Part shown: positions 1 to 64,000 of the stretch, piece by piece
Layout: each line of letters begins with the position of its first letter
Numbering within the stretch: the first letter of the stretch is position 1
Assembly: GCA_027694045.1 (NCBI GenBank)
Contig: JAQEWB010000001.1
Coordinates: 434,001-498,000 of the forward strand
DNA length: 64,000 nucleotides
Direction of reading: 5' to 3'
Origin: Bacillaceae bacterium OF18-1A
GTDB taxonomy: Bacteria > Bacillota > Bacilli > Bacillales > Bacillaceae_G
The notes under the pieces: generated by a model
The model's input: the letters and a program-made list of their open reading frames with translations, nothing else
Told to the model about the DNA's origin: nothing
Databases searched by the model: none
Program-made: the position numbers and the translations under genes

Positions 1-1
1 A

Positions 2-463
2 ATTTACAAACCTAACAATTTACTGATTACGAATGTAAAAGAAGAAAAGCAAAACGCAGAATATGCAGGATGTTTATTTCACTTAAATAACAAAAACATT
101 CGTTTTAGAAAATCAAAAATTACTCCTAATAAAATTGGTCAATTTGTTTCTTTTTGGGAGAAAGATGATAATATGCAAAATCAAGCGTTTTCTTATGACG
201 CTGCTCCTGACTTATTAGTTATTACTTGTATAGATGATAATAAACTAGGACAATTTATCTTCCCTAAAGAGATTCTTCTTAAGGAAAAAATTTTGAGAAC
301 ACAAAATCAAAAAGGCAAGATGGCTATGAGGATTTATCCGATCTGGGATACCCCTGTTAGCAACCAAGCTAAAAAGAGCCAAATGTGGCAGCTTCAGTAT
401 TTTGTTGATTTAAGCGATCATAATAATTTACCTATAGACAAACTATTACATTTGTATTCGTAG
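2..463 (+). CDS. MepB family protein, 5' end outside window
   Basis: The reading frame is open from the left edge of the window, so the ATG at 173 is internal and the visible part is the last 153 codons. The stretch TPNKIGQFVSFWEK followed by an Asp/Tyr-rich segment and the C-terminal 'W..QYFVDLS' is typical of MepB proteins, first named from the Staphylococcus mepRAB locus. The biochemical role of MepB is not known. No mepA or mepR is visible here, but the upstream side is cut off. Family assignment is fairly secure; function is open. Confidence 0.75.
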   Translation: MYKPNNLLITNVKEEKQNAEYAGCLFHLNNKNIRFRKSKITPNKIGQFVSFWEKDDNMQNQAFSYDAAPDLLVITCIDDNKLGQFIFPKEILLKEKILRTQNQKGKMAMRIYPIWDTPVSNQAKKSQMWQLQYFVDLSDHNNLPIDKLLHLYS

Positions 464-499
464 CTTCTTATCTTAAGTAATCTTGTTGGTTAGACTTTT

Positions 500-511
500 T
501 GTACCGGTACA
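500..511. promoter_or_regulatory. 12-bp perfect palindrome with flanking GTAC half-sites, operator-like
   Basis: TGTACCGGTACA is a perfect palindrome. It is followed at about 523 by TGTACA and at about 536 by AGTACC, so GTAC-type half-sites recur three times within 40 bp upstream of the arylamine N-acetyltransferase gene. This looks like a regulator binding region. The regulator is unknown. Confidence 0.35.
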
Positions 512-601
512 GTTAAACGAAATGTACATTGTTTCAGTACCCCATCAAAATTACAATCAGCATATACTAGTTTAACTTATACATTTTAAGGGGTGCTGAC
601 T

Positions 602-1369
602 ATGACAAGTCTACAACATAAGCTTTTTACAAGATTGAATCTTGCAAAGCGTACTGAAGTGAAGTTTGGAGAATTAGATACAATTCTCTTTGCATTTGCA
701 CACACTATACCATTTGAGAATTTAGATGTTATAGCAAGTAATACGAATACAATTACTATGGAAAATTTACAGGATAAAATTTTAACTAGATTCCGCGGTG
801 GACTTTGTTATGAATTAAATACTCTTTTGTACTACTTTTTAAAAGATTGTGGTTATGATGTACAACTCGCATTAGGTACCGTATATAAAAATGATATAAA
901 CGCTTGGGCGCTTGAAGATGGGCATATAACGATTATTCTAAATTACGATAACGTACGATACGTAATTGATGTAGGTATTGCTTCTTTAGTACCTCTAGTT
1001 CCTGTATCTTTTACTGGTGAGCCTGTTTCTTCTAAAAATGGTATGTATCGAGTGAGACGAAAAGATACGAGTAAAGGGAATTACGTTCTAGAAAGAAAAG
1101 ATACGAACGGTGAGTGGAAAGTATGTCATGCTTTTTATAATCGTATCATTGATGAGGCAGTAGTGAATGATGTTCAAAAAAGAGTAGTAGAAGATGAGAA
1201 ATCTATTTTCAATAAAGGACCAATTGCAGTCAAATTGACGGAATCTGGTCATGTCTCTTTAACCAATACTAGTTTCACTGAAATAGTTCATGGCGAAAAA
1301 ACGAAACGTGAAATTACAGAAGAGCAATATAGGGAGCTTTTATATACTTTATTTGCTATTGAGTTATGA
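602..1369 (+). CDS. arylamine N-acetyltransferase (NAT)
   Basis: Transfers acetyl from acetyl-CoA to arylamines or hydrazines in the cytoplasm. The family catalytic triad is visible: Cys69 in RGGLCYELN, His108 in EDGHIT and Asp123 in VIDVG. At 255 residues it has normal NAT length. The ATG at 602 is preferred over the in-frame GTG at 593 because AAGGGGTG sits about 7 bp before it. The gene is monocistronic and ends at a good terminator. B. cereus group genomes carry several NAT paralogues, so a specific paralogue name is not given. Confidence 0.93.
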   Translation: MTSLQHKLFTRLNLAKRTEVKFGELDTILFAFAHTIPFENLDVIASNTNTITMENLQDKILTRFRGGLCYELNTLLYYFLKDCGYDVQLALGTVYKNDINAWALEDGHITIILNYDNVRYVIDVGIASLVPLVPVSFTGEPVSSKNGMYRVRRKDTSKGNYVLERKDTNGEWKVCHAFYNRIIDEAVVNDVQKRVVEDEKSIFNKGPIAVKLTESGHVSLTNTSFTEIVHGEKTKREITEEQYRELLYTLFAIEL

Positions 1370-1376
1370 TAACGCG

Positions 1377-1416
1377 AATAGCTATCCGGTTCTGAATAAG
1401 AACCGGCTATTTTATT
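1377..1416 (+). terminator. rho-independent terminator after NAT gene
   Basis: CCGGTTCT/AGAACCGG stem with a 5-nt loop, extended by ATAGC/CTAT and followed by TTTTATT. Confidence 0.75.
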
Positions 1417-1525
1417 AATTTAATTTAAAACAACTATTAAAGTTTGATTTTCTTAATAGATATAATACACTAGAACAGTATGAAAAAGTATAAACAATGA
1501 ATTTTGAATGTAAAGGAAGATCTTC

Positions 1526-2179
1526 ATGTCAATTATCGATAAATTGAAACTAAATAAGTATACAAATATGGTTGTTATTAATGAACCAAGTGATTATGAC
1601 ATTTTTACAGGTAAAGAAACATCATTTTCAAAAGAACATGATGCTGTTTTTATTTTTGTAGAAACGCTTGATGAGATGGTAGAGCATACAAATTTCATTA
1701 TTAAAAATGAAGAGTTGTTACTTGAGAAAGGTTATGTATTTTTTGCATATCCGAAAAAAGGTAATTCTCGCTACAGTACGTTTATTCACCGTGATGAGAT
1801 GTTTCCAGCATTAAACGTTGGAGAAGATGGATATGTGGGAGAAAGCAATATTAAATTTGCGCGAATGGTAAGTATGGATGACGTCTTCACTGTTGTAGGC
1901 TTAAAGCGTGAGAAGAAAAAAGCGACGAAAACACCTGCAATGAGCCAATGTGTAGCTGATTATGCAGATCGAATTCAAGATGTTGAAGCACTATTAGTCA
2001 ATCATCCAAATGAACTTAAGTTTTATCAAAGTTTAACACCTGGATACCAAAAAGATTGGGCGCGTAATTTATTTTCTGTAAAACAAGAAAAAACACGTGA
2101 AAAACGTCTTGAGAAAATGATTGAAATCCTTTCACAAGGATATAAAACAATTGAATTATTCCGTAAGAAGAAAAAATAA
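1526..2179 (+). CDS. YdeI/OmpD-associated family protein
   Basis: A 217-residue cytoplasmic protein. The C-terminal third (from about residue 155: a LLVNHP..FYQSLTPGYQKDW segment, then REKRLEKMIEILSQG) is the YdeI/OmpD-associated domain, a helical module of unknown mechanism. The first 130 residues are an alpha/beta region resembling a DUF3052-like fold, with a Lys-rich linker between. The start has AAGGAAG 7 bp upstream. It sits alone between NAT and the oxidase. Domain call good; no function can be stated. Confidence 0.75.
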   Translation: MSIIDKLKLNKYTNMVVINEPSDYDIFTGKETSFSKEHDAVFIFVETLDEMVEHTNFIIKNEELLLEKGYVFFAYPKKGNSRYSTFIHRDEMFPALNVGEDGYVGESNIKFARMVSMDDVFTVVGLKREKKKATKTPAMSQCVADYADRIQDVEALLVNHPNELKFYQSLTPGYQKDWARNLFSVKQEKTREKRLEKMIEILSQGYKTIELFRKKKK

Positions 2180-2305
2180 TGATTAGGAACGTCACAATGA
2201 TGCAACAATTAATTGCGATGAGTACATTGAAAAAAGTATTCCTTCCATTATACTAAGGGATGTTCTTATATTTATATAATTAGTAAAAAAGAAAAGGTGT
2301 TTAAA

Positions 2306-3421
2306 ATGAAATCGTATATTGTAGTTGGAGCCGGTATTTTAGGAGCGTCTACTGCTTATCATCTTGCTAAGGCTGGCGCGAACGTTACTATCGTGGACCG
2401 TCAACAAGTAGGTCAAGCAACAGATGCAGCAGCAGGTATTGTCTGTCCATGGCTTTCGCAACGTCGTAATAAAGCATGGTATAAAATCGTTAAAGGCGGT
2501 GCACGTTACTATTCTTCGTTAATTCAGCAATTAGAAGACGACGGTGAAACGGATACAGGTTACAACCGTGTAGGTGCAATTAGTTTACATACTGATGAAA
2601 AAAAGTTAGATCAAATGGAAGAGCGAGCTTATAAACGTCGTGAAGATGCCCCGGAGATTGGTGAAATCACTCGCTTATCAGCTGAAGAAACGAAAAAATT
2701 ATTCCCAGCACTATCAGAAGAATATAGTTCTGTTCATATTAGTGGTGCTGCACGAGTAAATGGAAGATTATTACGTAACGCATTAATAAGCGCTGCGAAA
2801 AAACATGGTGCCACTTTTATAAAAGGAGATGCCATATTAGCACGTGAAGGAAATTATATTACTGGTGTTACAGTAAACGGTGAAACACTTCTAGCAGAAA
2901 AGGTTATTGTAACTGCAGGTGCATGGGCGAACGAAATCTTGAAACCATTAGGAATTAATTTCTTAGTTACGTTCCAAAAAGGACAAATTGTTCATCTGCA
3001 AATGGAAAATACAGAAACAGAAAATATGCCAGTTGTTATGCCGTCAAATGATCAATACATTTTAACATTTGACAATGGCCATGTCGTAATTGGTGCTACC
3101 CATGAAAATGAAACTGGCTTCGATCATCGTGTAACGGCTGGTGGTTTACATGAAGTATTCCATAAAGCATTAACAGTTGCACCTGGCTTAGAAAATGCTA
3201 CTATGCTTGAAACGAGAGTTGGATTCAGACCATTTACGCCAGGGTTCTTACCTGTAATTGGCCCGCTTCCTAACTTTGAAGGTATTCTCATTGCAAACGG
3301 ATTAGGTGCCTCAGGTTTAACTGCAGGTCCATATTTAGGATCAGAACTTGCTAAATTAGCTTTAGGGCAATCAATTGAATTAGATTTAAATGATTATGAC
3401 GTTGCTGGTGCAGTTGAATAA
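2306..3421 (+). CDS. FAD-dependent oxidoreductase, DAO (glycine/D-amino acid oxidase) family
   Basis: 371 residues. The N-terminus carries the FAD dinucleotide-binding motif VVGAGILGAST with the ribose-binding acid in IVDRQQ, and the C-terminus has GFRPFTPGFLPVIGP and NGLGASGLTAGP, the layout of the DAO family (ThiO, SoxA, DadA relatives). It should oxidise an amino acid or N-methyl amino acid. The substrate is not deducible. The ATG at 2306 follows AAAAGG directly and is preferred over the GTG at 2297. There is no thi or sox gene next to it. Confidence 0.85.
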   Translation: MKSYIVVGAGILGASTAYHLAKAGANVTIVDRQQVGQATDAAAGIVCPWLSQRRNKAWYKIVKGGARYYSSLIQQLEDDGETDTGYNRVGAISLHTDEKKLDQMEERAYKRREDAPEIGEITRLSAEETKKLFPALSEEYSSVHISGAARVNGRLLRNALISAAKKHGATFIKGDAILAREGNYITGVTVNGETLLAEKVIVTAGAWANEILKPLGINFLVTFQKGQIVHLQMENTETENMPVVMPSNDQYILTFDNGHVVIGATHENETGFDHRVTAGGLHEVFHKALTVAPGLENATMLETRVGFRPFTPGFLPVIGPLPNFEGILIANGLGASGLTAGPYLGSELAKLALGQSIELDLNDYDVAGAVE

Positions 3422-3535
3422 CATGGAGTACTAATCAATTTTTCTTCGTTAAGAGTAAGCCTGTTTATGAAAAATAAAATACTTTAAAAATAGAGGGCCG
3501 ACACGATAAACCTGCATTATTAATGTAGAATTGTA

Positions 3536-3742
3536 ATGTTGGCTCTTTATTCATATTTATTTAAAGACGTTTATGTAATAAAAGAATTTTCTTTTGGAGT
3601 TAAAGTCCCTACAAAAAACATCTCATTATCTAAAGAACATTTCCAGTATAAATGGTTATGCTTTGAGGAAGCAGTAAAGCTTTTGAAATGGGATAGTAAC
3701 AAAACAGCATTGTGGGAATTAAACAAAAGACTATTAAAATAG
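3536..3742 (+). pseudogene. C-terminal fragment of a NUDIX hydrolase
   Basis: The 68-codon frame reads as the last third of a NUDIX protein: VYVIKEFSFGVKVP, then EHFQYKWLCFEEAVKLLKW and NKTALWELNKRL, which resembles the end of dATP/NTP pyrophosphohydrolases. The NUDIX box itself is absent, a stop codon lies 12 bp upstream in frame, and there is no ribosome binding site. It is therefore a decayed remnant rather than a small gene. Confidence 0.6.
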
Positions 3743-3787
3743 TAAAAGTATTAGCAAAGACGTTGGTGGAATAAGAATTGAACAATT

Positions 3788-3828
3788 AAAAAAACTTGCT
3801 ATTCCTCATATGTAGCAAGTTTTTTTCT
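3788..3828 (+). terminator. rho-independent terminator
   Basis: AAAACTTGCTA/TAGCAAGTTTT stem closed by a short loop and followed by a run of T. Confidence 0.8.
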
Positions 3829-3906
3829 ATACAGTTGCCTCTGGAAAAATGAATTCAAGTTGTAAAAGGATTACATACTTATAAGTGAACCCACTAGCAA
3901 ACAAAA

Positions 3907-3944
3907 GGACCATACATATTAGACATGTCTAATATGTATGGTCC
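3907..3944. terminator. 38-bp perfect palindrome, probable bidirectional terminator
   Basis: The whole segment equals its own reverse complement, with arms beginning GGACCATACAT. TAATCTTTTTT follows on the plus strand and TTTTGTTT on the minus strand. It sits between plus-strand genes and two minus-strand genes, which suits a two-way terminator. Confidence 0.7.
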
Positions 3945-3987
3945 TAATCTTTTTTATGTATACATATTTTTGTTAGTTATATCACTA

Positions 3988-4167
3988 TCAATTCCAAAAC
4001 GAGATATTTTGAATAAATGAAACTGTTAAAATAAATGTTGATGCGCAACCAGAAGTTAATAACATTACTATTTTTCGTCCATTCTGTTCTTTTGAAGGTT
4101 TTATCAGTTCTGTAATCAGCACAATCCAAATTATTATAGATACTATCGAGATAATATTTATGGACAT
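3988..4167 (-). CDS. small membrane protein, two predicted TM helices
   Basis: 59 residues from the ATG at 4167, which has GGAAGG 6 bp upstream; a longer in-frame start at 4227 has no binding site. Residues 2-19 and about 34-53 are hydrophobic, separated by a charged loop PSKEQNGRK. I do not recognise the family. The next minus-strand gene upstream is another small membrane protein 90 bp away, so the two may be cotranscribed. Confidence 0.5.
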   Translation of the reverse strand: MSINIISIVSIIIWIVLITELIKPSKEQNGRKIVMLLTSGCASTFILTVSFIQNISFWN

Positions 4168-4258
4168 ATGTAACACCTTCCTTTTTGTTTTTACATAAAC
4201 ATTTCTTATTTTGTAAAATGAAAGCAATTTAACTAGAAAATATGTACAGTATTACAAA

Positions 4259-4516
4259 TCAGGTTTCTCCTGCTAAACCACCTTTTTTAAATAGAAATAC
4301 GACTGATAAAACGATAATAACTGCCTTTAAACTGCTCCAATATGGATAAACAACATGATCTGTTAGATGAGCATGTTGAAAAATGTTCTCTAATCCATAA
4401 ATTCCAATAATGACTGCTAAAAGAAAAGCGGCTTTTCCAATAGCTATATTACGATAGAGGGTAAATAAATATAGTGCAAATATAAGTGGTACGATGATTT
4501 GTAGTAAAAGTGTCAC
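4259..4516 (-). CDS. small membrane protein, three predicted TM helices
   Basis: 85 residues starting with GTG at 4516, with AGGAGG 7 bp upstream, which decides the start. Hydrophobic stretches lie at about residues 3-20, 27-43 and 64-80; the tail is KKGGLAGET. No family recognised. It lies divergent from the GSDH-like gene at 4654. Confidence 0.6.
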   Translation of the reverse strand: MTLLLQIIVPLIFALYLFTLYRNIAIGKAAFLLAVIIGIYGLENIFQHAHLTDHVVYPYWSSLKAVIIVLSVVFLFKKGGLAGET

Positions 4517-4653
4517 AAATAGTCCTCCTAGTTTATTTATAATTATATTATATACAAAATTGTAATAAAAAGGAATATGAGTTAATTGATACTAATAAGA
4601 TTACTCTAATCATACTCTTCTATTAAAAAGAATATAAAGAGGTGTAAAGTTAA

Positions 4654-6084
4654 TTGACAAAAGTTAAAGTTCGTTTACAACCCATTGTTCATAACATAAA
4701 TTTACCCACTGTAATAAAAACAGCAATTCTTCCAGGTGAATCGGCTGAAAGGCTATTTATCGCAACGCAATTAGGAGAGGTTTTTCACATAGGAGATGGC
4801 GTCATAAAAACATTTTTAAATATTCGTCAACGAATTATAAATTTAGGTACATCTGAAGAAGGCGTTTCTAGTAGTGGCTATGATGAACGAGGATTGCTTG
4901 GACTAGCATTTCATCCACAATTTTATCAAAACGGTTTATTTTATCTTCATTATTCAGTCGCTGGAACCCAAGGACCAGGTGCACTTTCTGAACAATTTAA
5001 ACCGAATCCTTGTGATCCGAAAACTTTAAACTTAAAATGGCTGAATAGAGATACGCAATATGATCATATCGATACAATTGAAGAATGGATTTTACAATCA
5101 AACGGGCACCCTCAAAAACGTAGAACATTACTTAATATAAAACGCCCATTTTTTAATCATAATGGAGTAAATACTTTAAACTTTTCTCCAGAGACGGGGA
5201 AACTTGTTTTTACAAATGGAGATGGTGGCTCGGGTTATGATCCGTTCAATTTAAGCCAAGAGGATTTAGAAATAGCGGGTAAAATTATTGAAATCGATGT
5301 AAGTAAAAATACATTCATAAATAATCCTCCAGTCGTTACACGTTTTAATGAACTTCCTCTATCTATACAAGAAACACTTACAGTAATTGCGAAAGGTGTT
5401 CGTAATATAACCGGTATTTCATTCCAAAGATTTTATAATCAATATATCAAATACGCTGGTAATGTCGGGCAAGATATTGTAGAGTCTATTTTTTCATTTG
5501 TTCAATATAAACCAATACCGGTTACCGAACTTGTTCAAAGGCATGTAATGAGACTCACTTCAAATCAAGAGGGGATTATTAATTTTGGTTGGAGAGGATG
5601 GGAAGGAGAATTACCTACTTCTTTTATACGGCACTGTGCTGAGAATCCAACTTTAGATGAGAGAACAATGGCTTATTATAATGAAACAATAGAAACATCA
5701 GTGAAGCGAATTCAGCCACTCATTAGTTATTTTCATAAAGATCCAAGACCGGATAAGTTTGGAGGAACTTCACTAACAGGCGTTCAACCATATATGGGAA
5801 CTGCAATCCCGAATTTACATGGTTGCGTTGTATTTACTGATCTTGCTAAGAAAGAAGAGGCTCGGCCGCCAGTAAAGGGTGTTTTAGCATATACTAAAGC
5901 TGGTACAGACGGTAAACATACTGACTTTCATGTTATTGAAACCAATTATGATTTTGGTACGCAAGCAGCTTATTATATGAGTTTAGGAACAAATTTGGAT
6001 CAAACTAGGTTATATTTAGGAGTTTACGGTTCTATGAAAGTAACTGATTTTAACAAAGGTACCATTTTTGAAATTATTCCTTAA
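4654..6084 (+). CDS. glucose/sorbosone dehydrogenase (GSDH) family beta-propeller protein
   Basis: 476 residues with the six-bladed propeller signatures of PQQ-dependent aldose sugar dehydrogenases: ERGLLGLAFHPQF (about residues 81-93), FFNHNGVNTLNFSPETG, FTNGDGGSGYDPF, NFGWRGWEGE and VFTDLAKKEE. PQQ may be absent in Bacillus, so the true cofactor and substrate are uncertain. No signal peptide is visible, unusual for this mostly exported family. The start is TTG at 4654, with AAAGAGGTG upstream. The gene stands alone. Confidence 0.8.
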   Translation: MTKVKVRLQPIVHNINLPTVIKTAILPGESAERLFIATQLGEVFHIGDGVIKTFLNIRQRIINLGTSEEGVSSSGYDERGLLGLAFHPQFYQNGLFYLHYSVAGTQGPGALSEQFKPNPCDPKTLNLKWLNRDTQYDHIDTIEEWILQSNGHPQKRRTLLNIKRPFFNHNGVNTLNFSPETGKLVFTNGDGGSGYDPFNLSQEDLEIAGKIIEIDVSKNTFINNPPVVTRFNELPLSIQETLTVIAKGVRNITGISFQRFYNQYIKYAGNVGQDIVESIFSFVQYKPIPVTELVQRHVMRLTSNQEGIINFGWRGWEGELPTSFIRHCAENPTLDERTMAYYNETIETSVKRIQPLISYFHKDPRPDKFGGTSLTGVQPYMGTAIPNLHGCVVFTDLAKKEEARPPVKGVLAYTKAGTDGKHTDFHVIETNYDFGTQAAYYMSLGTNLDQTRLYLGVYGSMKVTDFNKGTIFEIIP

Positions 6085-6140
6085 TATGATATACACCCGT
6101 AGTTTAAAAATATAAAGAATTCATTCCGCAGAATTAGTCC

Positions 6141-6262
6141 CCCTAAAAATCTTCTATGTATAAACGTCTATTGTATAGTAATTCATAACAAGCAGAAAGC
6201 AACTCATATACCGTAAGTGTATGAATAATATAGAAAGGGATGCATTAAGTATCTTTAGGGGG
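6141..6262 (+). promoter_or_regulatory. structured leader that can sequester the Shine-Dalgarno of the next gene
   Basis: CCCCCTAAA at 6141-6149 is an exact complement of TTTAGGGGG at 6254-6262, and the latter is the ribosome binding site of the ATG at 6270. Between them lies about 100 nt with its own hairpin (CATATAC/GTGTATG). Closing this long stem would mask the start site. It has the architecture of a translational riboswitch or protein-binding leader. I match it to no known riboswitch class. Confidence 0.45.
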
Positions 6263-6269
6263 TATTTTG

Positions 6270-6845
6270 ATGAATCAGTTTGTACGTTATTGGTATCAAC
6301 TAATGATAGAGCAGGATGCGTGCTTTGTTCATAAAAAAAAGTTGTCCCTTGTAAAGAAGTTAGTAATTACAGCTTTAATGAGTTCATTGGCCACCATATT
6401 TCAAGCAGCGGGGAACTTAATTCCTGGTATAGGGTTATTCATTAGTCCATTTGCGACGTTACCAATTTTTTTAGCTATTTGTTATTCTATTCGTGAGGGA
6501 ATACTCTCATATGCTCTTACTATTTTCCTGCTATTTATTATTCAGCCAAGTGAACTATTTGTTTTTCCTTTTACTACAGGTTTATTAGGTATAGCGTTAG
6601 GAGTAGCCTTTTTACAATTTAAGAGGAGAATATGGATTGTTTCCTTTTCAGCAACCTGCCTACTGATCGGTATTATGATTGTTCTCGATATCTTTCATTT
6701 TCCAGTACTTGGTCCGGCTATTCACACAACTATGGACATAAAAATTATTTCATTAATATTTATATTGAGCTTTCTATACTGCTGGATCTATACGGGGCTT
6801 TGTAAAATAATGATGAATAGATTATATAAAATACTGTATTCATAA
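6270..6845 (+). CDS. multi-pass membrane protein, ECF S-component-like
   Basis: 191 residues; about 30 soluble, positively charged residues, then five or six hydrophobic helices. The pattern 'LVITALMSSLATIFQAAGNL' followed by GLFISPFATLPIFLA and a Gly-rich FTTGLLGIALG resembles the substrate-binding (S) subunits of energy-coupling factor transporters, but I cannot place it in a named S family. The ATG at 6270 is chosen over the adjacent TTG because of the AGGGGG 7 bp upstream. That binding site is the one the upstream leader can mask. Confidence 0.5.
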   Translation: MNQFVRYWYQLMIEQDACFVHKKKLSLVKKLVITALMSSLATIFQAAGNLIPGIGLFISPFATLPIFLAICYSIREGILSYALTIFLLFIIQPSELFVFPFTTGLLGIALGVAFLQFKRRIWIVSFSATCLLIGIMIVLDIFHFPVLGPAIHTTMDIKIISLIFILSFLYCWIYTGLCKIMMNRLYKILYS

Positions 6846-6968
6846 TGTCATAAAACATTTTCGAACGAATATATGCTGTAATGCGATATAAGTTCGAAAA
6901 AAATCCGTAAATATGGTAAGACTACATAAGTTTTTCTTGAGTATTTTTATAGATTGGAGAATGAATTC

Positions 6969-7532
6969 ATGACTAACGTTACGATTAGAAGGCCAAATTC
7001 AAATGATATAGATGAACTAAATTTGTTTTTCTGCATAGTTATTACAAATACATTTAAAAATGAAGGATTATCACACTTATTAGATGACATAAAAAATGAA
7101 ATTAATTCGAAAAAGCAATATTTGAAAAATGATTTGGATAGTAATGGAGAAAATCGTTATTTTTTATTAGCAATCGATACAAATAACGATAGAATCATTG
7201 GAACAATTGAATGTGGTCCAGTAAGTACATTGATTAATAGTTGTACAAGTGGTGTACTTAAGGATTTGTATGAAATAGGAACTGTATTTATACTTCCAGA
7301 GTATCAAAGAAAGGGTATAGGAAGTTTGCTACTAAATGCAATGTTTCTTACGTTGCTTAGCAGAGGAATAACAGAATATTGTTTAGATAGTGGATACAAA
7401 AAAGCACAAAGTATATGGACAAAGAAGTTTGGAGAGCCTAGTTATGTATTGAAAGATTATTGGGGAGAATCAAGTGATCATATGATTTGGAAGAACAGTT
7501 TACATGATATCCCTATAATATTTGAATTATAA
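6969..7532 (+). CDS. GNAT family N-acetyltransferase
   Basis: 187 residues. The acetyl-CoA binding core is seen as a VFILPEYQRKGIGSLLLNAM segment (about residues 109-128), the classic Q/RxxGxG/A motif A of GNAT enzymes, preceded by the beta-strand RIIGTIECG. The acceptor is unknown. The ATG at 6969 has GGAGA 8 bp upstream and is preferred over the TTG at 6954. The gene is monocistronic. Confidence 0.85.
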   Translation: MTNVTIRRPNSNDIDELNLFFCIVITNTFKNEGLSHLLDDIKNEINSKKQYLKNDLDSNGENRYFLLAIDTNNDRIIGTIECGPVSTLINSCTSGVLKDLYEIGTVFILPEYQRKGIGSLLLNAMFLTLLSRGITEYCLDSGYKKAQSIWTKKFGEPSYVLKDYWGESSDHMIWKNSLHDIPIIFEL

Positions 7533-7609
7533 AATGAAATATACCTCTGAACATAGCTTTTCTTACATATGTATGCTATTATTTATCTTTATAATAAAAG
7601 AGGACGTGA

Positions 7610-7990
7610 ATGAACTTGATTAAAATTAGTATCCCTGAAGTTGATGTTACAATTACTGAGCGTAAACAAGTTATTAAAGGAGACGAGCCAAGAATCACTC
7701 CAATTAACGGTTTTATTGATTTCCACTTGTTCCCTAGAGATAAAGGCGGCATTTTTATGTTTTACAATATTAATGACGAACTTCTTTTCGTAGGTAAAGC
7801 TCGTAAAATTAGACAACGTATTAAGAAACATTTTGAAGATAATGTTTCACCAATTAAAAATCACCGTGACGAAGTATACCGCATTGATGCATGTATCGTA
7901 GAAGATCCAACAGAAAGAGAAATTTACGAAACATATATTATTAATGAATATCAAGCAAAATATAACGTTGATAAAGTATTCTACAAATAA
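7610..7990 (+). CDS. GIY-YIG nuclease superfamily protein
   Basis: 126 residues. The variant GIY-YIG motif is GIFMFYNIN...LFVGKARKIRQRIKKHF (from about residue 47), with the second half ending in a Glu (ERE) and the helix YETYIINEYQAKYN. Most members cut DNA; small stand-alone members in Bacillus have no assigned role. GGACG sits 6 bp before the ATG. A terminator follows 20 bp after the stop. Confidence 0.82.
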   Translation: MNLIKISIPEVDVTITERKQVIKGDEPRITPINGFIDFHLFPRDKGGIFMFYNINDELLFVGKARKIRQRIKKHFEDNVSPIKNHRDEVYRIDACIVEDPTEREIYETYIINEYQAKYNVDKVFYK

Positions 7991-8008
7991 TCAACATTAA
8001 ATAAAAAA

Positions 8009-8043
8009 ACAATCCTAGCTAATATGCCAGGATTGTTTTTTTA
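8009..8043 (+). terminator. rho-independent terminator
   Basis: ACAATCCT/AGGATTGT stem followed by eight T. It separates convergent genes and may serve both. Confidence 0.8.
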
Positions 8044-8050
8044 TTTAGCT

Positions 8051-8257
8051 TCATTCTTCATATTTTTCTCCTTTTCTCAAATGGTTAGCAGCAATAAAAC
8101 AGACTACACCTAAAAATATAAGCACAATACCAATTGTCTTATGTTTTCCCTCAAAGAAAGGAATGTCTGAAATAACATTGGTCATACATAACCCTAAAAA
8201 TACAAGGATAGGTCCTGCCCAAAGTAATACATTGCCGAACTTTGTATGCCTCCACAT
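8051..8257 (-). CDS. small membrane protein, two TM helices
   Basis: 68 residues from the ATG at 8257, preceded by GAGGAGG; the in-frame start at 8293 has no binding site. Helices at about residues 8-28 and 38-57, ending in the charged HLRKGEKYEE. It lies divergent from uppP by 130 bp. The family is not recognised. Confidence 0.6.
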   Translation of the reverse strand: MWRHTKFGNVLLWAGPILVFLGLCMTNVISDIPFFEGKHKTIGIVLIFLGVVCFIAANHLRKGEKYEE

Positions 8258-8387
8258 ATTAATCCTCCTCACTCCTTTTACATATATATCCATTAATTGA
8301 AGCTAAATTCATAGATAAATATAGTTTTTTTCATATCGAAATTTAAACTTCATATATTAGTACAAGCAAACGTGAAAGGAGACCATC

Positions 8388-9167
8388 ATGAATTGGTTAG
8401 AAGCTTTTATATTAGGCATAATTCAAGGTTTAACAGAATTTTTACCGATAAGTAGTACAGGTCATCTTTATTTAGGAAGGCATTTGTTTCAATTAGACGA
8501 AGCAGGATTGTTTTTAGATACGATGCTACACATTGGGACTTTACTTGCAGTGTTTATTTATTACAAAAAAGAATTTATATATTTAATTAAAAATCCATTT
8601 TCAAAGCTGATGCTATTACTTATTGTCGGAACAATACCTGCAGTTGTAATCGGGTTATTATTTAAAGATTTCTTTGAAGATATTTCAAAAACAGGTATCA
8701 CTATAGGTTGGGAGTTTTTAGTGACAGGCTTATTCTTATATATGGCTGATAAGCAAAAAAATGGTCGTAAAAAAATGGATGACATTACATATAAAGATGC
8801 ATTTATTATAGGTTCATTTCAGGCTGCTGCTATTTTCCCAGCAATTTCTCGTTCTGGTATGACAATTGTTGCTGCATTATGGAGAAAGCTAGATCGTGAA
8901 ACAGCTGCCTACTTTTCATTTTTATTATCAACACCAGCTATTGTCGGAGCAATTATTTTGCAATTTATAGATGTTTTTCAAGGGAAAGCAGAATCAATTT
9001 CTAGTACATCTTTAATTGTCGGAACTTTATCAGCGGCGTTTTTTGGTTACATAGCAGTTTCCTGGATGATTCAATATTTAAAACGACATTCATTAAAAGT
9101 ATTCGCTTATTACGTATGGGGATTAGGTATTTTAATTTTAACGTTGCAGTTTACTGATGTATTTTAA
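8388..9167 (+). CDS. uppP: undecaprenyl-diphosphatase UppP/BacA
   Basis: Dephosphorylates undecaprenyl pyrophosphate on the outer face of the membrane to recycle the lipid carrier of cell-wall synthesis. Over-supply gives bacitracin tolerance. 259 residues, normal length. Both diagnostic motifs are present: QGLTEFLPISSTGHL at residues 14-28 and FPAISRSGMT at about 155-164; eight hydrophobic helices. AAAGGAG sits 6 bp before ATG. B. cereus group genomes encode more than one UppP; this copy is not linked to other wall genes here. Confidence 0.95.
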   Translation: MNWLEAFILGIIQGLTEFLPISSTGHLYLGRHLFQLDEAGLFLDTMLHIGTLLAVFIYYKKEFIYLIKNPFSKLMLLLIVGTIPAVVIGLLFKDFFEDISKTGITIGWEFLVTGLFLYMADKQKNGRKKMDDITYKDAFIIGSFQAAAIFPAISRSGMTIVAALWRKLDRETAAYFSFLLSTPAIVGAIILQFIDVFQGKAESISSTSLIVGTLSAAFFGYIAVSWMIQYLKRHSLKVFAYYVWGLGILILTLQFTDVF

Positions 9168-9187
9168 TTTTAGAAACTATTAGTTTA

Positions 9188-9224
9188 GATCCTGTTGCAT
9201 TCATATAAGGCAGGATCTCTTTTC
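9188..9224 (+). terminator. rho-independent terminator after uppP
   Basis: GATCCTG/CAGGATC stem with a 16-nt loop, followed by TCTTTT. Confidence 0.65.
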
Positions 9225-9239
9225 ATTAAGGGGGCGAAT

Positions 9240-10562
9240 ATGTTTAATAAAGCTATTGTTATTGGCGGAAGTATCGCAGGAAAACTCGCAGCAAAAGCAT
9301 TATCAACTACTTTTAAAGAAGTAATCATTATAGAAGCCGGTGAAAGATGGGATGGAAAAGCTTCGAGAAAAAGAGTTCCACAAAGTAATCATCCTCATGT
9401 GTTATTAAAAGGTGGAGAAAATGCCATTGAGGAATTGTTTCCTACTATCACTAATGAACTAGTTGAAGCAGGTAGTATCGTAAATAACTTTACTCGTGAT
9501 TTAAAATGGCATCAATTTGGTTTATGGAAACAATCATTCATAGGAGAAGTACATATGATTCAACAAAGTAGGTTTTTGCTTGAATGGCATATTCAAAAAC
9601 GAATAGATCAGGTTTCTACTATTACTATTAAATATGAAACATTGATTGAAGGGTTATTAATAGATGGAAAACGTAACAAAGTACGTGGAGTAAAAGCGAA
9701 ATGTTTAGAGACGGGAACGCAAGAAGAAATTAAAGCAGATATTGTTGTTGATGCGAGTGGATTTGCTTCAAAAAGTATAGCTTGGCTACGTAAATACAAT
9801 ATTGAAGTACGAGAAGAAAAAGTACGTATTGATTTATTTTACGCAACTAGAATGTTTAAACTTAAAGAAAATGAGAAATTAGACTGTTGTAATATGCTAA
9901 TGTCTCCAAGTTTCCCTGACAATCCGCATGGTGTTCTTATTCAAACGATTGAGGATAATCGTTATTTTGTTACTTTCAGCGGGTATGCAAGTGAGAAAGC
10001 ACCACAAACAGATGAGGAATTTTATAATTTTGCTGAAAATCTATCAATCTCTAATGTTACAGATTTCCTAAATAAAGCGGAGGCAATTTCAGATATCAAA
10101 ACGTACAAAATTCCGTATCAAGTACGTCGGCGATTTGATTTAGTGAATAATCTACCCGAAAGATTGTTAGTAGTTGGAGATGCACATTGTCGTTTTGATC
10201 CTGTTTTCGGGCAAGGTGTTTCAGTTGCAGCTATGGAAGCTCACCAATTGCAGTTACTTTTACAAAGGAGACAAAAGCTCGATCATGCATTTACACAGCA
10301 GTTTTATAAAGAGACCGCTCATATCATACAAACTCCTTGGGAAATGACAACAACGGAAATATCACGTCATCCAAAGCTAAAAAGAGAATTAACGATAAAA
10401 CAAAAATTTCAGCTATGGTATACGAAACAAATATATCAACTATCAGCAACTGATTCTGATGTTTATATTCGATTAGTAAAAGTGATGAATTTAATTCGTA
10501 GTCCATTTCATCTTTTTCATCCGAAAGTGCTACTTGCTGTGTTACTGAAACGAAAGAAATAG
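9240..10562 (+). CDS. FAD-dependent monooxygenase / oxidoreductase
   Basis: 440 residues. The FAD-binding motif AIVIGGSIAGKLAAKAL is at residues 5-21, the DG-type motif VVDASGF near 170, and RLLVVGDAHCRFDPVFGQG near 310-330, the second FAD motif (GDA...P..GQG) of the PHBH/geranylgeranyl-reductase superfamily. The substrate is unknown. The ATG at 9240 has AAGGGGG 7 bp upstream; the TTG at 9195 lies inside the uppP terminator and is rejected. It may be the first gene of a run of plus-strand enzymes. Confidence 0.82.
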   Translation: MFNKAIVIGGSIAGKLAAKALSTTFKEVIIIEAGERWDGKASRKRVPQSNHPHVLLKGGENAIEELFPTITNELVEAGSIVNNFTRDLKWHQFGLWKQSFIGEVHMIQQSRFLLEWHIQKRIDQVSTITIKYETLIEGLLIDGKRNKVRGVKAKCLETGTQEEIKADIVVDASGFASKSIAWLRKYNIEVREEKVRIDLFYATRMFKLKENEKLDCCNMLMSPSFPDNPHGVLIQTIEDNRYFVTFSGYASEKAPQTDEEFYNFAENLSISNVTDFLNKAEAISDIKTYKIPYQVRRRFDLVNNLPERLLVVGDAHCRFDPVFGQGVSVAAMEAHQLQLLLQRRQKLDHAFTQQFYKETAHIIQTPWEMTTTEISRHPKLKRELTIKQKFQLWYTKQIYQLSATDSDVYIRLVKVMNLIRSPFHLFHPKVLLAVLLKRKK

Positions 10563-10625
10563 CAGGAAAGTAGTTGATTAAAAACGAATATATAGCAGTT
10601 AGTAGATATAGGAGGGGTAATCGAG

Positions 10626-11153
10626 ATGAAAATATACATAGAACAATTAGAGAAACACGATGCTAAGGATTTATTTACGTTTGAACTTACGAATAAATCT
10701 TTTTTTGAAACAATGGTACCTAATCGTGGCTCGCAATATTTTGATTTTGAATATTTCCAAAAACTACTAGATGATTTATTAATAGAACAGGCGGATGGAG
10801 AATCTTATTTTTATTTAATTCGTAACGAAGAACATGAAATTGTAGGAAGAATAAATTTAGTAGATATAGATTCGGAAACTCGAATCAGTTCGTTAGGTTA
10901 TCGGGTCGGAGAAAAGTTTACTAAAAAAGGAGTTGCAACAGAAGCTGTACAATTAATTTTAGACGTAGCGAAAAATAATAAAATCAATGAGGTACATGCT
11001 AAAACAACTTCTAATAATCTTGCATCACAAATTGTACTAGAAAAAAGCGGATTTTCTTCTTATCAAAACGAAGCAGATACAACATCTGTACAATTAAATG
11101 GGGAACAGGTGAATTTTGTACATTATATTTGGAGAAATAATTCGCGCTTATAA
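10626..11153 (+). CDS. GNAT acetyltransferase, RimJ/RimL type
   Basis: 175 residues. RimJ/RimL-like features are the N-terminal '[19 protein letters not shown]', the strand [20 protein letters not shown] (motif A, about residues 96-115) and [13 protein letters not shown] (motif B). Such enzymes acetylate protein N-termini, small amines or antibiotics. The target here is unknown. AGGAGGGG lies 9 bp before ATG. The stop is 16 bp before the next gene, so the three genes from here to 12166 look like one operon. Confidence 0.85.
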
Positions 11154-11169
11154 GAAGGGGGACTTATTC

Positions 11170-11691
11170 ATGAATGATTTACGATATCCAATTGGGCAAT
11201 TTACATACAAACGTCCTATAACGGAAGAAATGATAGATACATGGATTCAAGAAATTGAAGATTTACCTAATGAACTAACGAAAGCTATTAAAGATTTAGA
11301 TCAGAAGCAGTTAGACACACCGTACCGCGTTGGTGGATGGACAGTTCGTCAAGTAGTCCATCACGTTGTTGACAGCCACATGAATAGCTATATACGCTTT
11401 AAATTAGCACTAACAGAAAAGAATCCAACGATTAAACCATATAAAGAAGAAAAGTGGGCAGAATTACCTGATTCTAAATTACCAGTAGATGTTTCACTAG
11501 TAATGTTAGAGTCATTACATAAAAGATGGGTTAACCTTTTATATTCTTTAGAACTTGAAGATTTAGAAAAGACATTTAACCATCCAGAGACTGGTGAAAC
11601 AAAACTTGCTGTTGCAATTGGACTATATGCATGGCATGGTCGTCATCATACAGCTCATATAACTTCATTAAGAAAACGACTAAATTGGTAA
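11170..11691 (+). CDS. YfiT/BstA family metal-dependent (bacillithiol) transferase, DinB superfamily
   Basis: 173 residues, family length. The three-His metal site is seen in VVHHVVDSH (about residues 62-70) and [10 protein letters not shown] (about 154-163), as in B. subtilis YfiT, now called BstA, a DinB-fold bacillithiol S-transferase. It probably conjugates bacillithiol to electrophiles. Its own ATG at 11170 has AAGGGGG 7 bp upstream; the open frame upstream overlaps the previous gene. It lies between two GNAT genes in one operon. Confidence 0.85.
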
Positions 11692-11692
11692 C

Positions 11693-12166
11693 ATGGAGAT
11701 TACATTAGAGAAGGCAACAGCAAGTGATGCAACAGATTTATTTCAAATGCAAATAGACTCATTTAGCCCTTTATTACATAAATATAAAGACTACGAAACA
11801 AACCCAGCAAATGAACCTATTGAAAAAACTATTTTTAGAATAAATAATCCTAGCAGTAATTTTTATAAGATGATAATAGATTCGAGACTTGTTGGAGCGA
11901 TATGTATATCCCAAAAAGAACTACCTTATAAATTTTGGATTAGTCCAATGTTTATTCATCCAATCTATCAAGGGAAAGGAATTGCTCAGAAGGTACTTAT
12001 TTTAATTGAAGAGATGTTTCCAGAAGCACGAAGTTTTGAACTTGCTACGATTTTAGAAGAAGAAAGAAATTGTTTTCTATACGAAAAGATGGGATATAAA
12101 AGAACAGAAGAAACTAAGAAATTAAATGATAAAACTACACTTGTTTTTTACAAAAAAGAAAGGTAA
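11693..12166 (+). CDS. GNAT family N-acetyltransferase
   Basis: 157 residues. Motif A is MFIHPIYQGKGIAQKVL (about residues 85-101), followed by NCFLYEKMGY. The ATG lies one base after the stop of the BstA-like gene and its ribosome binding site is inside that gene, so translation is probably coupled. The stop codon overlaps the terminator stem. Substrate unknown. Confidence 0.85.
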   Translation: MEITLEKATASDATDLFQMQIDSFSPLLHKYKDYETNPANEPIEKTIFRINNPSSNFYKMIIDSRLVGAICISQKELPYKFWISPMFIHPIYQGKGIAQKVLILIEEMFPEARSFELATILEEERNCFLYEKMGYKRTEETKKLNDKTTLVFYKKER

Positions 12167-12195
12167 AGCATTTAAAATACGCTTTACCTTTTTAT
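12162..12195 (+). terminator. rho-independent terminator overlapping the stop codon
   Basis: GGTAAAGC/GCTTTACC stem plus T run; the TAA stop at 12164-12166 is within the left arm. Confidence 0.8.
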
Positions 12196-12287
12196 GTTAT
12201 TTTAGATTAAATATACAAAAACGATGAATATCCTTCCAAAATACTCGGGTTAGTAATTTTATATATGAATAAACATACAGAAAAGTG

Positions 12288-12665
12288 TTATTTCGTCGTA
12301 TATATTACTAACGCTTTTTGAATGCTTAAAACACTATCGTCACCTTTAAATTCTTTCGTAATTGGTGTACTCAAACTAGATACCCAAATTTTAAGTTCTG
12401 CATCTAAATCAAAATGCCCAGCCGTTTCGATGCTGAATTGTGTAATGCTTTTATAAGGGATAGAATGATACTCAGTTTTTTTACCTGATATCCCTTGTTT
12501 ATCTACTAAAATAAGACGACGATTTGTAAATACGATTAAATCACGAATTAATTTATAAGCATGTTCAACTTTCTCATCGTCTAACATAATCTTCTCTAAA
12601 TCACGTTCTACACTTTCTGTACTCGCGTTTGATGCATTTCCTAAAATACCGCTGAATAAACCCAT
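12288..12665 (-). CDS. PH domain-containing protein (bPH_1 type, YozO-like)
   Basis: 125 residues; a bacterial pleckstrin-homology-like beta-barrel. The pattern IRDLIVFTNRRLILVDKQG, then SIPYKSITQFSIET and ELKIWVS, matches bPH_1 proteins such as B. subtilis YozO. Ligand and partner are unknown. AAAGGAGG is 7 bp before ATG. Convergent with the GNAT operon and divergent from the patatin gene. Confidence 0.82.
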   Translation of the reverse strand: MGLFSGILGNASNASTESVERDLEKIMLDDEKVEHAYKLIRDLIVFTNRRLILVDKQGISGKKTEYHSIPYKSITQFSIETAGHFDLDAELKIWVSSLSTPITKEFKGDDSVLSIQKALVIYTTK

Positions 12666-12844
12666 ATAGAATTCCTCCTTTAATATGTGTGGAATGAGTT
12701 ACTTATATTGTACCATGCTATACCGGAATACATTATTACATTGCATCTATAGTTTTTTCTACTTATTGCAATTATTTTATATAACCTCATCCTAAAATCT
12801 TATGCTAACATATAAATAAGAAAACAGAAGTAGAGGGATTAATC

Positions 12845-13696
12845 ATGAAGAATATCGGTTTAGTATTAGAAGGCGGAGGGATGAAAGGTTTATATACCGC
12901 AGGCGTACTCGAATACTTCATGGAAAAGAATTTATTTTTTCCATATGTAGTTGGGGTATCTGCTGGAGCCTGCATGGGGGCAACCTATTTATCACGTCAA
13001 AAAGGAAGAAATAAGAAAGTAAATACAGAGCTAGTATCCGACCACAGATATATATCTTATCGAAACTTACTTCAAAAGCGCGAATTATTTGGAATGGATT
13101 TTTTATTCGATGAAGTACCTAATAAAATTGTCCCATTTGATTTTCAAACATTCTTAAATTCAAGCGAACAATTTGTTATAGGGACGACTGATTGCGAATC
13201 AGGACAGGCTGTTTATTACAATAAAGCAGATCACGGAAAAGATATTTTGAAAATTATTCGTGCCTCAAGCTCTGTACCGTTTATAGCACCTGCTGTAGAA
13301 TATGATAATCGAAAATTGCTAGATGGAGGAATTATAGATCCTATACCAGTTTTAAAAGCTCAAACTGATGGTTATGAAAAGAACGTTGTAATTATGACAA
13401 AACCAGAAGGATATGAGAAACAGCGAAATAAATTTTCTGGCCTAGCTAAAATTTTATATAGGAAATATCCGAATATCGCAGAATCTTTAGTTGAACATTA
13501 TCGTTTTTATAATGAGACGATATCTTATATGAATCAAATAAAACAAAAAGACAACTTTTATATTATTCAGCCTAGCGTACAGCTTCCAATAAGCGGAATA
13601 GAAAGAAGTAAAGAAAAGCTCGTTAATTTATATAATCTTGGCTATACAGATGCTCAATATCATTATGAAAACTTATTAAATTGGATAGAGAAATAA
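12845..13696 (+). CDS. patatin-like phospholipase
   Basis: Serine lipid acyl hydrolase with a Ser-Asp dyad. The oxyanion loop LEGGGMKG is at residues 8-15, the nucleophile Ser39 in GVSAG, and the catalytic Asp160 in LLDGG. 283 residues, typical of the RssA/YjjU-like bacterial subgroup. It lacks a signal peptide and probably acts on membrane lipids from the inside. The next gene begins 12 bp downstream and is likely cotranscribed. Confidence 0.92.
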   Translation: MKNIGLVLEGGGMKGLYTAGVLEYFMEKNLFFPYVVGVSAGACMGATYLSRQKGRNKKVNTELVSDHRYISYRNLLQKRELFGMDFLFDEVPNKIVPFDFQTFLNSSEQFVIGTTDCESGQAVYYNKADHGKDILKIIRASSSVPFIAPAVEYDNRKLLDGGIIDPIPVLKAQTDGYEKNVVIMTKPEGYEKQRNKFSGLAKILYRKYPNIAESLVEHYRFYNETISYMNQIKQKDNFYIIQPSVQLPISGIERSKEKLVNLYNLGYTDAQYHYENLLNWIEK

Positions 13697-13708
13697 AGGG
13701 GTGGAAAG

Positions 13709-14080
13709 TTGAAGTTAGGAAAAAGGGTTATTTTTAATGAATTGCAGAAAATGCCTAGTCTGCTGTATAAACCGTTTCCGAATTGTGACATTCGAAAAAT
13801 ACGAAAAGATTTTAATAATATGTTTACAGAAGATGATTGTATAAGCGCTGATTTAAATTATTATTGGATGCATACAGCAGGTACTTTAAGTTACGTGCTT
13901 AATAATAATGAACAGGAGATTGTGTTTAATCAAATAAAGTGGCTAAGGATATCGTTTTTCGAGTTGTTTCCGCAATATCGTTTTCTAGAAACAGAAATTG
14001 TTACGTATCCCATTTTGTATAGAGATTTCATGAATTATGAAAAGACCCGAAAGCTATTACTTTATTATCTTACTGAATAA
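13709..14080 (+). CDS. YxiJ-like protein
   Basis: 123 residues starting with TTG, preceded by AAAGGGGTGG. Features shared with B. subtilis YxiJ are the opening KMPSLLYKPFPNCDIRKIRKDF, then ADLNYYWMHTAGTLSYVL and SFFELFPQYRFLE. In B. subtilis yxiJ lies in the wapA-yxxG region rich in toxin-immunity genes, but no function is proved. Here it pairs with a patatin gene rather than a toxin. Family call reasonable; role open. Confidence 0.65.
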   Translation: MKLGKRVIFNELQKMPSLLYKPFPNCDIRKIRKDFNNMFTEDDCISADLNYYWMHTAGTLSYVLNNNEQEIVFNQIKWLRISFFELFPQYRFLETEIVTYPILYRDFMNYEKTRKLLLYYLTE

Positions 14081-14088
14081 AAATTAAA

Positions 14089-14119
14089 ACGTACAAGTGA
14101 TGCTGCTTGTACGTTTTTT
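14089..14119 (+). terminator. rho-independent terminator
   Basis: ACGTACAAG/CTTGTACGT stem followed by TTTTTT. Confidence 0.85.
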
Positions 14120-14339
14120 GTTCATAAAATATACAATATTTACAACTTATCCATGTAGGTATTTTAATGAGAAAAAAGAAGTACATATAGAGAATGTGTG
14201 AGGGAGGAGATAGAAGTTTGTTAGTTGTTTCCCTTTAAATTCATGTCCAACTCAAATATTTCGAGTAAAATTCGCTTCTAAATGGTATTATCAAATATCA
14301 AGAAAACTAATACAGAAACGAAGAAGGGACAGGATTAAT

Positions 14340-14705
14340 ATGGAAAACGTATCAAATGTCGATAAAGTAGAATCAATTAAATCTTTACAGTCAACAATCC
14401 GTAAACTTGAAAATGCCTTATCACAGATGACTCAAAAAGGCTCAAACACTACTTTAGTGAAAAAAAGACTCAAAGCAGCTAGTATCGGCTTAGCTATGTT
14501 AAAAAGTATTTGGAATCAAGAAACCCATCATTACACGCAAGAGGATTTAGCAGACGCTCGAAATGTTCTAATTGGTTTGCTTCCATCAATTGAAAAGATT
14601 TATGTTAGGTCAAAGCTCGGGAGTCCTCAAAGAACTCTTTTAGAAAGAAGAATAAAATCATTGGAACTTTCTATTCAGGCAATTGATTATTTTTCTAATA
14701 AATAA
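14340..14705 (+). CDS. conserved helical protein of unknown function
   Basis: 121 residues, almost all predicted helix, with heptad-like Leu spacing (SLQSTIRKLENALSQM near residue 15; LERRIKSLELSIQAID at the end). No domain recognised. AGGGACAGGA precedes the ATG. Its stop codon is immediately followed, in another frame, by the open frame of the esterase relic, so the two may have been brought together by a deletion. Confidence 0.6.
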   Translation: MENVSNVDKVESIKSLQSTIRKLENALSQMTQKGSNTTLVKKRLKAASIGLAMLKSIWNQETHHYTQEDLADARNVLIGLLPSIEKIYVRSKLGSPQRTLLERRIKSLELSIQAIDYFSNK

Positions 14706-15457
14706 CTTCGCTAAACACATACGGAAAGATTGAAACATATTCTTTTTATAGTTCGATTATAAATAACACACGCAAAATTCATATTTATACGCCTCATGAT
14801 TATTCTCACACTTCACATCTTCAAGAACTTCTCATTGTATTTGATGGGAATTCATTCATTAATGACCTTTCAATCACAAAAACTCTTAATTATTTAATTT
14901 ACGAAAAAGAAATCCCATCGTGTATTGCTGTTGCTATAGATCCTGTCGGTCGATTAGAAGAGCTAACTTATAACGATAAAATGAATTCATTTTTAACAAA
15001 GGAATTACTTCCATGGATTCAAACTAAATATCGTGTGTATCAAAAAGCAAAACATACAACAATTGCTGGTTTCAGCCTTGGTGGCTTAGCGGCTTGTTAT
15101 GCAGCACTTCAAAATCCACATATTTTCGGGAATGTGTTGTCAATGTCTGGATCCGTACATTGGAAAAAGAATGATTATGAAAATGCAATTCCTTGGATTG
15201 AAAATCAAATTTCATCAATAGATTCTAATGCGACTCATCTATATTCTTACATAGCAGTAGGTGAACTTGAAAACGAACCTCTTTTAACGGCTAATAGACG
15301 GCTATATAAAGCTTTAGAAGAAAAGAAACACCAAACCATTTATGAAGAGTTTCAAGGTGGACATGATAGCGTGTGGTGGCGAGAAAAGCTATTCGATGGA
15401 TTAAGGGCATTAGAACTTACAAAAACGACAATAAAAAATAAAAAGGAGAGAGAATCT
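14705..15457 (+). pseudogene. putative esterase (Fes/IroE-like alpha/beta hydrolase) lacking a start codon
   Basis: The frame is open from 14702 with no ATG, GTG or TTG before the ATG at 14981, yet the first 92 codons read as genuine esterase N-terminus (YGKIETYSFYSSIINNTRKI, LLIVFDGNSF, IAVAIDPVGRLEEL). The nucleophile elbow GFSLGG and the late His in EFQGGHDSVWW are present. Starting at 14981 would remove the first strands and oxyanion region. At the 3' end the frame runs without a stop into the DUF1992 gene. Start and stop have both been lost, so a non-functional remnant is likely. Confidence 0.6.
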
Positions 15458-15865
15458 ATGAATCAAGAAGAGCTAGATAAAAAACTAAAAAAGCAAGAGA
15501 TTTTAGTAAAAGATGAGAAAGTTTGGTCCTATAGGTATGAGGATCATATTAGTTCTATCGTTAAAGAGGCGGAAAAGAAAGGGTCTTTCGATCATTTACC
15601 TGGTAAAGGGAAACCTCTTAATCTTGATAAAGACCTTTTGTACAATCCTGAAAAGCAACTGTATAGAACTTTGAAAAATAATCATGTTTTACCTAGGTGG
15701 ATTGAGCTTTCAAAGGAAATTGATGACTTAAAAGAAAAACTAAAAGAAAATACAAATACTGCAGAAGCAGCGGATTTAATTCGAACTATTAATAAAAAGG
15801 TTTTAGAACATAACCTACTTTGTCCACCAAGTGCGCAAAAAACGAGGGTGAAAACAGACTTTTAA
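15458..15865 (+). CDS. DUF1992 (DnaJ homologue C28-type) domain protein
   Basis: 135 residues. The segment YRYEDHISSIVKEAEKKGSF followed by FDHLPGKGKPLNLDKD is the DUF1992 signature, found alone in bacteria and in the eukaryotic DNAJC28 protein. The role is unknown. The ATG at 15458 is supported by AAAGGAGAG 7 bp upstream, showing that it was an independent gene even though the esterase frame runs into it. The C-terminus HNLLCPPSAQKTRV is complete. Confidence 0.75.
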   Translation: MNQEELDKKLKKQEILVKDEKVWSYRYEDHISSIVKEAEKKGSFDHLPGKGKPLNLDKDLLYNPEKQLYRTLKNNHVLPRWIELSKEIDDLKEKLKENTNTAEAADLIRTINKKVLEHNLLCPPSAQKTRVKTDF

Positions 15866-15943
15866 CCATTTTTAATGAAGCTATCTCTTGCTATATAATT
15901 AAGTAAGGCATTTTCAATTCATTATTAAAGGGAGGCAAATGCG

Positions 15944-16759
15944 ATGAAAAATACGTATCAACTTCAAATTCCGAAAGAACTAGAACAGTATCGTAGTATT
16001 TTAGAAGAAAGTATGAAACCGTATGTTAAAGTGTCTGGAACATTAGCAGAGACAACACTTTTTGAGAGTAAGTTTGGTGGTTATCCGTATTTACCTATAG
16101 ATCAAGAGCATCCTAAAGACTCAAATGGACAACCTATGATGCTACTTGCGCAGTTAAACTTTGAAGAAATTCCGCATATTGAATACATGCCTCAAAGTGG
16201 AATGTTACAATTTTTCGTAAGCGCTGATGATGAACTATTCGGAGTGGATTTTGATCATCCAACGAACCAAAAAGACTTTCGAATTGTGTATCATTCTACA
16301 ATAACAGAAGATTTAACTAAGTTGGTGACAGATTTTAGTTATTTAAATACTTTAGATTTGGAGTATTTCATCATACCTGAAGCAGCTAAACTGACATTTG
16401 AAGTAGCTTTTCAGCCAGTAACAACAGGCGATTATCGATTCGAAAAGATTTTTAAAGATGGTATTGATCTAGAAAAAATTATTGATGATGAAACTGAAGT
16501 AGAATTAGGCGAACTGTATGAGGAGCTTTTCGAAGGTCAAGGACATAAAATTGGTGGATATCCGTTTTTCACACAGACAGACCCAAGAGAATGGGAAGAA
16601 AAATATCAACAACATGATATTTTATTATTACAAATCGATACAGATGATTCACTAAATATTATGTGGGGAGATTCTGGTGTAGCTAATTTCTTCATACGTA
16701 AAGAAGATTTAATAAATCTAGATTTTTCCAATGTCCTTTACAATTGGGATTGTTGCTAA
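15944..16759 (+). CDS. YwqG family protein (DUF1963)
   Basis: 271 residues. YwqG signatures are ESKFGGYPYLP near residue 45, LLAQLNFEEIP, GMLQFF, HKIGGYPFFTQTDPR near 204 and the closing LLLQIDTDDS....WGDSGVANFFI. Some DUF1963 genes act as immunity-type partners in toxin loci, but no toxin is adjacent here. AAAGGGAGG is upstream of the ATG. A terminator follows. Confidence 0.88.
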   Translation: MKNTYQLQIPKELEQYRSILEESMKPYVKVSGTLAETTLFESKFGGYPYLPIDQEHPKDSNGQPMMLLAQLNFEEIPHIEYMPQSGMLQFFVSADDELFGVDFDHPTNQKDFRIVYHSTITEDLTKLVTDFSYLNTLDLEYFIIPEAAKLTFEVAFQPVTTGDYRFEKIFKDGIDLEKIIDDETEVELGELYEELFEGQGHKIGGYPFFTQTDPREWEEKYQQHDILLLQIDTDDSLNIMWGDSGVANFFIRKEDLINLDFSNVLYNWDCC

Positions 16760-16788
16760 AAGGATATAAACTAAGCAATAGCAAGTAA

Positions 16789-16821
16789 AAAATCTTCCTC
16801 AAAGCGAGGGGGATTTTTTTG
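16789..16821 (+). terminator. rho-independent terminator
   Basis: Eleven-pair stem (AAATCTTCCTC/GAGGGGGATTT, two G-U pairs) with an AAAGC loop and T7. Confidence 0.8.
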
Positions 16822-17391
16822 TTCAAAATAAACATTATGTTAACTAGCATGCAAAATGGAGATTACGGTGAAAGTCAAGTGTAAATAACAAAAATCACAG
16901 CAAGAATATAAAGTTATAAAACGTATGTAATTAACAACAAATCTATAAAATAAAACATAAAATGAAATTTATAATATATATTTTCTACAAAAATTATTTT
17001 GCATAAAAAATTCGTCCGATCAAAATAATTTTTGATTTGTTATTCGTGAATTCATAATCAATTAAGATTTGCTGGGATTAATCAATATATAACAAAATAA
17101 ACGATAAAAACTGTAGAAATACATGTAGATAATATTTTATGTGAATCTCATTAAAAATCTCCGTTTTGTCTCATTAAGTATAGTTTACTTGTATTTTGAT
17201 ACCTGAAATCACTTTATTTATATGACTGCCTATAATATATATTATGTCTACTAGAAAAAAGTAATAAACTTACTATTAGTTAGTGTAGTTCGGTGTACTT
17301 CCCTTTTCCTTATTTATTAGTGAATAGTTCTTTAATGCCAGATTAGTGTAAATTTATACTTTTGTAAATAATCATTAATAAAACATACTAA
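16822..17391. other. AT-rich stretch without recognisable gene
   Basis: About 570 bp of very AT-rich sequence. No frame of length or composition expected of a gene, and no hairpin beyond short chance matches. It probably represents degraded DNA next to the endonuclease relic. Confidence 0.5.
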
Positions 17392-17432
17392 AAAACAACT
17401 TGTTTAAATTTAATAATTAAACAAGTTGTTTT
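17392..17432. terminator. 15-bp perfect inverted repeat, terminator-like
   Basis: AAAACAACTTGTTTA at 17392-17406 matches its reverse complement at 17418-17432; T4 on one side and A-run on the other allow function on either strand. It lies 125 bp beyond the end of the endonuclease relic on the minus strand, where its terminator would be expected. Confidence 0.6.
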
Positions 17433-17558
17433 GAAATTGGCTAAACTATATTTATAATTTGTTTGCTTTAGCAATTACTTTGATTGAAATTAATAATTCA
17501 GCGTGAATTTTAATTTTATAATTGAACTTGTTTGTGAATTATTCGATCATCATTACAA

Positions 17559-17761
17559 TTATTCTTTTTCTTGAAAAATATTGTATTTACGCTTTAAATG
17601 CAAACCTTTATCTTTATAAATCCACTGTGAAAATTTATTAACATTATTCTTACCACTTAGGTAAATACGATATCTGAAGTACTCTTCCCTTCTGTATACA
17701 AATGAATGATTTCAGATTTTGATAGTGTACATTTCGAGTTCTTTTTTCTCTCTATTTGCAC
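17559..17761 (-). pseudogene. relic of an HTH/LAGLIDADG-like homing endonuclease with its middle deleted
   Basis: A GTG at 17761 with AGGAGAGG upstream opens a frame reading TLSKSEIIHLYTEGKSTSDI, which looks like an N-terminal helix-turn-helix, and stops within 35 codons. A different frame from about 17700 to 17559 reads YFRYRIYLSGKNNVNKF then WIYKDKGLHLKRKYNIF, resembling the C-terminal end of LAGLIDADG-type proteins. The two halves meet near TCAGATATCG, so the catalytic core has been deleted with a frame change. Family call is from memory of the motif style and is moderate only. Confidence 0.45.
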
Positions 17762-18054
17762 TTACATCCTCTCCTTCCTTTTAATAATTAGAGACATATT
17801 TTCTTCTATAACATATAACAAAACGTATGTTCTTTGCTGCTTATAAGAAAAACTTTACAAAATTAAAACAATTTACATTTACTTCGTATTCATTTTATCT
17901 GCTGCTGCATGGTTTTTTTGTATATAAGAATAATGAATTTGACAAATTTATGAAATGTACTGCAATTACGGTGAAAAGTAAAATGATTTCGTTTAAACTA
18001 CAAATAGCTACAATAACAACATACGTATATTGTTAAACGTAAAAAGGAGAACGA

Positions 18055-19017
18055 ATGAAAAAGAAATATATAAATCAAATTCCGACTGATGTGAGTTTTA
18101 AACCGAAAGATATTATAGGTTTAATGACTGATTATTTTAAAATGAAATCAAAGCTGCGTCCTATAAAGAATTTACCTATTGTTTCATCGAATAATGAGAA
18201 TGAATCTTTAGAAAGTGTTACGTGGTTCGGCCATTCTGCTTCTCTAGTGAAAATAGAAGGTAAAAAACTGTTATTAGACCCGATGTTTGGAGATTCCTCT
18301 TCCCCATTTCCTTTGTTTACTAGTAAACGCTATAGTGGTGCTTTTTCTTTAGAACGTGAGGACCTTCAAGAAATTGATGCGATTATTATTTCTCATAATC
18401 ACTATGATCATTTAAATTATAAAAGTATTATGCAATTAAAAGATCGTGCAAAGCATTTCTATGTTCCGACCGGAGTTGCACAATATCTTATTAAATGGGG
18501 TGTTTCACCTAGTAAAATTAGTGAGCATAATTGGTGGGATGAAATTACGTTTGATAATATTAAATTAGTTTGTGCTCCTGCAAGACATTTCTCTGGACGA
18601 AGTATGACAGATAGAGATTGTTCGTTATGGTGTTCATGGCTTATTCTTGGTCAAGAAACTAAAATTTTCTTTAGTGGTGATAGCGGTTATGCCCCTCACT
18701 TCAAGGAAATTGGCGATAAATATGGTCCATTCGATCTTACTTTAATGGAATGCGGACAATATGATACGAGATGGTCTGCGATTCATATGTTGCCAGAAGA
18801 GACAGTTAAGGCGCATATAGACGTTAAAGGAGAATTACTAGTTCCTATTCATTGGGGTGCTTTTACATTAGCATTGCATGAATGGAGTGATCCAATTGAA
18901 CGCGTTATGAAAGAAGCCAATCATTTAGGTGTTAAAATTGCAACGCCACAAATTGGAGAACCTATTATGTTAAAATCTGAGGATTATCCTACGTCTGCTT
19001 GGTGGCGAGAAATCTAA
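18055..19017 (+). CDS. MBL fold metallo-hydrolase, NAPE-PLD-like
   Basis: 320 residues. The metal-binding HxHxDH motif is HNHYDH at residues 114-119; further ligands are seen in the APARHFSGR region, in FFSGDSGY and in the late VPIHWGAF. This arrangement is shared with N-acylphosphatidylethanolamine-hydrolysing phospholipase D and UlaG-like lactonases. The substrate is unknown. AAAAGGAG is 6 bp before the ATG. The gene is single, ended by a strong terminator. Confidence 0.88.
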   Translation: MKKKYINQIPTDVSFKPKDIIGLMTDYFKMKSKLRPIKNLPIVSSNNENESLESVTWFGHSASLVKIEGKKLLLDPMFGDSSSPFPLFTSKRYSGAFSLEREDLQEIDAIIISHNHYDHLNYKSIMQLKDRAKHFYVPTGVAQYLIKWGVSPSKISEHNWWDEITFDNIKLVCAPARHFSGRSMTDRDCSLWCSWLILGQETKIFFSGDSGYAPHFKEIGDKYGPFDLTLMECGQYDTRWSAIHMLPEETVKAHIDVKGELLVPIHWGAFTLALHEWSDPIERVMKEANHLGVKIATPQIGEPIMLKSEDYPTSAWWREI

Positions 19018-19022
19018 TGACA

Positions 19023-19064
19023 GCAAAAAGCGAACCACTCTTTCATAGACGGTTCGCTTTTTGC
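19023..19064. terminator. 14-bp perfect stem, bidirectional terminator
   Basis: GCAAAAAGCGAACC repeated in inverted form at 19051-19064. Convergent genes lie on both sides and both strands end in T or A runs. Confidence 0.85.
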
Positions 19065-19105
19065 TTATATATTTTTCTAAATTGTTCCATTTAGAAGAGA
19101 ATGCA

Positions 19106-20029
19106 TTACTTTATTACATTTGCTTTTCCACTGTCTAAAACTCTATTTGCTGGTACGCTAGACATATCAATAACTGTATTCATACTTTTATCAGTCATTT
19201 CAATGAGTTCATTTTCATGTTTAATTTTATTTAAGTCCCACACCATCCCGTTAAATTCGTTATGTTGTCCACTCACTTTTAAAATGCTTTTTGTTTTATT
19301 TGAAGGCTGTATCTGTAGATTTGTAAATTGATTACCACTAATTTCATTGGGGATCGTTACATAACTGTCCATATAAATCATATTTACACAGTCTTCTAAT
19401 GAAAAGTTTATAAAGCGGTTGGCATTTATCCAAGCTTGTCCAGCATTTGGTTTTTTTGCTACTAGTTTTAGCCCTGTTTCCATTCCTGCAACCTTAACAT
19501 TTTCAAAATTAATAAATGAGATTTCACTTTCTTTTCCACCGGAATATAAAGAAATTCCCGTTCCTTTATTCGTTTCTGCCCAATTTATAATGTTTATATC
19601 TTTTATTTGTGTTTTATTCCACGTATTATAGTACTTATTTTTTCCGTCTAAATATATAACTTCAGAATTAAACTTAGGATCATCGATAGCTATATATGCT
19701 CCTTCAATAGAAGAATTTCTTTCAACTTCTAGTACCCTAAAGTTTCCCTCAACAACAAATTGTGTTCCATAACCAAATAATAATTTCACGCCTTTTTTAA
19801 CAATAATTGGTGATGTAATTTTATACTGTTTATCATCGAGAAGTACTGTTTTAATATTACTAGACTCTGCTTTATTAATAGCAGACTGTATTTTATTTGA
19901 ATCATTGTTTCCTTTAAAGTTTTCTACATATAATTTATCATTTTTAACTAAACTTTCTTTATTGTAATAATGATAAAAAGCAAAAATAATTAGAAATACA
20001 CCTATGAGTAAAACAATTACTTTTTTCAT
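19106..20029 (-). CDS. membrane-anchored or secreted right-handed beta-helix (pectate-lyase-like) protein
   Basis: 307 residues. Residues 1-23 form an uncleaved-type signal anchor (KKVIVLLIGVFLIIFAFYHYY). After a linker, DSNKIQSAINKAESSNIKTV and the following repeats of short beta strands with Asn ladders (NIINW, GTGISLYSGG, ISFINFENVKV, NRFINFSLED, GNQFTNLQI) match the pectate-lyase superfamily / phage tailspike-type beta-helix. It probably binds or cleaves a polysaccharide at the surface. ATG at 20029 has GAGGAGG upstream; the ATG at 20044 does not. Confidence 0.7.
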   Translation of the reverse strand: MKKVIVLLIGVFLIIFAFYHYYNKESLVKNDKLYVENFKGNNDSNKIQSAINKAESSNIKTVLLDDKQYKITSPIIVKKGVKLLFGYGTQFVVEGNFRVLEVERNSSIEGAYIAIDDPKFNSEVIYLDGKNKYYNTWNKTQIKDINIINWAETNKGTGISLYSGGKESEISFINFENVKVAGMETGLKLVAKKPNAGQAWINANRFINFSLEDCVNMIYMDSYVTIPNEISGNQFTNLQIQPSNKTKSILKVSGQHNEFNGMVWDLNKIKHENELIEMTDKSMNTVIDMSSVPANRVLDSGKANVIK

Positions 20030-20118
20030 TATTATCCTCCTCATATAAAACTTCGCCTTAGTTACTCTTAGAATAATCTATTGGTTTTATATTTAGGGTA
20101 CAATTATTTTGCTATGTA

Positions 20119-20634
20119 TTACACACTATAGTTTGTTGTTTTTATAAGCATGTCCTGCTTCACTAATTTTTCATTCCTATAATCTATTACTCTATGATTA
20201 GATAAAACGAAAGAGTGCTCTAATATCGATTCACTTTGAAGTACTTCTGGCAATAATATAGGTAACATCTCACCTACCCCGTAATTATAGTCGCTTAATA
20301 TCCATTGTACATTTTTCCAATCTAAAATCCCTTCAGAGACTTTTTTAGGTGTATCATATGTGAATTCATGCGGTAGTTCTACTACATACACATACATTCC
20401 ACCAGAATATGAAGAGTCCTCCCACTTAATAATACCTTTAAATTGAATTTGATCTTTTTTAACGTCTATTGCAGTTTCTTCTTTTATTTCACGAATTGCA
20501 TTTTCTAAAGGCGTTTCTCTTAATTCAATCTTTCCTCCTACACCATTCCATAATCCTTTTACAGGATCATATTCTCTATTGAGCATAAGTATCTCTTCAT
20601 TTCTTTTTATAAAACATAAAGTGTGCTTGTGCAT
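20119..20634 (-). CDS. NUDIX hydrolase (MutT / 8-oxo-dGTP diphosphatase-like)
   Basis: 171 residues. The NUDIX box is present as GGKIELRETPLENAIREIKE plus ETAID (residues about 33-57); the usual final Gly is Ala. LWNGVGGKIE is typical of MutT-type 8-oxo-dGTP diphosphatases. It may also act on other nucleoside diphosphate derivatives. AAGGGAAGG precedes the ATG. It lies 21 bp downstream of the beta-clamp relic. Confidence 0.88.
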   Translation of the reverse strand: MHKHTLCFIKRNEEILMLNREYDPVKGLWNGVGGKIELRETPLENAIREIKEETAIDVKKDQIQFKGIIKWEDSSYSGGMYVYVVELPHEFTYDTPKKVSEGILDWKNVQWILSDYNYGVGEMLPILLPEVLQSESILEHSFVLSNHRVIDYRNEKLVKQDMLIKTTNYSV

Positions 20635-20655
20635 AATGTAATCCTTCCCTTGTTC

Positions 20656-21060
20656 CTAATAAGATCTTACGGGCGATATAAGATGTACTGCTCCCGCCTG
20701 TTCTTCCGTTTCGATTAATATCGGTCTCATAGAACCACCAAAACTTAAAGTGACTGTTTCTTCTTTTATTGCTCTTAAAGCATCTACCATAAATCGTCCG
20801 TCGAAAGATATATTTAATTGCTTTTCACCTTGAATCGCATCTATTTGTTGTGTTTCAGCTATTTTACCAATTTGAGAAGCGTTAGAAGAAATTTTAATTG
20901 TGGATTCGTTGATGATTTCCAAGTTGACGTTGTTATTTGCCCATTCACTTGCTAATAAACTTGATCGATCGACTCCTTTTAAAATCTTTTTTCTATCTAT
21001 GTTAATAACTGTTTGAAATTCATTTGGAATGTAACATTGACTTTTTTCATACGTGCCTCC
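20656..21060 (-). pseudogene. remnant of a DNA polymerase III beta clamp (dnaN paralogue), domain III only
   Basis: The open frame begins after a TAA at 21061-21063 and reads CYIPNEFQTVINIDRKKILK, GVDRSSLLASEWANNNV, ISSNASQIGKI, LNISFDGRFMVDALRAI and ends SMRPILIE...HLISPVRSY, matching the last third of DnaN including the C-terminal pocket region. No in-frame start codon with a binding site exists. An AAGGAGG-ATG just upstream is out of frame and gives only 17 codons. B. cereus group strains can carry a second dnaN, and this is the stump of such a copy. Confidence 0.82.
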
Positions 21061-21237
21061 TTAATTTTAATAAAAGGAATTTTCTGTCTTCATTTCATTC
21101 TAACATTAGTTGGACGCATATTTCACTTACTTGTTATTTGTATAGTTAATAAGCCATAGTAGCGAATACATATAAAAAGAGCATATTTTGAAAAAGATTA
21201 TTCAAAGTACGCTCTAATTGTAATAATTCAACATGTT

Positions 21238-21378
21238 TCATAACCGCTTCTCTAAATAAAAATGATTATGTCCTTTAGGATGATCTTCGCTCACGCTAAT
21301 TACTTTATATCCATTCAATTTCATAAATGTATTGTCCTGTTTTTGATGAGCAAGTAAAAGAATAAATTTAACGTTGTA
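21238..21378 (-). pseudogene. C-terminal fragment of a GNAT acetyltransferase
   Basis: A 46-codon open stretch reads NVKFILLLAHQKQDN, then FMKLNGYKVISVSEDHPKGH and NHFYLEKRL before its stop. 'FY..NGY..I.....HP.GH..YYLEK.L' is the standard end of many Bacillus GNAT proteins. The acetyl-CoA motif upstream is missing and a stop precedes it. No start codon with a binding site. Confidence 0.6.
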
Positions 21379-21416
21379 CTAAAAAAAGAGCCCTAGCATG
21401 AGGACCCCCTTTAGCA

Positions 21417-22625
21417 TTAAGCCACTTTCTGATTCCACCGTTTTGTTTCTTTTTTCTTTTCTGCTTTTGGTGGACGAATGAAAATCGAAATGACGAAAGA
21501 GATAACACATAAAACACCAATTGTAATAAAGGTCGGCTGAAATCCACCGAGTAATGCTCCGATGAATGATCCTGCAAGCGCACCAAATCCAAAACCTTGA
21601 TATACAATCCCGTAATTTGTACTATGATTTTTTAAACCGAAGAAATCACCAACAATAGCTGGGAATATAGTGATATTGCCACCGAAGCAAAAAGCTACAC
21701 TTGCTACACAAGCAAAATATATTCCGTAATTTAGTGGGATAAAACTTAAAGTAAAAACTGATAACCCAATAACAATAAACGTGGCAGAAACAATTTTTAA
21801 TCGACCTATTTTATCTGATAATGTCCCGAGAATAATTCTGCCTACTGTATTAAAGACTGCAATCATTGCAACGGCATTAGCAGCTGTTGTTGCACTAAGT
21901 CCAACGAGCTGGACTCCAATATCTTTTACCATACCTATTAAATACAGGCCACCCATACACGACGTAAATAGCATAAAGAATAAAAGGTATACTTGTTTCG
22001 TTCTCATCATTTCTCGCGGCGTATAATCATTGTGTAATGTTTCTGTTACGGTATTATTTACAATTGCCTCGCGTAAGAAGAATGAACCGACCAATACTAA
22101 AATTAAGACGATCACTCCCCAATATAAAAATGCTTGTGATACACCAAGACTATCGATAAGATTTCCGTTTATATATCTAAAGATTAAGCTACCCATTCCG
22201 TATGCTGAAACAGATATACCAGAAATAAGTCCTTTTCGATTTGGAAACCATTTAATTAAATTAGACAGCGATGTAATATAAGCTGTCCCATCTGCATAGC
22301 CAACGACAACACCAGCTAATAAATACAGTAATGGTAATGAAGAAACTTGTGAACTAAGTATTAAACCGAGTCCAAGAACAATACCTGCAGTAGCAATAAG
22401 TTTCCGAAGTCCTAATTTTTGTTGTAACTTTCCTGCAAATAAGGTTGAAAATGATAAAGAAAAACTTGTTATGGAGAAAGTTATCGCAACTGAATTGAGA
22501 TTCCATCCAAACTTACTTACAAGGGGTTGATTAAATAAACTCCATGTATAAATTGTTCCAAGACCTATTTGAACAATGATTGTCCCTAAAACAATTAGTA
22601 ACGGATTTATAGAAGTTTGTTTCAT
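21417..22625 (-). CDS. MFS transporter, oxalate/formate antiporter (OFA) family
   Basis: 402 residues with 12 hydrophobic helices. OFA features: N-terminal GTIIVQIGLGTIYTWSLFNQ, the loop FAGKLQQKLGLRK between TM2 and TM3, and GTLSDKIGRLK between TM8 and TM9. The B. subtilis/E. coli relatives (YhjX type) are linked to monocarboxylate or pyruvate transport; the substrate is not fixed. AAGGGGACAG is upstream of the ATG. The gene is single. Confidence 0.85.
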   Translation of the reverse strand: MKQTSINPLLIVLGTIIVQIGLGTIYTWSLFNQPLVSKFGWNLNSVAITFSITSFSLSFSTLFAGKLQQKLGLRKLIATAGIVLGLGLILSSQVSSLPLLYLLAGVVVGYADGTAYITSLSNLIKWFPNRKGLISGISVSAYGMGSLIFRYINGNLIDSLGVSQAFLYWGVIVLILVLVGSFFLREAIVNNTVTETLHNDYTPREMMRTKQVYLLFFMLFTSCMGGLYLIGMVKDIGVQLVGLSATTAANAVAMIAVFNTVGRIILGTLSDKIGRLKIVSATFIVIGLSVFTLSFIPLNYGIYFACVASVAFCFGGNITIFPAIVGDFFGLKNHSTNYGIVYQGFGFGALAGSFIGALLGGFQPTFITIGVLCVISFVISIFIRPPKAEKKKETKRWNQKVA

Positions 22626-22735
22626 TCTAACTGTCCCCTTCTTTAATCTTGATATGAATTTTCACAGTTAGTATATCCATCATAAAATGCAAAATACAGT
22701 AGGGAAAATGGAAATTAAGTTTATGTATATATACA

Positions 22736-22766
22736 AAAAGACACTTCATAAAGAAGTGCCTTTTCG
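22736..22766 (-). terminator. rho-independent terminator (minus strand)
   Basis: AAAAGGCACTTC/GAAGTGTCTTTTT hairpin read on the minus strand, placed after the small gene at 22911-23060. Confidence 0.75.
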
Positions 22767-22910
22767 CAGGTTATATCAGGTGAATTTAAAGAAAGCTTTG
22801 TTAAGATAAGACATTTTCAAAATGCTTATGTATACATGTTATCAAATGATCTCTTTCATGTGATGGGACTTAAGACGTATTTTTTATTCATTATATAGTC
22901 GGATAAGAAA

Positions 22911-23060
22911 TTAATATTCAATTTCATCAAAATCCTTAGGCTGCGGTACAGTTTGCATATTAGCTGCATCTTTTGGATCACTATAAATCGCATTTTGTTC
23001 TGTATTTACATCTTTTATATTTTGTTTTTTATTTTTGTTTACTTTATCTTTCACTTTCAT
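22911..23060 (-). CDS. small hydrophilic protein (49 aa)
   Basis: MKVKDKVNKNKKQNIKDV opens a 49-residue, Lys/Asn/Asp-rich, very hydrophilic protein ending PQPKDFDEIEY. AAAGGAG precedes the ATG closely; the GTG two codons later has better spacing (9 bp). A terminator follows the stop. No family recognised; composition resembles small spore-associated proteins, but that is speculative. Confidence 0.5.
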   Translation of the reverse strand: MKVKDKVNKNKKQNIKDVNTEQNAIYSDPKDAANMQTVPQPKDFDEIEY

Positions 23061-23085
23061 TCACTCCTTTTTGTTATAGGAGTAA

Positions 23086-23454
23086 TTATGCCCTATTACT
23101 GTTACGAAATGTATCAGCGACTAAATTATTAAATTCACGTAAATAATATAAGTAATTATCACCGCCGTAGTTATATCTTTTGTTATACATTTTTGCAACA
23201 ACTACATTATATTCAGGTATTACTAAAATAGTCGGTCCAGTAATCCCTAATATTTGATACGATCCTTTTGGTACGCGTTCACCCAGTTCGCTTAATTGTG
23301 CAGGCTCATTTTGGACGAACCAAAAAACCCCATTTTGTGGTAGCTCTTTGTTTATAAATGTTGGACTCTGCAAACTCGTAGCGATTTTTATAACTTCTTT
23401 TGGAACAATTTGTTTATCATCTATCATACCTTGATTTAAATGAAGAATACGCAT
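23086..23454 (-). pseudogene. C-terminal part of a serine beta-lactamase-like hydrolase
   Basis: The 122-codon frame reads LHLNQGMIDDKQIVPKEVI, FWFVQNEPAQ, then KGSYQILGITGPTILVIPEY and YLREFNNLVADTF, matching the end of class C beta-lactamase-type serine hydrolases. The SxxK and YxN motifs that should lie about 200 residues earlier are absent. Upstream codons (NYFALFFLAVIF) resemble a signal peptide, as if the middle had been deleted. There is no usable start with a Shine-Dalgarno. Confidence 0.65.
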
Positions 23455-23465
23455 AAAAATTACAG

Positions 23466-23508
23466 CTAGAAAGAAAAGTGCAAAATAGTTTCCACACCTT
23501 TCTTTCTA
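23466..23508 (-). terminator. rho-independent terminator after the bacteriocin precursor
   Basis: CTAGAAAGAAAgGTG / CACTTTTCTTTCTAG imperfect hairpin 30 bp beyond the stop of the precursor gene. Confidence 0.6.
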
Positions 23509-23533
23509 GTAAATTAGCTTTGATGTTCTATAC

Positions 23534-23800
23534 TTAAATGATCCACCAGTTCCAGCAATTAAAGCAGCTGAAACACCCAGCGCAACCTATACAACCACCG
23601 CAACGACCTGCACAACCTCCGCATCTACCGCCACATCCGCCACAGCGTCCACCACAACCACCGCATCCGCCACAACGACGTGCATCATCTTGAATGTAAT
23701 AATATGGGTATTGGTTTTGTTGTTGATCCCAATATACTACATTACCAGCTTGATAATCATTAAGGTTTAATGATTGTAGTTCTTGTTGAAACTGATTCAT
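23534..23800 (-). CDS. heterocycloanthracin/sonorensin-family bacteriocin precursor
   Basis: 88 residues. The leader MNQFQQELQSLNLNDYQAG runs through a Tyr/Gln-rich segment to DDARR (residues 38-42), followed by a core in which 13 cysteines recur every third or fourth residue (C43 to C82, mostly Cys-Gly-Gly), ending NCWNWWII. This is the precursor of the thiazole/oxazole-modified bacteriocin described in B. anthracis and B. cereus with Cys-Xaa-Xaa repeats; the maturing cyclodehydratase is normally encoded elsewhere, and none is in this window. ATG at 23800 follows GGAGGGG by 6 bp. Own terminator. Confidence 0.9.
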   Translation of the reverse strand: MNQFQQELQSLNLNDYQAGNVVYWDQQQNQYPYYYIQDDARRCGGCGGCGGRCGGCGGRCGGCAGRCGGCIGCAGCFSCFNCWNWWII

Positions 23801-23998
23801 TTTGAACCCCTCCATTTATAAATGTAAATCCCGCCCTAATGTTAAAGGTTATATATTTTTGTAAACAAAATAGAAACAAGGCTATAGACTAAATACGTAC
23901 ACCACAAAATATGACTTTTTATTAGGTGATGTACCTTGTTTTTTAGCCTATTTTCTTCATTTCCTTTCAATGGACGTATTTACAATAAATTGAGGTAT

Positions 23999-24445
23999 TT
24001 AAAAATTACTAATCCAACAGTTTAGTAGTTCATCACTTAATTTTCTTTCTAGTAACTCTTTAACTGAAGGTGCTGGCATGATTTTATAAGTATGTAAAGC
24101 TTCTTGATTATAATCTATCCAGTGAAATGCTAAATGAGATTCTTTAGATTTTGGTACGAAATCAATATGTAACTCTTCTGAATCTATCTCAAAAATATGA
24201 TTGATTTCATGGTGAAGAACTTCTCGATCTTGCCATTGGTTTTCTATAACTCCTAAAAATTGTTTTATACTACAATTTACTCCGAGTTCTTCTCGTAGTT
24301 CTCTTATTAATGCATTCTCAGCCGATTCGCCAACTTCAACATGACCACCTGGTAAAAAATAATGATGGCCGATATACTCAGCAACTAATAATTTTTCATC
24401 TTTTATCATGACTGCTCGTACAATATGATGGAATTTACTTTTCAA
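23999..24445 (-). CDS. NUDIX hydrolase
   Basis: 148 residues with a canonical NUDIX box, GGHVEVGESAENALIRELRE followed by ELGV (about residues 34-57), preceded by HHYFLPGG. TTG start, with AGGAGG 8 bp upstream. Substrate unknown; the compact form and HYFLPGGH resemble ADP-sugar or nucleotide-sugar pyrophosphatases. Confidence 0.88.
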   Translation of the reverse strand: MKSKFHHIVRAVMIKDEKLLVAEYIGHHYFLPGGHVEVGESAENALIRELREELGVNCSIKQFLGVIENQWQDREVLHHEINHIFEIDSEELHIDFVPKSKESHLAFHWIDYNQEALHTYKIMPAPSVKELLERKLSDELLNCWISNF

Positions 24446-24470
24446 TTGATATTCCTCCTAGGTATTCAAT

Positions 24471-24617
24471 TTATACTTGCTCAAAATAGTCATTTAATAT
24501 CGGGATAATATAAATCATTGGTGTCTCATACGGGTGAATTTTATTAAACGCATCCCTTAATAGTTCAATATATTCTTCAGGCATAAATACTTCGATTTTT
24601 ACTTCAGTAAATTGCAT
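24471..24617 (-). CDS. 48-aa protein, NIF3/YqfO-like domain with its centre missing
   Basis: The frame has a good start (AAAGGAATT-ATG) and reads MQFTEVKIEVFMPEEYIELL then RDAFNKI joined to HPYETPMIYIIPILNDYF. The first half matches the start and the second half the end of the roughly 100-residue YqfO/NIF3 insertion-type domain, which normally has about 55 residues of Gly-rich sequence between them. An in-frame internal deletion is the simplest reading. It may still be translated, but the fold should be lost. Confidence 0.5.
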   Translation of the reverse strand: MQFTEVKIEVFMPEEYIELLRDAFNKIHPYETPMIYIIPILNDYFEQV

Positions 24618-24647
24618 AATTCCTTTCACACCTTTACTACATCATAG

Positions 24648-25106
24648 TCAAACGAATAAACGATAAACTTCCTCACCATCATAATCATGCCCCAATGGTT
24701 GAAAACCGTAACGTTCATATAATTTCTTTGCAGAGAGATTATCTTTATGTACTGTTAATCTAATTTCTTTACACGCCTTAAATGTATTTTTTATTAAGTA
24801 TATACTTTCTTGTAATGCCGCTTTTCCATAACCGTTACCTTGCTGCTTTCGATCGATAATAAATCCGTTTATCCAATACATATCAGTTGTTTCTTTTACA
24901 ACAGCATGCATAACAAAACCAACCATTAGATCACCGTTGTATATCGCAAATGGTAGGTACTCTACAGCGTCCCCATCTGGTTTTATATATACTTTAGCAA
25001 GTGAAACTGCTACGGATGGAACAAATTTCAACTGATTTTCTTTAACTTGTAGCTTTAATGCTTCTTCCCAATTTTCTCTCGTAACAACCTTTAACTGGAC
25101 ATTCAA
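24648..25106 (-). CDS. GNAT acetyltransferase, polyamine-acetyltransferase-like
   Basis: 152 residues. Motif A is NGFIIDRKQQGNGYGKAALQ (about residues 80-99), then LTVHKDNLSAKKLYERYGFQ. The N-terminal ENWEEALKLQVKENQLKFV is close in style to Bacillus BltD/PaiA spermine/spermidine acetyltransferases. TTG start at 25106 behind AAAGGGG. Substrate is inferred from similarity only. Confidence 0.8.
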   Translation of the reverse strand: MNVQLKVVTRENWEEALKLQVKENQLKFVPSVAVSLAKVYIKPDGDAVEYLPFAIYNGDLMVGFVMHAVVKETTDMYWINGFIIDRKQQGNGYGKAALQESIYLIKNTFKACKEIRLTVHKDNLSAKKLYERYGFQPLGHDYDGEEVYRLFV

Positions 25107-25212
25107 TATTTCAAACCCCTTTATTAAGAATATATTTACATATTCAACGTAGTGAAATAATTCCCTGTTTCTTGATTTTAAGGAATTTGTTGAATTATCA
25201 CTTCAAAAAAAT

Positions 25213-25314
25213 CTATCTAGTTATATCGCTGTACTTTTCAATTCGAGTATCTTTCTTTAATGATACATGCGCTATTAAAACTCCGAGTATAGTAATTACT
25301 CCACCAATTACATT
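25213..25314 (-). pseudogene. C-terminal scrap of an EamA/DMT-family exporter
   Basis: On the minus strand the codons read NVIGGVITILGVLIAHVSLK then KDTRIEKYSD and stop, the last TM helix and tail of an EamA-type permease. Nothing upstream continues it; at 25312-25317 it abuts the MocR scrap on the other strand. Confidence 0.6.
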
Positions 25315-25401
25315 CGTTTATCGTACGGATATGCTTCTCCAGAAAAAATGACTAATGGGATTAAAGTATTGAGTGAATTAATTCGTAAGCTAACGGCATA
25401 A
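25312..25401 (+). pseudogene. C-terminal scrap of a MocR-type (GntR/aminotransferase) regulator
   Basis: On the plus strand the codons read IRLSYGYASPEKMTNGIKVL then SELIRKLTA and stop. 'IRL.Y.....E.M..GI..L...I' is the end of the aminotransferase-like domain of MocR regulators. No upstream part exists. It is back to back with the EamA scrap. Confidence 0.6.
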
Positions 25402-25405
25402 CAAA

Positions 25406-25433
25406 AACTCCTCTTTTTCTATAGAGGAGTTTA
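25406..25433 (-). terminator. rho-independent terminator for the DUF4269 gene
   Basis: AAACTCCTC/GAGGAGTTT stem with T5 on the minus strand. Confidence 0.75.
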
Positions 25434-25445
25434 TATATATTTTAT

Positions 25446-25976
25446 TTACCACAATCTCATTTCCTTCCCTAATAAAATAAGTTCTTCAGAAGGATCCCCG
25501 TTAATGTTTAATACTCGAGCAAAAGCAGGTTCTGTTTTTAAACCACGCTCTTTTAATTGAATAACTTCTTTCCTTATATGAGGATGCTTCATTAATAGCA
25601 TGTGCTCTACAATCATATGCCTATATGCATTTTGGTTACGCACTGGCTTAGGCTGAGCAAATAATTCAAATTCAAAACCTTCAAATTCAAAAATTATTTT
25701 TATCGATTCGGTATTTTTTATTTTTTTCCTTTTTATTTTGAATCCTTCATAAGAGCCATATAAAGATCTCATCTCTTGTTCAAAAACATCAAAGTTATGT
25801 ACTTCCATTACTATATCTAAGTCAGATTGAAGCGTATCAATTCTTATAGGTATAGTCCCGCAAAGAACGGGACTATATAAAGCTAAATCTTCCATGATGT
25901 TTAGTTTATTCAAAACATCATATACCTTTTGTTGCTTGTCATTCCCTGATTGTAAATATGTAATAGATGTAAACAT
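25446..25976 (-). CDS. DUF4269 family protein (nucleotidyltransferase-like)
   Basis: 176 residues. CGTIPIRIDTLQSDLDIVME near residue 39 resembles the substrate-facing strand pair of nucleotidyltransferase folds, with Asp residues in SDLDI; FEFELFAQP and YRHMIVEHMLL follow, as in DUF4269. The B. subtilis member is uncharacterised. AAGGAGAG precedes the ATG. Single gene with its own terminator. Confidence 0.8.
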   Translation of the reverse strand: MFTSITYLQSGNDKQQKVYDVLNKLNIMEDLALYSPVLCGTIPIRIDTLQSDLDIVMEVHNFDVFEQEMRSLYGSYEGFKIKRKKIKNTESIKIIFEFEGFEFELFAQPKPVRNQNAYRHMIVEHMLLMKHPHIRKEVIQLKERGLKTEPAFARVLNINGDPSEELILLGKEMRLW

Positions 25977-26149
25977 GGAAGTCTCTCCTTCATTTCACGT
26001 AATACGTGACTCACTAAATTCAAGAAAATTTGTCCGTTTAAATTTGTTCTAAGAGTACCTTTATTTCAATATATTAAGACGAGTAAACGATATGTTTCAA
26101 CTTTTCTCCTATACTGCAATACTATAAAAATAAAAAAGGAGGAACTATT

Positions 26150-26611
26150 ATGAGTATTTTCAACATCCTTTTAACCATCCACATATTATTTGGAACAATA
26201 TGCTTAATCACCGGTATTGTAGCGATGGTTGCTCAAAAAAAGAAAGGAAAACATACGGAATGGGGCGAAATGTATCATGCATCCTATGTTGTCATTACCC
26301 TTACTGCAATTATATTATCCATTATAAACTGGGATAAAATCGCATATTTATTTTATGTAGCAATTTTCTCTTATTCATTTGCAATTTATGGTTACCTCGC
26401 AAGAAAAAAGCGTTGGAAAAATTGGCTGCACCACCATATTAGAGGTATGTTAGGCTCTTATATCGGTGCTGTTACCGCACTTTTAGTAAACATCGGCATT
26501 CATATTCCCATTATAAATTTACTTCCGCCAATATGGTTTTGGTTTTTACCTACCATAATTGGCATTCCTCTCGTAGCCAGTGTATCAAAAAAATATAAAA
26601 AACGTAGGTAG
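26150..26611 (+). CDS. DUF2306 family integral membrane protein
   Basis: 153 residues and four or five hydrophobic helices. 'LLTIHILFGTICLITGIVAM' at residues 6-25, HTEWGEMYHASYVV, and the basic loop ARKKRWKNWLHHHIRGMLGS with three consecutive His are typical of DUF2306. Function unknown; the His-rich loop suggests metal or haem binding. AAAAGGAGG before the ATG. Confidence 0.78.
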   Translation: MSIFNILLTIHILFGTICLITGIVAMVAQKKKGKHTEWGEMYHASYVVITLTAIILSIINWDKIAYLFYVAIFSYSFAIYGYLARKKRWKNWLHHHIRGMLGSYIGAVTALLVNIGIHIPIINLLPPIWFWFLPTIIGIPLVASVSKKYKKRR

Positions 26612-26628
26612 AATTAATTACATTTTGG

Positions 26629-26850
26629 TTACTTTCTGACTAATCTTATGAAAAATATTTCCCCTACAGGTTGAAAGTTAGATTTTTGATAAATATTAGT
26701 TCCATCGGGCGCAGCTTGTAATATGCATTAAATATTTTTTAATTGTTTTACTTCTTGCAGCATGAAATTGAAACGAACAGATTGGAAGCATGATCTCTAG
26801 CTGCTATATCATAAATATCAATATTATCTTTTGCGCATATCAATGAACCG
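26629..26850 (-). pseudogene. decayed GNAT acetyltransferase
   Basis: Reading the minus strand, fragments in order are AKDNIDIYDIAARDHAS, then in a second frame FNFMLQEVKQLKNI, a TAA, and CILQAAPDGTNIYQKSNFQ, PVGEIFFIRL and a stop. Together they follow the GNAT order (motif A region, helix, 'LQAAPDGTNIYQK.GF', last strand), with one frameshift and one nonsense codon. Degraded sequence that may be its N-terminus continues to about 27030. Confidence 0.55.
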
Positions 26851-27175
26851 ACGAAGGCCTAAGTATCGTTTCATATTTTCCCTATTCTATAAGAATCAAA
26901 AGCAAGAGCTCAATTATAGAATGCTTGTACATTTTACAGCTTCCCTTGCTATACCAAATAGATCAACCATCGTTTCACAAAAACGTTGTATCCGTCTTTA
27001 TAAAGATACTTTTTATTCTGGTCTATTAGTGTAAACATCGCATTTTAATAGTGCTACGTAACTAAAAATAATTAAAAATGATATAACGTTGTCGGAATGA
27101 AAAAAGTGGTATATAATAAATATTAACATTACTAGTAATTATTTTAGGTATTCCTAGAATAAAGGAGCGATACAT
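26851..27175. other. non-coding stretch, probably the degraded 5' half of the GNAT relic
   Basis: No intact frame is credible. A plus-strand frame at 26831-27034 has no binding site and no recognisable motif. Minus-strand pieces could extend the GNAT remnant. Confidence 0.4.
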
Positions 27176-27280
27176 ATGAAAATTACTATTTATTTCGGAA
27201 GTCATGAAGATCAAGATGTTCGTACTATGGACTGTCATTTAGATGTAGAAGATACAGAAGAGATCGTTTCTGTATCATAA
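27176..27280 (+). CDS. 34-aa acidic peptide
   Basis: MKITIYFGSHEDQDVRTMDC opens a 34-residue acidic peptide ending TEEIVSVS. AAAGGAG lies 9 bp before the ATG and a terminator follows, so it looks like a real transcription and translation unit. Not recognised. Confidence 0.6.
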   Translation: MKITIYFGSHEDQDVRTMDCHLDVEDTEEIVSVS

Positions 27281-27317
27281 TATAAATAATCGGGATGAAC
27301 CCTATTCCTAACAGCGT

Positions 27318-27346
27318 TTAAGGCACCTTTTTAAGGTGTCTTTTTT
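27318..27346 (+). terminator. rho-independent terminator
   Basis: AAGGCACCTT/AAGGTGTCTT stem followed by T6. Confidence 0.8.
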
Positions 27347-27457
27347 GTTGTTTTTTCATTAAAAACCCTTTACTTTATAGCGTTTTAATAGTAAAATATA
27401 CATATACGAACAAACGTTCTTTTTATTTTAATCGTACATGAAGGGATGATTTTTACA

Positions 27458-28162
27458 ATGGCTCAAGCAAAGCGCAGAGGAAGAAAAAAGCAAACACCTA
27501 TTATTTCAAATACAGGCTTTATCGGCTCTGTCTTTATTGATACATTGGAGTTACAAAAGAAATCCTACTATTTCGCTCGTAAAAAACTTCAAATTGTTCA
27601 TCATGTTTTAGATGGCCTCTCTGGAGCGACGAGTGCTTTATTTAAAGAACATAATGTCTCAGCATATATGTCATGTGTATATTTACATACACAAAAGAAA
27701 ATCGGCTTTGTTCTTTCAACAAAACCTTTCGAAGAAAATGATGGCGTTGCTTATTTCGTAAATTATTTAATTGAAAAGAATTTTTACGGAAATCATGACG
27801 AAGAAGTAGAATATCAAGAAGTATTTAATACCGGTTTTATCGGTGTGGTTTTCGCTGATTTATCTAGTATAGATCGCTTTAATTTTGAGTTTGAAATGGG
27901 TATGTTAACGAAATTAATGAAAGATATGATTATTCCGGTTAAAGAGCTCTTTTTACGCCATAACGTACCGGCCTATATCTCCACTTCTCACTTAGAAGAG
28001 CAAAACAAATTAGGTTTCGTTCTATCTGTAAAACCATATGATGAACGTGCTGAAGCAGATTTATATTTTGAAGCGTATTTAAAAGAGCGCGGGTTATTTA
28101 TTGGTGATGAAGAAGACGATATTGATAAGATCGTTATTAGAAAAACAGCTGAATTAAGATAG
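27458..28162 (+). CDS. protein of unknown function with two tandem homologous domains
   Basis: 234 residues after the ATG at 27458 (basic opening MAQAKRRGRKKQTP). Two copies of a roughly 95-residue unit are visible: NTGFIGSVFIDTL ... HNVSAYMSCVYLHTQKKIGF VLSTKP from about residue 18, and NTGFIGVVFADLS ... HNVPAYISTSHLEEQNKLGF VLSVKP from about residue 123. The C-terminus is acidic. No known family. The duplication suggests a dimer-like single chain. AAGGG lies upstream of both possible ATGs (27446, 27458). Confidence 0.7.
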   Translation: MAQAKRRGRKKQTPIISNTGFIGSVFIDTLELQKKSYYFARKKLQIVHHVLDGLSGATSALFKEHNVSAYMSCVYLHTQKKIGFVLSTKPFEENDGVAYFVNYLIEKNFYGNHDEEVEYQEVFNTGFIGVVFADLSSIDRFNFEFEMGMLTKLMKDMIIPVKELFLRHNVPAYISTSHLEEQNKLGFVLSVKPYDERAEADLYFEAYLKERGLFIGDEEDDIDKIVIRKTAELR

Positions 28163-28164
28163 AA

Positions 28165-28196
28165 AAGCGTAGGATAATCATCCTGCGCTTTTTATT
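28165..28196 (+). terminator. rho-independent terminator
   Basis: AAAGCGTAGGAT/ATCCTGCGCTTT stem plus T run between convergent genes. Confidence 0.75.
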
Positions 28197-28204
28197 TCTC
28201 TTCA

Positions 28205-28618
28205 TTAATCCTCAATTTCAATTCCAGCTTGTTTGAATGGTTCTAATACTTCTGGGTAACACATCGAAATATATTCCACTGTTTTTAAATTTTTTAGATT
28301 CTGAAATCCTTCAACAGACATTACATCAAATAAACTGTCTTCACCATCCCAATCAGGCTTTAGTATATGATAAATTTCATTACCTCCATCAAAGCAAAGG
28401 GATTCAACCTTTTCTAAATCACTTACTTCCAAAGTCAAATCTTCTAAATAATTTTTGATTTCAGCAATTAATTCAGCTCCAGAATACCATTCAAAATTAT
28501 TCGTATGCTCATCTGTTAAGTCTGTTAATTCTTTCAGAAATAGTGGCTCTTTATCTAATAAAGCTTCGATTACCACTAATTTAAAATTAAAATCTTTGAA
28601 CATCTCACTCTTTCCCAT
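28205..28618 (-). CDS. DUF6892-like protein
   Basis: 137 residues, acidic (about 25 Asp/Glu), cytoplasmic. FKDFNFKLVVIEALL near the start and DDWDGEDSLFDV-like centre (here KPDWDGEDSLFDVMSVEGF), then a leucine-rich LKNLKTVEYISM. This resembles proteins that occur as immunity or accessory genes near polymorphic toxins, but no toxin is adjacent. The ATG at 28618 follows GGAGG; the longer start at 28633 does not have one. Confidence 0.5.
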   Translation of the reverse strand: MGKSEMFKDFNFKLVVIEALLDKEPLFLKELTDLTDEHTNNFEWYSGAELIAEIKNYLEDLTLEVSDLEKVESLCFDGGNEIYHILKPDWDGEDSLFDVMSVEGFQNLKNLKTVEYISMCYPEVLEPFKQAGIEIED

Positions 28619-28866
28619 GTGAACTACCTCCAATATTATCTTTGCCCTAGCCTTTTAATCTAAACTGTACTAAAAAGAGCGTCTTCTATAAAATATAATT
28701 TCATTTCAGCTAAGTATCTTAATATGTATTAAATACAAAAAAGTATTTAGAAAAGCATATTGTCCTTCACAAACACTTGCAGTTTAATCCTAACAAATCA
28801 TTATAATTATTACGAGTATTTATTAGCTTGAAATCGCTGTGTTGGATCCACGTTTTCAAGTTAATA

Positions 28867-28897
28867 AAAAAACCCGCGAATGATTCACGGGTTTTAC
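28867..28897 (-). terminator. rho-independent terminator for degV-like gene
   Basis: AAAACCCG/CGGGTTTT stem on the minus strand followed by T7. Confidence 0.85.
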
Positions 28898-28898
28898 T

Positions 28899-29705
28899 TT
28901 AATAACTAATTGCAATTGTACCTTCACCTGCATGAACCGCAAATGAGATTGGTAATGGATATAATTTAAAATCCATTTCAGGGAATGCTTGTCTAATGTC
29001 TGCAATCCACTCTTCAGCTCCATCTTTATCGTTAGCATGGAACATATGAAGTACTTTTGGTAATTCTTTTTCAAGTTCATTTTTAATATATTCTCTACAT
29101 TTTTGGATTTTACGAACTTTCTTTTCCAGTAAAAGTTCTCCACCTTTTACTTCTAAGATTAAGTTGACACTTAATAAACTTCCAAGTAAAAATTGTACTC
29201 CTTTTACACGACCACTTGCATATAAACCTTTTAAACTTTTTGGAAATACATGGAAAGGTCTTCTTTTTTCATCAACTAATGTTTTGTGTATATCTTGTAA
29301 AGTCATACCATCATTGTATAACGATTTCGCTTTTCTAATTAATTCATCCATTGGATAACTTGTCGATTCACTATCTAATACAGTTAAAGGGAACCCTGCC
29401 ATTTCTGCAGCAAGTTTCATATTTTGATAAGTTCCACTTACTTTTCCGCTAATAGCAACTGCAAATCCTTCTTCATATTCTTCTTTGCATTTCGTAAATA
29501 ACTCTACCATTTCCCCAATGTTAGGTTGTGATGTAGTGACAGTTTTACCTTCGCGTAACGCGTTATAGACACGCTCACGTACACCTTCTTCACAATCTTT
29601 GTACGACACCCCATCAATAATAACTTCAATTGGAATAACAAAGTTATCTCCTTCTGTTATAAAACTCGCAGTTGTACTATCAGTAATCCAAGCAACACGC
29701 TTCAT
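28899..29705 (-). CDS. DegV family fatty-acid-binding protein
   Basis: 268 residues. DegV/FakB-type proteins bind a fatty acid for phosphorylation by FakA. Visible signatures: ITDSTTASF at residues 7-15, TVTTSQPNIGEMVE near 56, AISGKVSGTYQN near 85 (contacts the carboxylate), LDSESTSYPM, and SFAVHAGEGTIAI near the end. GGGAGG precedes the ATG. B. cereus has several DegV paralogues; no fakA is linked here. Confidence 0.9.
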   Translation of the reverse strand: MKRVAWITDSTTASFITEGDNFVIPIEVIIDGVSYKDCEEGVRERVYNALREGKTVTTSQPNIGEMVELFTKCKEEYEEGFAVAISGKVSGTYQNMKLAAEMAGFPLTVLDSESTSYPMDELIRKAKSLYNDGMTLQDIHKTLVDEKRRPFHVFPKSLKGLYASGRVKGVQFLLGSLLSVNLILEVKGGELLLEKKVRKIQKCREYIKNELEKELPKVLHMFHANDKDGAEEWIADIRQAFPEMDFKLYPLPISFAVHAGEGTIAISY

Positions 29706-29860
29706 GTTGTTCCTCCCTTAATTCAATTCCTCTTTTCTGACTTTTCTATATATTTACGTTATAAAAAGAGAATATCCCTGTAATAGTAACAGGACTTTAT
29801 TATTTTGGCTATAGTAGATACGTATCAAATGTGACTATTATTTGTCTTTTTCATAAATAA

Positions 29861-29897
29861 AAGAAGAAAATTAAAGCATTGGCTTAAATTTCTTCTT
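29861..29897 (-). terminator. rho-independent terminator for DUF3189 gene
   Basis: AAGAAGAAAtTTaAAGC-type hairpin with an ATTG loop immediately after the stop on the minus strand. Confidence 0.6.
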
Positions 29898-29905
29898 AAC
29901 CTGCA

Positions 29906-30412
29906 TTATTTAAAAGTTTCATTATCTAAAATTACAACATAATCATTCGTCAATCGTCCAGCTTCTTTTGTATAACTAACAAGTCGCTCAATGTTATCGC
30001 AACAAATTTTTGCTCCCCATACGAGTAATGGAACACCGATAAAATCTATATGTAACCTTCTAGAAAATAGACCACCTAAAGTCATTGGTAAAGGCACTGT
30101 TGGTGATGTGTTAGAAAAAATAATCTTTTCATGTCTTTCATAGTGTTTTTGTAAAATCTCACCTAAATGTTTCATCGCAGGTACGACGACTTTTGATGCA
30201 CCGCACCCTATTGTATAAACGGGATTGCCATTTTCGTCTATTCCACGAAAGATAATTTTCCCCATATCCTCTGTTTTTAATTTATTGAAATAATCCACAT
30301 TTAAAATCTCTTCTTTCGTTAACTTCCGACCTGTTGGTAATTTCTTTAAATGATATGCTGCAGCTAGTGAAGTTGTATGTGTTCCACCGAAATCTGTGTA
30401 AATGAATATCAT
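29906..30412 (-). CDS. DUF3189 family protein
   Basis: 168 residues. 'IYTDFGGTHTTSLAAAYHL' at residues 4-22 is the DUF3189 hallmark, a P-loop-like Gly/Thr segment; then GASKVVVPAMKHLGE and SNTSPTVPLPMTLGG. Function unknown; the family occurs in spore formers. AAGGGATGAT is upstream of the ATG. The upstream gene on this strand is a serine hydrolase 30 bp away, so they may be cotranscribed. Confidence 0.82.
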   Translation of the reverse strand: MIFIYTDFGGTHTTSLAAAYHLKKLPTGRKLTKEEILNVDYFNKLKTEDMGKIIFRGIDENGNPVYTIGCGASKVVVPAMKHLGEILQKHYERHEKIIFSNTSPTVPLPMTLGGLFSRRLHIDFIGVPLLVWGAKICCDNIERLVSYTKEAGRLTNDYVVILDNETFK

Positions 30413-30442
30413 ATTATCATCCCTTATTGTAAAAGTTCAATG

Positions 30443-31504
30443 TTACTTAGTATCACCATTCACAGCTATGTTAAACAAGGAGATAAGCTTTTCTATTTCT
30501 ATCATTAATTTTTCAGGTCCAGCTTCTTTATTCGAAGGAATAACTACTGTGATTTCTAAGTCTGGATATACAGCCGAACGAAAGCTTACACCTGGATCAT
30601 AGCCCATTACATGATATTTATAAATTTTATTTTGTCTTTTCTCTATCCATATTCCATATCCGTAAAATTGGTTATTATTTACTTGAATGTGAGGAGTTAA
30701 AAGTAATTTTGTGTATTCTGGGCTTACTATTTCATATTTAAATAATGCTTCCCAAAGTTTCAGCATGTCTGGAGCAGTAATAAAAGCACCACCATCCGAA
30801 CCACCTTTTATAGGGATAGAGTAAGCGTTTGTTCTCCATTTTTGGCTATTTTCCTCTTTTATATATCCAAGAGCAGTGTACTTTGGTAGTGTATCTAAAG
30901 AGAAATAGCCGGAATCATTCATGCCAATTGGTTTGAATATTTTTTGCTCTATATATTTCGAAAATTCAAGTCCTGTTTGCTCTTCTATAATTAATCCAAG
31001 TATGATAAAACCTGCATTGTTGTAGTGAAACTGACTCCCTGGCGAAAACATCATATTCCTGTTTTGAAATAATGGTAAAAAGTCTCTTAAACTTTTTAAA
31101 AGATACATAGGTGTTTGTTTCCAAAGATCTTCAAAGTTATCCATAATACTTTCATCAAAATAATCTGGAATACCAGAACTATGTGTTAAAAGTTGATGTA
31201 TTGTAATATCTGCATTGAAGTTTGGAAATGTAATATCTAGACAATCTTTTAATTTTGTATGAAAAGAAATAAGCCCTTTTTCAACAAGTTGGCAGATGCT
31301 AATAGCAGTGAATAATTTACATCCTGAGGCAATTCCGAATTTTGTTTGTAGTGTATTCTTAATACCTTCACTTCGATTTGCATAACCAAATGTCTCTTCA
31401 TAGACTAAGTCGTTTTCCTTTTTCACTAAAACTACCCCAGAAAAATCTATATTCCGATGTATTTCTTTTACAATTTTGTCTATTTCATCTTTCATTTTTA
31501 TCAC
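30443..31504 (-). CDS. serine hydrolase, beta-lactamase/PBP4* family
   Basis: About 353 residues. The SxxK motif is SGCK (in FGIASGCKLF near residue 66), the YxN motif is YNN in FHYNNAGFIILG, and the third motif region is HVMGYDPG. There is no signal peptide, so the site of action is uncertain; such enzymes include esterases and D-amino-acid peptidases. Start: the GTG at 31504 is 8 bp after AGGG and is preferred; ATG 31495 and GTG 31513 are alternatives. Confidence 0.85.
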   Translation of the reverse strand: MIKMKDEIDKIVKEIHRNIDFSGVVLVKKENDLVYEETFGYANRSEGIKNTLQTKFGIASGCKLFTAISICQLVEKGLISFHTKLKDCLDITFPNFNADITIHQLLTHSSGIPDYFDESIMDNFEDLWKQTPMYLLKSLRDFLPLFQNRNMMFSPGSQFHYNNAGFIILGLIIEEQTGLEFSKYIEQKIFKPIGMNDSGYFSLDTLPKYTALGYIKEENSQKWRTNAYSIPIKGGSDGGAFITAPDMLKLWEALFKYEIVSPEYTKLLLTPHIQVNNNQFYGYGIWIEKRQNKIYKYHVMGYDPGVSFRSAVYPDLEITVVIPSNKEAGPEKLMIEIEKLISLFNIAVNGDTK

Positions 31505-31616
31505 AATAACCACCCTTGTTTATCAATATTGTTCTTTCCCCTTAATGTTTTTCCATATATCAGGGAAAGAATCCTTTTATTCAAAAAATATAACTTCCAA
31601 ATCAAAACCAAGGGAA

Positions 31617-32855
31617 CTATTTTGAATTTATTGACTCAGAGGAGTACACTTTAGACTGTGAGAGCGATAAAAGAAACACACACAATATGATAGTAATAAA
31701 TAACATAATTAATGATCCTATAATAACCACCAGTTGTATAGAAATAAATTGAGTGGCAACTCCGAATAGAATCGTAATTAAAATGGTGATGCCCGCAATC
31801 ACAAGCCCATATATACTCCCAATCCGTCCCATAATATGGACAGGGACATTATTTTGATAAAAGGTGTTAAATCCTGTATTTGCATATGCCATAGAGAAAG
31901 ATAAAATAAAGAATCCGATAGTAGCTATTAAAAACTCATTTGAAAAAGCATAAATTAAATAACCGATTGCGATGAATAATGATCCTATTCCAATTAAAAA
32001 TGAAGGTGTTAATTTTTTTGATAAAATTGTATTTGTTATGGCTCCTAAAATAAAGCCGGCTCCAGCGATACTAACTAAAAAGCCATATTCACTATCTGTT
32101 AACAATAAAACTTCTTTCGCAAATGACAATTCAAGTGAATCATTTGCGGCAACTAACACCATCATCCCTTGGAATAAGAAGTACACAAAAACGATATACA
32201 AAGATTTTTTACTAAAATTTAAAACGATGTTCCAATCTTTTTTTAGTACAGCTAAAGATAACCTGTCATTTGATGTACGAATATCAGTTTTTTTATCAAG
32301 ATTAGGTAGCAGCAATGTAATTACTCCGGATAAGAGGAATGCTATAGCATTCATATATATAGCAAACTCTGATGTATTTGCTATTAACAATGCTCCCGCT
32401 ATCGATGGACCAATTACAGAAGCACCCGATCCTATTAAACTACGCAATGAGTTAAAACGTTGTCTTTTCTCAACTGGAATTAATTTAGTCATATATGTCA
32501 TAGCAGTTGGTTCATAAATCGCACTGGCCATACTTATAAAGAATACGAACACATAAACCATCCAAAGTGATGGAAGTAAAGGTAAAATAGCGATAAATAC
32601 CGCGCGATATATATCGAGGTGAATCATTAACTTCCGTTTATTTAAACGATCAATCATACTTCCTGACCAAGCGTTTGTAAATAAAGCGGCTAATGGTTTA
32701 ATTACATATAAAGTAGCAACTGCTAAGGCTGAGCCACCCATATGATAGACAAGTACATTAAGCGCTATTAAGTAAATCCATGCCCCTAAATTTGCAATAC
32801 CAACTCCAGACAATAGTAATAAAGGATATTTCCAATTTTTAAGTAAGTTTTTCAT
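31617..32855 (-). CDS. MFS transporter under T-box control
   Basis: 412 residues, 12 predicted helices, of the MFS_1/MFS_3 drug-exporter-like type (SGVGIANLGAWIYLIALNVL near the start; SMIDRLNKRKLMI loop after TM2; the periodic GAGFILGAITNTIL of TM8). The T-box leader suggests that the gene responds to an uncharged tRNA, so it may move an amino acid or a related compound. The ATG at 32855 follows AGCGGGG; the longer frame start at 32909 lies in the T-box terminator and is rejected. Confidence 0.82.
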   Translation of the reverse strand: MKNLLKNWKYPLLLLSGVGIANLGAWIYLIALNVLVYHMGGSALAVATLYVIKPLAALFTNAWSGSMIDRLNKRKLMIHLDIYRAVFIAILPLLPSLWMVYVFVFFISMASAIYEPTAMTYMTKLIPVEKRQRFNSLRSLIGSGASVIGPSIAGALLIANTSEFAIYMNAIAFLLSGVITLLLPNLDKKTDIRTSNDRLSLAVLKKDWNIVLNFSKKSLYIVFVYFLFQGMMVLVAANDSLELSFAKEVLLLTDSEYGFLVSIAGAGFILGAITNTILSKKLTPSFLIGIGSLFIAIGYLIYAFSNEFLIATIGFFILSFSMAYANTGFNTFYQNNVPVHIMGRIGSIYGLVIAGITILITILFGVATQFISIQLVVIIGSLIMLFITIILCVFLLSLSQSKVYSSESINSK

Positions 32856-32886
32856 TTTAGGCCCCGCTTTCCAAATTGTTTTAAAC

Positions 32887-33178
32887 CAATAAAAAAATCC
32901 CACCCCCAAGACTTTTAGTCTTAGGGACGAGATTTATCATCGCGGTGCCACCCTAGTTTGTTAATATGTCGCCATATTAACCTTATCAGGTACTGCATTC
33001 TTCATGCTTATACCATAGCTCTATAACGGGAGCTCCCGTCACACCATCCCCTAATAATAGGTTCCGATGCGCTGCTCAGAGGCTTGGTTCAATAAAGAAT
33101 TTTTACTCCTTTTCAGCTAAATGGAGCTCTCTGTGAAAAATTCATTTTATTTACTCTTCTCTTCACTGCATTTGATTT
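32887..33178 (-). ncRNA. T-box riboswitch (tRNA-sensing leader)
   Basis: On the minus strand the T-box sequence AGGGTGGCACCGCG lies at 32954-32941, followed by a terminator hairpin (AATCTCGTCCC.. / ..GGGGGTGGGATT at about 32936-32890) and T7. Upstream are the AGAGAGCTCC stem I element and the GACGGGAGCTCCCGTTA stem. The variable T-box base is C, which should pair with a G73 discriminator tRNA. Around GGAACCTATTA several specifiers are possible; AAC (Asn) fits G73, but CTA (Leu) or CCT (Pro) cannot be excluded. Confidence 0.92.
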
Positions 33179-33183
33179 TTCCC

Positions 33184-33212
33184 ATATTATCACAATTAAT
33201 TTTAACTGTAAA
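33184..33212 (-). promoter_or_regulatory. sigma-A promoter for the T-box transcript
   Basis: TTTACA (33212-33207), 17-bp spacer, TAATAT (33189-33184) on the minus strand. The transcript would start a few bases before the T-box leader. Confidence 0.75.
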
Positions 33213-33307
33213 TAAAAAATAATCAGATATTTAATGATACGTCACTGTTAATTCTATTCTTTATTATTTTTTCTGAAAATTACGGTGCGTGAAATTACTT
33301 ATAACTC

Positions 33308-33336
33308 TAAAAAAAAGAGCCTATTATGTTATGGGC
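33308..33336 (-). terminator. terminator after PBP gene
   Basis: GCCCAT/GTGGGC-type short stem (GCCTAT/ATGGGC on the plus strand) followed by T8 on the minus strand. Confidence 0.55.
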
Positions 33337-33353
33337 CCTTCAACATGTTCGAA

Positions 33354-35492
33354 TTAATTTGTATTCGCCTCGGTTAACGGTTGTAACGGCGGTTCTAATT
33401 CTAGTTCTAAAGTATCGCCTTCTTGTATATTTTGCCCTTTTTCGATACTTTGGCTTTTTACATAGCCTGTACCGCTCGTTTTTAAATCCAATTTTAGTAA
33501 TTTAGAGAAGTACATAGCATCACGCATAGACCAACCTTTTACATTTGGCATTTGTGCGTTATTCCCTAATAAAAATATACGATCTCCTTCACTCATTATC
33601 TCACCAGACTGTGGATATTGTTTTATTATTTTCCCTTCACCTAATATTACCGGCTGAAGTCTCTCTTTTTCTGCACTTTTCTCTACTGTGCTCATCGATT
33701 GATTTACATAATTTTGTACTTTTAATTGCGATTGTTTCGTTGTATCTGCCATTTGTTTTTCTGTATATGGTTTCACCTTTAAATATTCAAGGCTATTTTT
33801 TACAACTGGTTTGAAAATTTCAGCAAGAGGCTGAGCCCCATATTCATCTCCCTTTAATTTCGGTTGTTTAATAGCTAAGTATACGATTAACTCTGGATCA
33901 TCAATTGGAGCCATCCCTAAAAATGAGAAAATATAATTCTCTTTTCCTTCCATATATCGTCCATTTTCAGGATTCGGAATTTGCGCTGTTCCTGTTTTAC
34001 CTCCAATCGGATATCCATCCACTTTGTACATTGTACCAGTTCCTTTTGAAGACGTTATAACACGTTCCATTAAGTTTCTTACCTTTTTTGCTGTTTCTTT
34101 TTTTATCGGATTCCCAACTTCTTTCGGTTGATTTTCCATAATAACTTGTTTGTTCGCTGGGTTTACAACTTTATCAACAATATATGGTTGCATCATTTTT
34201 CCGTCATTCGCTATAGCAGTAGCAGCTTGTATTAATTGAATAGGAGTTACAGTGGAACCTTGTCCGAAAGAAGTTGTAACTTGTTGAATTTGTGTGTTTA
34301 GTAATAATGTGTTCTTACTTTCTCCTGGTAAATCTATTCCTGTTTTTTGATTGAATCCAAATTTATTCATATATTGCTTAAATTTATTTGGTTTCAATAA
34401 CTGATCTTCTAAAATAGAAAAAGCTACGTTTGATGATCGTTCAAAACCTTCGTCAAACGTAATAGATCCCCATCCAAATCCACCATTATGATCTTTTATA
34501 TCTGATGAACCAACCGAGTATTTTCCAGATTGAAAATATTCTTTCCCGTTATATACACCTTCATTAATGGCAGCAGCTAATGTAAATACTTTCATTGTGG
34601 ATCCTGGTTCGTATGCGTTCGCAATGGGATCATTTAAAAAATATTCAATATCACCGTTATTAGGATTAAAACTAGGTTTACTAGACATGGCTAACACTTT
34701 CCCTGTTTTTGGATCCGCGATAATCCCTACCAACATAGAAGGGTCATAATGCTGCTCAGCTTTATTCATCGCTTCCTCTAAAAAACTATTAATTTGTTTA
34801 TCAAGCGTAAGGTATACGTTATTGCCATGTTTAGCAGGTTCTACTTTTCCTATATCGTTTGTAAGGGGAATTCCTCTTCGTGAGCCCACGTATTCTATAT
34901 TCCCGTTAGTAGAGCGTAAATATTTATCCAAACTTTTTTCAAGTCCAAACTTTCCTTCTGTATTTCCTTTATCATCTGGTCTAGCAAAACCAAGTATATA
35001 GGATGCAAAATCTTCATTTGGATATACTCTTGCTTTTTCAGGCATAAAAGATACACCTGGTATTTTTAATTTCCTAATTTCTTCTTTCGTTTCCCTAGAT
35101 AAATTCCGACCAATTTTCCCAATTTCAACTTGTGTACGTCCTTCATGAAAGTTTTTTAGTACTTCTTCTTTATCAATTTCAAGCGCGTCAGCTAATTGTT
35201 GTGCAGTTTCATCTTTATTTTTTACATTATCTTTTCCTTTTAAATTCACAACAACTCGATACGTTGTCGAATCTTGAACTAATACTTTTCCATTTTGATC
35301 ATAAATTGTGCCTCGGTTCGCTTCCAATACACCTTTTTTATTTTGTTGTTCATTTGCAAGATCTTTTACATTAACATTGTGCACAACACCTACGGCTTGG
35401 ATATAAAAAAAACGTAAAAGCATAGTAAGAAACAAAATGATAAAAACAATCATCATGTATCGAGCGCCTTTATTCGTTTGAAGTTTATTCAT
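33354..35492 (-). CDS. class B penicillin-binding protein (PBP2B/SpoVD-like transpeptidase) with PASTA domains
   Basis: 712 residues. One TM helix at 12-34, a PBP dimer domain (RGTIYDQNGKVL at 60-71), then the transpeptidase with nucleophile Ser298 in EPGSTMK, SSN (in FERSSNVAF) and KTGT (in IGGKTGTAQ). Two C-terminal PASTA repeats follow (about 585-700). It cross-links peptidoglycan outside the membrane. It is not in a division cluster, so it is an extra paralogue of PBP2B. AAAGGAG precedes the ATG. A truncated response regulator lies upstream. Confidence 0.92.
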   Translation of the reverse strand: MNKLQTNKGARYMMIVFIILFLTMLLRFFYIQAVGVVHNVNVKDLANEQQNKKGVLEANRGTIYDQNGKVLVQDSTTYRVVVNLKGKDNVKNKDETAQQLADALEIDKEEVLKNFHEGRTQVEIGKIGRNLSRETKEEIRKLKIPGVSFMPEKARVYPNEDFASYILGFARPDDKGNTEGKFGLEKSLDKYLRSTNGNIEYVGSRRGIPLTNDIGKVEPAKHGNNVYLTLDKQINSFLEEAMNKAEQHYDPSMLVGIIADPKTGKVLAMSSKPSFNPNNGDIEYFLNDPIANAYEPGSTMKVFTLAAAINEGVYNGKEYFQSGKYSVGSSDIKDHNGGFGWGSITFDEGFERSSNVAFSILEDQLLKPNKFKQYMNKFGFNQKTGIDLPGESKNTLLLNTQIQQVTTSFGQGSTVTPIQLIQAATAIANDGKMMQPYIVDKVVNPANKQVIMENQPKEVGNPIKKETAKKVRNLMERVITSSKGTGTMYKVDGYPIGGKTGTAQIPNPENGRYMEGKENYIFSFLGMAPIDDPELIVYLAIKQPKLKGDEYGAQPLAEIFKPVVKNSLEYLKVKPYTEKQMADTTKQSQLKVQNYVNQSMSTVEKSAEKERLQPVILGEGKIIKQYPQSGEIMSEGDRIFLLGNNAQMPNVKGWSMRDAMYFSKLLKLDLKTSGTGYVKSQSIEKGQNIQEGDTLELELEPPLQPLTEANTN

Positions 35493-35683
35493 ACATATCT
35501 CCTTTCCTATAACATTGTATTAACGTACAGAAGTTCTACAAGATGTGTAGTTTTCATTTCGATACTATATCTTTCGAAGTTTTCTTTTTAATTCCTTTAA
35601 AACGGTTCGAAAGTAGCTGATGTTATTTTATTTTTTGTATATTAACTAAAATTCGGTGCGTGAAATTTTTAAAAATTCAAATA

Positions 35684-35712
35684 AAAAAACCTACAAAAAG
35701 TAGGTTGTTTGA
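35684..35712 (-). terminator. terminator after receiver-only regulator
   Basis: AACCTAC/GTAGGTT stem with an A5 loop followed by T6 on the minus strand. Confidence 0.7.
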
Positions 35713-35713
35713 C

Positions 35714-36100
35714 TTAAACTATATGGTTATATTTCGATAGAAACGGAATCCTCTTTGCTAGTAATGCGTACATTTTAAAAACAAATCTCGCAAATGGTTT
35801 CGGAAGATAATCATCAGCTCCACTATCTAATCCCGTCACACGATCCATAATACTATCACGAGCAGTCAACATGATAATAGGTGTCTTTTTCGTTGCTCTT
35901 AGTCTACGGCATACTTCTAATCCATTTAAACCTGGAAGCATTAAATCAAGTAATATGAGATCATAATTCTTTTCAAGCGCAACTTCTAATCCCTTTCTTC
36001 CATCAAATTGTATATCGACTTTATATCCTTCATACTTTAGTTCTAATTCTAAAAACTCCGCTAAACTTTCCTCATCCTCAATAATTAAGATGTGCTGCAA
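35714..36100 (-). pseudogene. OmpR-type response regulator truncated after the receiver domain
   Basis: 128 codons. A complete receiver is present: acidic EDEES, phospho-acceptor in [10 protein letters not shown], Thr in MLTARD and Lys in DYLPKPFA. Normally KPFA is followed by IEELLAR and a winged-helix domain. Here the frame continues [16 protein letters not shown] and stops. The DNA-binding domain is missing and no histidine kinase gene follows, so a deletion has removed the rest of a two-component pair. TTG start with AGGAGG. It may still make a receiver-only protein. Confidence 0.65.
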
Positions 36101-36339
36101 CGGTAATTCCTCCTATGCAATTAAACGAATGAATAATCCAATTCCAAATATAATTGCGACGATTTGATGTGTTTTTCGATACAACAGTAAGTTTGTTTTT
36201 TATATGGAAATATTTATTTCTAATTTTTATCTCCATTTTATTCTAATCCCTCTCTTTTTATATTCTTTGAAAAGCAGTTTATCAAAGAATAAAGAAAAGA
36301 ACATGAGAGAAAGATTAAATTTAAATGAGAATTTAAAAA

Positions 36340-36861
36340 TCACTTAAACGTTCTATCGATTTTTTTAGCTAACTTTAATATGTTTTGAATAAAAGGTGCT
36401 TTGGCATTCGTATATGATACACGATCAAAAGGATATATAGCTGCAAGTTTCTCTTTTAATTCCTTATATTCTTTGCGTGCCCATTCATGTTCTTGCAAAA
36501 AATCTCGAAATAAAAGATTGTTCTTCCATTCTTCACTATCATACTTATAAACATGTAAATGATGTGTACCTGCCCTCCATTTACCCTTTCTAAAAAAACG
36601 CCAATTAGATACTCCTTTTGGAACATACTCATAGTCAATCATTGCAAGAATTCCAATCCAGTTGTCGGTAATTTGCAAATCCGTTACACCAATCATTATA
36701 TCAATAATAGGCTTAGCTCCTAATTCTTCTACAGATGTGCTTCCTATATGTTCAATCTTAATTACGTCTCCCCCTAATAAAGAACAGAATTCCCTTTTTT
36801 CTTTTAAGTATTCTTCATGCCAAGCTTTTTGATATGGTTTAATAATAATTTGTTTGTCCAT
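36340..36861 (-). CDS. GrpB/UPF0157 family nucleotidyltransferase-like protein
   Basis: 173 residues. KIEHIGSTSVEELGAKPIID near residue 38 carries the GSTS-x(9)-D pattern of nucleotidyltransferase folds, and WRAGTHHLHVY follows, both diagnostic of the GrpB/UPF0157 family. Members in other bacteria are fused to dephospho-CoA kinase; role unclear. The ATG at 36861 follows GAGGTGG; the 24 upstream codons lack a binding site. Confidence 0.88.
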   Translation of the reverse strand: MDKQIIIKPYQKAWHEEYLKEKREFCSLLGGDVIKIEHIGSTSVEELGAKPIIDIMIGVTDLQITDNWIGILAMIDYEYVPKGVSNWRFFRKGKWRAGTHHLHVYKYDSEEWKNNLLFRDFLQEHEWARKEYKELKEKLAAIYPFDRVSYTNAKAPFIQNILKLAKKIDRTFK

Positions 36862-36989
36862 TATATCCACCTCTGTATAAGTGTTTATTATTATATTTAT
36901 AAAATTTAATATTATTAACATAGGATTTTTCACAAAATATGTCGAATACTGAAATATACAACTTAATTATATGAAATGTGAGGTGTATT

Positions 36990-37871
36990 ATGAAAGATAT
37001 TCCAGTTGAAATTCAGTTAAATCATGTAACATTCCACTTAAAAGAACACCACAATTTTGATTGGCTTATGAAATTAGGAACTGTATTTGCAGTGTTTGAC
37101 CAGCAAGATTCAGGTAATCTATGTTTTGGTGTGGAAAAAGATGGACATAAAAAGTTTATTAAATATGCAGGGGCGCAAACAATCGCATATAACGGAATGA
37201 CAGCGATAGCTATTGAAAGATTAAAAGAATCAGCTCCCCTATACAAAGAATTAAAACACGAATCGCTTATAAATTTAACGGAACACTTTCCAGTACAGAA
37301 TGGATATGTTTTAATATTTGACTGGTTTGATGGTGAATCTCTTCACCCACATTGGAGTTTCCCAACTCCAGAGAAATACAAGAATCCAAAATCTCCGTAT
37401 TATAAATTTAAACATTTATCCGTTATGGAACGAATTCATGCACTGAATTCCATTTTCTCTTTCCATACATATGTAGAAAAGAAAAATTATGTAGCTATAG
37501 ATTTTTATGATGGTAGTATTTTGTATGATTTTAATACAAATGAAACGAAAATTTGTGATATTGATTTATACAGTAAAAAGCCATATACAAATACAATGGG
37601 GCGATTATGGGGATCTTCTCGTTTTATGTCACCAGAGGAATTTGAGCTAAACGCTATAATTGATGAAAGAACAAATGTATTTAATATGGGGGCAATGGCT
37701 TTCTCACTTTTAGGTGGCGAACAAGATCGTTCCTTTTTTAAATGGGATGCAAGTAAAGAATTATATGAAATAGCATACCGAGCTGTAAATGAAAACCGCG
37801 CAGAGCGCTATACGTCAGTTAGAGAGTTTTATGAAACGTGGCTAAACGTAAATGATATGGAAAAAATATAA
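36990..37871 (+). CDS. protein kinase-like (Ser/Thr kinase fold) protein
   Basis: 293 residues. Kinase-fold features: GTVFAVFDQQDSGNLCFGVE (glycine-loop region), KFIKYAGAQT with the candidate ATP Lys, YVLIFDWFDGESLHP hinge, YVAIDFYDGSILYDF where the catalytic loop should be, KICDIDLYSK as the DFG-like metal site (D-I-D), and MGRLWGSSRFMSPEEFE resembling the APE segment. The HRD motif is altered (AIDFYDG), so it may be a metabolite kinase or weak kinase. ATG at 36990 has GAGGTG. Confidence 0.75.
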   Translation: MKDIPVEIQLNHVTFHLKEHHNFDWLMKLGTVFAVFDQQDSGNLCFGVEKDGHKKFIKYAGAQTIAYNGMTAIAIERLKESAPLYKELKHESLINLTEHFPVQNGYVLIFDWFDGESLHPHWSFPTPEKYKNPKSPYYKFKHLSVMERIHALNSIFSFHTYVEKKNYVAIDFYDGSILYDFNTNETKICDIDLYSKKPYTNTMGRLWGSSRFMSPEEFELNAIIDERTNVFNMGAMAFSLLGGEQDRSFFKWDASKELYEIAYRAVNENRAERYTSVREFYETWLNVNDMEKI

Positions 37872-37960
37872 TCATATATTATTAAAACAAATATAGAGTT
37901 TATGTTTTTATCATGTATAATACATATGAAATGGAAATTCAGAATAACGAGGCAAATATT

Positions 37961-39220
37961 ATGGACTTTGTTTATATTAATCAAAACGTATTAAATAATC
38001 TTCTTTATATTTTAAGTAGCATATTTGTTTTTTATTTTATATACGATAGCGGGCACTATTTAAAAAAGTATAAAAAGCTACTTATTATCATTTGTACAAG
38101 CATCCCGCTTATTTTATGTATGCGTTATCCTATCTATATAGATGAGACTTGTATTCATGATTTAAGACAAATCCCAGTTATAATTGGTACACTTTATGGT
38201 GGATTTCCTGTCGGTATCATATTGCTGGCCATTTTATTAATTACTAGATTTTTATTTTATGGATTTAACATGTTAACAGTCATTGTCTATGGCATAATAT
38301 TCATCGTTACAGCATTGGCATCTGCAAAATTTAATACATATATTAGAAAAGTCAAAGTAGCTTCCGCTATGTTTTTGACTTTTTTCCTCGCGATATTTAC
38401 AACTTTAGTTGTATTAACTTTATCAGATTTTGAAGTGAATAATTTGTATATTATTTATTTCATCTTCTTACCAACTATCTTAATGTTATTTATCGTTTAT
38501 TTTAATGAAGTTTTAAAAGATGCGATATTTATGCGATCCAAATTAATTAAAATGGAGAAAATGGAGATTGTTAGTCAACTTGCGGCGAGTATATCACATG
38601 AAGTAAGAAATCCTTTAACTGTTGTAAAAGGATTTACACAACTTTTAAAAACACCAAATTTAAATCCTGAATCAAGAGATAAATATATTGAGCATATACT
38701 TGAAGAATTAAATCGTGCTCAAGAAATTATTGATGACTATTTAACATTCGCTAAGCCTGCTTCAGAAAAGTTAGACCATATTTCAGTAGAACAAGAGTTA
38801 AATCGAGTTATTAATATGATATTACCTTTATGTAATATGAATACGATACATATTACAAAAGATTTCTCTAAAGCAACAATTGTTGGTAATAAACAGCATT
38901 TTCAACAATGTTTATTAAACTTAATAAAAAATAGTATTGAAGCAATGCCTGATGGTGGTACTTTAAATATTTCTTCCACTAGTAATAATAATAAAGTTGT
39001 TATAAAAATTGAAGATAGCGGCATTGGGATGTCACAAGAGCAAATAGATCGATTCGGCGAACCTTATTTTAGCACAAAAACGAAAGGAACAGGCTTAGGA
39101 ACAATGGTTGCTGTAAAAATTATTGAAACAATGCGAGGTACTTTAATAGTACGAAGTGTCGTTAATAAAGGTACAACTTTGACGATTACCCTTCCAAAAT
39201 ATAATAAGAATCCATCCTAA
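37961..39220 (+). CDS. membrane sensor histidine kinase, 5TM-LYT type, sporulation-kinase-like
   Basis: 419 residues. Five or six TM helices form a 5TMR_LYT-type sensor (residues about 10-185), followed by a HisKA domain with phospho-acceptor His213 in SISHEVRNPLTVVKG and a HATPase with N (NLIKNSIEAMPDGG), G1 (IEDSGIGM), F and G2 (TKGTGLGTM) boxes. The domain order and HEVRNPLTVVKGF are as in B. subtilis KinB and other phosphorelay kinases. No regulator is adjacent, as expected for a kinase feeding Spo0F. ATG at 37961 with GAGG 9 bp upstream. Confidence 0.85.
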   Translation: MDFVYINQNVLNNLLYILSSIFVFYFIYDSGHYLKKYKKLLIIICTSIPLILCMRYPIYIDETCIHDLRQIPVIIGTLYGGFPVGIILLAILLITRFLFYGFNMLTVIVYGIIFIVTALASAKFNTYIRKVKVASAMFLTFFLAIFTTLVVLTLSDFEVNNLYIIYFIFLPTILMLFIVYFNEVLKDAIFMRSKLIKMEKMEIVSQLAASISHEVRNPLTVVKGFTQLLKTPNLNPESRDKYIEHILEELNRAQEIIDDYLTFAKPASEKLDHISVEQELNRVINMILPLCNMNTIHITKDFSKATIVGNKQHFQQCLLNLIKNSIEAMPDGGTLNISSTSNNNKVVIKIEDSGIGMSQEQIDRFGEPYFSTKTKGTGLGTMVAVKIIETMRGTLIVRSVVNKGTTLTITLPKYNKNPS

Positions 39221-39262
39221 AACAAATAAAAAAGGAGCGACTATGCTCCTTTTTTATTTGTT
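39219..39262 (+). terminator. long-stem rho-independent terminator
   Basis: AAACAAATAAAAAAGGAGC/GCTCCTTTTTTATTTGTTT perfect stem with a short loop, immediately after the kinase stop. Confidence 0.85.
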
Positions 39263-39322
39263 TCGATACAAAAGTATCTTCCTATGTTTTTTTAGTTTAC
39301 ATTGGCGAAAACTAATTAGAAA

Positions 39323-39430
39323 TTAGTATCCTCCGCCCCAACAGCTGCATCCTACAATAATTAATAAAATAAATAACACAACTAATAAAGCGAAACCTCC
39401 ACCAAAACCACAAGAACCACCGTAACTCAT
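39323..39430 (-). CDS. YjcZ family sporulation peptide
   Basis: 35 residues: [20 protein letters not shown], a hydrophobic helix, then a Cys-containing Gly/Trp tail ending WGGGY. This is the YjcZ family of tiny Gly-rich single-TM proteins, several of which are made during sporulation in Bacillus. AAAAGGAGGAG stands 6 bp before the ATG. Confidence 0.85.
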
Positions 39431-39543
39431 ATTTTCTCCTCCTTTTGGCTTGAAAACTAATAGGTAGTTGATCATTTTAACTGGTTCGTATTATACATTA
39501 TGTATTTATCCCTTTTTTGAGCATGTCTCCATCAAAATAAGTA

Positions 39544-39567
39544 AAAGCACTCTTAAACGAGTGCTTT
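39544..39567 (-). terminator. terminator overlapping the EcfT stop codon
   Basis: AAAGCACTC/GAGTGCTTT stem with a 6-nt loop and TTTT on the minus strand. Confidence 0.65.
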
Positions 39568-40366
39568 AAAATGGATACCAAAAATTTCGAAATACATTTA
39601 GCTTTAAATATACTGCAACAATCAAAATGAATATCCCCATAAATAAAGCAATGTAATCTCCACTTTTCGCTTTCTTTGTATAGAACCATGTACGTTTATT
39701 CTTTTTTCCAAACCCCCTTAAATCCATTGCATTTGAAACTGTATCAATTCTTTCTAAAGAATGAATAATTAGAGGCCAGAAAATTAATATACGGTTTTTC
39801 ATGCGAATCCACAAACTCGCTTCTCCTTTTTCAAAAACTACTCCTCTCGCTTCTTGTGCATGTTTAATAATTTTATATTCAGATTGAATATTAGGTATAT
39901 ATCGCAAAGCAATATTTATTGCATATGTAATTTTATAATGAATGCCAATTTTATTTAAGCTGCTAACAAATTCACTTGGATTTGTCGTGTAAATAAATAG
40001 AAGTGTAAAAGGTAATAACGTAAAATATTTTAATGAAAGTGTCACTGCAAAAAATAATGTTTCATATGTAATTGTGGCATAACCAATATGTAAAAATGGA
40101 GTATATGATCCAGTTAATTCAGATCCGTGCACTGGTGTAATAAATAAAACCATGACAGAGTTTAATAAACTAAATGTAAATATAACAGTAAAAACAATTA
40201 TAATTTTGCGAATTGAAATTTTAGAAAGTAAGAGTCCAATACACCCAATAATAAATAACATGAACAATATACGAAAATCAAAAAATAAAAAAGTCAATGT
40301 CATACAACATATAAATAAAAGTAATTTTACTGCGCCATCCATTCGATGAAAGTATGTATTATGCAT
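39566..40366 (-). CDS. ECF transporter transmembrane component (EcfT)
   Basis: 266 residues with six hydrophobic helices and the two EcfT coupling motifs that contact the ATPases: KIIKHAQEARGV near residue 155 and SNAMDLRGFG near 197 (the ArgGly motifs). It links the S component to the ATP-binding subunit. The ATG overlaps the stop of the ATPase gene by 8 bp, so translation is coupled. It is the last gene of the S-box-controlled operon. Confidence 0.92.
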   Translation of the reverse strand: MHNTYFHRMDGAVKLLLFICCMTLTFLFFDFRILFMLFIIGCIGLLLSKISIRKIIIVFTVIFTFSLLNSVMVLFITPVHGSELTGSYTPFLHIGYATITYETLFFAVTLSLKYFTLLPFTLLFIYTTNPSEFVSSLNKIGIHYKITYAINIALRYIPNIQSEYKIIKHAQEARGVVFEKGEASLWIRMKNRILIFWPLIIHSLERIDTVSNAMDLRGFGKKNKRTWFYTKKAKSGDYIALFMGIFILIVAVYLKLNVFRNFWYPF

Positions 40367-42059
40367 CTTCCTCCCTCCTATTAACCTCAAAATACAATTC
40401 TATAAACTTTTCTGGATATGAAATTTCACTAAATGTAACAAGCTTGAATAAAGAACTCTCCCTTAGATTAGCTTTTTGTAATGTTTCTTGATGTCCTAAT
40501 ACAGTAGATACCGTATCATGCGCAATGATTTCCCCCTCATGTAATACTAATGCTCGATCTGCATATTCGAATGCTAGATTCATATCATGCGTAATAAAAA
40601 TAAATGAAATTCCCTTTTTCGCTAGTTTTCTAATAAACGACATAAACTGTTTATAATGATAATGGTCTTGTCCCGCTGTCGGTTCATCTAGTATGATTAA
40701 TTTAGGACTTGTTGTTAATGCAGATGCGATAGTTAATCTCTTTTTCTGTCCATAACTTAATGCTTGAATTGGCCAATTACGGAATGGATATAAGCCACAG
40801 ATTTTTAACGATTCTTCAGCTCTATGTTTAATTTCTTCTTTAGGAAACTTTCTTACGTTTAATGTGAACGAGACCTCCTCTAAAACAGTAGGCTGTGTAA
40901 TCATATGATTCGGATTTTGCATTACATAAGATATGATTTCCCCACGTTTACGAATAGACCAAGCGCTAATATTTTCACCGTCTAATAAGATTTCTGCATT
41001 TTTGATTTTATTTATACCGATAAGACTGTGAGATAATGTTGATTTTCCAGCACCATTGTGACCCAAAAGGGCTACGATTTCCCCCTCACGTATCGAAAAG
41101 TTTATATTTTTTAATACTTTGTGTTTATTAGGATACGAAAATGATAAATTCTCCACTTTAAGTACGTCCTTATTATTATTAATACCTTTTAATAAAATCT
41201 CCTTCTTCATCCACTCTTTTATAACGCTACAGACACTTTCCTTTTGAAGTTTTCCCAGTGGATAGATTACACCATTATTACTATCGAAATTTAATTTCTT
41301 TAATACTTCAATGTATATAGGCTCTCTTAAACCGATACGTGGTAATATATTTGACTTTAAAATCTCTTCTGGATTCCCCATCGCAACAATTACACCTTCA
41401 TCAATTAAAATAATTTTATCTAAATCTAGGTTTAACATTTCTTCTATTCGGTGTTCAATAATAACAATTGTTTTATTATATTGTTCATTTATATCTTTCA
41501 TGAGTTCTATCGTATGTAAACTACTGACTGGATCTAAATTTGCTAACGGTTCGTCAAACAATAATATATCCGCATTTGTTGTTAGCAGACCTGCTAAAGA
41601 AACAGTTTGTTTTTGACCTCCAGATAATTCATGTGGACTTTGTTGATGAAAAGTAGGCAATTTTACTTTTGTTAATGCATCGGATACAATTTTTTTCATA
41701 TCTTCTTGATTCACACATTCATTTTCTAAAGAAAAAGCTACATCTTCTTCTACTGTAAGACCAATAAATTGAGCATCTTGATCTTGCAGAATTGTTCCGA
41801 CATGTTTACTCTGCTCAAAGATACTACCTTTCCTCGGATCTTTTCCTGCGATTAAAACGTTACCGGTACTAATACCTTCATAAGAAAACGGGATTAGCCC
41901 ATTCATGCAATGAGCTAATGTCGATTTCCCTGAACCGCTTCGCCCAGCAATTAGCACTTTTTCTCCAGGGTATATATGAAAAGTAATGTCTTTTAAAGTA
42001 GGCTGCGCAGCATGACTATATTGAAATGTAAATTGCTCAAAAGAAATAATTGGTTGCAT
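40359..42059 (-). CDS. ECF transporter ATP-binding protein, two fused ABC domains
   Basis: About 566 residues containing two complete ABC ATPases: Walker A GRSGSGKST, signature LSGGQ and Walker B DILLFDEP in the first half; GHNGAGKST, LSYGQ and KLIILDEP in the second. This YkoD-like fusion supplies both ATPases of an energy-coupling factor transporter. ATG at 42059 has AGGG 8 bp upstream; the frame extends to 42080 without support. It starts 10 bp after the S-component gene. Confidence 0.92.
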   Translation of the reverse strand: MQPIISFEQFTFQYSHAAQPTLKDITFHIYPGEKVLIAGRSGSGKSTLAHCMNGLIPFSYEGISTGNVLIAGKDPRKGSIFEQSKHVGTILQDQDAQFIGLTVEEDVAFSLENECVNQEDMKKIVSDALTKVKLPTFHQQSPHELSGGQKQTVSLAGLLTTNADILLFDEPLANLDPVSSLHTIELMKDINEQYNKTIVIIEHRIEEMLNLDLDKIILIDEGVIVAMGNPEEILKSNILPRIGLREPIYIEVLKKLNFDSNNGVIYPLGKLQKESVCSVIKEWMKKEILLKGINNNKDVLKVENLSFSYPNKHKVLKNINFSIREGEIVALLGHNGAGKSTLSHSLIGINKIKNAEILLDGENISAWSIRKRGEIISYVMQNPNHMITQPTVLEEVSFTLNVRKFPKEEIKHRAEESLKICGLYPFRNWPIQALSYGQKKRLTIASALTTSPKLIILDEPTAGQDHYHYKQFMSFIRKLAKKGISFIFITHDMNLAFEYADRALVLHEGEIIAHDTVSTVLGHQETLQKANLRESSLFKLVTFSEISYPEKFIELYFEVNRREEDA

Positions 42060-42069
42060 GTTCATATCC

Positions 42070-42636
<567 letters not shown>

Positions 42637-42710
42637 TTATCCAACTTTTACTACTTCTATATTTATTAAAAAAAAGAATTATGCATTGCCACTTCCTTTC
42701 TATAAAACAA

Positions 42711-42741
42711 AAAATGACCCCTTCAATAAGAGGTCATTTTC
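42711..42741 (-). terminator. expression-platform terminator of the SAM riboswitch
   Basis: AAATGACCTCTT/GAGGGGTCATTT hairpin (minus strand) followed by T6, between the aptamer and the S-component gene. Confidence 0.85.
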
Positions 42742-42872
42742 TTTCACGTTCAAGAATCCCCTTATCTTTCAAAAAACACATCGTGTCCTTTGCGGAATTA
42801 GCACCTTCCTATGAAATTACATAGGGGTTGCTGAGGTTTCTTAGGGCCGTTCCCTCCACCTCTCTGGATAAG
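42742..42872 (-). ncRNA. SAM-I riboswitch (S-box)
   Basis: The minus strand reads CTTATCCAGAGAGGTGGAGG, then GAACGGCCCTAAGAAACC, CAGCAACCCC and GGAAGGTGCTAATTCCGC, the conserved S-box core. P1 closes as CTTATC (42872-42867) with GATAAG (42766-42761). High SAM should favour the terminator at 42711-42741 and switch off the ECF operon. Confidence 0.96.
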
Positions 42873-42890
42873 TATTAATTTGTAATTTGT

Positions 42891-42919
42891 ATTATGGCAC
42901 TTATAAAGATGAATTTCAA
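42891..42919 (-). promoter_or_regulatory. sigma-A promoter for the S-box/ECF operon
   Basis: TTGAAA (42919-42914), 17-bp spacer, CATAAT (42896-42891) on the minus strand, about 12-18 bp before the S-box start. Confidence 0.7.
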
Positions 42920-43027
42920 CACTTTTCTAACTTTTTTTATTTTTTGTTAAATAGTTCATTTAAATCATTGTATTCTTATCGGAATTATGAAATAATAAAT
43001 TCAAAATTATTTCGGGAGGAATGAATA

Positions 43028-43708
43028 ATGAAAGTCATTGGTCTAATTGGCGGATTAAGTTGGGAATCTACATCGTTATACTATAAACATATTAATACAC
43101 TTACACTCTCTCAATATGATCAAAATGCGAAGCTTGTTTTATATAGCATGGACTTTGGTGAAGTAACTACTTTATTACGAAACCATCAATATGAAGAAGT
43201 GAAAAATGAACTAGTCACAGTTGCACAAAAGGTTGAAAAATCCGGGGCAGAATGTTTATTAATGTGTTCAAATACAGTCCATCTATTTGCTGAGGAAGTT
43301 GAACAGGCCATATCAATCCCACTTCTTCATATCGGTGATGTAAGTGCTAAAAAAATGGTAGAACATAACATAAAACGAATTGGACTTTTAGGAACAAAAC
43401 AAACGATGGAACAAGATTTCTATAAATCACGTCTAGCGAATTATAATATTGAAACAATTATCCCCAATGAAGAGGAAAGAACGTTTATTCATCATGTCAT
43501 ATTAAATGAATTAAGTAGGGGCATTATTTCCAAACTATCAAAAGAAAAGCTATTACAAATTACAAATTCATTAATTCAAAAAGGAGCAGAAGGTATATTA
43601 CTAGGTTGTACTGAAATTCCTTTGCTTATTTCACAAAACGATTTTACTGTTCCTGTTTTTGATACTGCATTTTTACATGCAAATACAGCTGTACAATTTG
43701 CTGGATAA
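43028..43708 (+). CDS. aspartate/glutamate racemase family protein (YgeA-like)
   Basis: 226 residues. Two-cysteine racemase architecture: first Cys in CSNTVH near residue 80, second in LLGCTEIPL near 190, with LIGGLSWESTSLYY at the N-terminus. The ECSNT/GCTE pair and GGLSWES are typical of YgeA/RacX-type broad-specificity amino acid racemases. Possibly supplies non-canonical D-amino acids for wall or spore physiology. CGGGAGG before the ATG. Confidence 0.88.
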   Translation: MKVIGLIGGLSWESTSLYYKHINTLTLSQYDQNAKLVLYSMDFGEVTTLLRNHQYEEVKNELVTVAQKVEKSGAECLLMCSNTVHLFAEEVEQAISIPLLHIGDVSAKKMVEHNIKRIGLLGTKQTMEQDFYKSRLANYNIETIIPNEEERTFIHHVILNELSRGIISKLSKEKLLQITNSLIQKGAEGILLGCTEIPLLISQNDFTVPVFDTAFLHANTAVQFAG

Positions 43709-44055
43709 CAATATAAAAACATAAAGTGAGAGCCTCTATGCTTTTATATCGTTGCAACTATGTATTTAAAAAAGAGTTAAATCATAAAAATAGCATCTAC
43801 ATTCGTAGATGCTAGTGTGATAAGGAGTGTTCTATGAGGTTAGGATAAGTTTTCAGCTTGTCCTATGCTAATAATATATGATTTGTTTTATGAAACGTGA
43901 ATAGTTAATAGAATTATTTTATCCGTTTTTAAACCGCATTCTTATTCTATTCCTATATAAAAACGTCCCTAACTCATACCCGCTAGAGACGTTTTACATT
44001 TTTAATTCAAATACTTAGCTTTCACTAACCATTTCATTATTGGGTATTAAGTAAT
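43709..44055. other. intergenic region with two terminator-like hairpins
   Basis: AGCATCTAC/GTAGATGCT at about 43792-43813 (T5 on the minus strand) and AAACGTCCCT/AGAGACGTTT at about 43963-43996, which is placed as a terminator for the minus-strand kinase ending at 44056. No gene seen. Confidence 0.6.
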
Positions 44056-45843
44056 TTAAGCGTTCATAATAGAGCGTACTGATATACATCTCTTCTCACC
44101 ATTTGATAGAGAGTTTTTACTCTGAATTTTCGGCAAGTAAACCGTTACAGTTGTCCCCAGACCAACCTCACTCATTATACTTATTTTCCCTTGATGACTT
44201 TCAATAATTTTATAACTTAACATCAATCCAAGACCGGTACCTTTTTCTTTCGTACTATAAAAAGGCTCACCTAATCTTTTAATTCTTTCTTCAGGTATTC
44301 CTATTCCTTCATCTATTACATGAATAATGATACCATCGTCATGTATTTCTTTTATATGAATTGAAATTTCTCCGCCATCTGGCATTGCTTCAATTGAATT
44401 TTGTAAAATATTTATAAATACTTGTTTCAATTGATTTTCTGAACATTCAATAGTCATTTCTTCGACATCTGTATATAGTTCAACTTGGATGTTTGTCATA
44501 ATTGCTTTTGTATTAATTAATGAGACGACATTTTTAAAGATTTGATAAATATTTTTCTTCTCAGTATTTATTTTATCTGTTTTAGCGATTGACAAAAACT
44601 CTTGGAGGATTGCTTCTATTCTTTCGATTTCAGAAAGCATAAGATCAAAATACCTTTCTTGATCTTCTTTATTAATTTGGAATAACTGTATAAACCCTTT
44701 AATGACAGTTAATGGATTCCTTACTTCATGAGCTACACCAGCCGCTAATTGACCAATTGCTGCAAGTGTATCAGATTTATTTAGCAACTCTTCTGTCTTT
44801 TTTCGCTCTGTAATATCACGTACAATAATCATGATTTTATCGTGTAATAATGGTAAACACCTAGCTTCAAAAAAATCGACACTTCCATTAAGCGTAAGTG
44901 GATATTCAACAACTACACTGGTCCCTTTTTCTTTTACTTGGCGAATGGCCTCTTGAAATTGCTGTGCTACTGGGGATGGTAATACTTCGTAAAACTTCTT
45001 TCCCATAAAAGCTTCTGCGGGTACGTAAAATTTTGTAGGAGATCCTGCTTTATAATCTATAATTGTTCCATCATCTTCCGTTAAGAAGCATAGATCCGGT
45101 AAGGCTTTAAAAATCAATTCTAATTCAGATGTTTGTTGTTTTAACTGTTCTTCTATCTCTTTTAAATGTGTAATATCCACACCAACAGCCCAATAACTAA
45201 ATCCTGTTACGGGAAATTGTTCTGATATGTTGGACCACATTATTGTTTTAATTTCACCATTTTTACATGTTAAGTTCATTTCCCAATCTCTGAAATTTTT
45301 TCCATAAATCGAAAATTCCTTTTGTATTTGGTAGCGATAATCATGATCAGGATACAATATTTCTAGTGCATTGGGATTCCCTATTATCTCCTCAGCAGTA
45401 TAACCTGTTACAATTTCACATTCTCGATTCCAAAAAATAAAATCTCCATTATAATCAAGAGCATCAACCATAATAGGCATGTTTTGTAAAATTGTATGTA
45501 ATTCTTTCTCTTTTCGAGAGTGCAATGATGTCTTTTTACTTTGAAGAACATGTTTCACTCCATCTATTATAAGCTTAGAAAGCATCTCAAAGTATTTTTG
45601 ACAATTAAATATTTCACTTTTTTTAACCCATACAATAAAAGATCCTAAATATTGATTGTATAAGAAAATGGGGATTTCAATCTTAGGAAGTCTGCATACT
45701 TTCATTTCATTTATTCCAAATGAAAATATACATTCTTTTTCAGCATTTAGAAGTTGATGTGATATATTCGTTAATTTATAAAATTGTTCTGCCATGGTTT
45801 CTATTGTCCTCACATCAATAAGTTCCATTAGCCGAGCATCCAT
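44056..45843 (-). CDS. soluble PAS-domain sensor histidine kinase (sporulation-kinase-like)
   Basis: 595 residues, no TM helix. Residues 5-105 resemble a shortened PocR-type sensory domain; two PAS domains follow (about 115-230 and 240-347, ending IVRDITERKK); then HisKA with His372 in AGVAHEVRNPLTVIKG and a HATPase (NILQNSIEAMPDGG, VIDEGIGI, TKEKGTGLGLML). Layout resembles KinA/KinE of the Spo0 phosphorelay. No partner regulator nearby. ATG at 45843 has GAGGTG 9 bp upstream. Confidence 0.87.
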   Translation of the reverse strand: MDARLMELIDVRTIETMAEQFYKLTNISHQLLNAEKECIFSFGINEMKVCRLPKIEIPIFLYNQYLGSFIVWVKKSEIFNCQKYFEMLSKLIIDGVKHVLQSKKTSLHSRKEKELHTILQNMPIMVDALDYNGDFIFWNRECEIVTGYTAEEIIGNPNALEILYPDHDYRYQIQKEFSIYGKNFRDWEMNLTCKNGEIKTIMWSNISEQFPVTGFSYWAVGVDITHLKEIEEQLKQQTSELELIFKALPDLCFLTEDDGTIIDYKAGSPTKFYVPAEAFMGKKFYEVLPSPVAQQFQEAIRQVKEKGTSVVVEYPLTLNGSVDFFEARCLPLLHDKIMIIVRDITERKKTEELLNKSDTLAAIGQLAAGVAHEVRNPLTVIKGFIQLFQINKEDQERYFDLMLSEIERIEAILQEFLSIAKTDKINTEKKNIYQIFKNVVSLINTKAIMTNIQVELYTDVEEMTIECSENQLKQVFINILQNSIEAMPDGGEISIHIKEIHDDGIIIHVIDEGIGIPEERIKRLGEPFYSTKEKGTGLGLMLSYKIIESHQGKISIMSEVGLGTTVTVYLPKIQSKNSLSNGEKRCISVRSIMNA

Positions 45844-46106
45844 TCCTTTTTCACCTCAATATGTAAAATTCATACTTCTCCATTATACGAAGAATGTGTG
45901 TATAGGTATATAGCTGTAGAATAATTATTCGAACAAATTTTATTTTTCAATTAAAATCCGACACCAATGTATATATAAATACAAAACAAATGTAAAGTTC
46001 ATAAAATTTTCACAATTTCTGTGAAAAAATAGACATTTATTCCAATATATTCTATATAATAAAGTGTAATAAGGATTCTATGAATCTCATAGAATACCTT
46101 ACCCCT
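45844..46106. other. intergenic region upstream of the PAS kinase
   Basis: AT-rich promoter region without a gene or strong hairpin. Confidence 0.4.
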
Positions 46107-46154
46107 AATAAAAAAGAAAAAAAGAATCTATTTGGATTCTTTTTTTCTTTTTTA
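46107..46154 (-). terminator. long-stem terminator after the HAD gene
   Basis: AATAAAAAAGAAAAAAAGAA / TTCTTTTTTTCTTTTTTATT stem extending about 22 bp with a TATTT loop, overlapping the stop of the HAD gene. Confidence 0.8.
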
Positions 46155-47006
46155 TTACATTACATATTTATATAACGCATGTGCAACACCGTGTTCTTCA
46201 TTTGTTAACGTTTCGTATTGACACATCGCTTTTATTTCTTCAACCGCATTTCCCATTGCAATTGATATATTTGCCTTCTCCATCATTGAAACATCGTTTA
46301 AGCCATCACCTATTGCGACAGTATTTTCAAATGGAATACTAAGATGTTCTGCTAAAGTATATAATCCTTTTCCTTTTTGAGCATCTTGATGATTAATCTC
46401 TAAATTATGCCAGTATGAAGATGTAATTGCTAGATCAGTATTATGCAGAAACTTTTCTTTTAATTTTTTTAATTTCTCTATGTCATAAGAAAACGGTAAT
46501 AGTTTGTGCACATGTATATCAGTTTCTACAATTGGTTTACAACTTTCCGCACTATGAAATGCAGTATGCTCAAGGTATAATGCTGCGATTGTTTCCAATT
46601 CTTTTAAATCAACATTTTCATTGGACTTCTTCACATTCTCAATTTCAACACGAACACTTTCCACACCATATGCAGGAACGTATACACCTTTATCTGTATA
46701 CAGTTGATAATACAAACCATTCTCTTCAAGGTACTCTACAATCTCTAATGCCTGCTTATTTTGAATTGGATATCTCTTCATCATTTTCTTATTTTTATAA
46801 ATAAGTGCACCATTTTCTGCAATAATCGGACACTCAAGATTAACTTCTAATAATAATTTTTCAATATCAACAATAGAACGACCTGTACAAATTGCTACGA
46901 CATGGCCAGCTTCCTGACATTTTCGGATTGCTTCAGCATTCTCTTTACTAATCACTTTATTCCCAGAAAGAAGAGTTCCATCTAAATCAATTGCGATTAA
47001 TTTCAT
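46155..47006 (-). CDS. Cof-type HAD-superfamily sugar-phosphate phosphatase
   Basis: 283 residues. HAD motif I DLDGTLL at residues 7-13, motif II CTGRS, Lys in HQDAQKGKGL and motif IV GDGLNDVSMM near 238, with a C2B cap between. Cof/YidA-type enzymes dephosphorylate sugar phosphates or similar metabolites. The region before the start folds into a nested inverted repeat (47033-47080). Confidence 0.9.
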   Translation of the reverse strand: MKLIAIDLDGTLLSGNKVISKENAEAIRKCQEAGHVVAICTGRSIVDIEKLLLEVNLECPIIAENGALIYKNKKMMKRYPIQNKQALEIVEYLEENGLYYQLYTDKGVYVPAYGVESVRVEIENVKKSNENVDLKELETIAALYLEHTAFHSAESCKPIVETDIHVHKLLPFSYDIEKLKKLKEKFLHNTDLAITSSYWHNLEINHQDAQKGKGLYTLAEHLSIPFENTVAIGDGLNDVSMMEKANISIAMGNAVEEIKAMCQYETLTNEEHGVAHALYKYVM

Positions 47007-47032
47007 TATTTCTTCACCACTTTCTATAAATA

Positions 47033-47080
47033 CACGAGCTCTACTTAAATTCGAGGTATCGTTTTCATACCGATCTCGTG
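47033..47080. repeat. nested inverted repeats in the HAD gene leader
   Basis: CACGAG (47033-47038) pairs with CTCGTG (47075-47080), and inside it GGTAT (47055-47059) pairs with ATACC (47067-47071). Could be an operator or a leader structure. No class recognised. Confidence 0.35.
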
Positions 47081-47183
47081 AAGTACTTCTTATTTATAAT
47101 TTATGAAAAGCGTTTCAGGTCAAGAAATAATTTTAAAAAATATGAATGAAAATGAGATTTATTATCAATACTATGATTAATAA

Positions 47184-47212
47184 AAGGGCAACCACGATTC
47201 GGCTACCCTTCA
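47184..47212 (-). terminator. terminator after the DUF1540 gene
   Basis: AAGGGTAGCC/GGTTGCCCTT stem (two G-U pairs) followed by TTTTATT on the minus strand. Confidence 0.7.
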
Positions 47213-47217
47213 AAAGT

Positions 47218-47373
47218 TTATACTTCTGGATCAAAAGTTTTACAATCTGTTTCTTCCGTTGTAGATGCTTGTTTTCCTTTATGACTCACCACATAAATTG
47301 CATCTGCACTACATTTATTTCCGTTACTCCAAAATTTACAGTTGTTCACTTCACATAATACATCTTGTGCCAT
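47218..47373 (-). CDS. DUF1540 domain protein (small Cys-rich)
   Basis: 51 residues with four cysteines in the DUF1540 spacing: LCEVNNCKFWSNGNKCSADA and TDCKTFDP. The Cys pattern suggests a small metal-binding module; the family is common in spore formers and unexplained. GGAGGTG 7 bp before the ATG decides the start. Own terminator. Confidence 0.88.
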   Translation of the reverse strand: MAQDVLCEVNNCKFWSNGNKCSADAIYVVSHKGKQASTTEETDCKTFDPEV

Positions 47374-47476
47374 AGTATCACACCTCCTTGTTCTTTTATC
47401 ATTAACAAAATTCGGAGGTATGATACTCTTTGAGATGCATTTTACTATAATTTCTAATTAGAAATAAATTTTCAAT

Positions 47477-48751
47477 TTAATGTTCGTGTTGTATTACACC
47501 ACTTTTATCATTACTAGTTGTAACAACCGGTTTTAAATGATAAATCGGTAAAATAAATAATGCCCCAATAATAAATAATAAAGCCGTACTGTCGTACATC
47601 GTACTTAATGAAAACATCTCTTTCAATGAACCAGCTATACTCATCGTTATTACCATGGATCCTGTAAATAGCGGACTTAAAATACCGTTTACTCGACCGA
47701 TAAAATCGGTATCACTATTTTGAATAATAAGTGTGTTAATACCAATTTGGATACAAGGAAGAGCTAACCCACTAAAAAGCTGTGCTATAAGTGTCACCCA
47801 TAAGTTGGTTGAGTAGCCTATTATGCCAATTCCAATTGCCTGACCTAACATACCGACAATTAACATCTTTTGAGGAGCAACGTTTTTCGCAAACATCATC
47901 GCTAAAGCACCGCCGACAATCATCCCTGCACCATTTACTGTTAATAACCATTGCAAACTTTCTTTTGCCAATCCTAATTGTTCTGTCACAATAAATATTC
48001 CAAGTGGCTGGATTAACCCTATGCCAAGTCCAGCTGCCATAAAACATAATCCAAGCAAAGTTAATGCTTTTTTCTTTTTTACATATTTAATACCATCAAG
48101 CATTTCCTGTAAAAGTGTGATGTCTTTTTTCTCTGCTTCGTTTTCAAGATCTTTCGGAAGAAATAATAATACAACCGCAGCAAGCAAAAAAGCGATACCT
48201 GTCATAATGATTGAAATATAGATTCCAAAGCTATGAAAGATAAATGTTCCAAGAATCGGCCCGAGCACCATAAATATTGCAAATATCGTTTGATATATAG
48301 ACATCGCTAATTGAATTTGTTCTGCCGATAAATGCTGCTTAAATAGTTTCATTCCGGACGGTTGAGAAAATTGTGAAAGTATCGCAGAAATGAGCGTCAC
48401 AAAAAATACAATTTTCCACGTTCCAAACATAAGGGTAATTAACACAGCGAATACTGAAATCGAGCTTAACGTTTCACACCATATCATTGTCTTCCTTGGC
48501 TTCCACCTATCAGCAAAAGTTCCACCAATGAAAGAAAAAATAAAAATCGGGGCGAATTCAGCAACTGAAATCATAGAAATAGCAAAAGCATCACCTTTCG
48601 TCATTTCCATTACATACAGTAATACTGCAAAGTTTCGAACCCATATTCCAATTTGTAAAAATAATGCTGATGCGAGAATTCCTTGCACAAATCGATTTTT
48701 CAATACTTGTGATACCCCATGATTTTGTTTCATTTCTGCACTTGTCGACAT
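47477..48751 (-). CDS. MFS transporter (MFS_3, exporter-like)
   Basis: 424 residues, 12 helices. GGTFADRWKPRKTM is the TM2-TM3 loop and the LFSGLALPCIQIGIN region near TM10 is typical of EntS/macrolide-exporter-like carriers. Drug or siderophore export is possible; substrate unknown. The ATG at 48751 is 6 bp after AGGAGGC, a site that can be paired away by an upstream complementary segment (see the hairpin entry). Confidence 0.85.
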   Translation of the reverse strand: MSTSAEMKQNHGVSQVLKNRFVQGILASALFLQIGIWVRNFAVLLYVMEMTKGDAFAISMISVAEFAPIFIFSFIGGTFADRWKPRKTMIWCETLSSISVFAVLITLMFGTWKIVFFVTLISAILSQFSQPSGMKLFKQHLSAEQIQLAMSIYQTIFAIFMVLGPILGTFIFHSFGIYISIIMTGIAFLLAAVVLLFLPKDLENEAEKKDITLLQEMLDGIKYVKKKKALTLLGLCFMAAGLGIGLIQPLGIFIVTEQLGLAKESLQWLLTVNGAGMIVGGALAMMFAKNVAPQKMLIVGMLGQAIGIGIIGYSTNLWVTLIAQLFSGLALPCIQIGINTLIIQNSDTDFIGRVNGILSPLFTGSMVITMSIAGSLKEMFSLSTMYDSTALLFIIGALFILPIYHLKPVVTTSNDKSGVIQHEH

Positions 48752-48757
48752 AGAAAA

Positions 48758-48787
48758 GCCTCCTATTTCATGTTCTGAACAGGAGGC
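48758..48787 (-). promoter_or_regulatory. hairpin masking the ribosome binding site of the MFS gene
   Basis: On the transcript GCCUCCU (48787-48781) is exactly complementary to AGGAGGC (48764-48758), the Shine-Dalgarno of the ATG at 48751; loop 16 nt. Folding would block initiation. May be a translational switch, e.g. ribosome- or drug-responsive. Confidence 0.5.
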
Positions 48788-48814
48788 AGCACAAATCATA
48801 TAAAAGTCTATATA

Positions 48815-48827
48815 TTCGCAGTGCGAA
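48815..48827. promoter_or_regulatory. 13-bp palindrome, operator-like
   Basis: TTCGCAGTGCGAA has 6-bp arms about one central base, 60 bp upstream of the MFS start, next to a TATATA that could be a -10 box. Looks like a repressor site. Confidence 0.4.
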
Positions 48828-49017
48828 ATACATCCCTTTTCTATAAATGTACATACTAATCCTATTCAAAAGAATATTTCGTTTTTTAACGAAGATCTCT
48901 TACAAATAGAATTAGTTGATCATTGGGATGTTTTCACCCTTCCATTTCAAATTTAAATAACACATACATACTCTATGAAAATCATTTATGATGTATGCAT
49001 GTCTTAATGTAACTATT

Positions 49018-50253
49018 CTAGAAAGTCAAAGGTAATTCCTTTAAAGAACGCATTAAATAATTCCCTTGCCATCTAATTTCTGCACGATTACCTTTTATTT
49101 GTAGTGCAGGCATCCGTTGAAACAGTGTAATAATAGCGATTTTTGCTTCTAACCGAGCAAGTGGAGCACCTAAACAGAAATGACTACCATGACCAAAAGC
49201 AATGTGACGATTATTTTCTCTTGTAATATCAAATATCTCTGGTTTTTCAAATACTGATTCATCACGGTTTGCGGAAGCTAATGCAATAATAATCATGTCT
49301 CCTTTTTGGATTGTTTGATCGTGGATTTGAAATGGTTCAGCCGCCCATCTTGCAGTTGTAACCTCGACTGGAGAATAATAGCGCAATCCTTCCTCAATAG
49401 CTGCGTCAATAAAGTTTGGATTATCTTTTAATAACTGTAGTTGCTCCGGATTTTCGAGAAGTGCTAATACCGTATTTGTAATTAAATTCACCGTCGTCTC
49501 ATGTCCCGCTACGATTAGCAACATTATCATTGAATATAGTTCCGGAGCGCTAAGTTTATGCCCTTCACTTTCCGCAAGTATTAAGGCACTCACCAAGTCT
49601 TCTTTTGGCTCTTTTCGTTTTACATCAACTAAATATTGAAGATATGTAATAAACTCAGATAGTTGCATTTCAGTTTCTTTTATTTCCTCTGGCGTTTCTG
49701 GAGAAGCAATGACAGCATGAGACCAAATTCTAAATTTAGCTTGATCTTCTTTTGGAATACCCAGCATTTCACTTATTACAATAATCGGCAAAGGAAATGA
49801 ATAGTCATCAACAAGATTTAATGAACCTTTTTGCTTGATATCATTTAACAGATCATCTGCAACATCCTGAATCCTTCCTTGCAATTGCGTAATCATCTTC
49901 GGTGTAAAAGCTTTTTGTACGAGTGATCGTAAGCGATTATGATTAGGTGGATCTGAATTTAACATATGTGTTGTTAAATGGTCACCATTATCAATAGAAA
50001 GAAACATGTTCATAGTGTCTTGAGAAAACACATTGGTCGGATCTTTTTTTAAGCGATTATCTTTTAAAAGTGGCAGAGCATCTTCATATCTTGTAATAAG
50101 CCATTCTTTCCCCATCTCTACTTGATTCACAAATAATATAGGCTGCATTTTTCGCGATTCTTTATAAATGTCATACGCATCTTCTTTAAATTGAGCAGAT
50201 GATAAATTAATGCCATCCTCTATTTTTCGGCCAACTTTATTTTTCATTGACAT
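49018..50253 (-). CDS. cytochrome P450 (CYP107-like)
   Basis: 411 residues, soluble. Haem ligand Cys360 in FGHGSHFCLGAPLAR, I-helix AGHETT at 249-254, and ExxR as EGLR at 288-291. These are as in Bacillus CYP107 enzymes such as BioI- or PksS-type hydroxylases. No redox partner or biosynthetic gene is adjacent, so the substrate is unknown. AGGA stands 8 bp before the ATG. Confidence 0.92.
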   Translation of the reverse strand: MSMKNKVGRKIEDGINLSSAQFKEDAYDIYKESRKMQPILFVNQVEMGKEWLITRYEDALPLLKDNRLKKDPTNVFSQDTMNMFLSIDNGDHLTTHMLNSDPPNHNRLRSLVQKAFTPKMITQLQGRIQDVADDLLNDIKQKGSLNLVDDYSFPLPIIVISEMLGIPKEDQAKFRIWSHAVIASPETPEEIKETEMQLSEFITYLQYLVDVKRKEPKEDLVSALILAESEGHKLSAPELYSMIMLLIVAGHETTVNLITNTVLALLENPEQLQLLKDNPNFIDAAIEEGLRYYSPVEVTTARWAAEPFQIHDQTIQKGDMIIIALASANRDESVFEKPEIFDITRENNRHIAFGHGSHFCLGAPLARLEAKIAIITLFQRMPALQIKGNRAEIRWQGNYLMRSLKELPLTF

Positions 50254-50375
50254 TGCATGTCCTCACTCTCAATTTTTTTTGAAAACCAACCCAACATTTG
50301 CATTATACCCCAATAAAAATATGAAAATTGTAAATTTTTAATCAAAATCTTACTTCTTATATTGAAAAACAAAAA

Positions 50376-50407
50376 AATGAGAGAGTAAAATCATTCTACT
50401 CCCTCAC
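50376..50407 (-). terminator. terminator after the coat-like gene
   Basis: GAGGGAGTA/TTACTCTCTC hairpin followed by T7 on the minus strand. Confidence 0.7.
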
Positions 50408-50413
50408 TCTTCT

Positions 50414-50818
50414 TTAAGCAAAGCACATAAAATTACTAATTTGTTGATAACGATAACTTACTTTACGACGGCGACCACCTTGCCAAGTGTACCCTGAAAC
50501 CCCATTTCTTCTAACTTCAGTCGGAAAGAACCATAAATCTCTTCCGAAAGGTCCTGAGCGATGCAAACGCAAATATCCCCATCTTCCCAAACAGTTACAC
50601 ATCCATGATTTCATATTGCCCGCTTGTGCTGGAGAAGCAAATGTAGACGGTAGCGACGGAGCTTGTGACGGTGGTGGTGACGTTGGAGCATCTTCCGCAT
50701 CATCGGGTCTATAATCTTCTGGTTCCATATCCCTCACTTCATTTCTAGATTCATAACTGTATTGCTGTGGATTATAATACATTGGTTGATCGTATGGATA
50801 ATTTTGCTGGTTATACAT
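50414..50818 (-). CDS. Tyr/Gln/Pro-rich, spore-coat-like protein
   Basis: 134 residues. The first 55 residues are Tyr/Gln/Asn/Pro-rich (MYNQQNYPYDQPMYYNPQQY), then an acidic part and a Pro/Ser linker, then a basic, Trp/Arg/Tyr-rich C-terminal domain (SWMCNCLGRWGYLRLHRSGP ... KVSYRYQQISNF). This composition resembles coat or exosporium proteins, but I know no named family. AAGGTGA precedes the ATG. Single gene. Confidence 0.5.
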   Translation of the reverse strand: MYNQQNYPYDQPMYYNPQQYSYESRNEVRDMEPEDYRPDDAEDAPTSPPPSQAPSLPSTFASPAQAGNMKSWMCNCLGRWGYLRLHRSGPFGRDLWFFPTEVRRNGVSGYTWQGGRRRKVSYRYQQISNFMCFA

Positions 50819-51140
50819 AATAACAAATCACCTTCTTTTCATTCATTACCTTTAACATTCATATGTGATATGCCCTCTATAGGAAGCTTATGTATCGCCT
50901 AAATTTAACTAAAAAATAAAGCTCGTATTTAAAAATACGAGCTTTTTCATAAAAGGAATAGATGTATTATTTTCTTAACTTCACACTATAAAAGCGCATT
51001 TCATCTAGTGAACCTACAAATTCAAATACTTCTTGTTTAATTAATTCCTTTCAGTGCAAGTATTTAAACGGTTTATCTTTAGTATGAATGGGTGAAATTT
51101 GCTGCATTTTTTCAATTGCAAATTATTTATAGAGTATTCA
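50819..51140. other. intergenic region with a terminator and a short degenerate coding scrap
   Basis: AAAGCTCGTATTT/AAATACGAGCTTT with T run at about 50918-50950 is a clear terminator for the membrane gene on the minus strand. Between 50970 and 51055 a minus-strand frame reads EVFEFVGSLDEMRFYSVKL and stops without a start. It may be the tail of a lost gene. Confidence 0.45.
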
Positions 51141-51905
51141 TTACGCATTATACCTATTCTTTCTACGTTCCATCCTTGTTTGTCCTTGAACAGTATCCTC
51201 TTTGTATTGATCTATTTCCTCTTTCATTTCATAAGTTACAGCTGGTTCTTCGTAATTATGCTTATGGACTCCTTCTGGATTTTTACGTTTAGACGTCTTT
51301 CTCCCAAACTTAAATAATTTCATTTTTAATTTTGGTAATCTTGGAAGACGGACATTAAATGATAGCCTTTTGCGTTTCTTTTTTTGTTGAAATAGATTTG
51401 TATTCTCTTTATTATCTTTCTCTTTGCGGTGTATTAACATCGCAAGTAATCCCCCTAAGATAAGACCTCCAATTAAAAATAGAAGATATACATATTGACT
51501 TGTCATTAAGCTCGTCATGCGTTCAAGTATAACTAACGACTGTACTTCTTTTATATCCCATAGTAAAGCGCCCCATAATGAGAATAAGCCCAAAGTAAGC
51601 CCATATGTACGAAAACGGAATAAACACGGAATTAACGCGATACAAGCGGCGATTTTTGCATTCGAAATTATTGAACTTGTTGATATATCCTGGTTCCAAA
51701 TGATTAACAATAGTGTTATAAATGGTGCATACGCTATCCAACTACATATACGTGAATATATCTTTTTCGCAAAATAACTACCGAAACTAGTAAAAAATAA
51801 TAGTCCTCCAATATATAATGACTGTTCTAGTGGGATTTGCTTTATAATTCCTGCAATTGGAAAGAGGGCGCTCAGTAGCATTAATAGCACATCTAATTTC
51901 TTCAC
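51141..51905 (-). CDS. membrane protein with six helices and a basic cytoplasmic tail
   Basis: 254 residues from a GTG with AAAGGA upstream. Hydrophobic helices at about 5-20, 29-45, 53-70, 82-95, 101-115 and 134-155. The tail is strongly basic (KKKRKRLSFNVRLPRLPKLK near 177) and then acidic (YEMKEEIDQYKEDT). I recognise no family. The basic tail suggests contact with nucleic acid or phospholipid. Confidence 0.65.
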   Translation of the reverse strand: MKKLDVLLMLLSALFPIAGIIKQIPLEQSLYIGGLLFFTSFGSYFAKKIYSRICSWIAYAPFITLLLIIWNQDISTSSIISNAKIAACIALIPCLFRFRTYGLTLGLFSLWGALLWDIKEVQSLVILERMTSLMTSQYVYLLFLIGGLILGGLLAMLIHRKEKDNKENTNLFQQKKKRKRLSFNVRLPRLPKLKMKLFKFGRKTSKRKNPEGVHKHNYEEPAVTYEMKEEIDQYKEDTVQGQTRMERRKNRYNA

Positions 51906-52092
51906 AATTCCCCATTCCTTTCAAATTACTTTTCATATGATATAGTTTTTATATTTCTAAAAATCATCTTAATCCTGTATGTAAATAAAGTAAATATGAA
52001 AAAGAAAAGATACATGACAAAGGGTAACCTTATTTACATGAAAAAATGACAAATCCTGATCAATATAATGAGCAGGATTTGTTTGCAATTAT

Positions 52093-54504
52093 TTAAAGTA
52101 GAATGATTTCATCTTTATTTTTTAACTTCATTACATCTATATCTAATTCATCATCGAATTCTTTCAATTCTCTCGCATCTATATCAGTGATGTAACTCTT
52201 TAATAATTTAGCCATATGCATAGAATATGGCATGTGTACATTTTTTTCTGCAAGCATGCTAGAATTGCAGCACATATAATGCAGCATTTTAGCGATACAA
52301 TCCCTTTCTACAGGATGTACACCTAACGGTAGTATTTCAATCATACATTGTCGCAACGTTTCGCTACCATTTAATGCGTATTCACCAAAGCTATAATACA
52401 TTCCTTGCTGATCGACATATAAACCAGTTCCATCCGTAACATCCTCACGTTCTATCACAGTATAGCTTGGCACATCAAAAGTTGTATTTATTCTTATGAC
52501 GTTTAAATTAGGAACTGTTAACATATCCGAAATATTTTCAGGTAAAGTATTTATATCAATTTTTTCATTTTGTAACTCTTTTATCCAATGCTGTCTCATA
52601 TTCGCATCTACAATGAAATAAACTTGTTCATTCTGTTCTTTCGCACACTGTAAAATTTCCATTAATGTTTCAAAAATAAATTGTTTAAACAGTTGACCCA
52701 TATCATTTCTTTTTGATGGTTGCGGTAAAAAAAGATTATATTTATTTATGTTTAATAATACATTATCAATCGGTTTCCACTCTATATCTCCATACAATTT
52801 ATATGAAATTTCTCTACCTTTTATTTTCGAAAAAACAGGTAAGAAATCGACTTTCGAAATTTGTTCAATCGATAAATTAATATATATACAAGGTACATTT
52901 ATCTTATTCCAACTACGTTTCAAAAACCCTTTTTGTTCCAATAAATGTAAAATGCTATTTACAATAACTTCATAAGATACGCTTTGACCTATCAATAAAT
53001 TAATAAATGCTGAAATGCGTTTTGTTCGTGCAAATCCTTCACGAATGATTTGTTTTGGATCAATCTTCTCACGCCCGTCACAACCTTTCATTGCAATCAA
53101 TGCCAGTGTCGTATCACTTCGATCACCCGCAGTAGCATGAACAGCTGTCACAACATCATCTACTAAATTCATTTTATATTTCTGACAATATTGCATTTTA
53201 TATGGGTTTTGTAACACCTTTTCAAGGTTAAAATTCACTACCTTTAACAATACTGGAGAATCTGTATTTAAAACATAAAAAGCTTCACTAATTTTAGCTA
53301 AAACAATTTCACTATCAAATAATGCTTCTTCTATTTCTAGTGGTAAATTTTCAGACCATACCTCTAACGTAATCGTTTCTAATCCTTTCGGTGCAAATAA
53401 AGGGAAACATGTATTTACATGACTTGTTACAACCTTTTTACATTCTGGAAGTAATGAGAAATAAGGAAATTCTCTTTGAAATTCTTTAAACAGATACTCC
53501 CGCTCCTCTGCTTTTATGCCACGCTTTATTTTAGTACCTTGAACTTTATATACTCTCTCATTATATGGAAGTAGTACCCTTCTATTCGTACCAACGATAT
53601 AATCTTTCGGATATTGAAGAACATGGTCTAACTCTACTTCTCCACCTATATGAAAGCTATCTTTTAAATTTCTAAATAGCTTAATCCATTTCATGCCGTT
53701 TGTTGCTTGTTGTACTTTTAGTTTTACAAATCGCAGTTTTTTATTATTTAAAGTAAAATCTGGAGGAGAAATCAATATGACGCCCCGTTTGCGTCTCCAA
53801 AGTAAAGAAATATCTGGATGATTATAATCTTGGTAGAACCTCCGAATACCTATTGAAACATTTAATAATGGAATATTCTCTCCTCCGCGAGTTATACATT
53901 CAAATCGATATACAAAAGCAAAAAAATCTTTTGTTTTTTCATCTTTAATCGGTTCTGACATGGCTTCACAAACATTTTTGGCTCTAAGCGGAGAAAAATA
54001 AATTTTTTCTTCATTTGTATTTTCTAATTGTATAGGGCGTTCACAAAAAATATGTGAGATTAAAGCAGGCACCCACTTAAAATAAGTTTCATTATCATGT
54101 AATACTGGCAAATTAGAAATCAAATCGTAATGCCATTCATATTTTGGTAATTCTATTAATTGATTCGGTTTCCAATCATGAATAACTTCATACCAACTTT
54201 GGAAAATATAAGTAAGTTGTTCTTGTATAATCGGTTCTTTTGATACGATCCATGGTGTATTTTCATTTAATACATACGGATTATGTTGAATAAATAAAAT
54301 ATCAGAAAACATATCATACAATCTTTCATTCAAGTGTTTCAACTTACTCTTTAATAAAAACGTTTTATAATGTATCTCTACAATGTCTAGCCATTCAATA
54401 GGAAAATATATAAATGATACACTTTCATTTAAAAGAGGTTCTACTATATTATTAAATGTTAATAGTTGTAATTTTTCCATATAATGAGTACCCACTTTCT
54501 TCAT
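52093..54504 (-). CDS. pPIWI_RE family protein (prokaryotic PIWI/RNase H-like, DUF3962 type), stand-alone
   Basis: 803 residues. Family landmarks: the N-terminal half with FSPLRAKNVCEAMSEP and ISLLWRRKRGVILISPP; the MID-like middle with KKVVTSHVNTCFPLF; then KQIIREGFARTKRISAFINL preceding the RNase H-like domain; QVYFIVDANMRQHWIKELQN; GTGLYVDQQGMYYSFGE; and the terminal GVHPVERDC ... MPYSMHMAKLLKSYI. These follow the order in pPIWI_RE proteins, named for conserved Arg and Glu residues and predicted to act in defence against foreign nucleic acid. Usual partners (a restriction endonuclease-like protein and a DinG-type helicase) are absent. ATG 54480 is an alternative start; neither has a strong binding site. 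Confidence 0.8.
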   Translation of the reverse strand: MKKVGTHYMEKLQLLTFNNIVEPLLNESVSFIYFPIEWLDIVEIHYKTFLLKSKLKHLNERLYDMFSDILFIQHNPYVLNENTPWIVSKEPIIQEQLTYIFQSWYEVIHDWKPNQLIELPKYEWHYDLISNLPVLHDNETYFKWVPALISHIFCERPIQLENTNEEKIYFSPLRAKNVCEAMSEPIKDEKTKDFFAFVYRFECITRGGENIPLLNVSIGIRRFYQDYNHPDISLLWRRKRGVILISPPDFTLNNKKLRFVKLKVQQATNGMKWIKLFRNLKDSFHIGGEVELDHVLQYPKDYIVGTNRRVLLPYNERVYKVQGTKIKRGIKAEEREYLFKEFQREFPYFSLLPECKKVVTSHVNTCFPLFAPKGLETITLEVWSENLPLEIEEALFDSEIVLAKISEAFYVLNTDSPVLLKVVNFNLEKVLQNPYKMQYCQKYKMNLVDDVVTAVHATAGDRSDTTLALIAMKGCDGREKIDPKQIIREGFARTKRISAFINLLIGQSVSYEVIVNSILHLLEQKGFLKRSWNKINVPCIYINLSIEQISKVDFLPVFSKIKGREISYKLYGDIEWKPIDNVLLNINKYNLFLPQPSKRNDMGQLFKQFIFETLMEILQCAKEQNEQVYFIVDANMRQHWIKELQNEKIDINTLPENISDMLTVPNLNVIRINTTFDVPSYTVIEREDVTDGTGLYVDQQGMYYSFGEYALNGSETLRQCMIEILPLGVHPVERDCIAKMLHYMCCNSSMLAEKNVHMPYSMHMAKLLKSYITDIDARELKEFDDELDIDVMKLKNKDEIILL

Positions 54505-54721
54505 TTAAATTTAGTTATCTAAAAAATATTCATTTCTATAAATTTAAATAATATGATATAAATGAAATTCTAATGAAAGCAGTAATGGCTTATACTCTAC
54601 ATTTTATTACATAATGCATATATATCCCCCCTAGACCTTATTAATTCTTTATATTTAAATTATATAATATAAAGTGAGTATTGTATTTACAATTTACGAA
54701 AACTTTACAAAAAAATATGTA
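54505..54721. other. promoter region of the pPIWI_RE gene
   Basis: AT-rich, no gene. Ends at the terminator of the adjacent structured transcript. Confidence 0.4.
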
Positions 54722-54750
54722 AAAAGAGATATTATCTATACCTCTTTGTA
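54722..54750 (-). terminator. rho-independent terminator downstream of the tenA region
   Basis: AAAGAGGTAT/ATATCTCTTT hairpin followed by TTTTTAC on the minus strand. Confidence 0.65.
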
Positions 54751-54773
54751 GCAACTTCTTTACCTCGATATTT

Positions 54774-54868
54774 GCGGACAGTAAGCCTCCCCCACCTCAA
54801 AATTAGGCGAATGCATGGGGGGACAACTATCCGTAAAAGCCTAATTAGTAGGGATGAAGATCCCCCAA
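54774..54868. ncRNA. GC-rich structured element, candidate non-coding RNA or mobile-element remnant
   Basis: In an AT-rich gap, about 95 bp hold nested complements: CGGAcAGT/ACTaTCCG at the ends, CCCCCA/TGGGGG inside, AATTAGGC against GCCTAATT (which would form a pseudoknot across the first hairpin), and GGGAT/ATCCC. A terminator follows at 54722 on the minus strand, so transcription from tenA direction is likely. I match it to no known RNA family. Confidence 0.45.
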
Positions 54869-54881
54869 TTAAAGTTTCACT

Positions 54882-55571
54882 TTAGCTAATCTTATCTTTT
54901 ACAGTTGTATTCACTGGCCACTTCTCTAAAGTATAAGCCATTTCCCAAAATGAATATTCATATTGACTACTAATAATGAAATGCTGTTTCATACGCTTAC
55001 GATCTGATTCGGTTACTTTATCAGCAATTGCATCTAACCGTGCAATTTGCTCTTCCACTAGCGTACGGAACCAATCAGATCCATAAGCGGAAATCCATTC
55101 TTTATAAATTGGCTCTTCTGGTTGACACTCTTTTAAACGTTCACCAATTTCATAATATAACCAGTAGCAAGGCAAAATTGCTGCAATAATATCTCCTAAA
55201 TGTCCTTCATATGCAGCGCGATACATATGTGAAGTATACGCATATGCTGTTGGTGCAGGAATGAAATCATCTTTTTCTTCTTTTGTAATCCCTAGCTTTT
55301 TCGCAAAAATTTCATGTAAAGATAATTCCGCCTCGTATGTATTTTGTGCATGATGTGCCATACGTGCTGTCGTTTCTAATTCAAGCGCTTTTGCAGCTCC
55401 TAAAGCTTGTACTCTAGCAAAATGGCTTAAATAATAGGAATCTTGAAGTACGTAATATCGAAAACTATCTATATCTAACGTTCCTTCACCAAGCTTTTTT
55501 ACAAAAGGATGATTAAAGCTTGCTTCCCAAATTGAATCTACTTCTTTACGTAATGATTGTGAAAAAGTCAT
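54882..55571 (-). CDS. tenA: aminopyrimidine aminohydrolase / thiaminase II TenA
   Basis: Hydrolyses aminomethyl- or thiamine-derived pyrimidines to HMP for thiamine salvage. 229 residues, family length. Residues typical of TenA: FVKKLGEGTLDIDSFRYYVLQDSYYL, the catalytic Cys in AAILPCYWLYYEIG (near residue 136) and the late SSQYEYSFWEMAY with its Glu. Controlled by the TPP riboswitch upstream. GGAGGG 8 bp before the ATG. No other thi gene follows on this transcript. Confidence 0.95.
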   Translation of the reverse strand: MTFSQSLRKEVDSIWEASFNHPFVKKLGEGTLDIDSFRYYVLQDSYYLSHFARVQALGAAKALELETTARMAHHAQNTYEAELSLHEIFAKKLGITKEEKDDFIPAPTAYAYTSHMYRAAYEGHLGDIIAAILPCYWLYYEIGERLKECQPEEPIYKEWISAYGSDWFRTLVEEQIARLDAIADKVTESDRKRMKQHFIISSQYEYSFWEMAYTLEKWPVNTTVKDKIS

Positions 55572-55633
55572 TTAAATCCCTCCAATAATGTATAAAATAT
55601 AAGTATTTATCCACAATTATTAAAGCTGTAAAA

Positions 55634-55666
55634 TAAAAAAACTTTCTTTACAGGCGTAAAGAAAGT
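55634..55666 (-). terminator. expression-platform terminator of the TPP riboswitch
   Basis: ACTTTCTTTAC/GTAAAGAAAGT perfect stem with GCCT loop and T7 on the minus strand. Confidence 0.88.
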
Positions 55667-55702
55667 GAAATTGACAGTATTTATTTAATCATTAAATAGC
55701 AA

Positions 55703-55800
55703 CGTCTTTCCCACTTCCCTACGCTGGCATTAACCAGATCAGGTACTAAGAGTCTCAAAATCATATTTGATCTCAGCCTATAAAAGGCCCCCCTAGTGGA
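55703..55800 (-). ncRNA. TPP riboswitch (THI element)
   Basis: The minus strand contains GGCTGAGA (pyrimidine-binding arm), ACCTGATCTGGTTAATGCCA and GCGTAGGGAAGTGG, with P1 CCACT/AGTGG. Thiamine pyrophosphate should stabilise the downstream terminator and turn off tenA. Confidence 0.97.
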
Positions 55801-55876
55801 TAAATATTTAGTTATCGTATTGTAACCATCATAGCATACTTCACGGAACTGTCAAAAGTATTAATACTATACTAGC

Positions 55877-56791
55877 TTAAAAACCTTCTTCTTTCCTTAC
55901 TTTTAATGATGTTTCAATTATCATATCTAATAGTTTACTATAATTAATTCCCGCTGCATCTGCACTTTTTGGCAGTAAACTTGCTTTTGTCATTCCAGGT
56001 AACGTATTAATCTCCATTACATATGGAATTCCGTCCTTCACCATCATATCAACCCTTGCATAAACACTACATTTTAATGCTTTATAACAAGCAAGGGATG
56101 CTTTATTTACACGCTTCTGTATATCAGTTGGAAGTTCTATAACTTCTTCAATTGTCCCAGCATCATCATATTTTGCATTGTAGTCAAAAAACTCAGCCGC
56201 ATGTCGAATCGAAATAATAGGTAACTGTTTTCCATCAAAAATTGAACATGTAATTTCGTCACCTTTTATATATTTTTCAATCACTACTTCAGAATCCCAC
56301 TCGAATACAGTTTCTAACATAGAGATTAATTCATTTTTATTATAGACGATTTTCACTCCGACGCTCGAACCACCAGAGTTTGGTTTTACCACTAATGGAA
56401 AACCTAATTTCTCTAATTCTTCAAGGTTTAAATCCTCCATTTTTGTAAGTTCAATCCAATCAGGTGTTTCTACTCCTTCGTAACGCAAAATCTTTTTCGA
56501 AAGATTTTTGTCCATACATATACCACTAGACAACATATTACTACCGCTATAAGGAATACCTAGACTTTCAAGTGTTCCTTGAACTGTCCCATCTTCTCCA
56601 TATTTTCCGTGTAATGCGAGCAGCGCAAAATCAATGTCTTTTGCTTTTTCGATTAAATCTATTTTTTCATCTAACGTAATTGGAACTATTTCATATTTAC
56701 TCTTATCTAAGTTTGCAATCATTTCATTTCCAGTCATAATGGATACTTGTTTTTCAGAGGATACGCCTCCCATAATAACACCAATTCTCAT
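55877..56791 (-). CDS. ddl: D-alanine--D-alanine ligase
   Basis: Makes D-Ala-D-Ala for peptidoglycan precursors, using ATP. 304 residues. ATP-grasp features: IGVIMGGVSSEKQVS at 3-17 (D-Ala site), LHGKYGEDGT, VKPNSGGSSVGV (ATP loop), and EINTLPGMT near 267 with metal ligands. Its ATG overlaps the stop of the MocR regulator gene by 4 bp (ATGA), so the two are translationally coupled. B. cereus group genomes have another ddl, so this is the regulator-linked copy. Confidence 0.95.
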   Translation of the reverse strand: MRIGVIMGGVSSEKQVSIMTGNEMIANLDKSKYEIVPITLDEKIDLIEKAKDIDFALLALHGKYGEDGTVQGTLESLGIPYSGSNMLSSGICMDKNLSKKILRYEGVETPDWIELTKMEDLNLEELEKLGFPLVVKPNSGGSSVGVKIVYNKNELISMLETVFEWDSEVVIEKYIKGDEITCSIFDGKQLPIISIRHAAEFFDYNAKYDDAGTIEEVIELPTDIQKRVNKASLACYKALKCSVYARVDMMVKDGIPYVMEINTLPGMTKASLLPKSADAAGINYSKLLDMIIETSLKVRKEEGF

Positions 56792-58245
56792 TTTCTCAAC
56801 TCCAAATCCTCATTTTTTAAAGTGTCGCCAATTATTTTAATGCCATTAACTATTTCCTTTTCTTTCAAGCGCGAGAAACCTAATCGGAATGTATTCGCTC
56901 CGCCTCCATCAGAATAAAAAACATCTCCCGGAGAAAACGTAACACCTTTCTCATAACATTTTTGCAACAATGTACGAGCATGAATATTTTCTTCTAACTC
57001 TATAAACAAATGTAGTCCGCCATCTCCAGTCATTCTTTTAAACGGAATGTACTGATTACACGCTTCCACGGCTAACTCATATTTTTTCTTATAAACAGAT
57101 CTTGCCTTTTTTAAATACTTTTCAAAATAGCCTTCATGTAAATATTGAAATAAAACAGCTTGATCTAGCGTAGATGTATGAATAGTTCTCGCTCTTTTTA
57201 CACTCTCTAAATAATGAATCAGTTCTTTATCTGCGATAATCCAACCTACACGTAAGCCAGGGAAAAGCACCTTTGAAAAACTACTAATATAAATCACATT
57301 ATTACCAGCTCCCGCAAAAGTTAATAACGGCGCTAAATGTGAACCTGAATAGCGTAATTCCTCATTAAACCCATCTTCGATAATCGGAATTTTGTACTTA
57401 GAAAATAACCTCATCAATTCCGTTCTTTTCTCTGAACTTGTAACAATACCTGTTGGATTATGATAAGAAGGAATTAAATATGCAAAATCAAATTCCTTTT
57501 CACGCAAACTTTTTTCTACTTCATTCGTATCAATACCATCATCATTCATATTTATCCCATGAACTTCAAGTCCATGTAAACGGAAAAGCTTAAGTGCAGC
57601 ATGGTGAGTTGGATTTTCACAAATGACACGACCGGATTTTTTTGATAAAGAAGAGAGTACAATATCTAATCCTTCAGTAAATCCATTTGTGATTAGAATA
57701 TCTTTGTTTGAAATATCTACACCTTTCATTTCCATATAGTGAAGTAAATAATTCATTAATGGTCGATAACCTTTTGCATAGCCGTAGTTCAACACAATAT
57801 CTCCTTCAATGGACATACGAGTAAGAAAAGCTCTTTTGAAATTTTCAACGTCAAACAGCTTTTCATCTGGAGCTATGCTATTAAATACAATCATTCCTTT
57901 TTCCCAGCGAACACCATGCTTCATTAAGTCTAATTCATCAGCTAATGTAGTAACTGTATTGAGTTTGTTTTTCCAATCTATTTCAACAGATGAATTGTTA
58001 CATATATCCACCTTCTCAACAAAGTTCCCTTTTCCTTTAACTGCATAAATGAGTCCTTCTTGTTCTAAATCCGCATAAGCAGCGAGTACAGTATTTCTGC
58101 TCACAGATAATAATTCACTCAGCTCCCTAGTTGATGGGATTTTTTGATTTCCTAACAAGTGCCCTTTCATAATCATCTTTTTTAAATAATCTTTCAATTG
58201 AATATAAACGGGACGATCTTTTACAACTTTAAAATCTTTGAACAA
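56788..58245 (-). CDS. MocR-type regulator (GntR wHTH fused to class I aminotransferase)
   Basis: 485 residues. Residues 10-78 are a GntR winged helix (PVYIQLKDYLKKMIMKG, KIPSTRELSELLSVSRNTVL); the rest is an aminotransferase-fold PLP domain with the Schiff-base Lys in SSFSKVLFPGLRVGW near 325 and NPTHHAALKLF. MocR proteins sense PLP-linked amino compounds. Overlap with ddl suggests it controls D-Ala-D-Ala supply, like DdlR of Brevibacillus, perhaps sensing D-Ala-PLP. TTG start after GGGGGTAAGGAA. Confidence 0.88.
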   Translation of the reverse strand: MFKDFKVVKDRPVYIQLKDYLKKMIMKGHLLGNQKIPSTRELSELLSVSRNTVLAAYADLEQEGLIYAVKGKGNFVEKVDICNNSSVEIDWKNKLNTVTTLADELDLMKHGVRWEKGMIVFNSIAPDEKLFDVENFKRAFLTRMSIEGDIVLNYGYAKGYRPLMNYLLHYMEMKGVDISNKDILITNGFTEGLDIVLSSLSKKSGRVICENPTHHAALKLFRLHGLEVHGINMNDDGIDTNEVEKSLREKEFDFAYLIPSYHNPTGIVTSSEKRTELMRLFSKYKIPIIEDGFNEELRYSGSHLAPLLTFAGAGNNVIYISSFSKVLFPGLRVGWIIADKELIHYLESVKRARTIHTSTLDQAVLFQYLHEGYFEKYLKKARSVYKKKYELAVEACNQYIPFKRMTGDGGLHLFIELEENIHARTLLQKCYEKGVTFSPGDVFYSDGGGANTFRLGFSRLKEKEIVNGIKIIGDTLKNEDLELRK

Positions 58246-58378
58246 TTCCTTACCCCCTGCAATTATTTTTACATACTTACTTCATTCTCAAAAGGTCCAC
58301 TGCATATGTATTTTTTATTACTAGCGGTATGGTCTTACAAAGTAAAACTCTAATTAACCCTTACCAACCGGACGTTTA

Positions 58379-59419
58379 CTACCCGTTAATACTAGACAAA
58401 TCTTTACGGTATAGGTTAATGACATCTTTTAAAGCAGCAGCTGCTGCTCCGCGTGGATTAGAAGCCCCGCCAATTGTAGTGATTTGTCCCATTGTATCTG
58501 TAAAGAACGTAATTCCTTTTTCTGTCCCATTTACTTTTGCTAACGGATGATCTTTTTCGATTGCAAAAGGTTCTACATTAAGACTCACTTTCCCCTTCTC
58601 ATCTTTATGTGCTGATGCAATTAATTTCATGTATTTATTTTGTTCCTTAGCATTTCGTATTTGCTGTATTGTAACGTTCTCGATTCCTTTTATATGTATA
58701 TTTGTAAGCGTATTATCTAATCCCATTAAACTGTTTGTTAAAAGTAGTAATTTACATGCACTATCTGAACCACTTACATCCAATGCTGGATTCGTCTCAG
58801 CAATACCTTTATTTTTTGCTTCTTGTAAAGCCTCTTCAAATGTAATATCTTCTTCATACATTTTTGTAAGAATATAATTAGTCGTCCCGTTTAAGATTCC
58901 TTCTATTTTCTCAATATCGCAGCCAGCTAAACTAAATTTTCCAATATCTAGAGTTGGTAGTGCTGCTGCAGTTGCCCCACTATATCGAATCCGTACATTC
59001 GCTATTTTTGCCGCTTCATTTATTTCTTTCCAGCTTGTAACGAGCGCACCTTTTGAAATTGCAACTATATCCATATGTTTATCAATCGCTTGTTTCATAT
59101 ATTGTTTCCCTGGATTTCCATCTTTAAGATTGGTAACAGTTGATTCTACCAATACCGTACCACTTATGCTATTGGTTGCTCGTTCCTTCGGGTGATCTTC
59201 TAAATATTTTTCAATTGCAGCAGTACCCTCACCATGCATCAATAAATGTTTAGTAGATAAACCATCCTCATTATGTATGGCAATATTTCTACCCAATACG
59301 CCACTTACAATTAATTGAATTCCATATGTTTCATTTATATATAAACATTTTTCATTTAATAATTTTATAAACTCTCTGCCTACTGTTCCGTATCCTGATA
59401 ATACAACTTGAATTTTCAT
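58379..59419 (-). CDS. homoserine dehydrogenase (short form, no ACT domain)
   Basis: 346 residues. N-terminal NAD(P) motif VVLSGYGTVGREF, then ISKGALVT and NGTTNYILTKM, EAQ..G.AE-type segment LQEAKNKGIAETNPALDV and the catalytic-domain Lys. Converts aspartate semialdehyde to homoserine. It lacks the C-terminal ACT domain found in the feedback-regulated Hom of the thr operon, so it is probably a paralogue free of threonine inhibition. Two adjacent ATG codons (59422, 59419) follow GGGGGG. The TnpB element ends about 45 bp upstream. Confidence 0.88.
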   Translation of the reverse strand: MKIQVVLSGYGTVGREFIKLLNEKCLYINETYGIQLIVSGVLGRNIAIHNEDGLSTKHLLMHGEGTAAIEKYLEDHPKERATNSISGTVLVESTVTNLKDGNPGKQYMKQAIDKHMDIVAISKGALVTSWKEINEAAKIANVRIRYSGATAAALPTLDIGKFSLAGCDIEKIEGILNGTTNYILTKMYEEDITFEEALQEAKNKGIAETNPALDVSGSDSACKLLLLTNSLMGLDNTLTNIHIKGIENVTIQQIRNAKEQNKYMKLIASAHKDEKGKVSLNVEPFAIEKDHPLAKVNGTEKGITFFTDTMGQITTIGGASNPRGAAAAALKDVINLYRKDLSSING

Positions 59420-59465
59420 CATATCCCCCCATATTTTTCTATCAAGTCCCTCTTTCAATATAATG

Positions 59466-59751
59466 TCAACTATCCCACTGAGATAGAACGTTCCAGTGGG
59501 GGCTTGAGTTAGAACACTAGGTCTTTTCGTCTATCACTAGACAGTTTGACGCTCTAGCATTCATGCCACTTTACGGTAACACCCCAAGTATGTTTTTGGT
59601 TGGTACTGGCAACGAACGATTGTTTTCCCACTTGCACCACCCTTTCGAAAAAGAGCAGTTCTTTCTTGCGAAAGAAGCCACCGCTCAGATGAATCCGGCG
59701 TGTGCTACAAGCCCCGACACGTCGAGTACACATGGATGGTTGACGCACCCA
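59466..59751 (-). ncRNA. probable omega RNA (reRNA) of the TnpB element
   Basis: TnpB guide RNAs derive from the 3' end of tnpB and the right end of the element. The 286 bp after the tnpB stop are distinctly more GC-rich than the neighbourhood, hold no gene, and contain several hairpins (for example TCTTTCGCAAGAAAGA near 59660). The guide would be the sequence beyond 59465 on the minus strand, which is the leader of the hom gene. Confidence 0.6.
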
Positions 59752-61107
59752 CTAAGCTATGCGCGAAGCAACAGCCTTACGTTTTTGCACTTCTAATAGA
59801 ATCGGCGTTTTCACTTTGAGATTGTCATCCAATGCTACAACTCTTGATTTTTGCAATGTATTCAATGCACCATTAATATCAGCGTGGATACATGTTCCCG
59901 CTTTACTTTGGTACAGGCCACGAGTGATTCGTTTGCCACTAAAGATATACTGCATCTTATCATCCTTAGACCAAACTGGAACCCTATCTTTGTCTAGGAA
60001 ACTGGCTTTTGAAGTATAGCTTTCTTCTTGTTTTAAAAATCGGATACCTTCTTTTACACACTTATTCTCAATCGCTGCCATCAGTTTATGAAATGGAATT
60101 TGAACAAATGTTTGATTATTCTTTTTCCCCATATCAGATTTTTGTTTCCAACCCATGTTATACCCTACAACAATCGTATCTATATCGAATTCTTTCGCTT
60201 TTTTGAACAACAGGCCTACCGTTTGTGAAATGTAACCATTTATTTGTCTTTCTCGTTTATCCCAAAGTGCAGCCATTTGATTCGTTACTACACGTTTAGA
60301 AAGTCCATTTCCCACATTTTTCTGTTGCAGGTTACGTATCATTTTGTTGAAGTATTGGTTAATAGATTTTAATTTTTTTCCATCAATTAAAAATGTATCA
60401 CCTGTATTGGTTGCGCAACTTACTAATCTATCTACACCTAAATCGCAACTCAAAGCGTTATTCGTAGTCGTGGATGGTTTCTTCATTTGAGAAACGTGCA
60501 TCTCATATGTGTAATGCACCTCAAAGAACCGACCTTTTTGCTTCGGTACAATCTCAATGTAGGAGATTTTTTTATTTCTTAGATTTTTAGGCATACGTAT
60601 TTTAAGAGAACCAAATTTTTTCCTGAATGCCACATTCATCGGAATCATCCAATATCCATTATCATCCACCTTTGGCACTTGATAGATTTCAATGATTCGT
60701 TTGTCAGTGGAACAAGAATAATTCGGAAATTTAGGACGACCTGTGAATGTCTCAGGATTTTTCTTCCATTGTTCCAACGCTTTAAAAAAGCTCTTCACTT
60801 CTGTAAATAAGGCCCTACGAATCGCTTGAACAGAGTTAGATTGTACGCCAGAGTAGTTCATATCGGTTTGCATGGCAGTGTCCACTTCTTTTACAGTAGC
60901 CATCCTGTTATTGTTCAAGTAACTTTGTTTCATCGTGTACAATCCAACATTTCGCAATGCTTTTGAACTATGCGACATGCGCTTAAGTAAACGAAATTCT
61001 TTTGCAGTAAGGCAAGCTCGTCCGATATTTTGTTTCTGCGTGAATCGTTGTATGGTTTCTCTTTTCTTTTGTTTACGTAATACTTTTACTGCTTTCTTTC
61101 TGGCCAT
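59752..61107 (-). CDS. tnpB: RNA-guided endonuclease TnpB (IS200/IS605 OrfB)
   Basis: 451 residues. Basic N-terminus (residues 1-25), the OrfB helical region, then a RuvC-like nuclease: Asp222 in CDLGVDRLVS, and Asp410 in CIHADINGALN. The usual Glu of a VVEDLN-type motif is replaced: here VVGYNMGWKQ near 313-322, with EESYTSKASF (Glu361/362) as a candidate relocated acid. The CxxC zinc ribbon is missing. This matches the IS1341-like subgroup with rearranged active site. ATG at 61107 follows AGGTGG. Confidence 0.92.
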   Translation of the reverse strand: MARKKAVKVLRKQKKRETIQRFTQKQNIGRACLTAKEFRLLKRMSHSSKALRNVGLYTMKQSYLNNNRMATVKEVDTAMQTDMNYSGVQSNSVQAIRRALFTEVKSFFKALEQWKKNPETFTGRPKFPNYSCSTDKRIIEIYQVPKVDDNGYWMIPMNVAFRKKFGSLKIRMPKNLRNKKISYIEIVPKQKGRFFEVHYTYEMHVSQMKKPSTTTNNALSCDLGVDRLVSCATNTGDTFLIDGKKLKSINQYFNKMIRNLQQKNVGNGLSKRVVTNQMAALWDKRERQINGYISQTVGLLFKKAKEFDIDTIVVGYNMGWKQKSDMGKKNNQTFVQIPFHKLMAAIENKCVKEGIRFLKQEESYTSKASFLDKDRVPVWSKDDKMQYIFSGKRITRGLYQSKAGTCIHADINGALNTLQKSRVVALDDNLKVKTPILLEVQKRKAVASRIA

Positions 61108-61159
61108 TGTTTTCACCACCTTTCTGAGAGGGATTATTAAAATTATTTTTGATAAATTA

Positions 61160-61265
61160 ACATTTAGAAAAAAATGGAACAAGAACATATTCTTCATCGT
61201 AATTCCTTTTGGTGCAAGTAACCGAATGATGATGATCCAATTTCGTTGTCTTACAATCTATTCCC
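61160..61265 (-). pseudogene. remnant of tnpA (Y1 HUH transposase)
   Basis: After AGGAGGGA the minus strand reads (ATA)DCKTTKLDHHHSV, which matches the opening of IS200/IS605 TnpA proteins, then departs into CTKRNYDEEYVLVPFF and stops. The start codon seems mutated to ATA and the HUH and Tyr regions are gone. Confidence 0.5.
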
Positions 61266-61420
61266 TCCTTATCTAGATTATATCGTAAGACAAAAAAAAG
61301 AAACAAACATTCGCCCTCAAAAATTATTACGAGCGAAACAAAAGAGTTCAGCCTACCTTCTGATGACAATTCATCTCCACCTGAATTGTTGGGTTTCACC
61401 CGTAACACAAATCAGATGGA

Positions 61421-61743
61421 GTCTTCTTGCCAAAAAGGATAAAGCGCTCTCGAATTCCATCGAGAGTGTGTTAATTATATATTTCGGTAACTATGATTCT
61501 ATTAGCCGATCTATAAGGGATAACGAAAGTACCTACTTAAAGCCCAAAGTAAGTAAGTACTTTTTGCCCCACTATTGTGGACAGACTGATTGGTTCGACT
61601 AATAATCAGTGGAGATACGTATAATTTCACTTTATAACATAACTTGTAAATCTAATTATTAGGATTTATAATAAAAACTAATTTCCTTATATTAAAATTT
61701 TATAAATCTCAAAAAATATTTTACCAAAAGGAGGAAGTACAAA
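61421..61743. other. intergenic region with three strong inverted repeats
   Basis: CTCTCG/CGAGAG (61447-61466); AGTACCTACTT/AAGTAAGTACT with one mismatch (61528-61561) followed by T5; CTGATT/AATCAG (61586-61609). No gene is convincing. The middle repeat could be a terminator; together they may be the outer flank of the IS element or a decayed regulatory region. Confidence 0.5.
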
Positions 61744-62076
61744 ATGCAAATCGGATTAAGCATTCACACATTATCTCAATCTACTAAAATGACTCCCTCT
61801 CATCTTGAACGTACTACTATCTCTTCTACTAAGATTGAAGATAAAAAATCCAATAATCCAATCAAATTCGATATTCGTTCAACTGAAAAAGAAGTGCAAC
61901 AACCTAAGTATGAATTTAATGAATTAGCTTTATGGAAGATGTTGAAAGATAAAGGTGTTCCTTTATGGATTATACTCGAAATGCTACAAACATCCCGTAA
62001 AGAAAAGGAAGCTCAAAATAGTTCGGTTCAAAGTTCACATTCAATTGAAGAAACTCGGTTAAATGAAATAATGTAA
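61744..62076 (+). CDS. hypothetical protein of unknown function
   Basis: 110 residues, AAAAGGAGG 9 bp before the ATG. Ser/Thr-rich, disordered-looking N-terminal half, then a compact helical segment YEFNELALWKMLKDKGVPLW followed by IILEMLQTSRKEKEA. No family recognised. Own terminator. Confidence 0.65.
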   Translation: MQIGLSIHTLSQSTKMTPSHLERTTISSTKIEDKKSNNPIKFDIRSTEKEVQQPKYEFNELALWKMLKDKGVPLWIILEMLQTSRKEKEAQNSSVQSSHSIEETRLNEIM

Positions 62077-62080
62077 TACT

Positions 62081-62115
62081 CAAAAAGCTCAGGGTTAAAA
62101 TCCTGAGCTTTTTGA
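62081..62115. terminator. rho-independent terminator between convergent genes
   Basis: CAAAAAGCTCAGG/CCTGAGCTTTTTG perfect stem. Confidence 0.88.
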
Positions 62116-62138
62116 AATCATATTTTCTTTTAATTATT

Positions 62139-63767
62139 TTAAAGAGAATTAATTTGCTTCGTAAGTTCTTTAAATCGTTCATCAAGTTCTTCATAATCTT
62201 TATCTTTTTGAGTTAAAAAGCTGAGCTTTCCTAACACTTCTTGTCGTTCTGTTTCTAATGTTAAGCGTATCTCTTCTATTTCATTTCTTGTTTTAATGGG
62301 CTCTTTTAATTGTTTCTGTATTGTATTGTTTGAAAAAACAAGTTTTGTATTTGTTATTTTCTCGCAAAAATATCGATCATGTGAAACTACAACGAGTGTT
62401 CCATTATAATCTGCTAAAGTATTTTCAAGTTGTTCTCTTGATGGTAAATCAAGGTGATTTGTCGGTTCATCTAAAATAAGAACATCTTTCTCTTCAAGGA
62501 TATACATCATAAGTTTACACTTTACTCGTTCACCCATACTCATATATTCAATCGGCTCATTCCATTGAGAAGCCTGGAACCCTAAATGTTTCATTAAATT
62601 TTGTACTTTTCCTCTTTCTTCAAAAGTCGTTCTATAAAATAAATCTTCTGGTGTTTTATCCAGTGGTAAATCAAATACTTCTTGTGTTAAATAACCGATG
62701 TTTGCAGATGGTGAAATCCATATGTCTCCTTCAGTAGTTTCCGCTCCCATAATCATCTTCAATAATGTTGTTTTCCCACTACCATTCGGTCCAACAATCG
62801 CAACTTTCTCGCCGTGCTGAATTGTAAAATTAACGTTTTCAAATAATATTTTCCCATCAAATTCTTTTCTTAATTGTTTTACTTCTAAAAATCGCTTTCC
62901 TACTTTTTTACTCGCTTGAATAGAAAATTCAACTGAATAATCCTCTTTCACACGTTCTACTTTCGTTTTCTCCAGCTCTTTTTCGAGACGTTTTCTTTTC
63001 GATTTTACTTGTGCATCCATTCGCTTCGCCTTTACACGATAAAATTCTTTAACTCCTTCTTGTTTTGTAGACTGCGCATGTGCTTTTTGTGACCATGAAC
63101 TTAATTCTTTTATATGAGTTTCTACTTGTTCAATCTTTTTTTGTTGTTTTTCATATTCCCGCTGCTGTGTCATTCTTTTTTTCTCACGTGCTTTCATATA
63201 ACTCGTATAATTACCACTATGCTCAATTAATTTCTTATCCTCAATTGACCATATTTTTGTTGCGACAACATCTAAAAAATATCGATCGTGCGATACGACG
63301 ATAACTGTACCTTTCATATTTTTTATTTGTTTAATGAGAAACTCTGTACTCATTTCATCTAAATGATTTGTCGGTTCATCTAATATTAAGACATTAGGAT
63401 TTTGGGCGAATCCTCTTGCAAGTCGAACTTTCAACTTTTCACCACCACTTAAAGTATGAAAATCATTTGTTGGCACGCCCCATTTCGCGAGAAGTTCTGC
63501 TTCTTTTGCCATTACATCATTACTAACAAAACTTTCCGTTTCTTGCTCTACAAATGCGGTTGTGACATTCATTTGGTGCCACTCGACTGTACCTTTCGAT
63601 GGCTCAATTTTCCCATTTATTAATTGGAGTAACGTTGATTTACCAGCTCCATTTTTACCTATTAATCCAATGATGTCACCTTGTTTTACTGTGACATTCA
63701 TTTTTGCTAACAAGGTATTCTCCATTATTTCTACGTGTACGTCATTTAATTTTAAAAGTTCTTTCAT
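62139..63767 (-). CDS. ABC-F family ATPase, probable ribosome protection (antibiotic resistance) protein
   Basis: 542 residues, two ABC domains without TM helices. First: GKNGAGKST, LSGGEKLK, LDEPTNHLD; second: GPNGSGKTT, MSMGE, LDEPTNHLD. Between them is a Lys/Glu/Arg-rich linker (about 195-290) that enters the ribosome P-site region in this family. The presence of an attenuator upstream favours a Vml/Vga/Lsa-type resistance factor rather than a housekeeping EttA. ATG at 63767 follows AAAGGGA; the frame upstream to 63950 belongs to the leader. Confidence 0.88.
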   Translation of the reverse strand: MKELLKLNDVHVEIMENTLLAKMNVTVKQGDIIGLIGKNGAGKSTLLQLINGKIEPSKGTVEWHQMNVTTAFVEQETESFVSNDVMAKEAELLAKWGVPTNDFHTLSGGEKLKVRLARGFAQNPNVLILDEPTNHLDEMSTEFLIKQIKNMKGTVIVVSHDRYFLDVVATKIWSIEDKKLIEHSGNYTSYMKAREKKRMTQQREYEKQQKKIEQVETHIKELSSWSQKAHAQSTKQEGVKEFYRVKAKRMDAQVKSKRKRLEKELEKTKVERVKEDYSVEFSIQASKKVGKRFLEVKQLRKEFDGKILFENVNFTIQHGEKVAIVGPNGSGKTTLLKMIMGAETTEGDIWISPSANIGYLTQEVFDLPLDKTPEDLFYRTTFEERGKVQNLMKHLGFQASQWNEPIEYMSMGERVKCKLMMYILEEKDVLILDEPTNHLDLPSREQLENTLADYNGTLVVVSHDRYFCEKITNTKLVFSNNTIQKQLKEPIKTRNEIEEIRLTLETERQEVLGKLSFLTQKDKDYEELDERFKELTKQINSL

Positions 63768-63796
63768 ACTATCGGTCCCTTTCGTTAAAGGAGAAC

Positions 63797-63914
63797 AAAA
63801 AAATCCTCCCAAAGTAAATTTGGCAGGATTAGTCATTACATTATTTATACCCAAATAAGCTATTACACAAAACAAATAGCAATACCGTTGTATGGAATTG
63901 GGCAGACTAATCCT
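63797..63914 (-). promoter_or_regulatory. transcription attenuator upstream of the ABC-F gene
   Basis: On the minus strand AATCCTgCCAAA/TTTGGgAGGATT (63830-63802) plus T7 is an intrinsic terminator 30 bp before the gene. AGGATTAGTC (63914-63905) is an exact 10-nt complement of GACTAATCCT (63834-63825), the left arm of that terminator, and can form an alternative antiterminator. ABC-F resistance genes are commonly switched this way by stalled ribosomes on a short leader ORF. A possible leader ORF, ATG GGT GGA CGA TGA (M-G-G-R), lies near 63977-63985 after AAAGGA. Confidence 0.7.
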
Positions 63915-64000
63915 ATTTTTTACAAATTGAAATTTATTGAATTTCAACATTTAAAAATAAGATTAGTTAATCATCGTCCACCCATCATTCCTTTCCGTTA

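What the first reader, a model, noticed from the sequence alone, without database searches (positions are those of the whole stretch)
52093..54504. Stand-alone pPIWI_RE (prokaryotic Argonaute-like) protein without its usual partners
The 803-residue protein shows the motif order of pPIWI_RE proteins (KQIIREGFARTKRISAFINL, DANMRQHW, GTGLYVDQQGMYYSFGE, MPYSMHMAKLLKSYI). In described systems it is encoded with an REase-fold protein and a DinG-type helicase. Here the neighbours are a membrane protein with a very basic tail (51141-51905) and a structured intergenic element (54774-54868). It may work alone, use trans partners, or form an uncharacterised system with the membrane protein.
Basis: partly seen in the sequence, partly recalled or inferred. 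Interest (0 to 1): 0.82.

Follow-up and report, generated by a model that had tools for sequence, protein, structure and literature searches.

The report
Argonaute-like gene split by prophages
The window holds an intact stand-alone gene for a bacterial relative of Argonaute, a kind already known from Bacillus, and in related bacteria the same gene is found cut in two by temperate viruses of two different kinds at two different points, which suggests that lysogeny may switch this gene off.

Summary
It is not new as such: Burroughs et al. 2013 already listed stand-alone pPIWI-RE genes in Bacillus. The proposed links to the membrane protein and the structured element are not supported.

What I did not find in print is that the gene is a prophage attachment site, twice over. 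In IMG/VR, 57 loci on 53 contigs carry parts of it and none a whole copy. Class 1 prophages (39 of 42 with an AimR-like gene) cut at codons 224-228 with a 14-bp core. Class 2 prophages (9 of 9 with ImmA-like and cI-like genes) cut 418 bp further on with a 13-bp core. Their tyrosine integrases are 31-34% identical between classes. Three chromosomal control genes gave no loci. The split state needs 10 changes on a protein tree, and the gene is under purifying selection.

Best reading: a vertically kept, guide-binding PIWI protein that is disrupted on lysogeny. Whether it is an immune protein, and whether its disruption benefits the phage, is inference.

The parts
52093..54504 (-). stand-alone pPIWI-RE gene, 803 aa as listed; likely start at 54480 (795 aa)
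53431..54432 (-). N-terminal X domain (pPIWI_RE_X, residues 25-358)
   Evidence: PF13111 E=1.2e-21
52999..53229 (-). MID domain (residues 426-502)
   Evidence: PF18157 E=1.7e-6
52186..52848 (-). RNase H-like PIWI domain (residues 553-773), with R671 and E723 of the RE family; D633 is the candidate second catalytic Asp
   Evidence: PF13032 E=8.7e-28
53822..53835 (-). class 1 prophage attachment site, unoccupied here (codons 224-228); 2 of 14 bases differ from the lysogen core
53405..53417 (-). position of the class 2 prophage attachment site, unoccupied here (codons 363-367); 5 of 13 bases differ from the lysogen core
54642..54741 (-). upstream stretch conserved in relatives, with a TATAAT hexamer and, in most relatives, two TTGTAAA repeats (the second is TCGTAAA here); probable own promoter
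   Evidence: related sequence in 46 of 57 loci; one weak consensus hit at 54692-54664, but promoter-like hits in the region are fewer than in shuffles (11 versus 20.2)
52049..52082 (-). terminator-like hairpin between the pPIWI-RE gene and DUF3959
   Evidence: fold z -4.15, 0 of 200 shuffles as stable; not listed by the terminator scan
51141..51905 (-). DUF3959 membrane protein, syntenic neighbour, not shown to be a partner
   Evidence: PF13105 E=1.2e-78; 3 of 3 loci long enough
54774..54868 (.). structured intergenic element, probably a dispersed chromosomal repeat, not part of the system (inference)

Best explanation
The gene encodes a pPIWI-RE protein that works without the REase and DinG partners. 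It looks like an old, vertically inherited chromosomal gene of the Bacillus cereus group under purifying selection. Shown: domain make-up, family residues, Argonaute-like predicted fold, conserved upstream region, and use of the gene as attachment site by two kinds of temperate phage with two integrases and two cores, each of which separates the N-terminal part from the MID-PIWI module. Inferred: the protein loads short guides in its MID pocket and binds complementary nucleic acid, probably RNA/DNA hybrids, of invading or over-replicating DNA, blocking or nicking it. A cell that becomes a lysogen loses the whole protein until the prophage excises, so the prophages act as a reversible off-switch of this protein.
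Against: No direct evidence of a role against phage or plasmids. Of 9 neighbouring proteins (46155-61197) 8 match no PADLOC defence model and the ninth is a TnpB-like transposon protein that hits the Cas12f model, so there is no defence island nearby. The window protein has no match in plasmids or phages at E 1e-5, which is unusual for a defence gene. The deletion phenotype of PsPIWI-RE is ciprofloxacin sensitivity; the section read reports no phage test, and that protein is encoded with dinG. Prophages often sit in dispensable genes (recalled), so splitting alone does not show benefit. No excision was observed.
Confidence: 0.55

Rival explanations
1. A housekeeping or stress role: the protein acts on the cell's own R-loops or replication forks, as suggested for PsPIWI-RE, and the prophages only use a conserved, dispensable gene as a safe landing site.
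For: Vertical-looking pattern within one Bacillus group with deep branches (B. manliponensis 35%, B. cytotoxicus 45%, B. gaemokensis 47%, B. clarus 52% identity). dN/dS of the N part is like that of the neighbour DUF3959 (0.11-0.13 versus 0.12-0.16). Neighbouring genes are metabolic or transport genes. The class 1 core begins inside the near-invariant motif GIRRFYQ (each position 66-68 of 68), a stable target for any integrase. Ciprofloxacin phenotype of a relative.
Against: Two distantly related integrases with different cores in one gene is more than a single landing site would give. Repeated splitting (10 changes) suggests that the gene is dispensable under some conditions.
Confidence: 0.3
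2. A developmental switch like skin/sigK or SPbeta/spsM: the prophage excises under set conditions, such as sporulation, to restore the gene when needed.
For: N-parts stay open up to the junction in 41 of 42 class 1 loci and in 8 of 9 class 2 loci by tblastn, and two split C-parts are identical over the 562 compared columns to intact copies, so splits are young or reversible. Precedents in spore formers (PMC5595907 passages; PMC4191935 abstract start only).
Against: The integrases tested are tyrosine integrases (one of each class), whereas the paper read in passages says that sporulation rearrangements are catalysed by serine recombinases. No sporulation link for the gene was found or sought. 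Recent insertion explains the intact halves equally well. L053 and L052 are frame-broken.
Confidence: 0.1
3. The gene is a decaying remnant of a former three-gene system and has no function left.
For: Partners are missing in the window. No Asp at strand 1 of the RNase H fold.
Against: dN/dS 0.11-0.24, 65 of 91 rows at least 780 aa long, conserved upstream region.
Confidence: 0.03

Closest known systems
Stand-alone pPIWI-RE genes of Bacillus (Burroughs, Iyer and Aravind 2013, PMC3702460)
   Same: Same family, same genus, same lack of REase and DinG. One of their search queries for the family was from Bacillus thuringiensis.
   Different: The parts read (section 6 and passages) do not say that the gene is a prophage attachment site or is split in lysogens.
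PsPIWI-RE of Pseudomonas stutzeri (PMC10991935)
   Same: pPIWI-RE protein with N-terminal, MID and PIWI parts and the R and E residues. RNA-guided DNA and DNA-guided RNA cleavage reported.
   Different: Encoded with a DinG helicase and, by the authors' words, an RNase; has catalytic D525 and D610. The window protein has D633, and only a Glu (E547) near the place of the first Asp.
Prophage phIS3501 in the haemolysin II gene of B. thuringiensis (PMC3335513, passages)
   Same: B. cereus-group prophage that splits a host gene at a short core (13 bp reported) and is excised on induction.
   Different: Different target gene. The integrases were not compared here.
SPbeta in spsM of B. subtilis (PMC4191935, abstract start) and gin in gerE of B. 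cereus ATCC10987 (PMC5595907, passages)
   Same: Element splits a host gene; for gin a 9-bp shared sequence at the ends is reported.
   Different: gin is described as serine-recombinase and sporulation-controlled. Here tyrosine integrases, two element types in one gene, no known control.
Three-gene pPIWI-RE system (REase, DinG, pPIWI-RE), examples L058, L059, L060
   Same: pPIWI-RE protein with the same three Pfam domains in both examples scanned (L058, L059).
   Different: Those sit on plasmids of Nostoc and Streptomyces behind REase and helicase genes (partner domains scanned in L058 and L059 only). The window gene has neither.

Membership tests
pPIWI-RE family | X, MID and RNase H pPIWI-RE domains | tested here: met
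   PF13111, PF18157, PF13032 above cut-off
pPIWI-RE family | absolutely conserved Arg and Glu on the PIWI beta-sheet extension | tested here: met
   R671 and E723: 90 of 91 rows, the one other row gapped; 15 of 15 with distant members. That these are the published R and E is my assignment by alignment.
pPIWI-RE family | Argonaute/PIWI fold | tested here: met
   24 of 25 PDB matches with E<=1e-3 are from Argonaute, PIWI or SPARTA entries; predicted model only, mean pLDDT 64.5
pPIWI-RE family | extra helix after the first three-stranded meander of the RNase H fold | tested here: inconclusive
   Model shows strands 540-548, 553-562, 565-570, then helices 581-584 and 600-623; not compared residue by residue
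three-gene pPIWI-RE restriction system | adjacent REase and DinG-type helicase genes | tested here: not met
   No homologue of six triad partner proteins in the 64 kb, best E 0.29; the rest of the genome is not held
catalytically active PIWI (DEDX) | Asp on strand 1 and Asp on strand 4 | tested here: inconclusive
   No Asp within residues 538-552 in any of 91 rows; E547 in 89 of 91, 86 residues before D633 (89 of 91), compared with 85 between D525 and D610 of PsPIWI-RE
gene-splitting prophage | host gene halves at both ends of the element with a shared short core | tested here: met
   4 of 4 contigs with both ends
gene-splitting prophage | site-specific integrase beside the junction | tested here: met
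   ORF of at least 300 aa beside attL in 40 of 42 class 1 and 9 of 9 class 2 loci; Pfam Phage_integrase confirmed on one of each
developmentally excised gene-intervening element | precise excision under a developmental signal | not testable with these tools
   needs cultures

The most novel reading that the evidence does not exclude
Two distinct temperate phage lineages have convergently evolved integrases that use the gene of an Argonaute-type immune protein as attachment site, so that lysogeny itself is a reversible knock-out of host immunity against the phage and its kin.
Probability: 0.22. Interest if true: 0.88.

Novelty: new variant of a known kind. Interest (0 to 1): 0.6.

Why it matters
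Stand-alone pPIWI-RE proteins were described in 2013 and I found no function reported for them. Natural lysogens and non-lysogens of related strains form pairs with and without the whole protein, and the phages themselves point to a possible reason for selection. If the attachment sites were chosen because breaking the gene helps the prophage, this would be a simple form of counter-defence: integration as inactivation.

Tried and rejected
Membrane-protein partnership: DUF3959 follows the gene in 3 of 3 loci long enough, but a terminator-like hairpin lies between and nothing else links them; not accepted as evidence of a system. Structured element as guide RNA or cis element: no Rfam family at gathering score, and related sequence in another place and orientation in 15 of 57 loci; not accepted, although its - strand folds well with slightly wider borders (z -3.58). 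Prevalence in host genomes: two scans of genome contigs gave no relative, and no genome is held for the window, so the share of lysogens could not be measured. Known phage isolates: every record in the phage collection that matches either integrase is under 60% identical (3346 and 2051 records, best listed 36.1% and 43.4%). Catalytically dead reading: I first took the missing strand-1 Asp as proof of inactivity; the conserved E547 at nearly the same spacing as in PsPIWI-RE makes this undecided. PDB sequence search with the family profile found nothing meaningful (best E 0.2). Two papers opened for parallels gave none that I used: PMC7641849 (passages; the term matched other words) and PMC13216270 (passages; hsdR mutants, not prophages in a defence gene). 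Viral structure library not searched.

Caveats on counts: the control genes were three neighbours only (P450, homoserine dehydrogenase, MFS transporter by Pfam) and were queried as single sequences. The 562-aa proteins counted as split in the tree (18 of 86 rows) are taken as class 1 remainders because all start at residue 242 and match the ORF just behind attR in L001, not because their contigs were read. Eight fetched proteins were left out of that tree beforehand (P0054, P0061, P0083, P0084, P0087, P0091, P0092, P0093); three shorter ones (P0081, P0082, P0088) were kept unlabelled. The label is more clustered than shuffled labels (0 of 500 as low), so fewer events than splits. AimR was confirmed by Pfam on one protein; the 39 of 42 count is by tblastn at 25-100% identity, misses L046, L048 and L057, and L048 has only 1.8 kb of phage sequence. 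Class 1 phages fall into 35 groups at 95% but into one at 50%, so they are one broad lineage. Class 2 C-parts and N-parts are too short to have been candidates in the protein search. dN/dS between C-parts of lysogens is 0.24 and 0.31. The names ImmA-like and cI-like, and the role of AimR in arbitrium, are recalled labels put on Pfam and PHROGs hits.

Full report
What was claimed and what is there. The ORF is exactly there on the minus strand. All three family domains are found above Pfam cut-offs, PADLOC's PprPIWI model matches residues 9-786 with E=1.5e-251, and the neighbour at 51141-51905 is the membrane protein DUF3959. The surroundings (tenA with a TPP riboswitch at 55699-55804, T-box, SAM riboswitch, Bacillus sRNA ncr1575) and the homologues place the window in the Bacillus cereus group. 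That placement is inference, as no genome is held. Nine further neighbours between 46155 and 61197 are metabolic, transport or unassigned genes and one TnpB-like transposon gene; only the last hits a PADLOC model (Cas12f).

Family and relatives. A protein search gave 90 relatives. Every one with an organism name is from Bacillus: mostly B. cereus-group species, and more distant ones from B. clarus (52%), B. gaemokensis (47%), B. cytotoxicus (45%) and B. manliponensis (35%). Alignment searches added only three distant proteins of 932-971 residues. The window protein has no match at E 1e-5 in 72,556 plasmid or 50,697 phage records, although one of those distant relatives as query finds pPIWI-RE-like genes on 8 plasmids. 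The pattern looks like long vertical descent within one group, not like a mobile defence gene. R671 and E723 are kept in 90 of 91 rows, the other being gapped, and in 15 of 15 rows when triad members from Nostoc and Streptomyces plasmids are added. By alignment these are the R and E that name the family. Selection: window versus lysogen copies gives dN/dS 0.11-0.13 for codons 9-223 (6 loci) and 0.20-0.24 for the C part (3 loci); DUF3959 gives 0.12-0.16 (2 loci). So the gene is under purifying selection, and its PIWI half changes faster than its N half.

Stand-alone state. Three REase-DinG-pPIWI-RE triads were fetched; Pfam confirmed the partner domains in two of them (L058, L059). No partner homologue lies in the 64 kb (best E 0.29). 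Burroughs et al. [quoted passage not shown] The headline of the finding is therefore known. In the relatives the gene has a conserved upstream stretch with a TATAAT hexamer and, in most, two TTGTAAA repeats (36 distinct sequences), and in the window a terminator-like hairpin follows it, so it is probably transcribed alone; the consensus scan neither supports nor excludes this. DUF3959 comes next in 3 of 3 loci long enough to show it. The structured element between tenA and the gene has no Rfam match at gathering score, and sequence related to its first part sits 1.8-3.3 kb upstream and inverted in 15 of 57 loci.

The unexpected part. A search of IMG/VR prophage contigs with the family alignment gave 57 loci on 53 contigs, and each carries only a part of the gene: residues 1-227 (42 loci), 224-803 or part of it (4), 1-374 (9), or 364-803 (2); none has a whole gene. 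In the four contigs that hold both ends, the same core stands at both junctions: TATCAAGAATATAA for class 1 (2 contigs) and AAAATGAATTATT for class 2 (2 contigs). By the contig positions these elements are about 36.6 to 41.5 kb long. The window copy is whole and thus an unoccupied site; its sequence differs from the class 1 core at 2 of 14 bases and from the class 2 core at 5 of 13. The class 1 core begins inside GIRRFYQ, near-invariant in 68 rows. The class 2 site lies at the start of the stretch that aligns with short and single-module Argonautes (model residues from about 350 to 367), so it cuts the N-terminal region from the guide-binding half.

Two kinds of phage. An integrase ORF of at least 300 aa lies beside attL in 40 of 42 class 1 loci (not in L039 and L053) and in 9 of 9 class 2 loci. 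Identity is at least 88.9% within class 1, at least 90.7% within class 2 and 31-34% between them. One of each was tested and is a tyrosine integrase. Class 1 phages vary: 42 loci form 35 groups at 95% over up to 9.5 kb, one group at 50%. They mostly carry an AimR-like regulator (39 of 42; PF22871 E=1.1e-45 on the one tested), the receptor of the arbitrium system (that role is recalled). Class 2 phages form 6 groups among 9 loci and carry an ImmA-like peptidase and a cI-like repressor in 9 of 9, with no AimR-like hit. Tail, lysis, anti-repressor and replication genes confirm real phage DNA in one contig of each class. One class 1 phage carries an AbiTii gene near attR (L001).

How unusual is it. 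With the same kind of single-sequence query, three neighbouring chromosomal genes (P450, homoserine dehydrogenase, MFS transporter by Pfam) gave no locus and this gene gave 21, one on a contig not seen before (L075), each again a part of the gene. In the protein database, 18 of 90 relatives are 562-residue proteins that all begin at residue 242, the ORF expected just behind the class 1 attR (L001). On a tree of 86 C-terminal parts this label needs 10 changes, at least 9 of them forced by well-supported branches; it is still more clustered than shuffled labels (mean 16.6, 0 of 500 as low). Two split copies are identical to intact ones over the 562 compared columns. The N-part is open up to the junction in 41 of 42 class 1 loci and unbroken in 8 of 9 class 2 loci; L053 and L052 are the exceptions. 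So splitting has happened many times, recently or reversibly.

Interpretation. The protein most likely loads short guides and binds complementary nucleic acid, as a family member does in vitro (PsPIWI-RE, PMC10991935; abstract, introduction, start of methods and the results sections on structure, cleavage and deletion read, passages). What it protects is not known. Defence is suggested by the Argonaute link and by phages repeatedly breaking the gene; a role in DNA-damage or replication stress is suggested by vertical descent and by the ciprofloxacin phenotype of the Pseudomonas relative. Known parallels for an element inside a gene are phIS3501 in hlyII (passages), gin in gerE (passages) and SPbeta in spsM (abstract start in listing). 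I found no report of prophages inside an Argonaute-type gene in the listings; most hits there were seen as titles and abstract starts only, the listings are capped, and subscription journals are largely absent from that library.

Noticed in passing
window 59752-61197, minus strand: IS605-type OrfB/TnpB-like protein of 481 aa (PF01385 E=1.7e-18, PF07282 E=2.1e-07; PADLOC Cas12f E=2.8e-10) in the same window.
   Followed up: partly
L014:4385-5476 (-): 363-aa protein between integrase and AimR of a class 1 phage, with no Pfam or PHROGs match, present in 2 of 42 class 1 loci counting itself; perhaps phage cargo.
   Followed up: partly
L001:6057-6740 (+) and L003:7239-9432 (+): Cargo genes near attR differ between class 1 phages: AbiTii in L001; a 347-aa protein without Pfam match and an AAA-type kinase-like protein in L003. 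These prophages may bring their own defence genes to the place where they break a host gene.
   Followed up: partly
L014:1607-2092, L055:1-480, L003:13427-13756: By eye, a family of about 110-160 aa (..FVPLSQSSICLADC..) lies upstream of the gene in some relatives and downstream of DUF3959 in another.
   Followed up: no
L007:5049-8414: By eye, in a class 2 lysogen, a terminase-like gene and collagen-like repeat proteins lie a few kb upstream of the split gene, perhaps a second phage-related element close by.
   Followed up: no
window 54642-54741 and the same place in the 35 distinct relatives: Pair of TTGTAAA repeats 11 bp apart upstream of the gene in most relatives, possibly a regulator site.
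   Followed up: no
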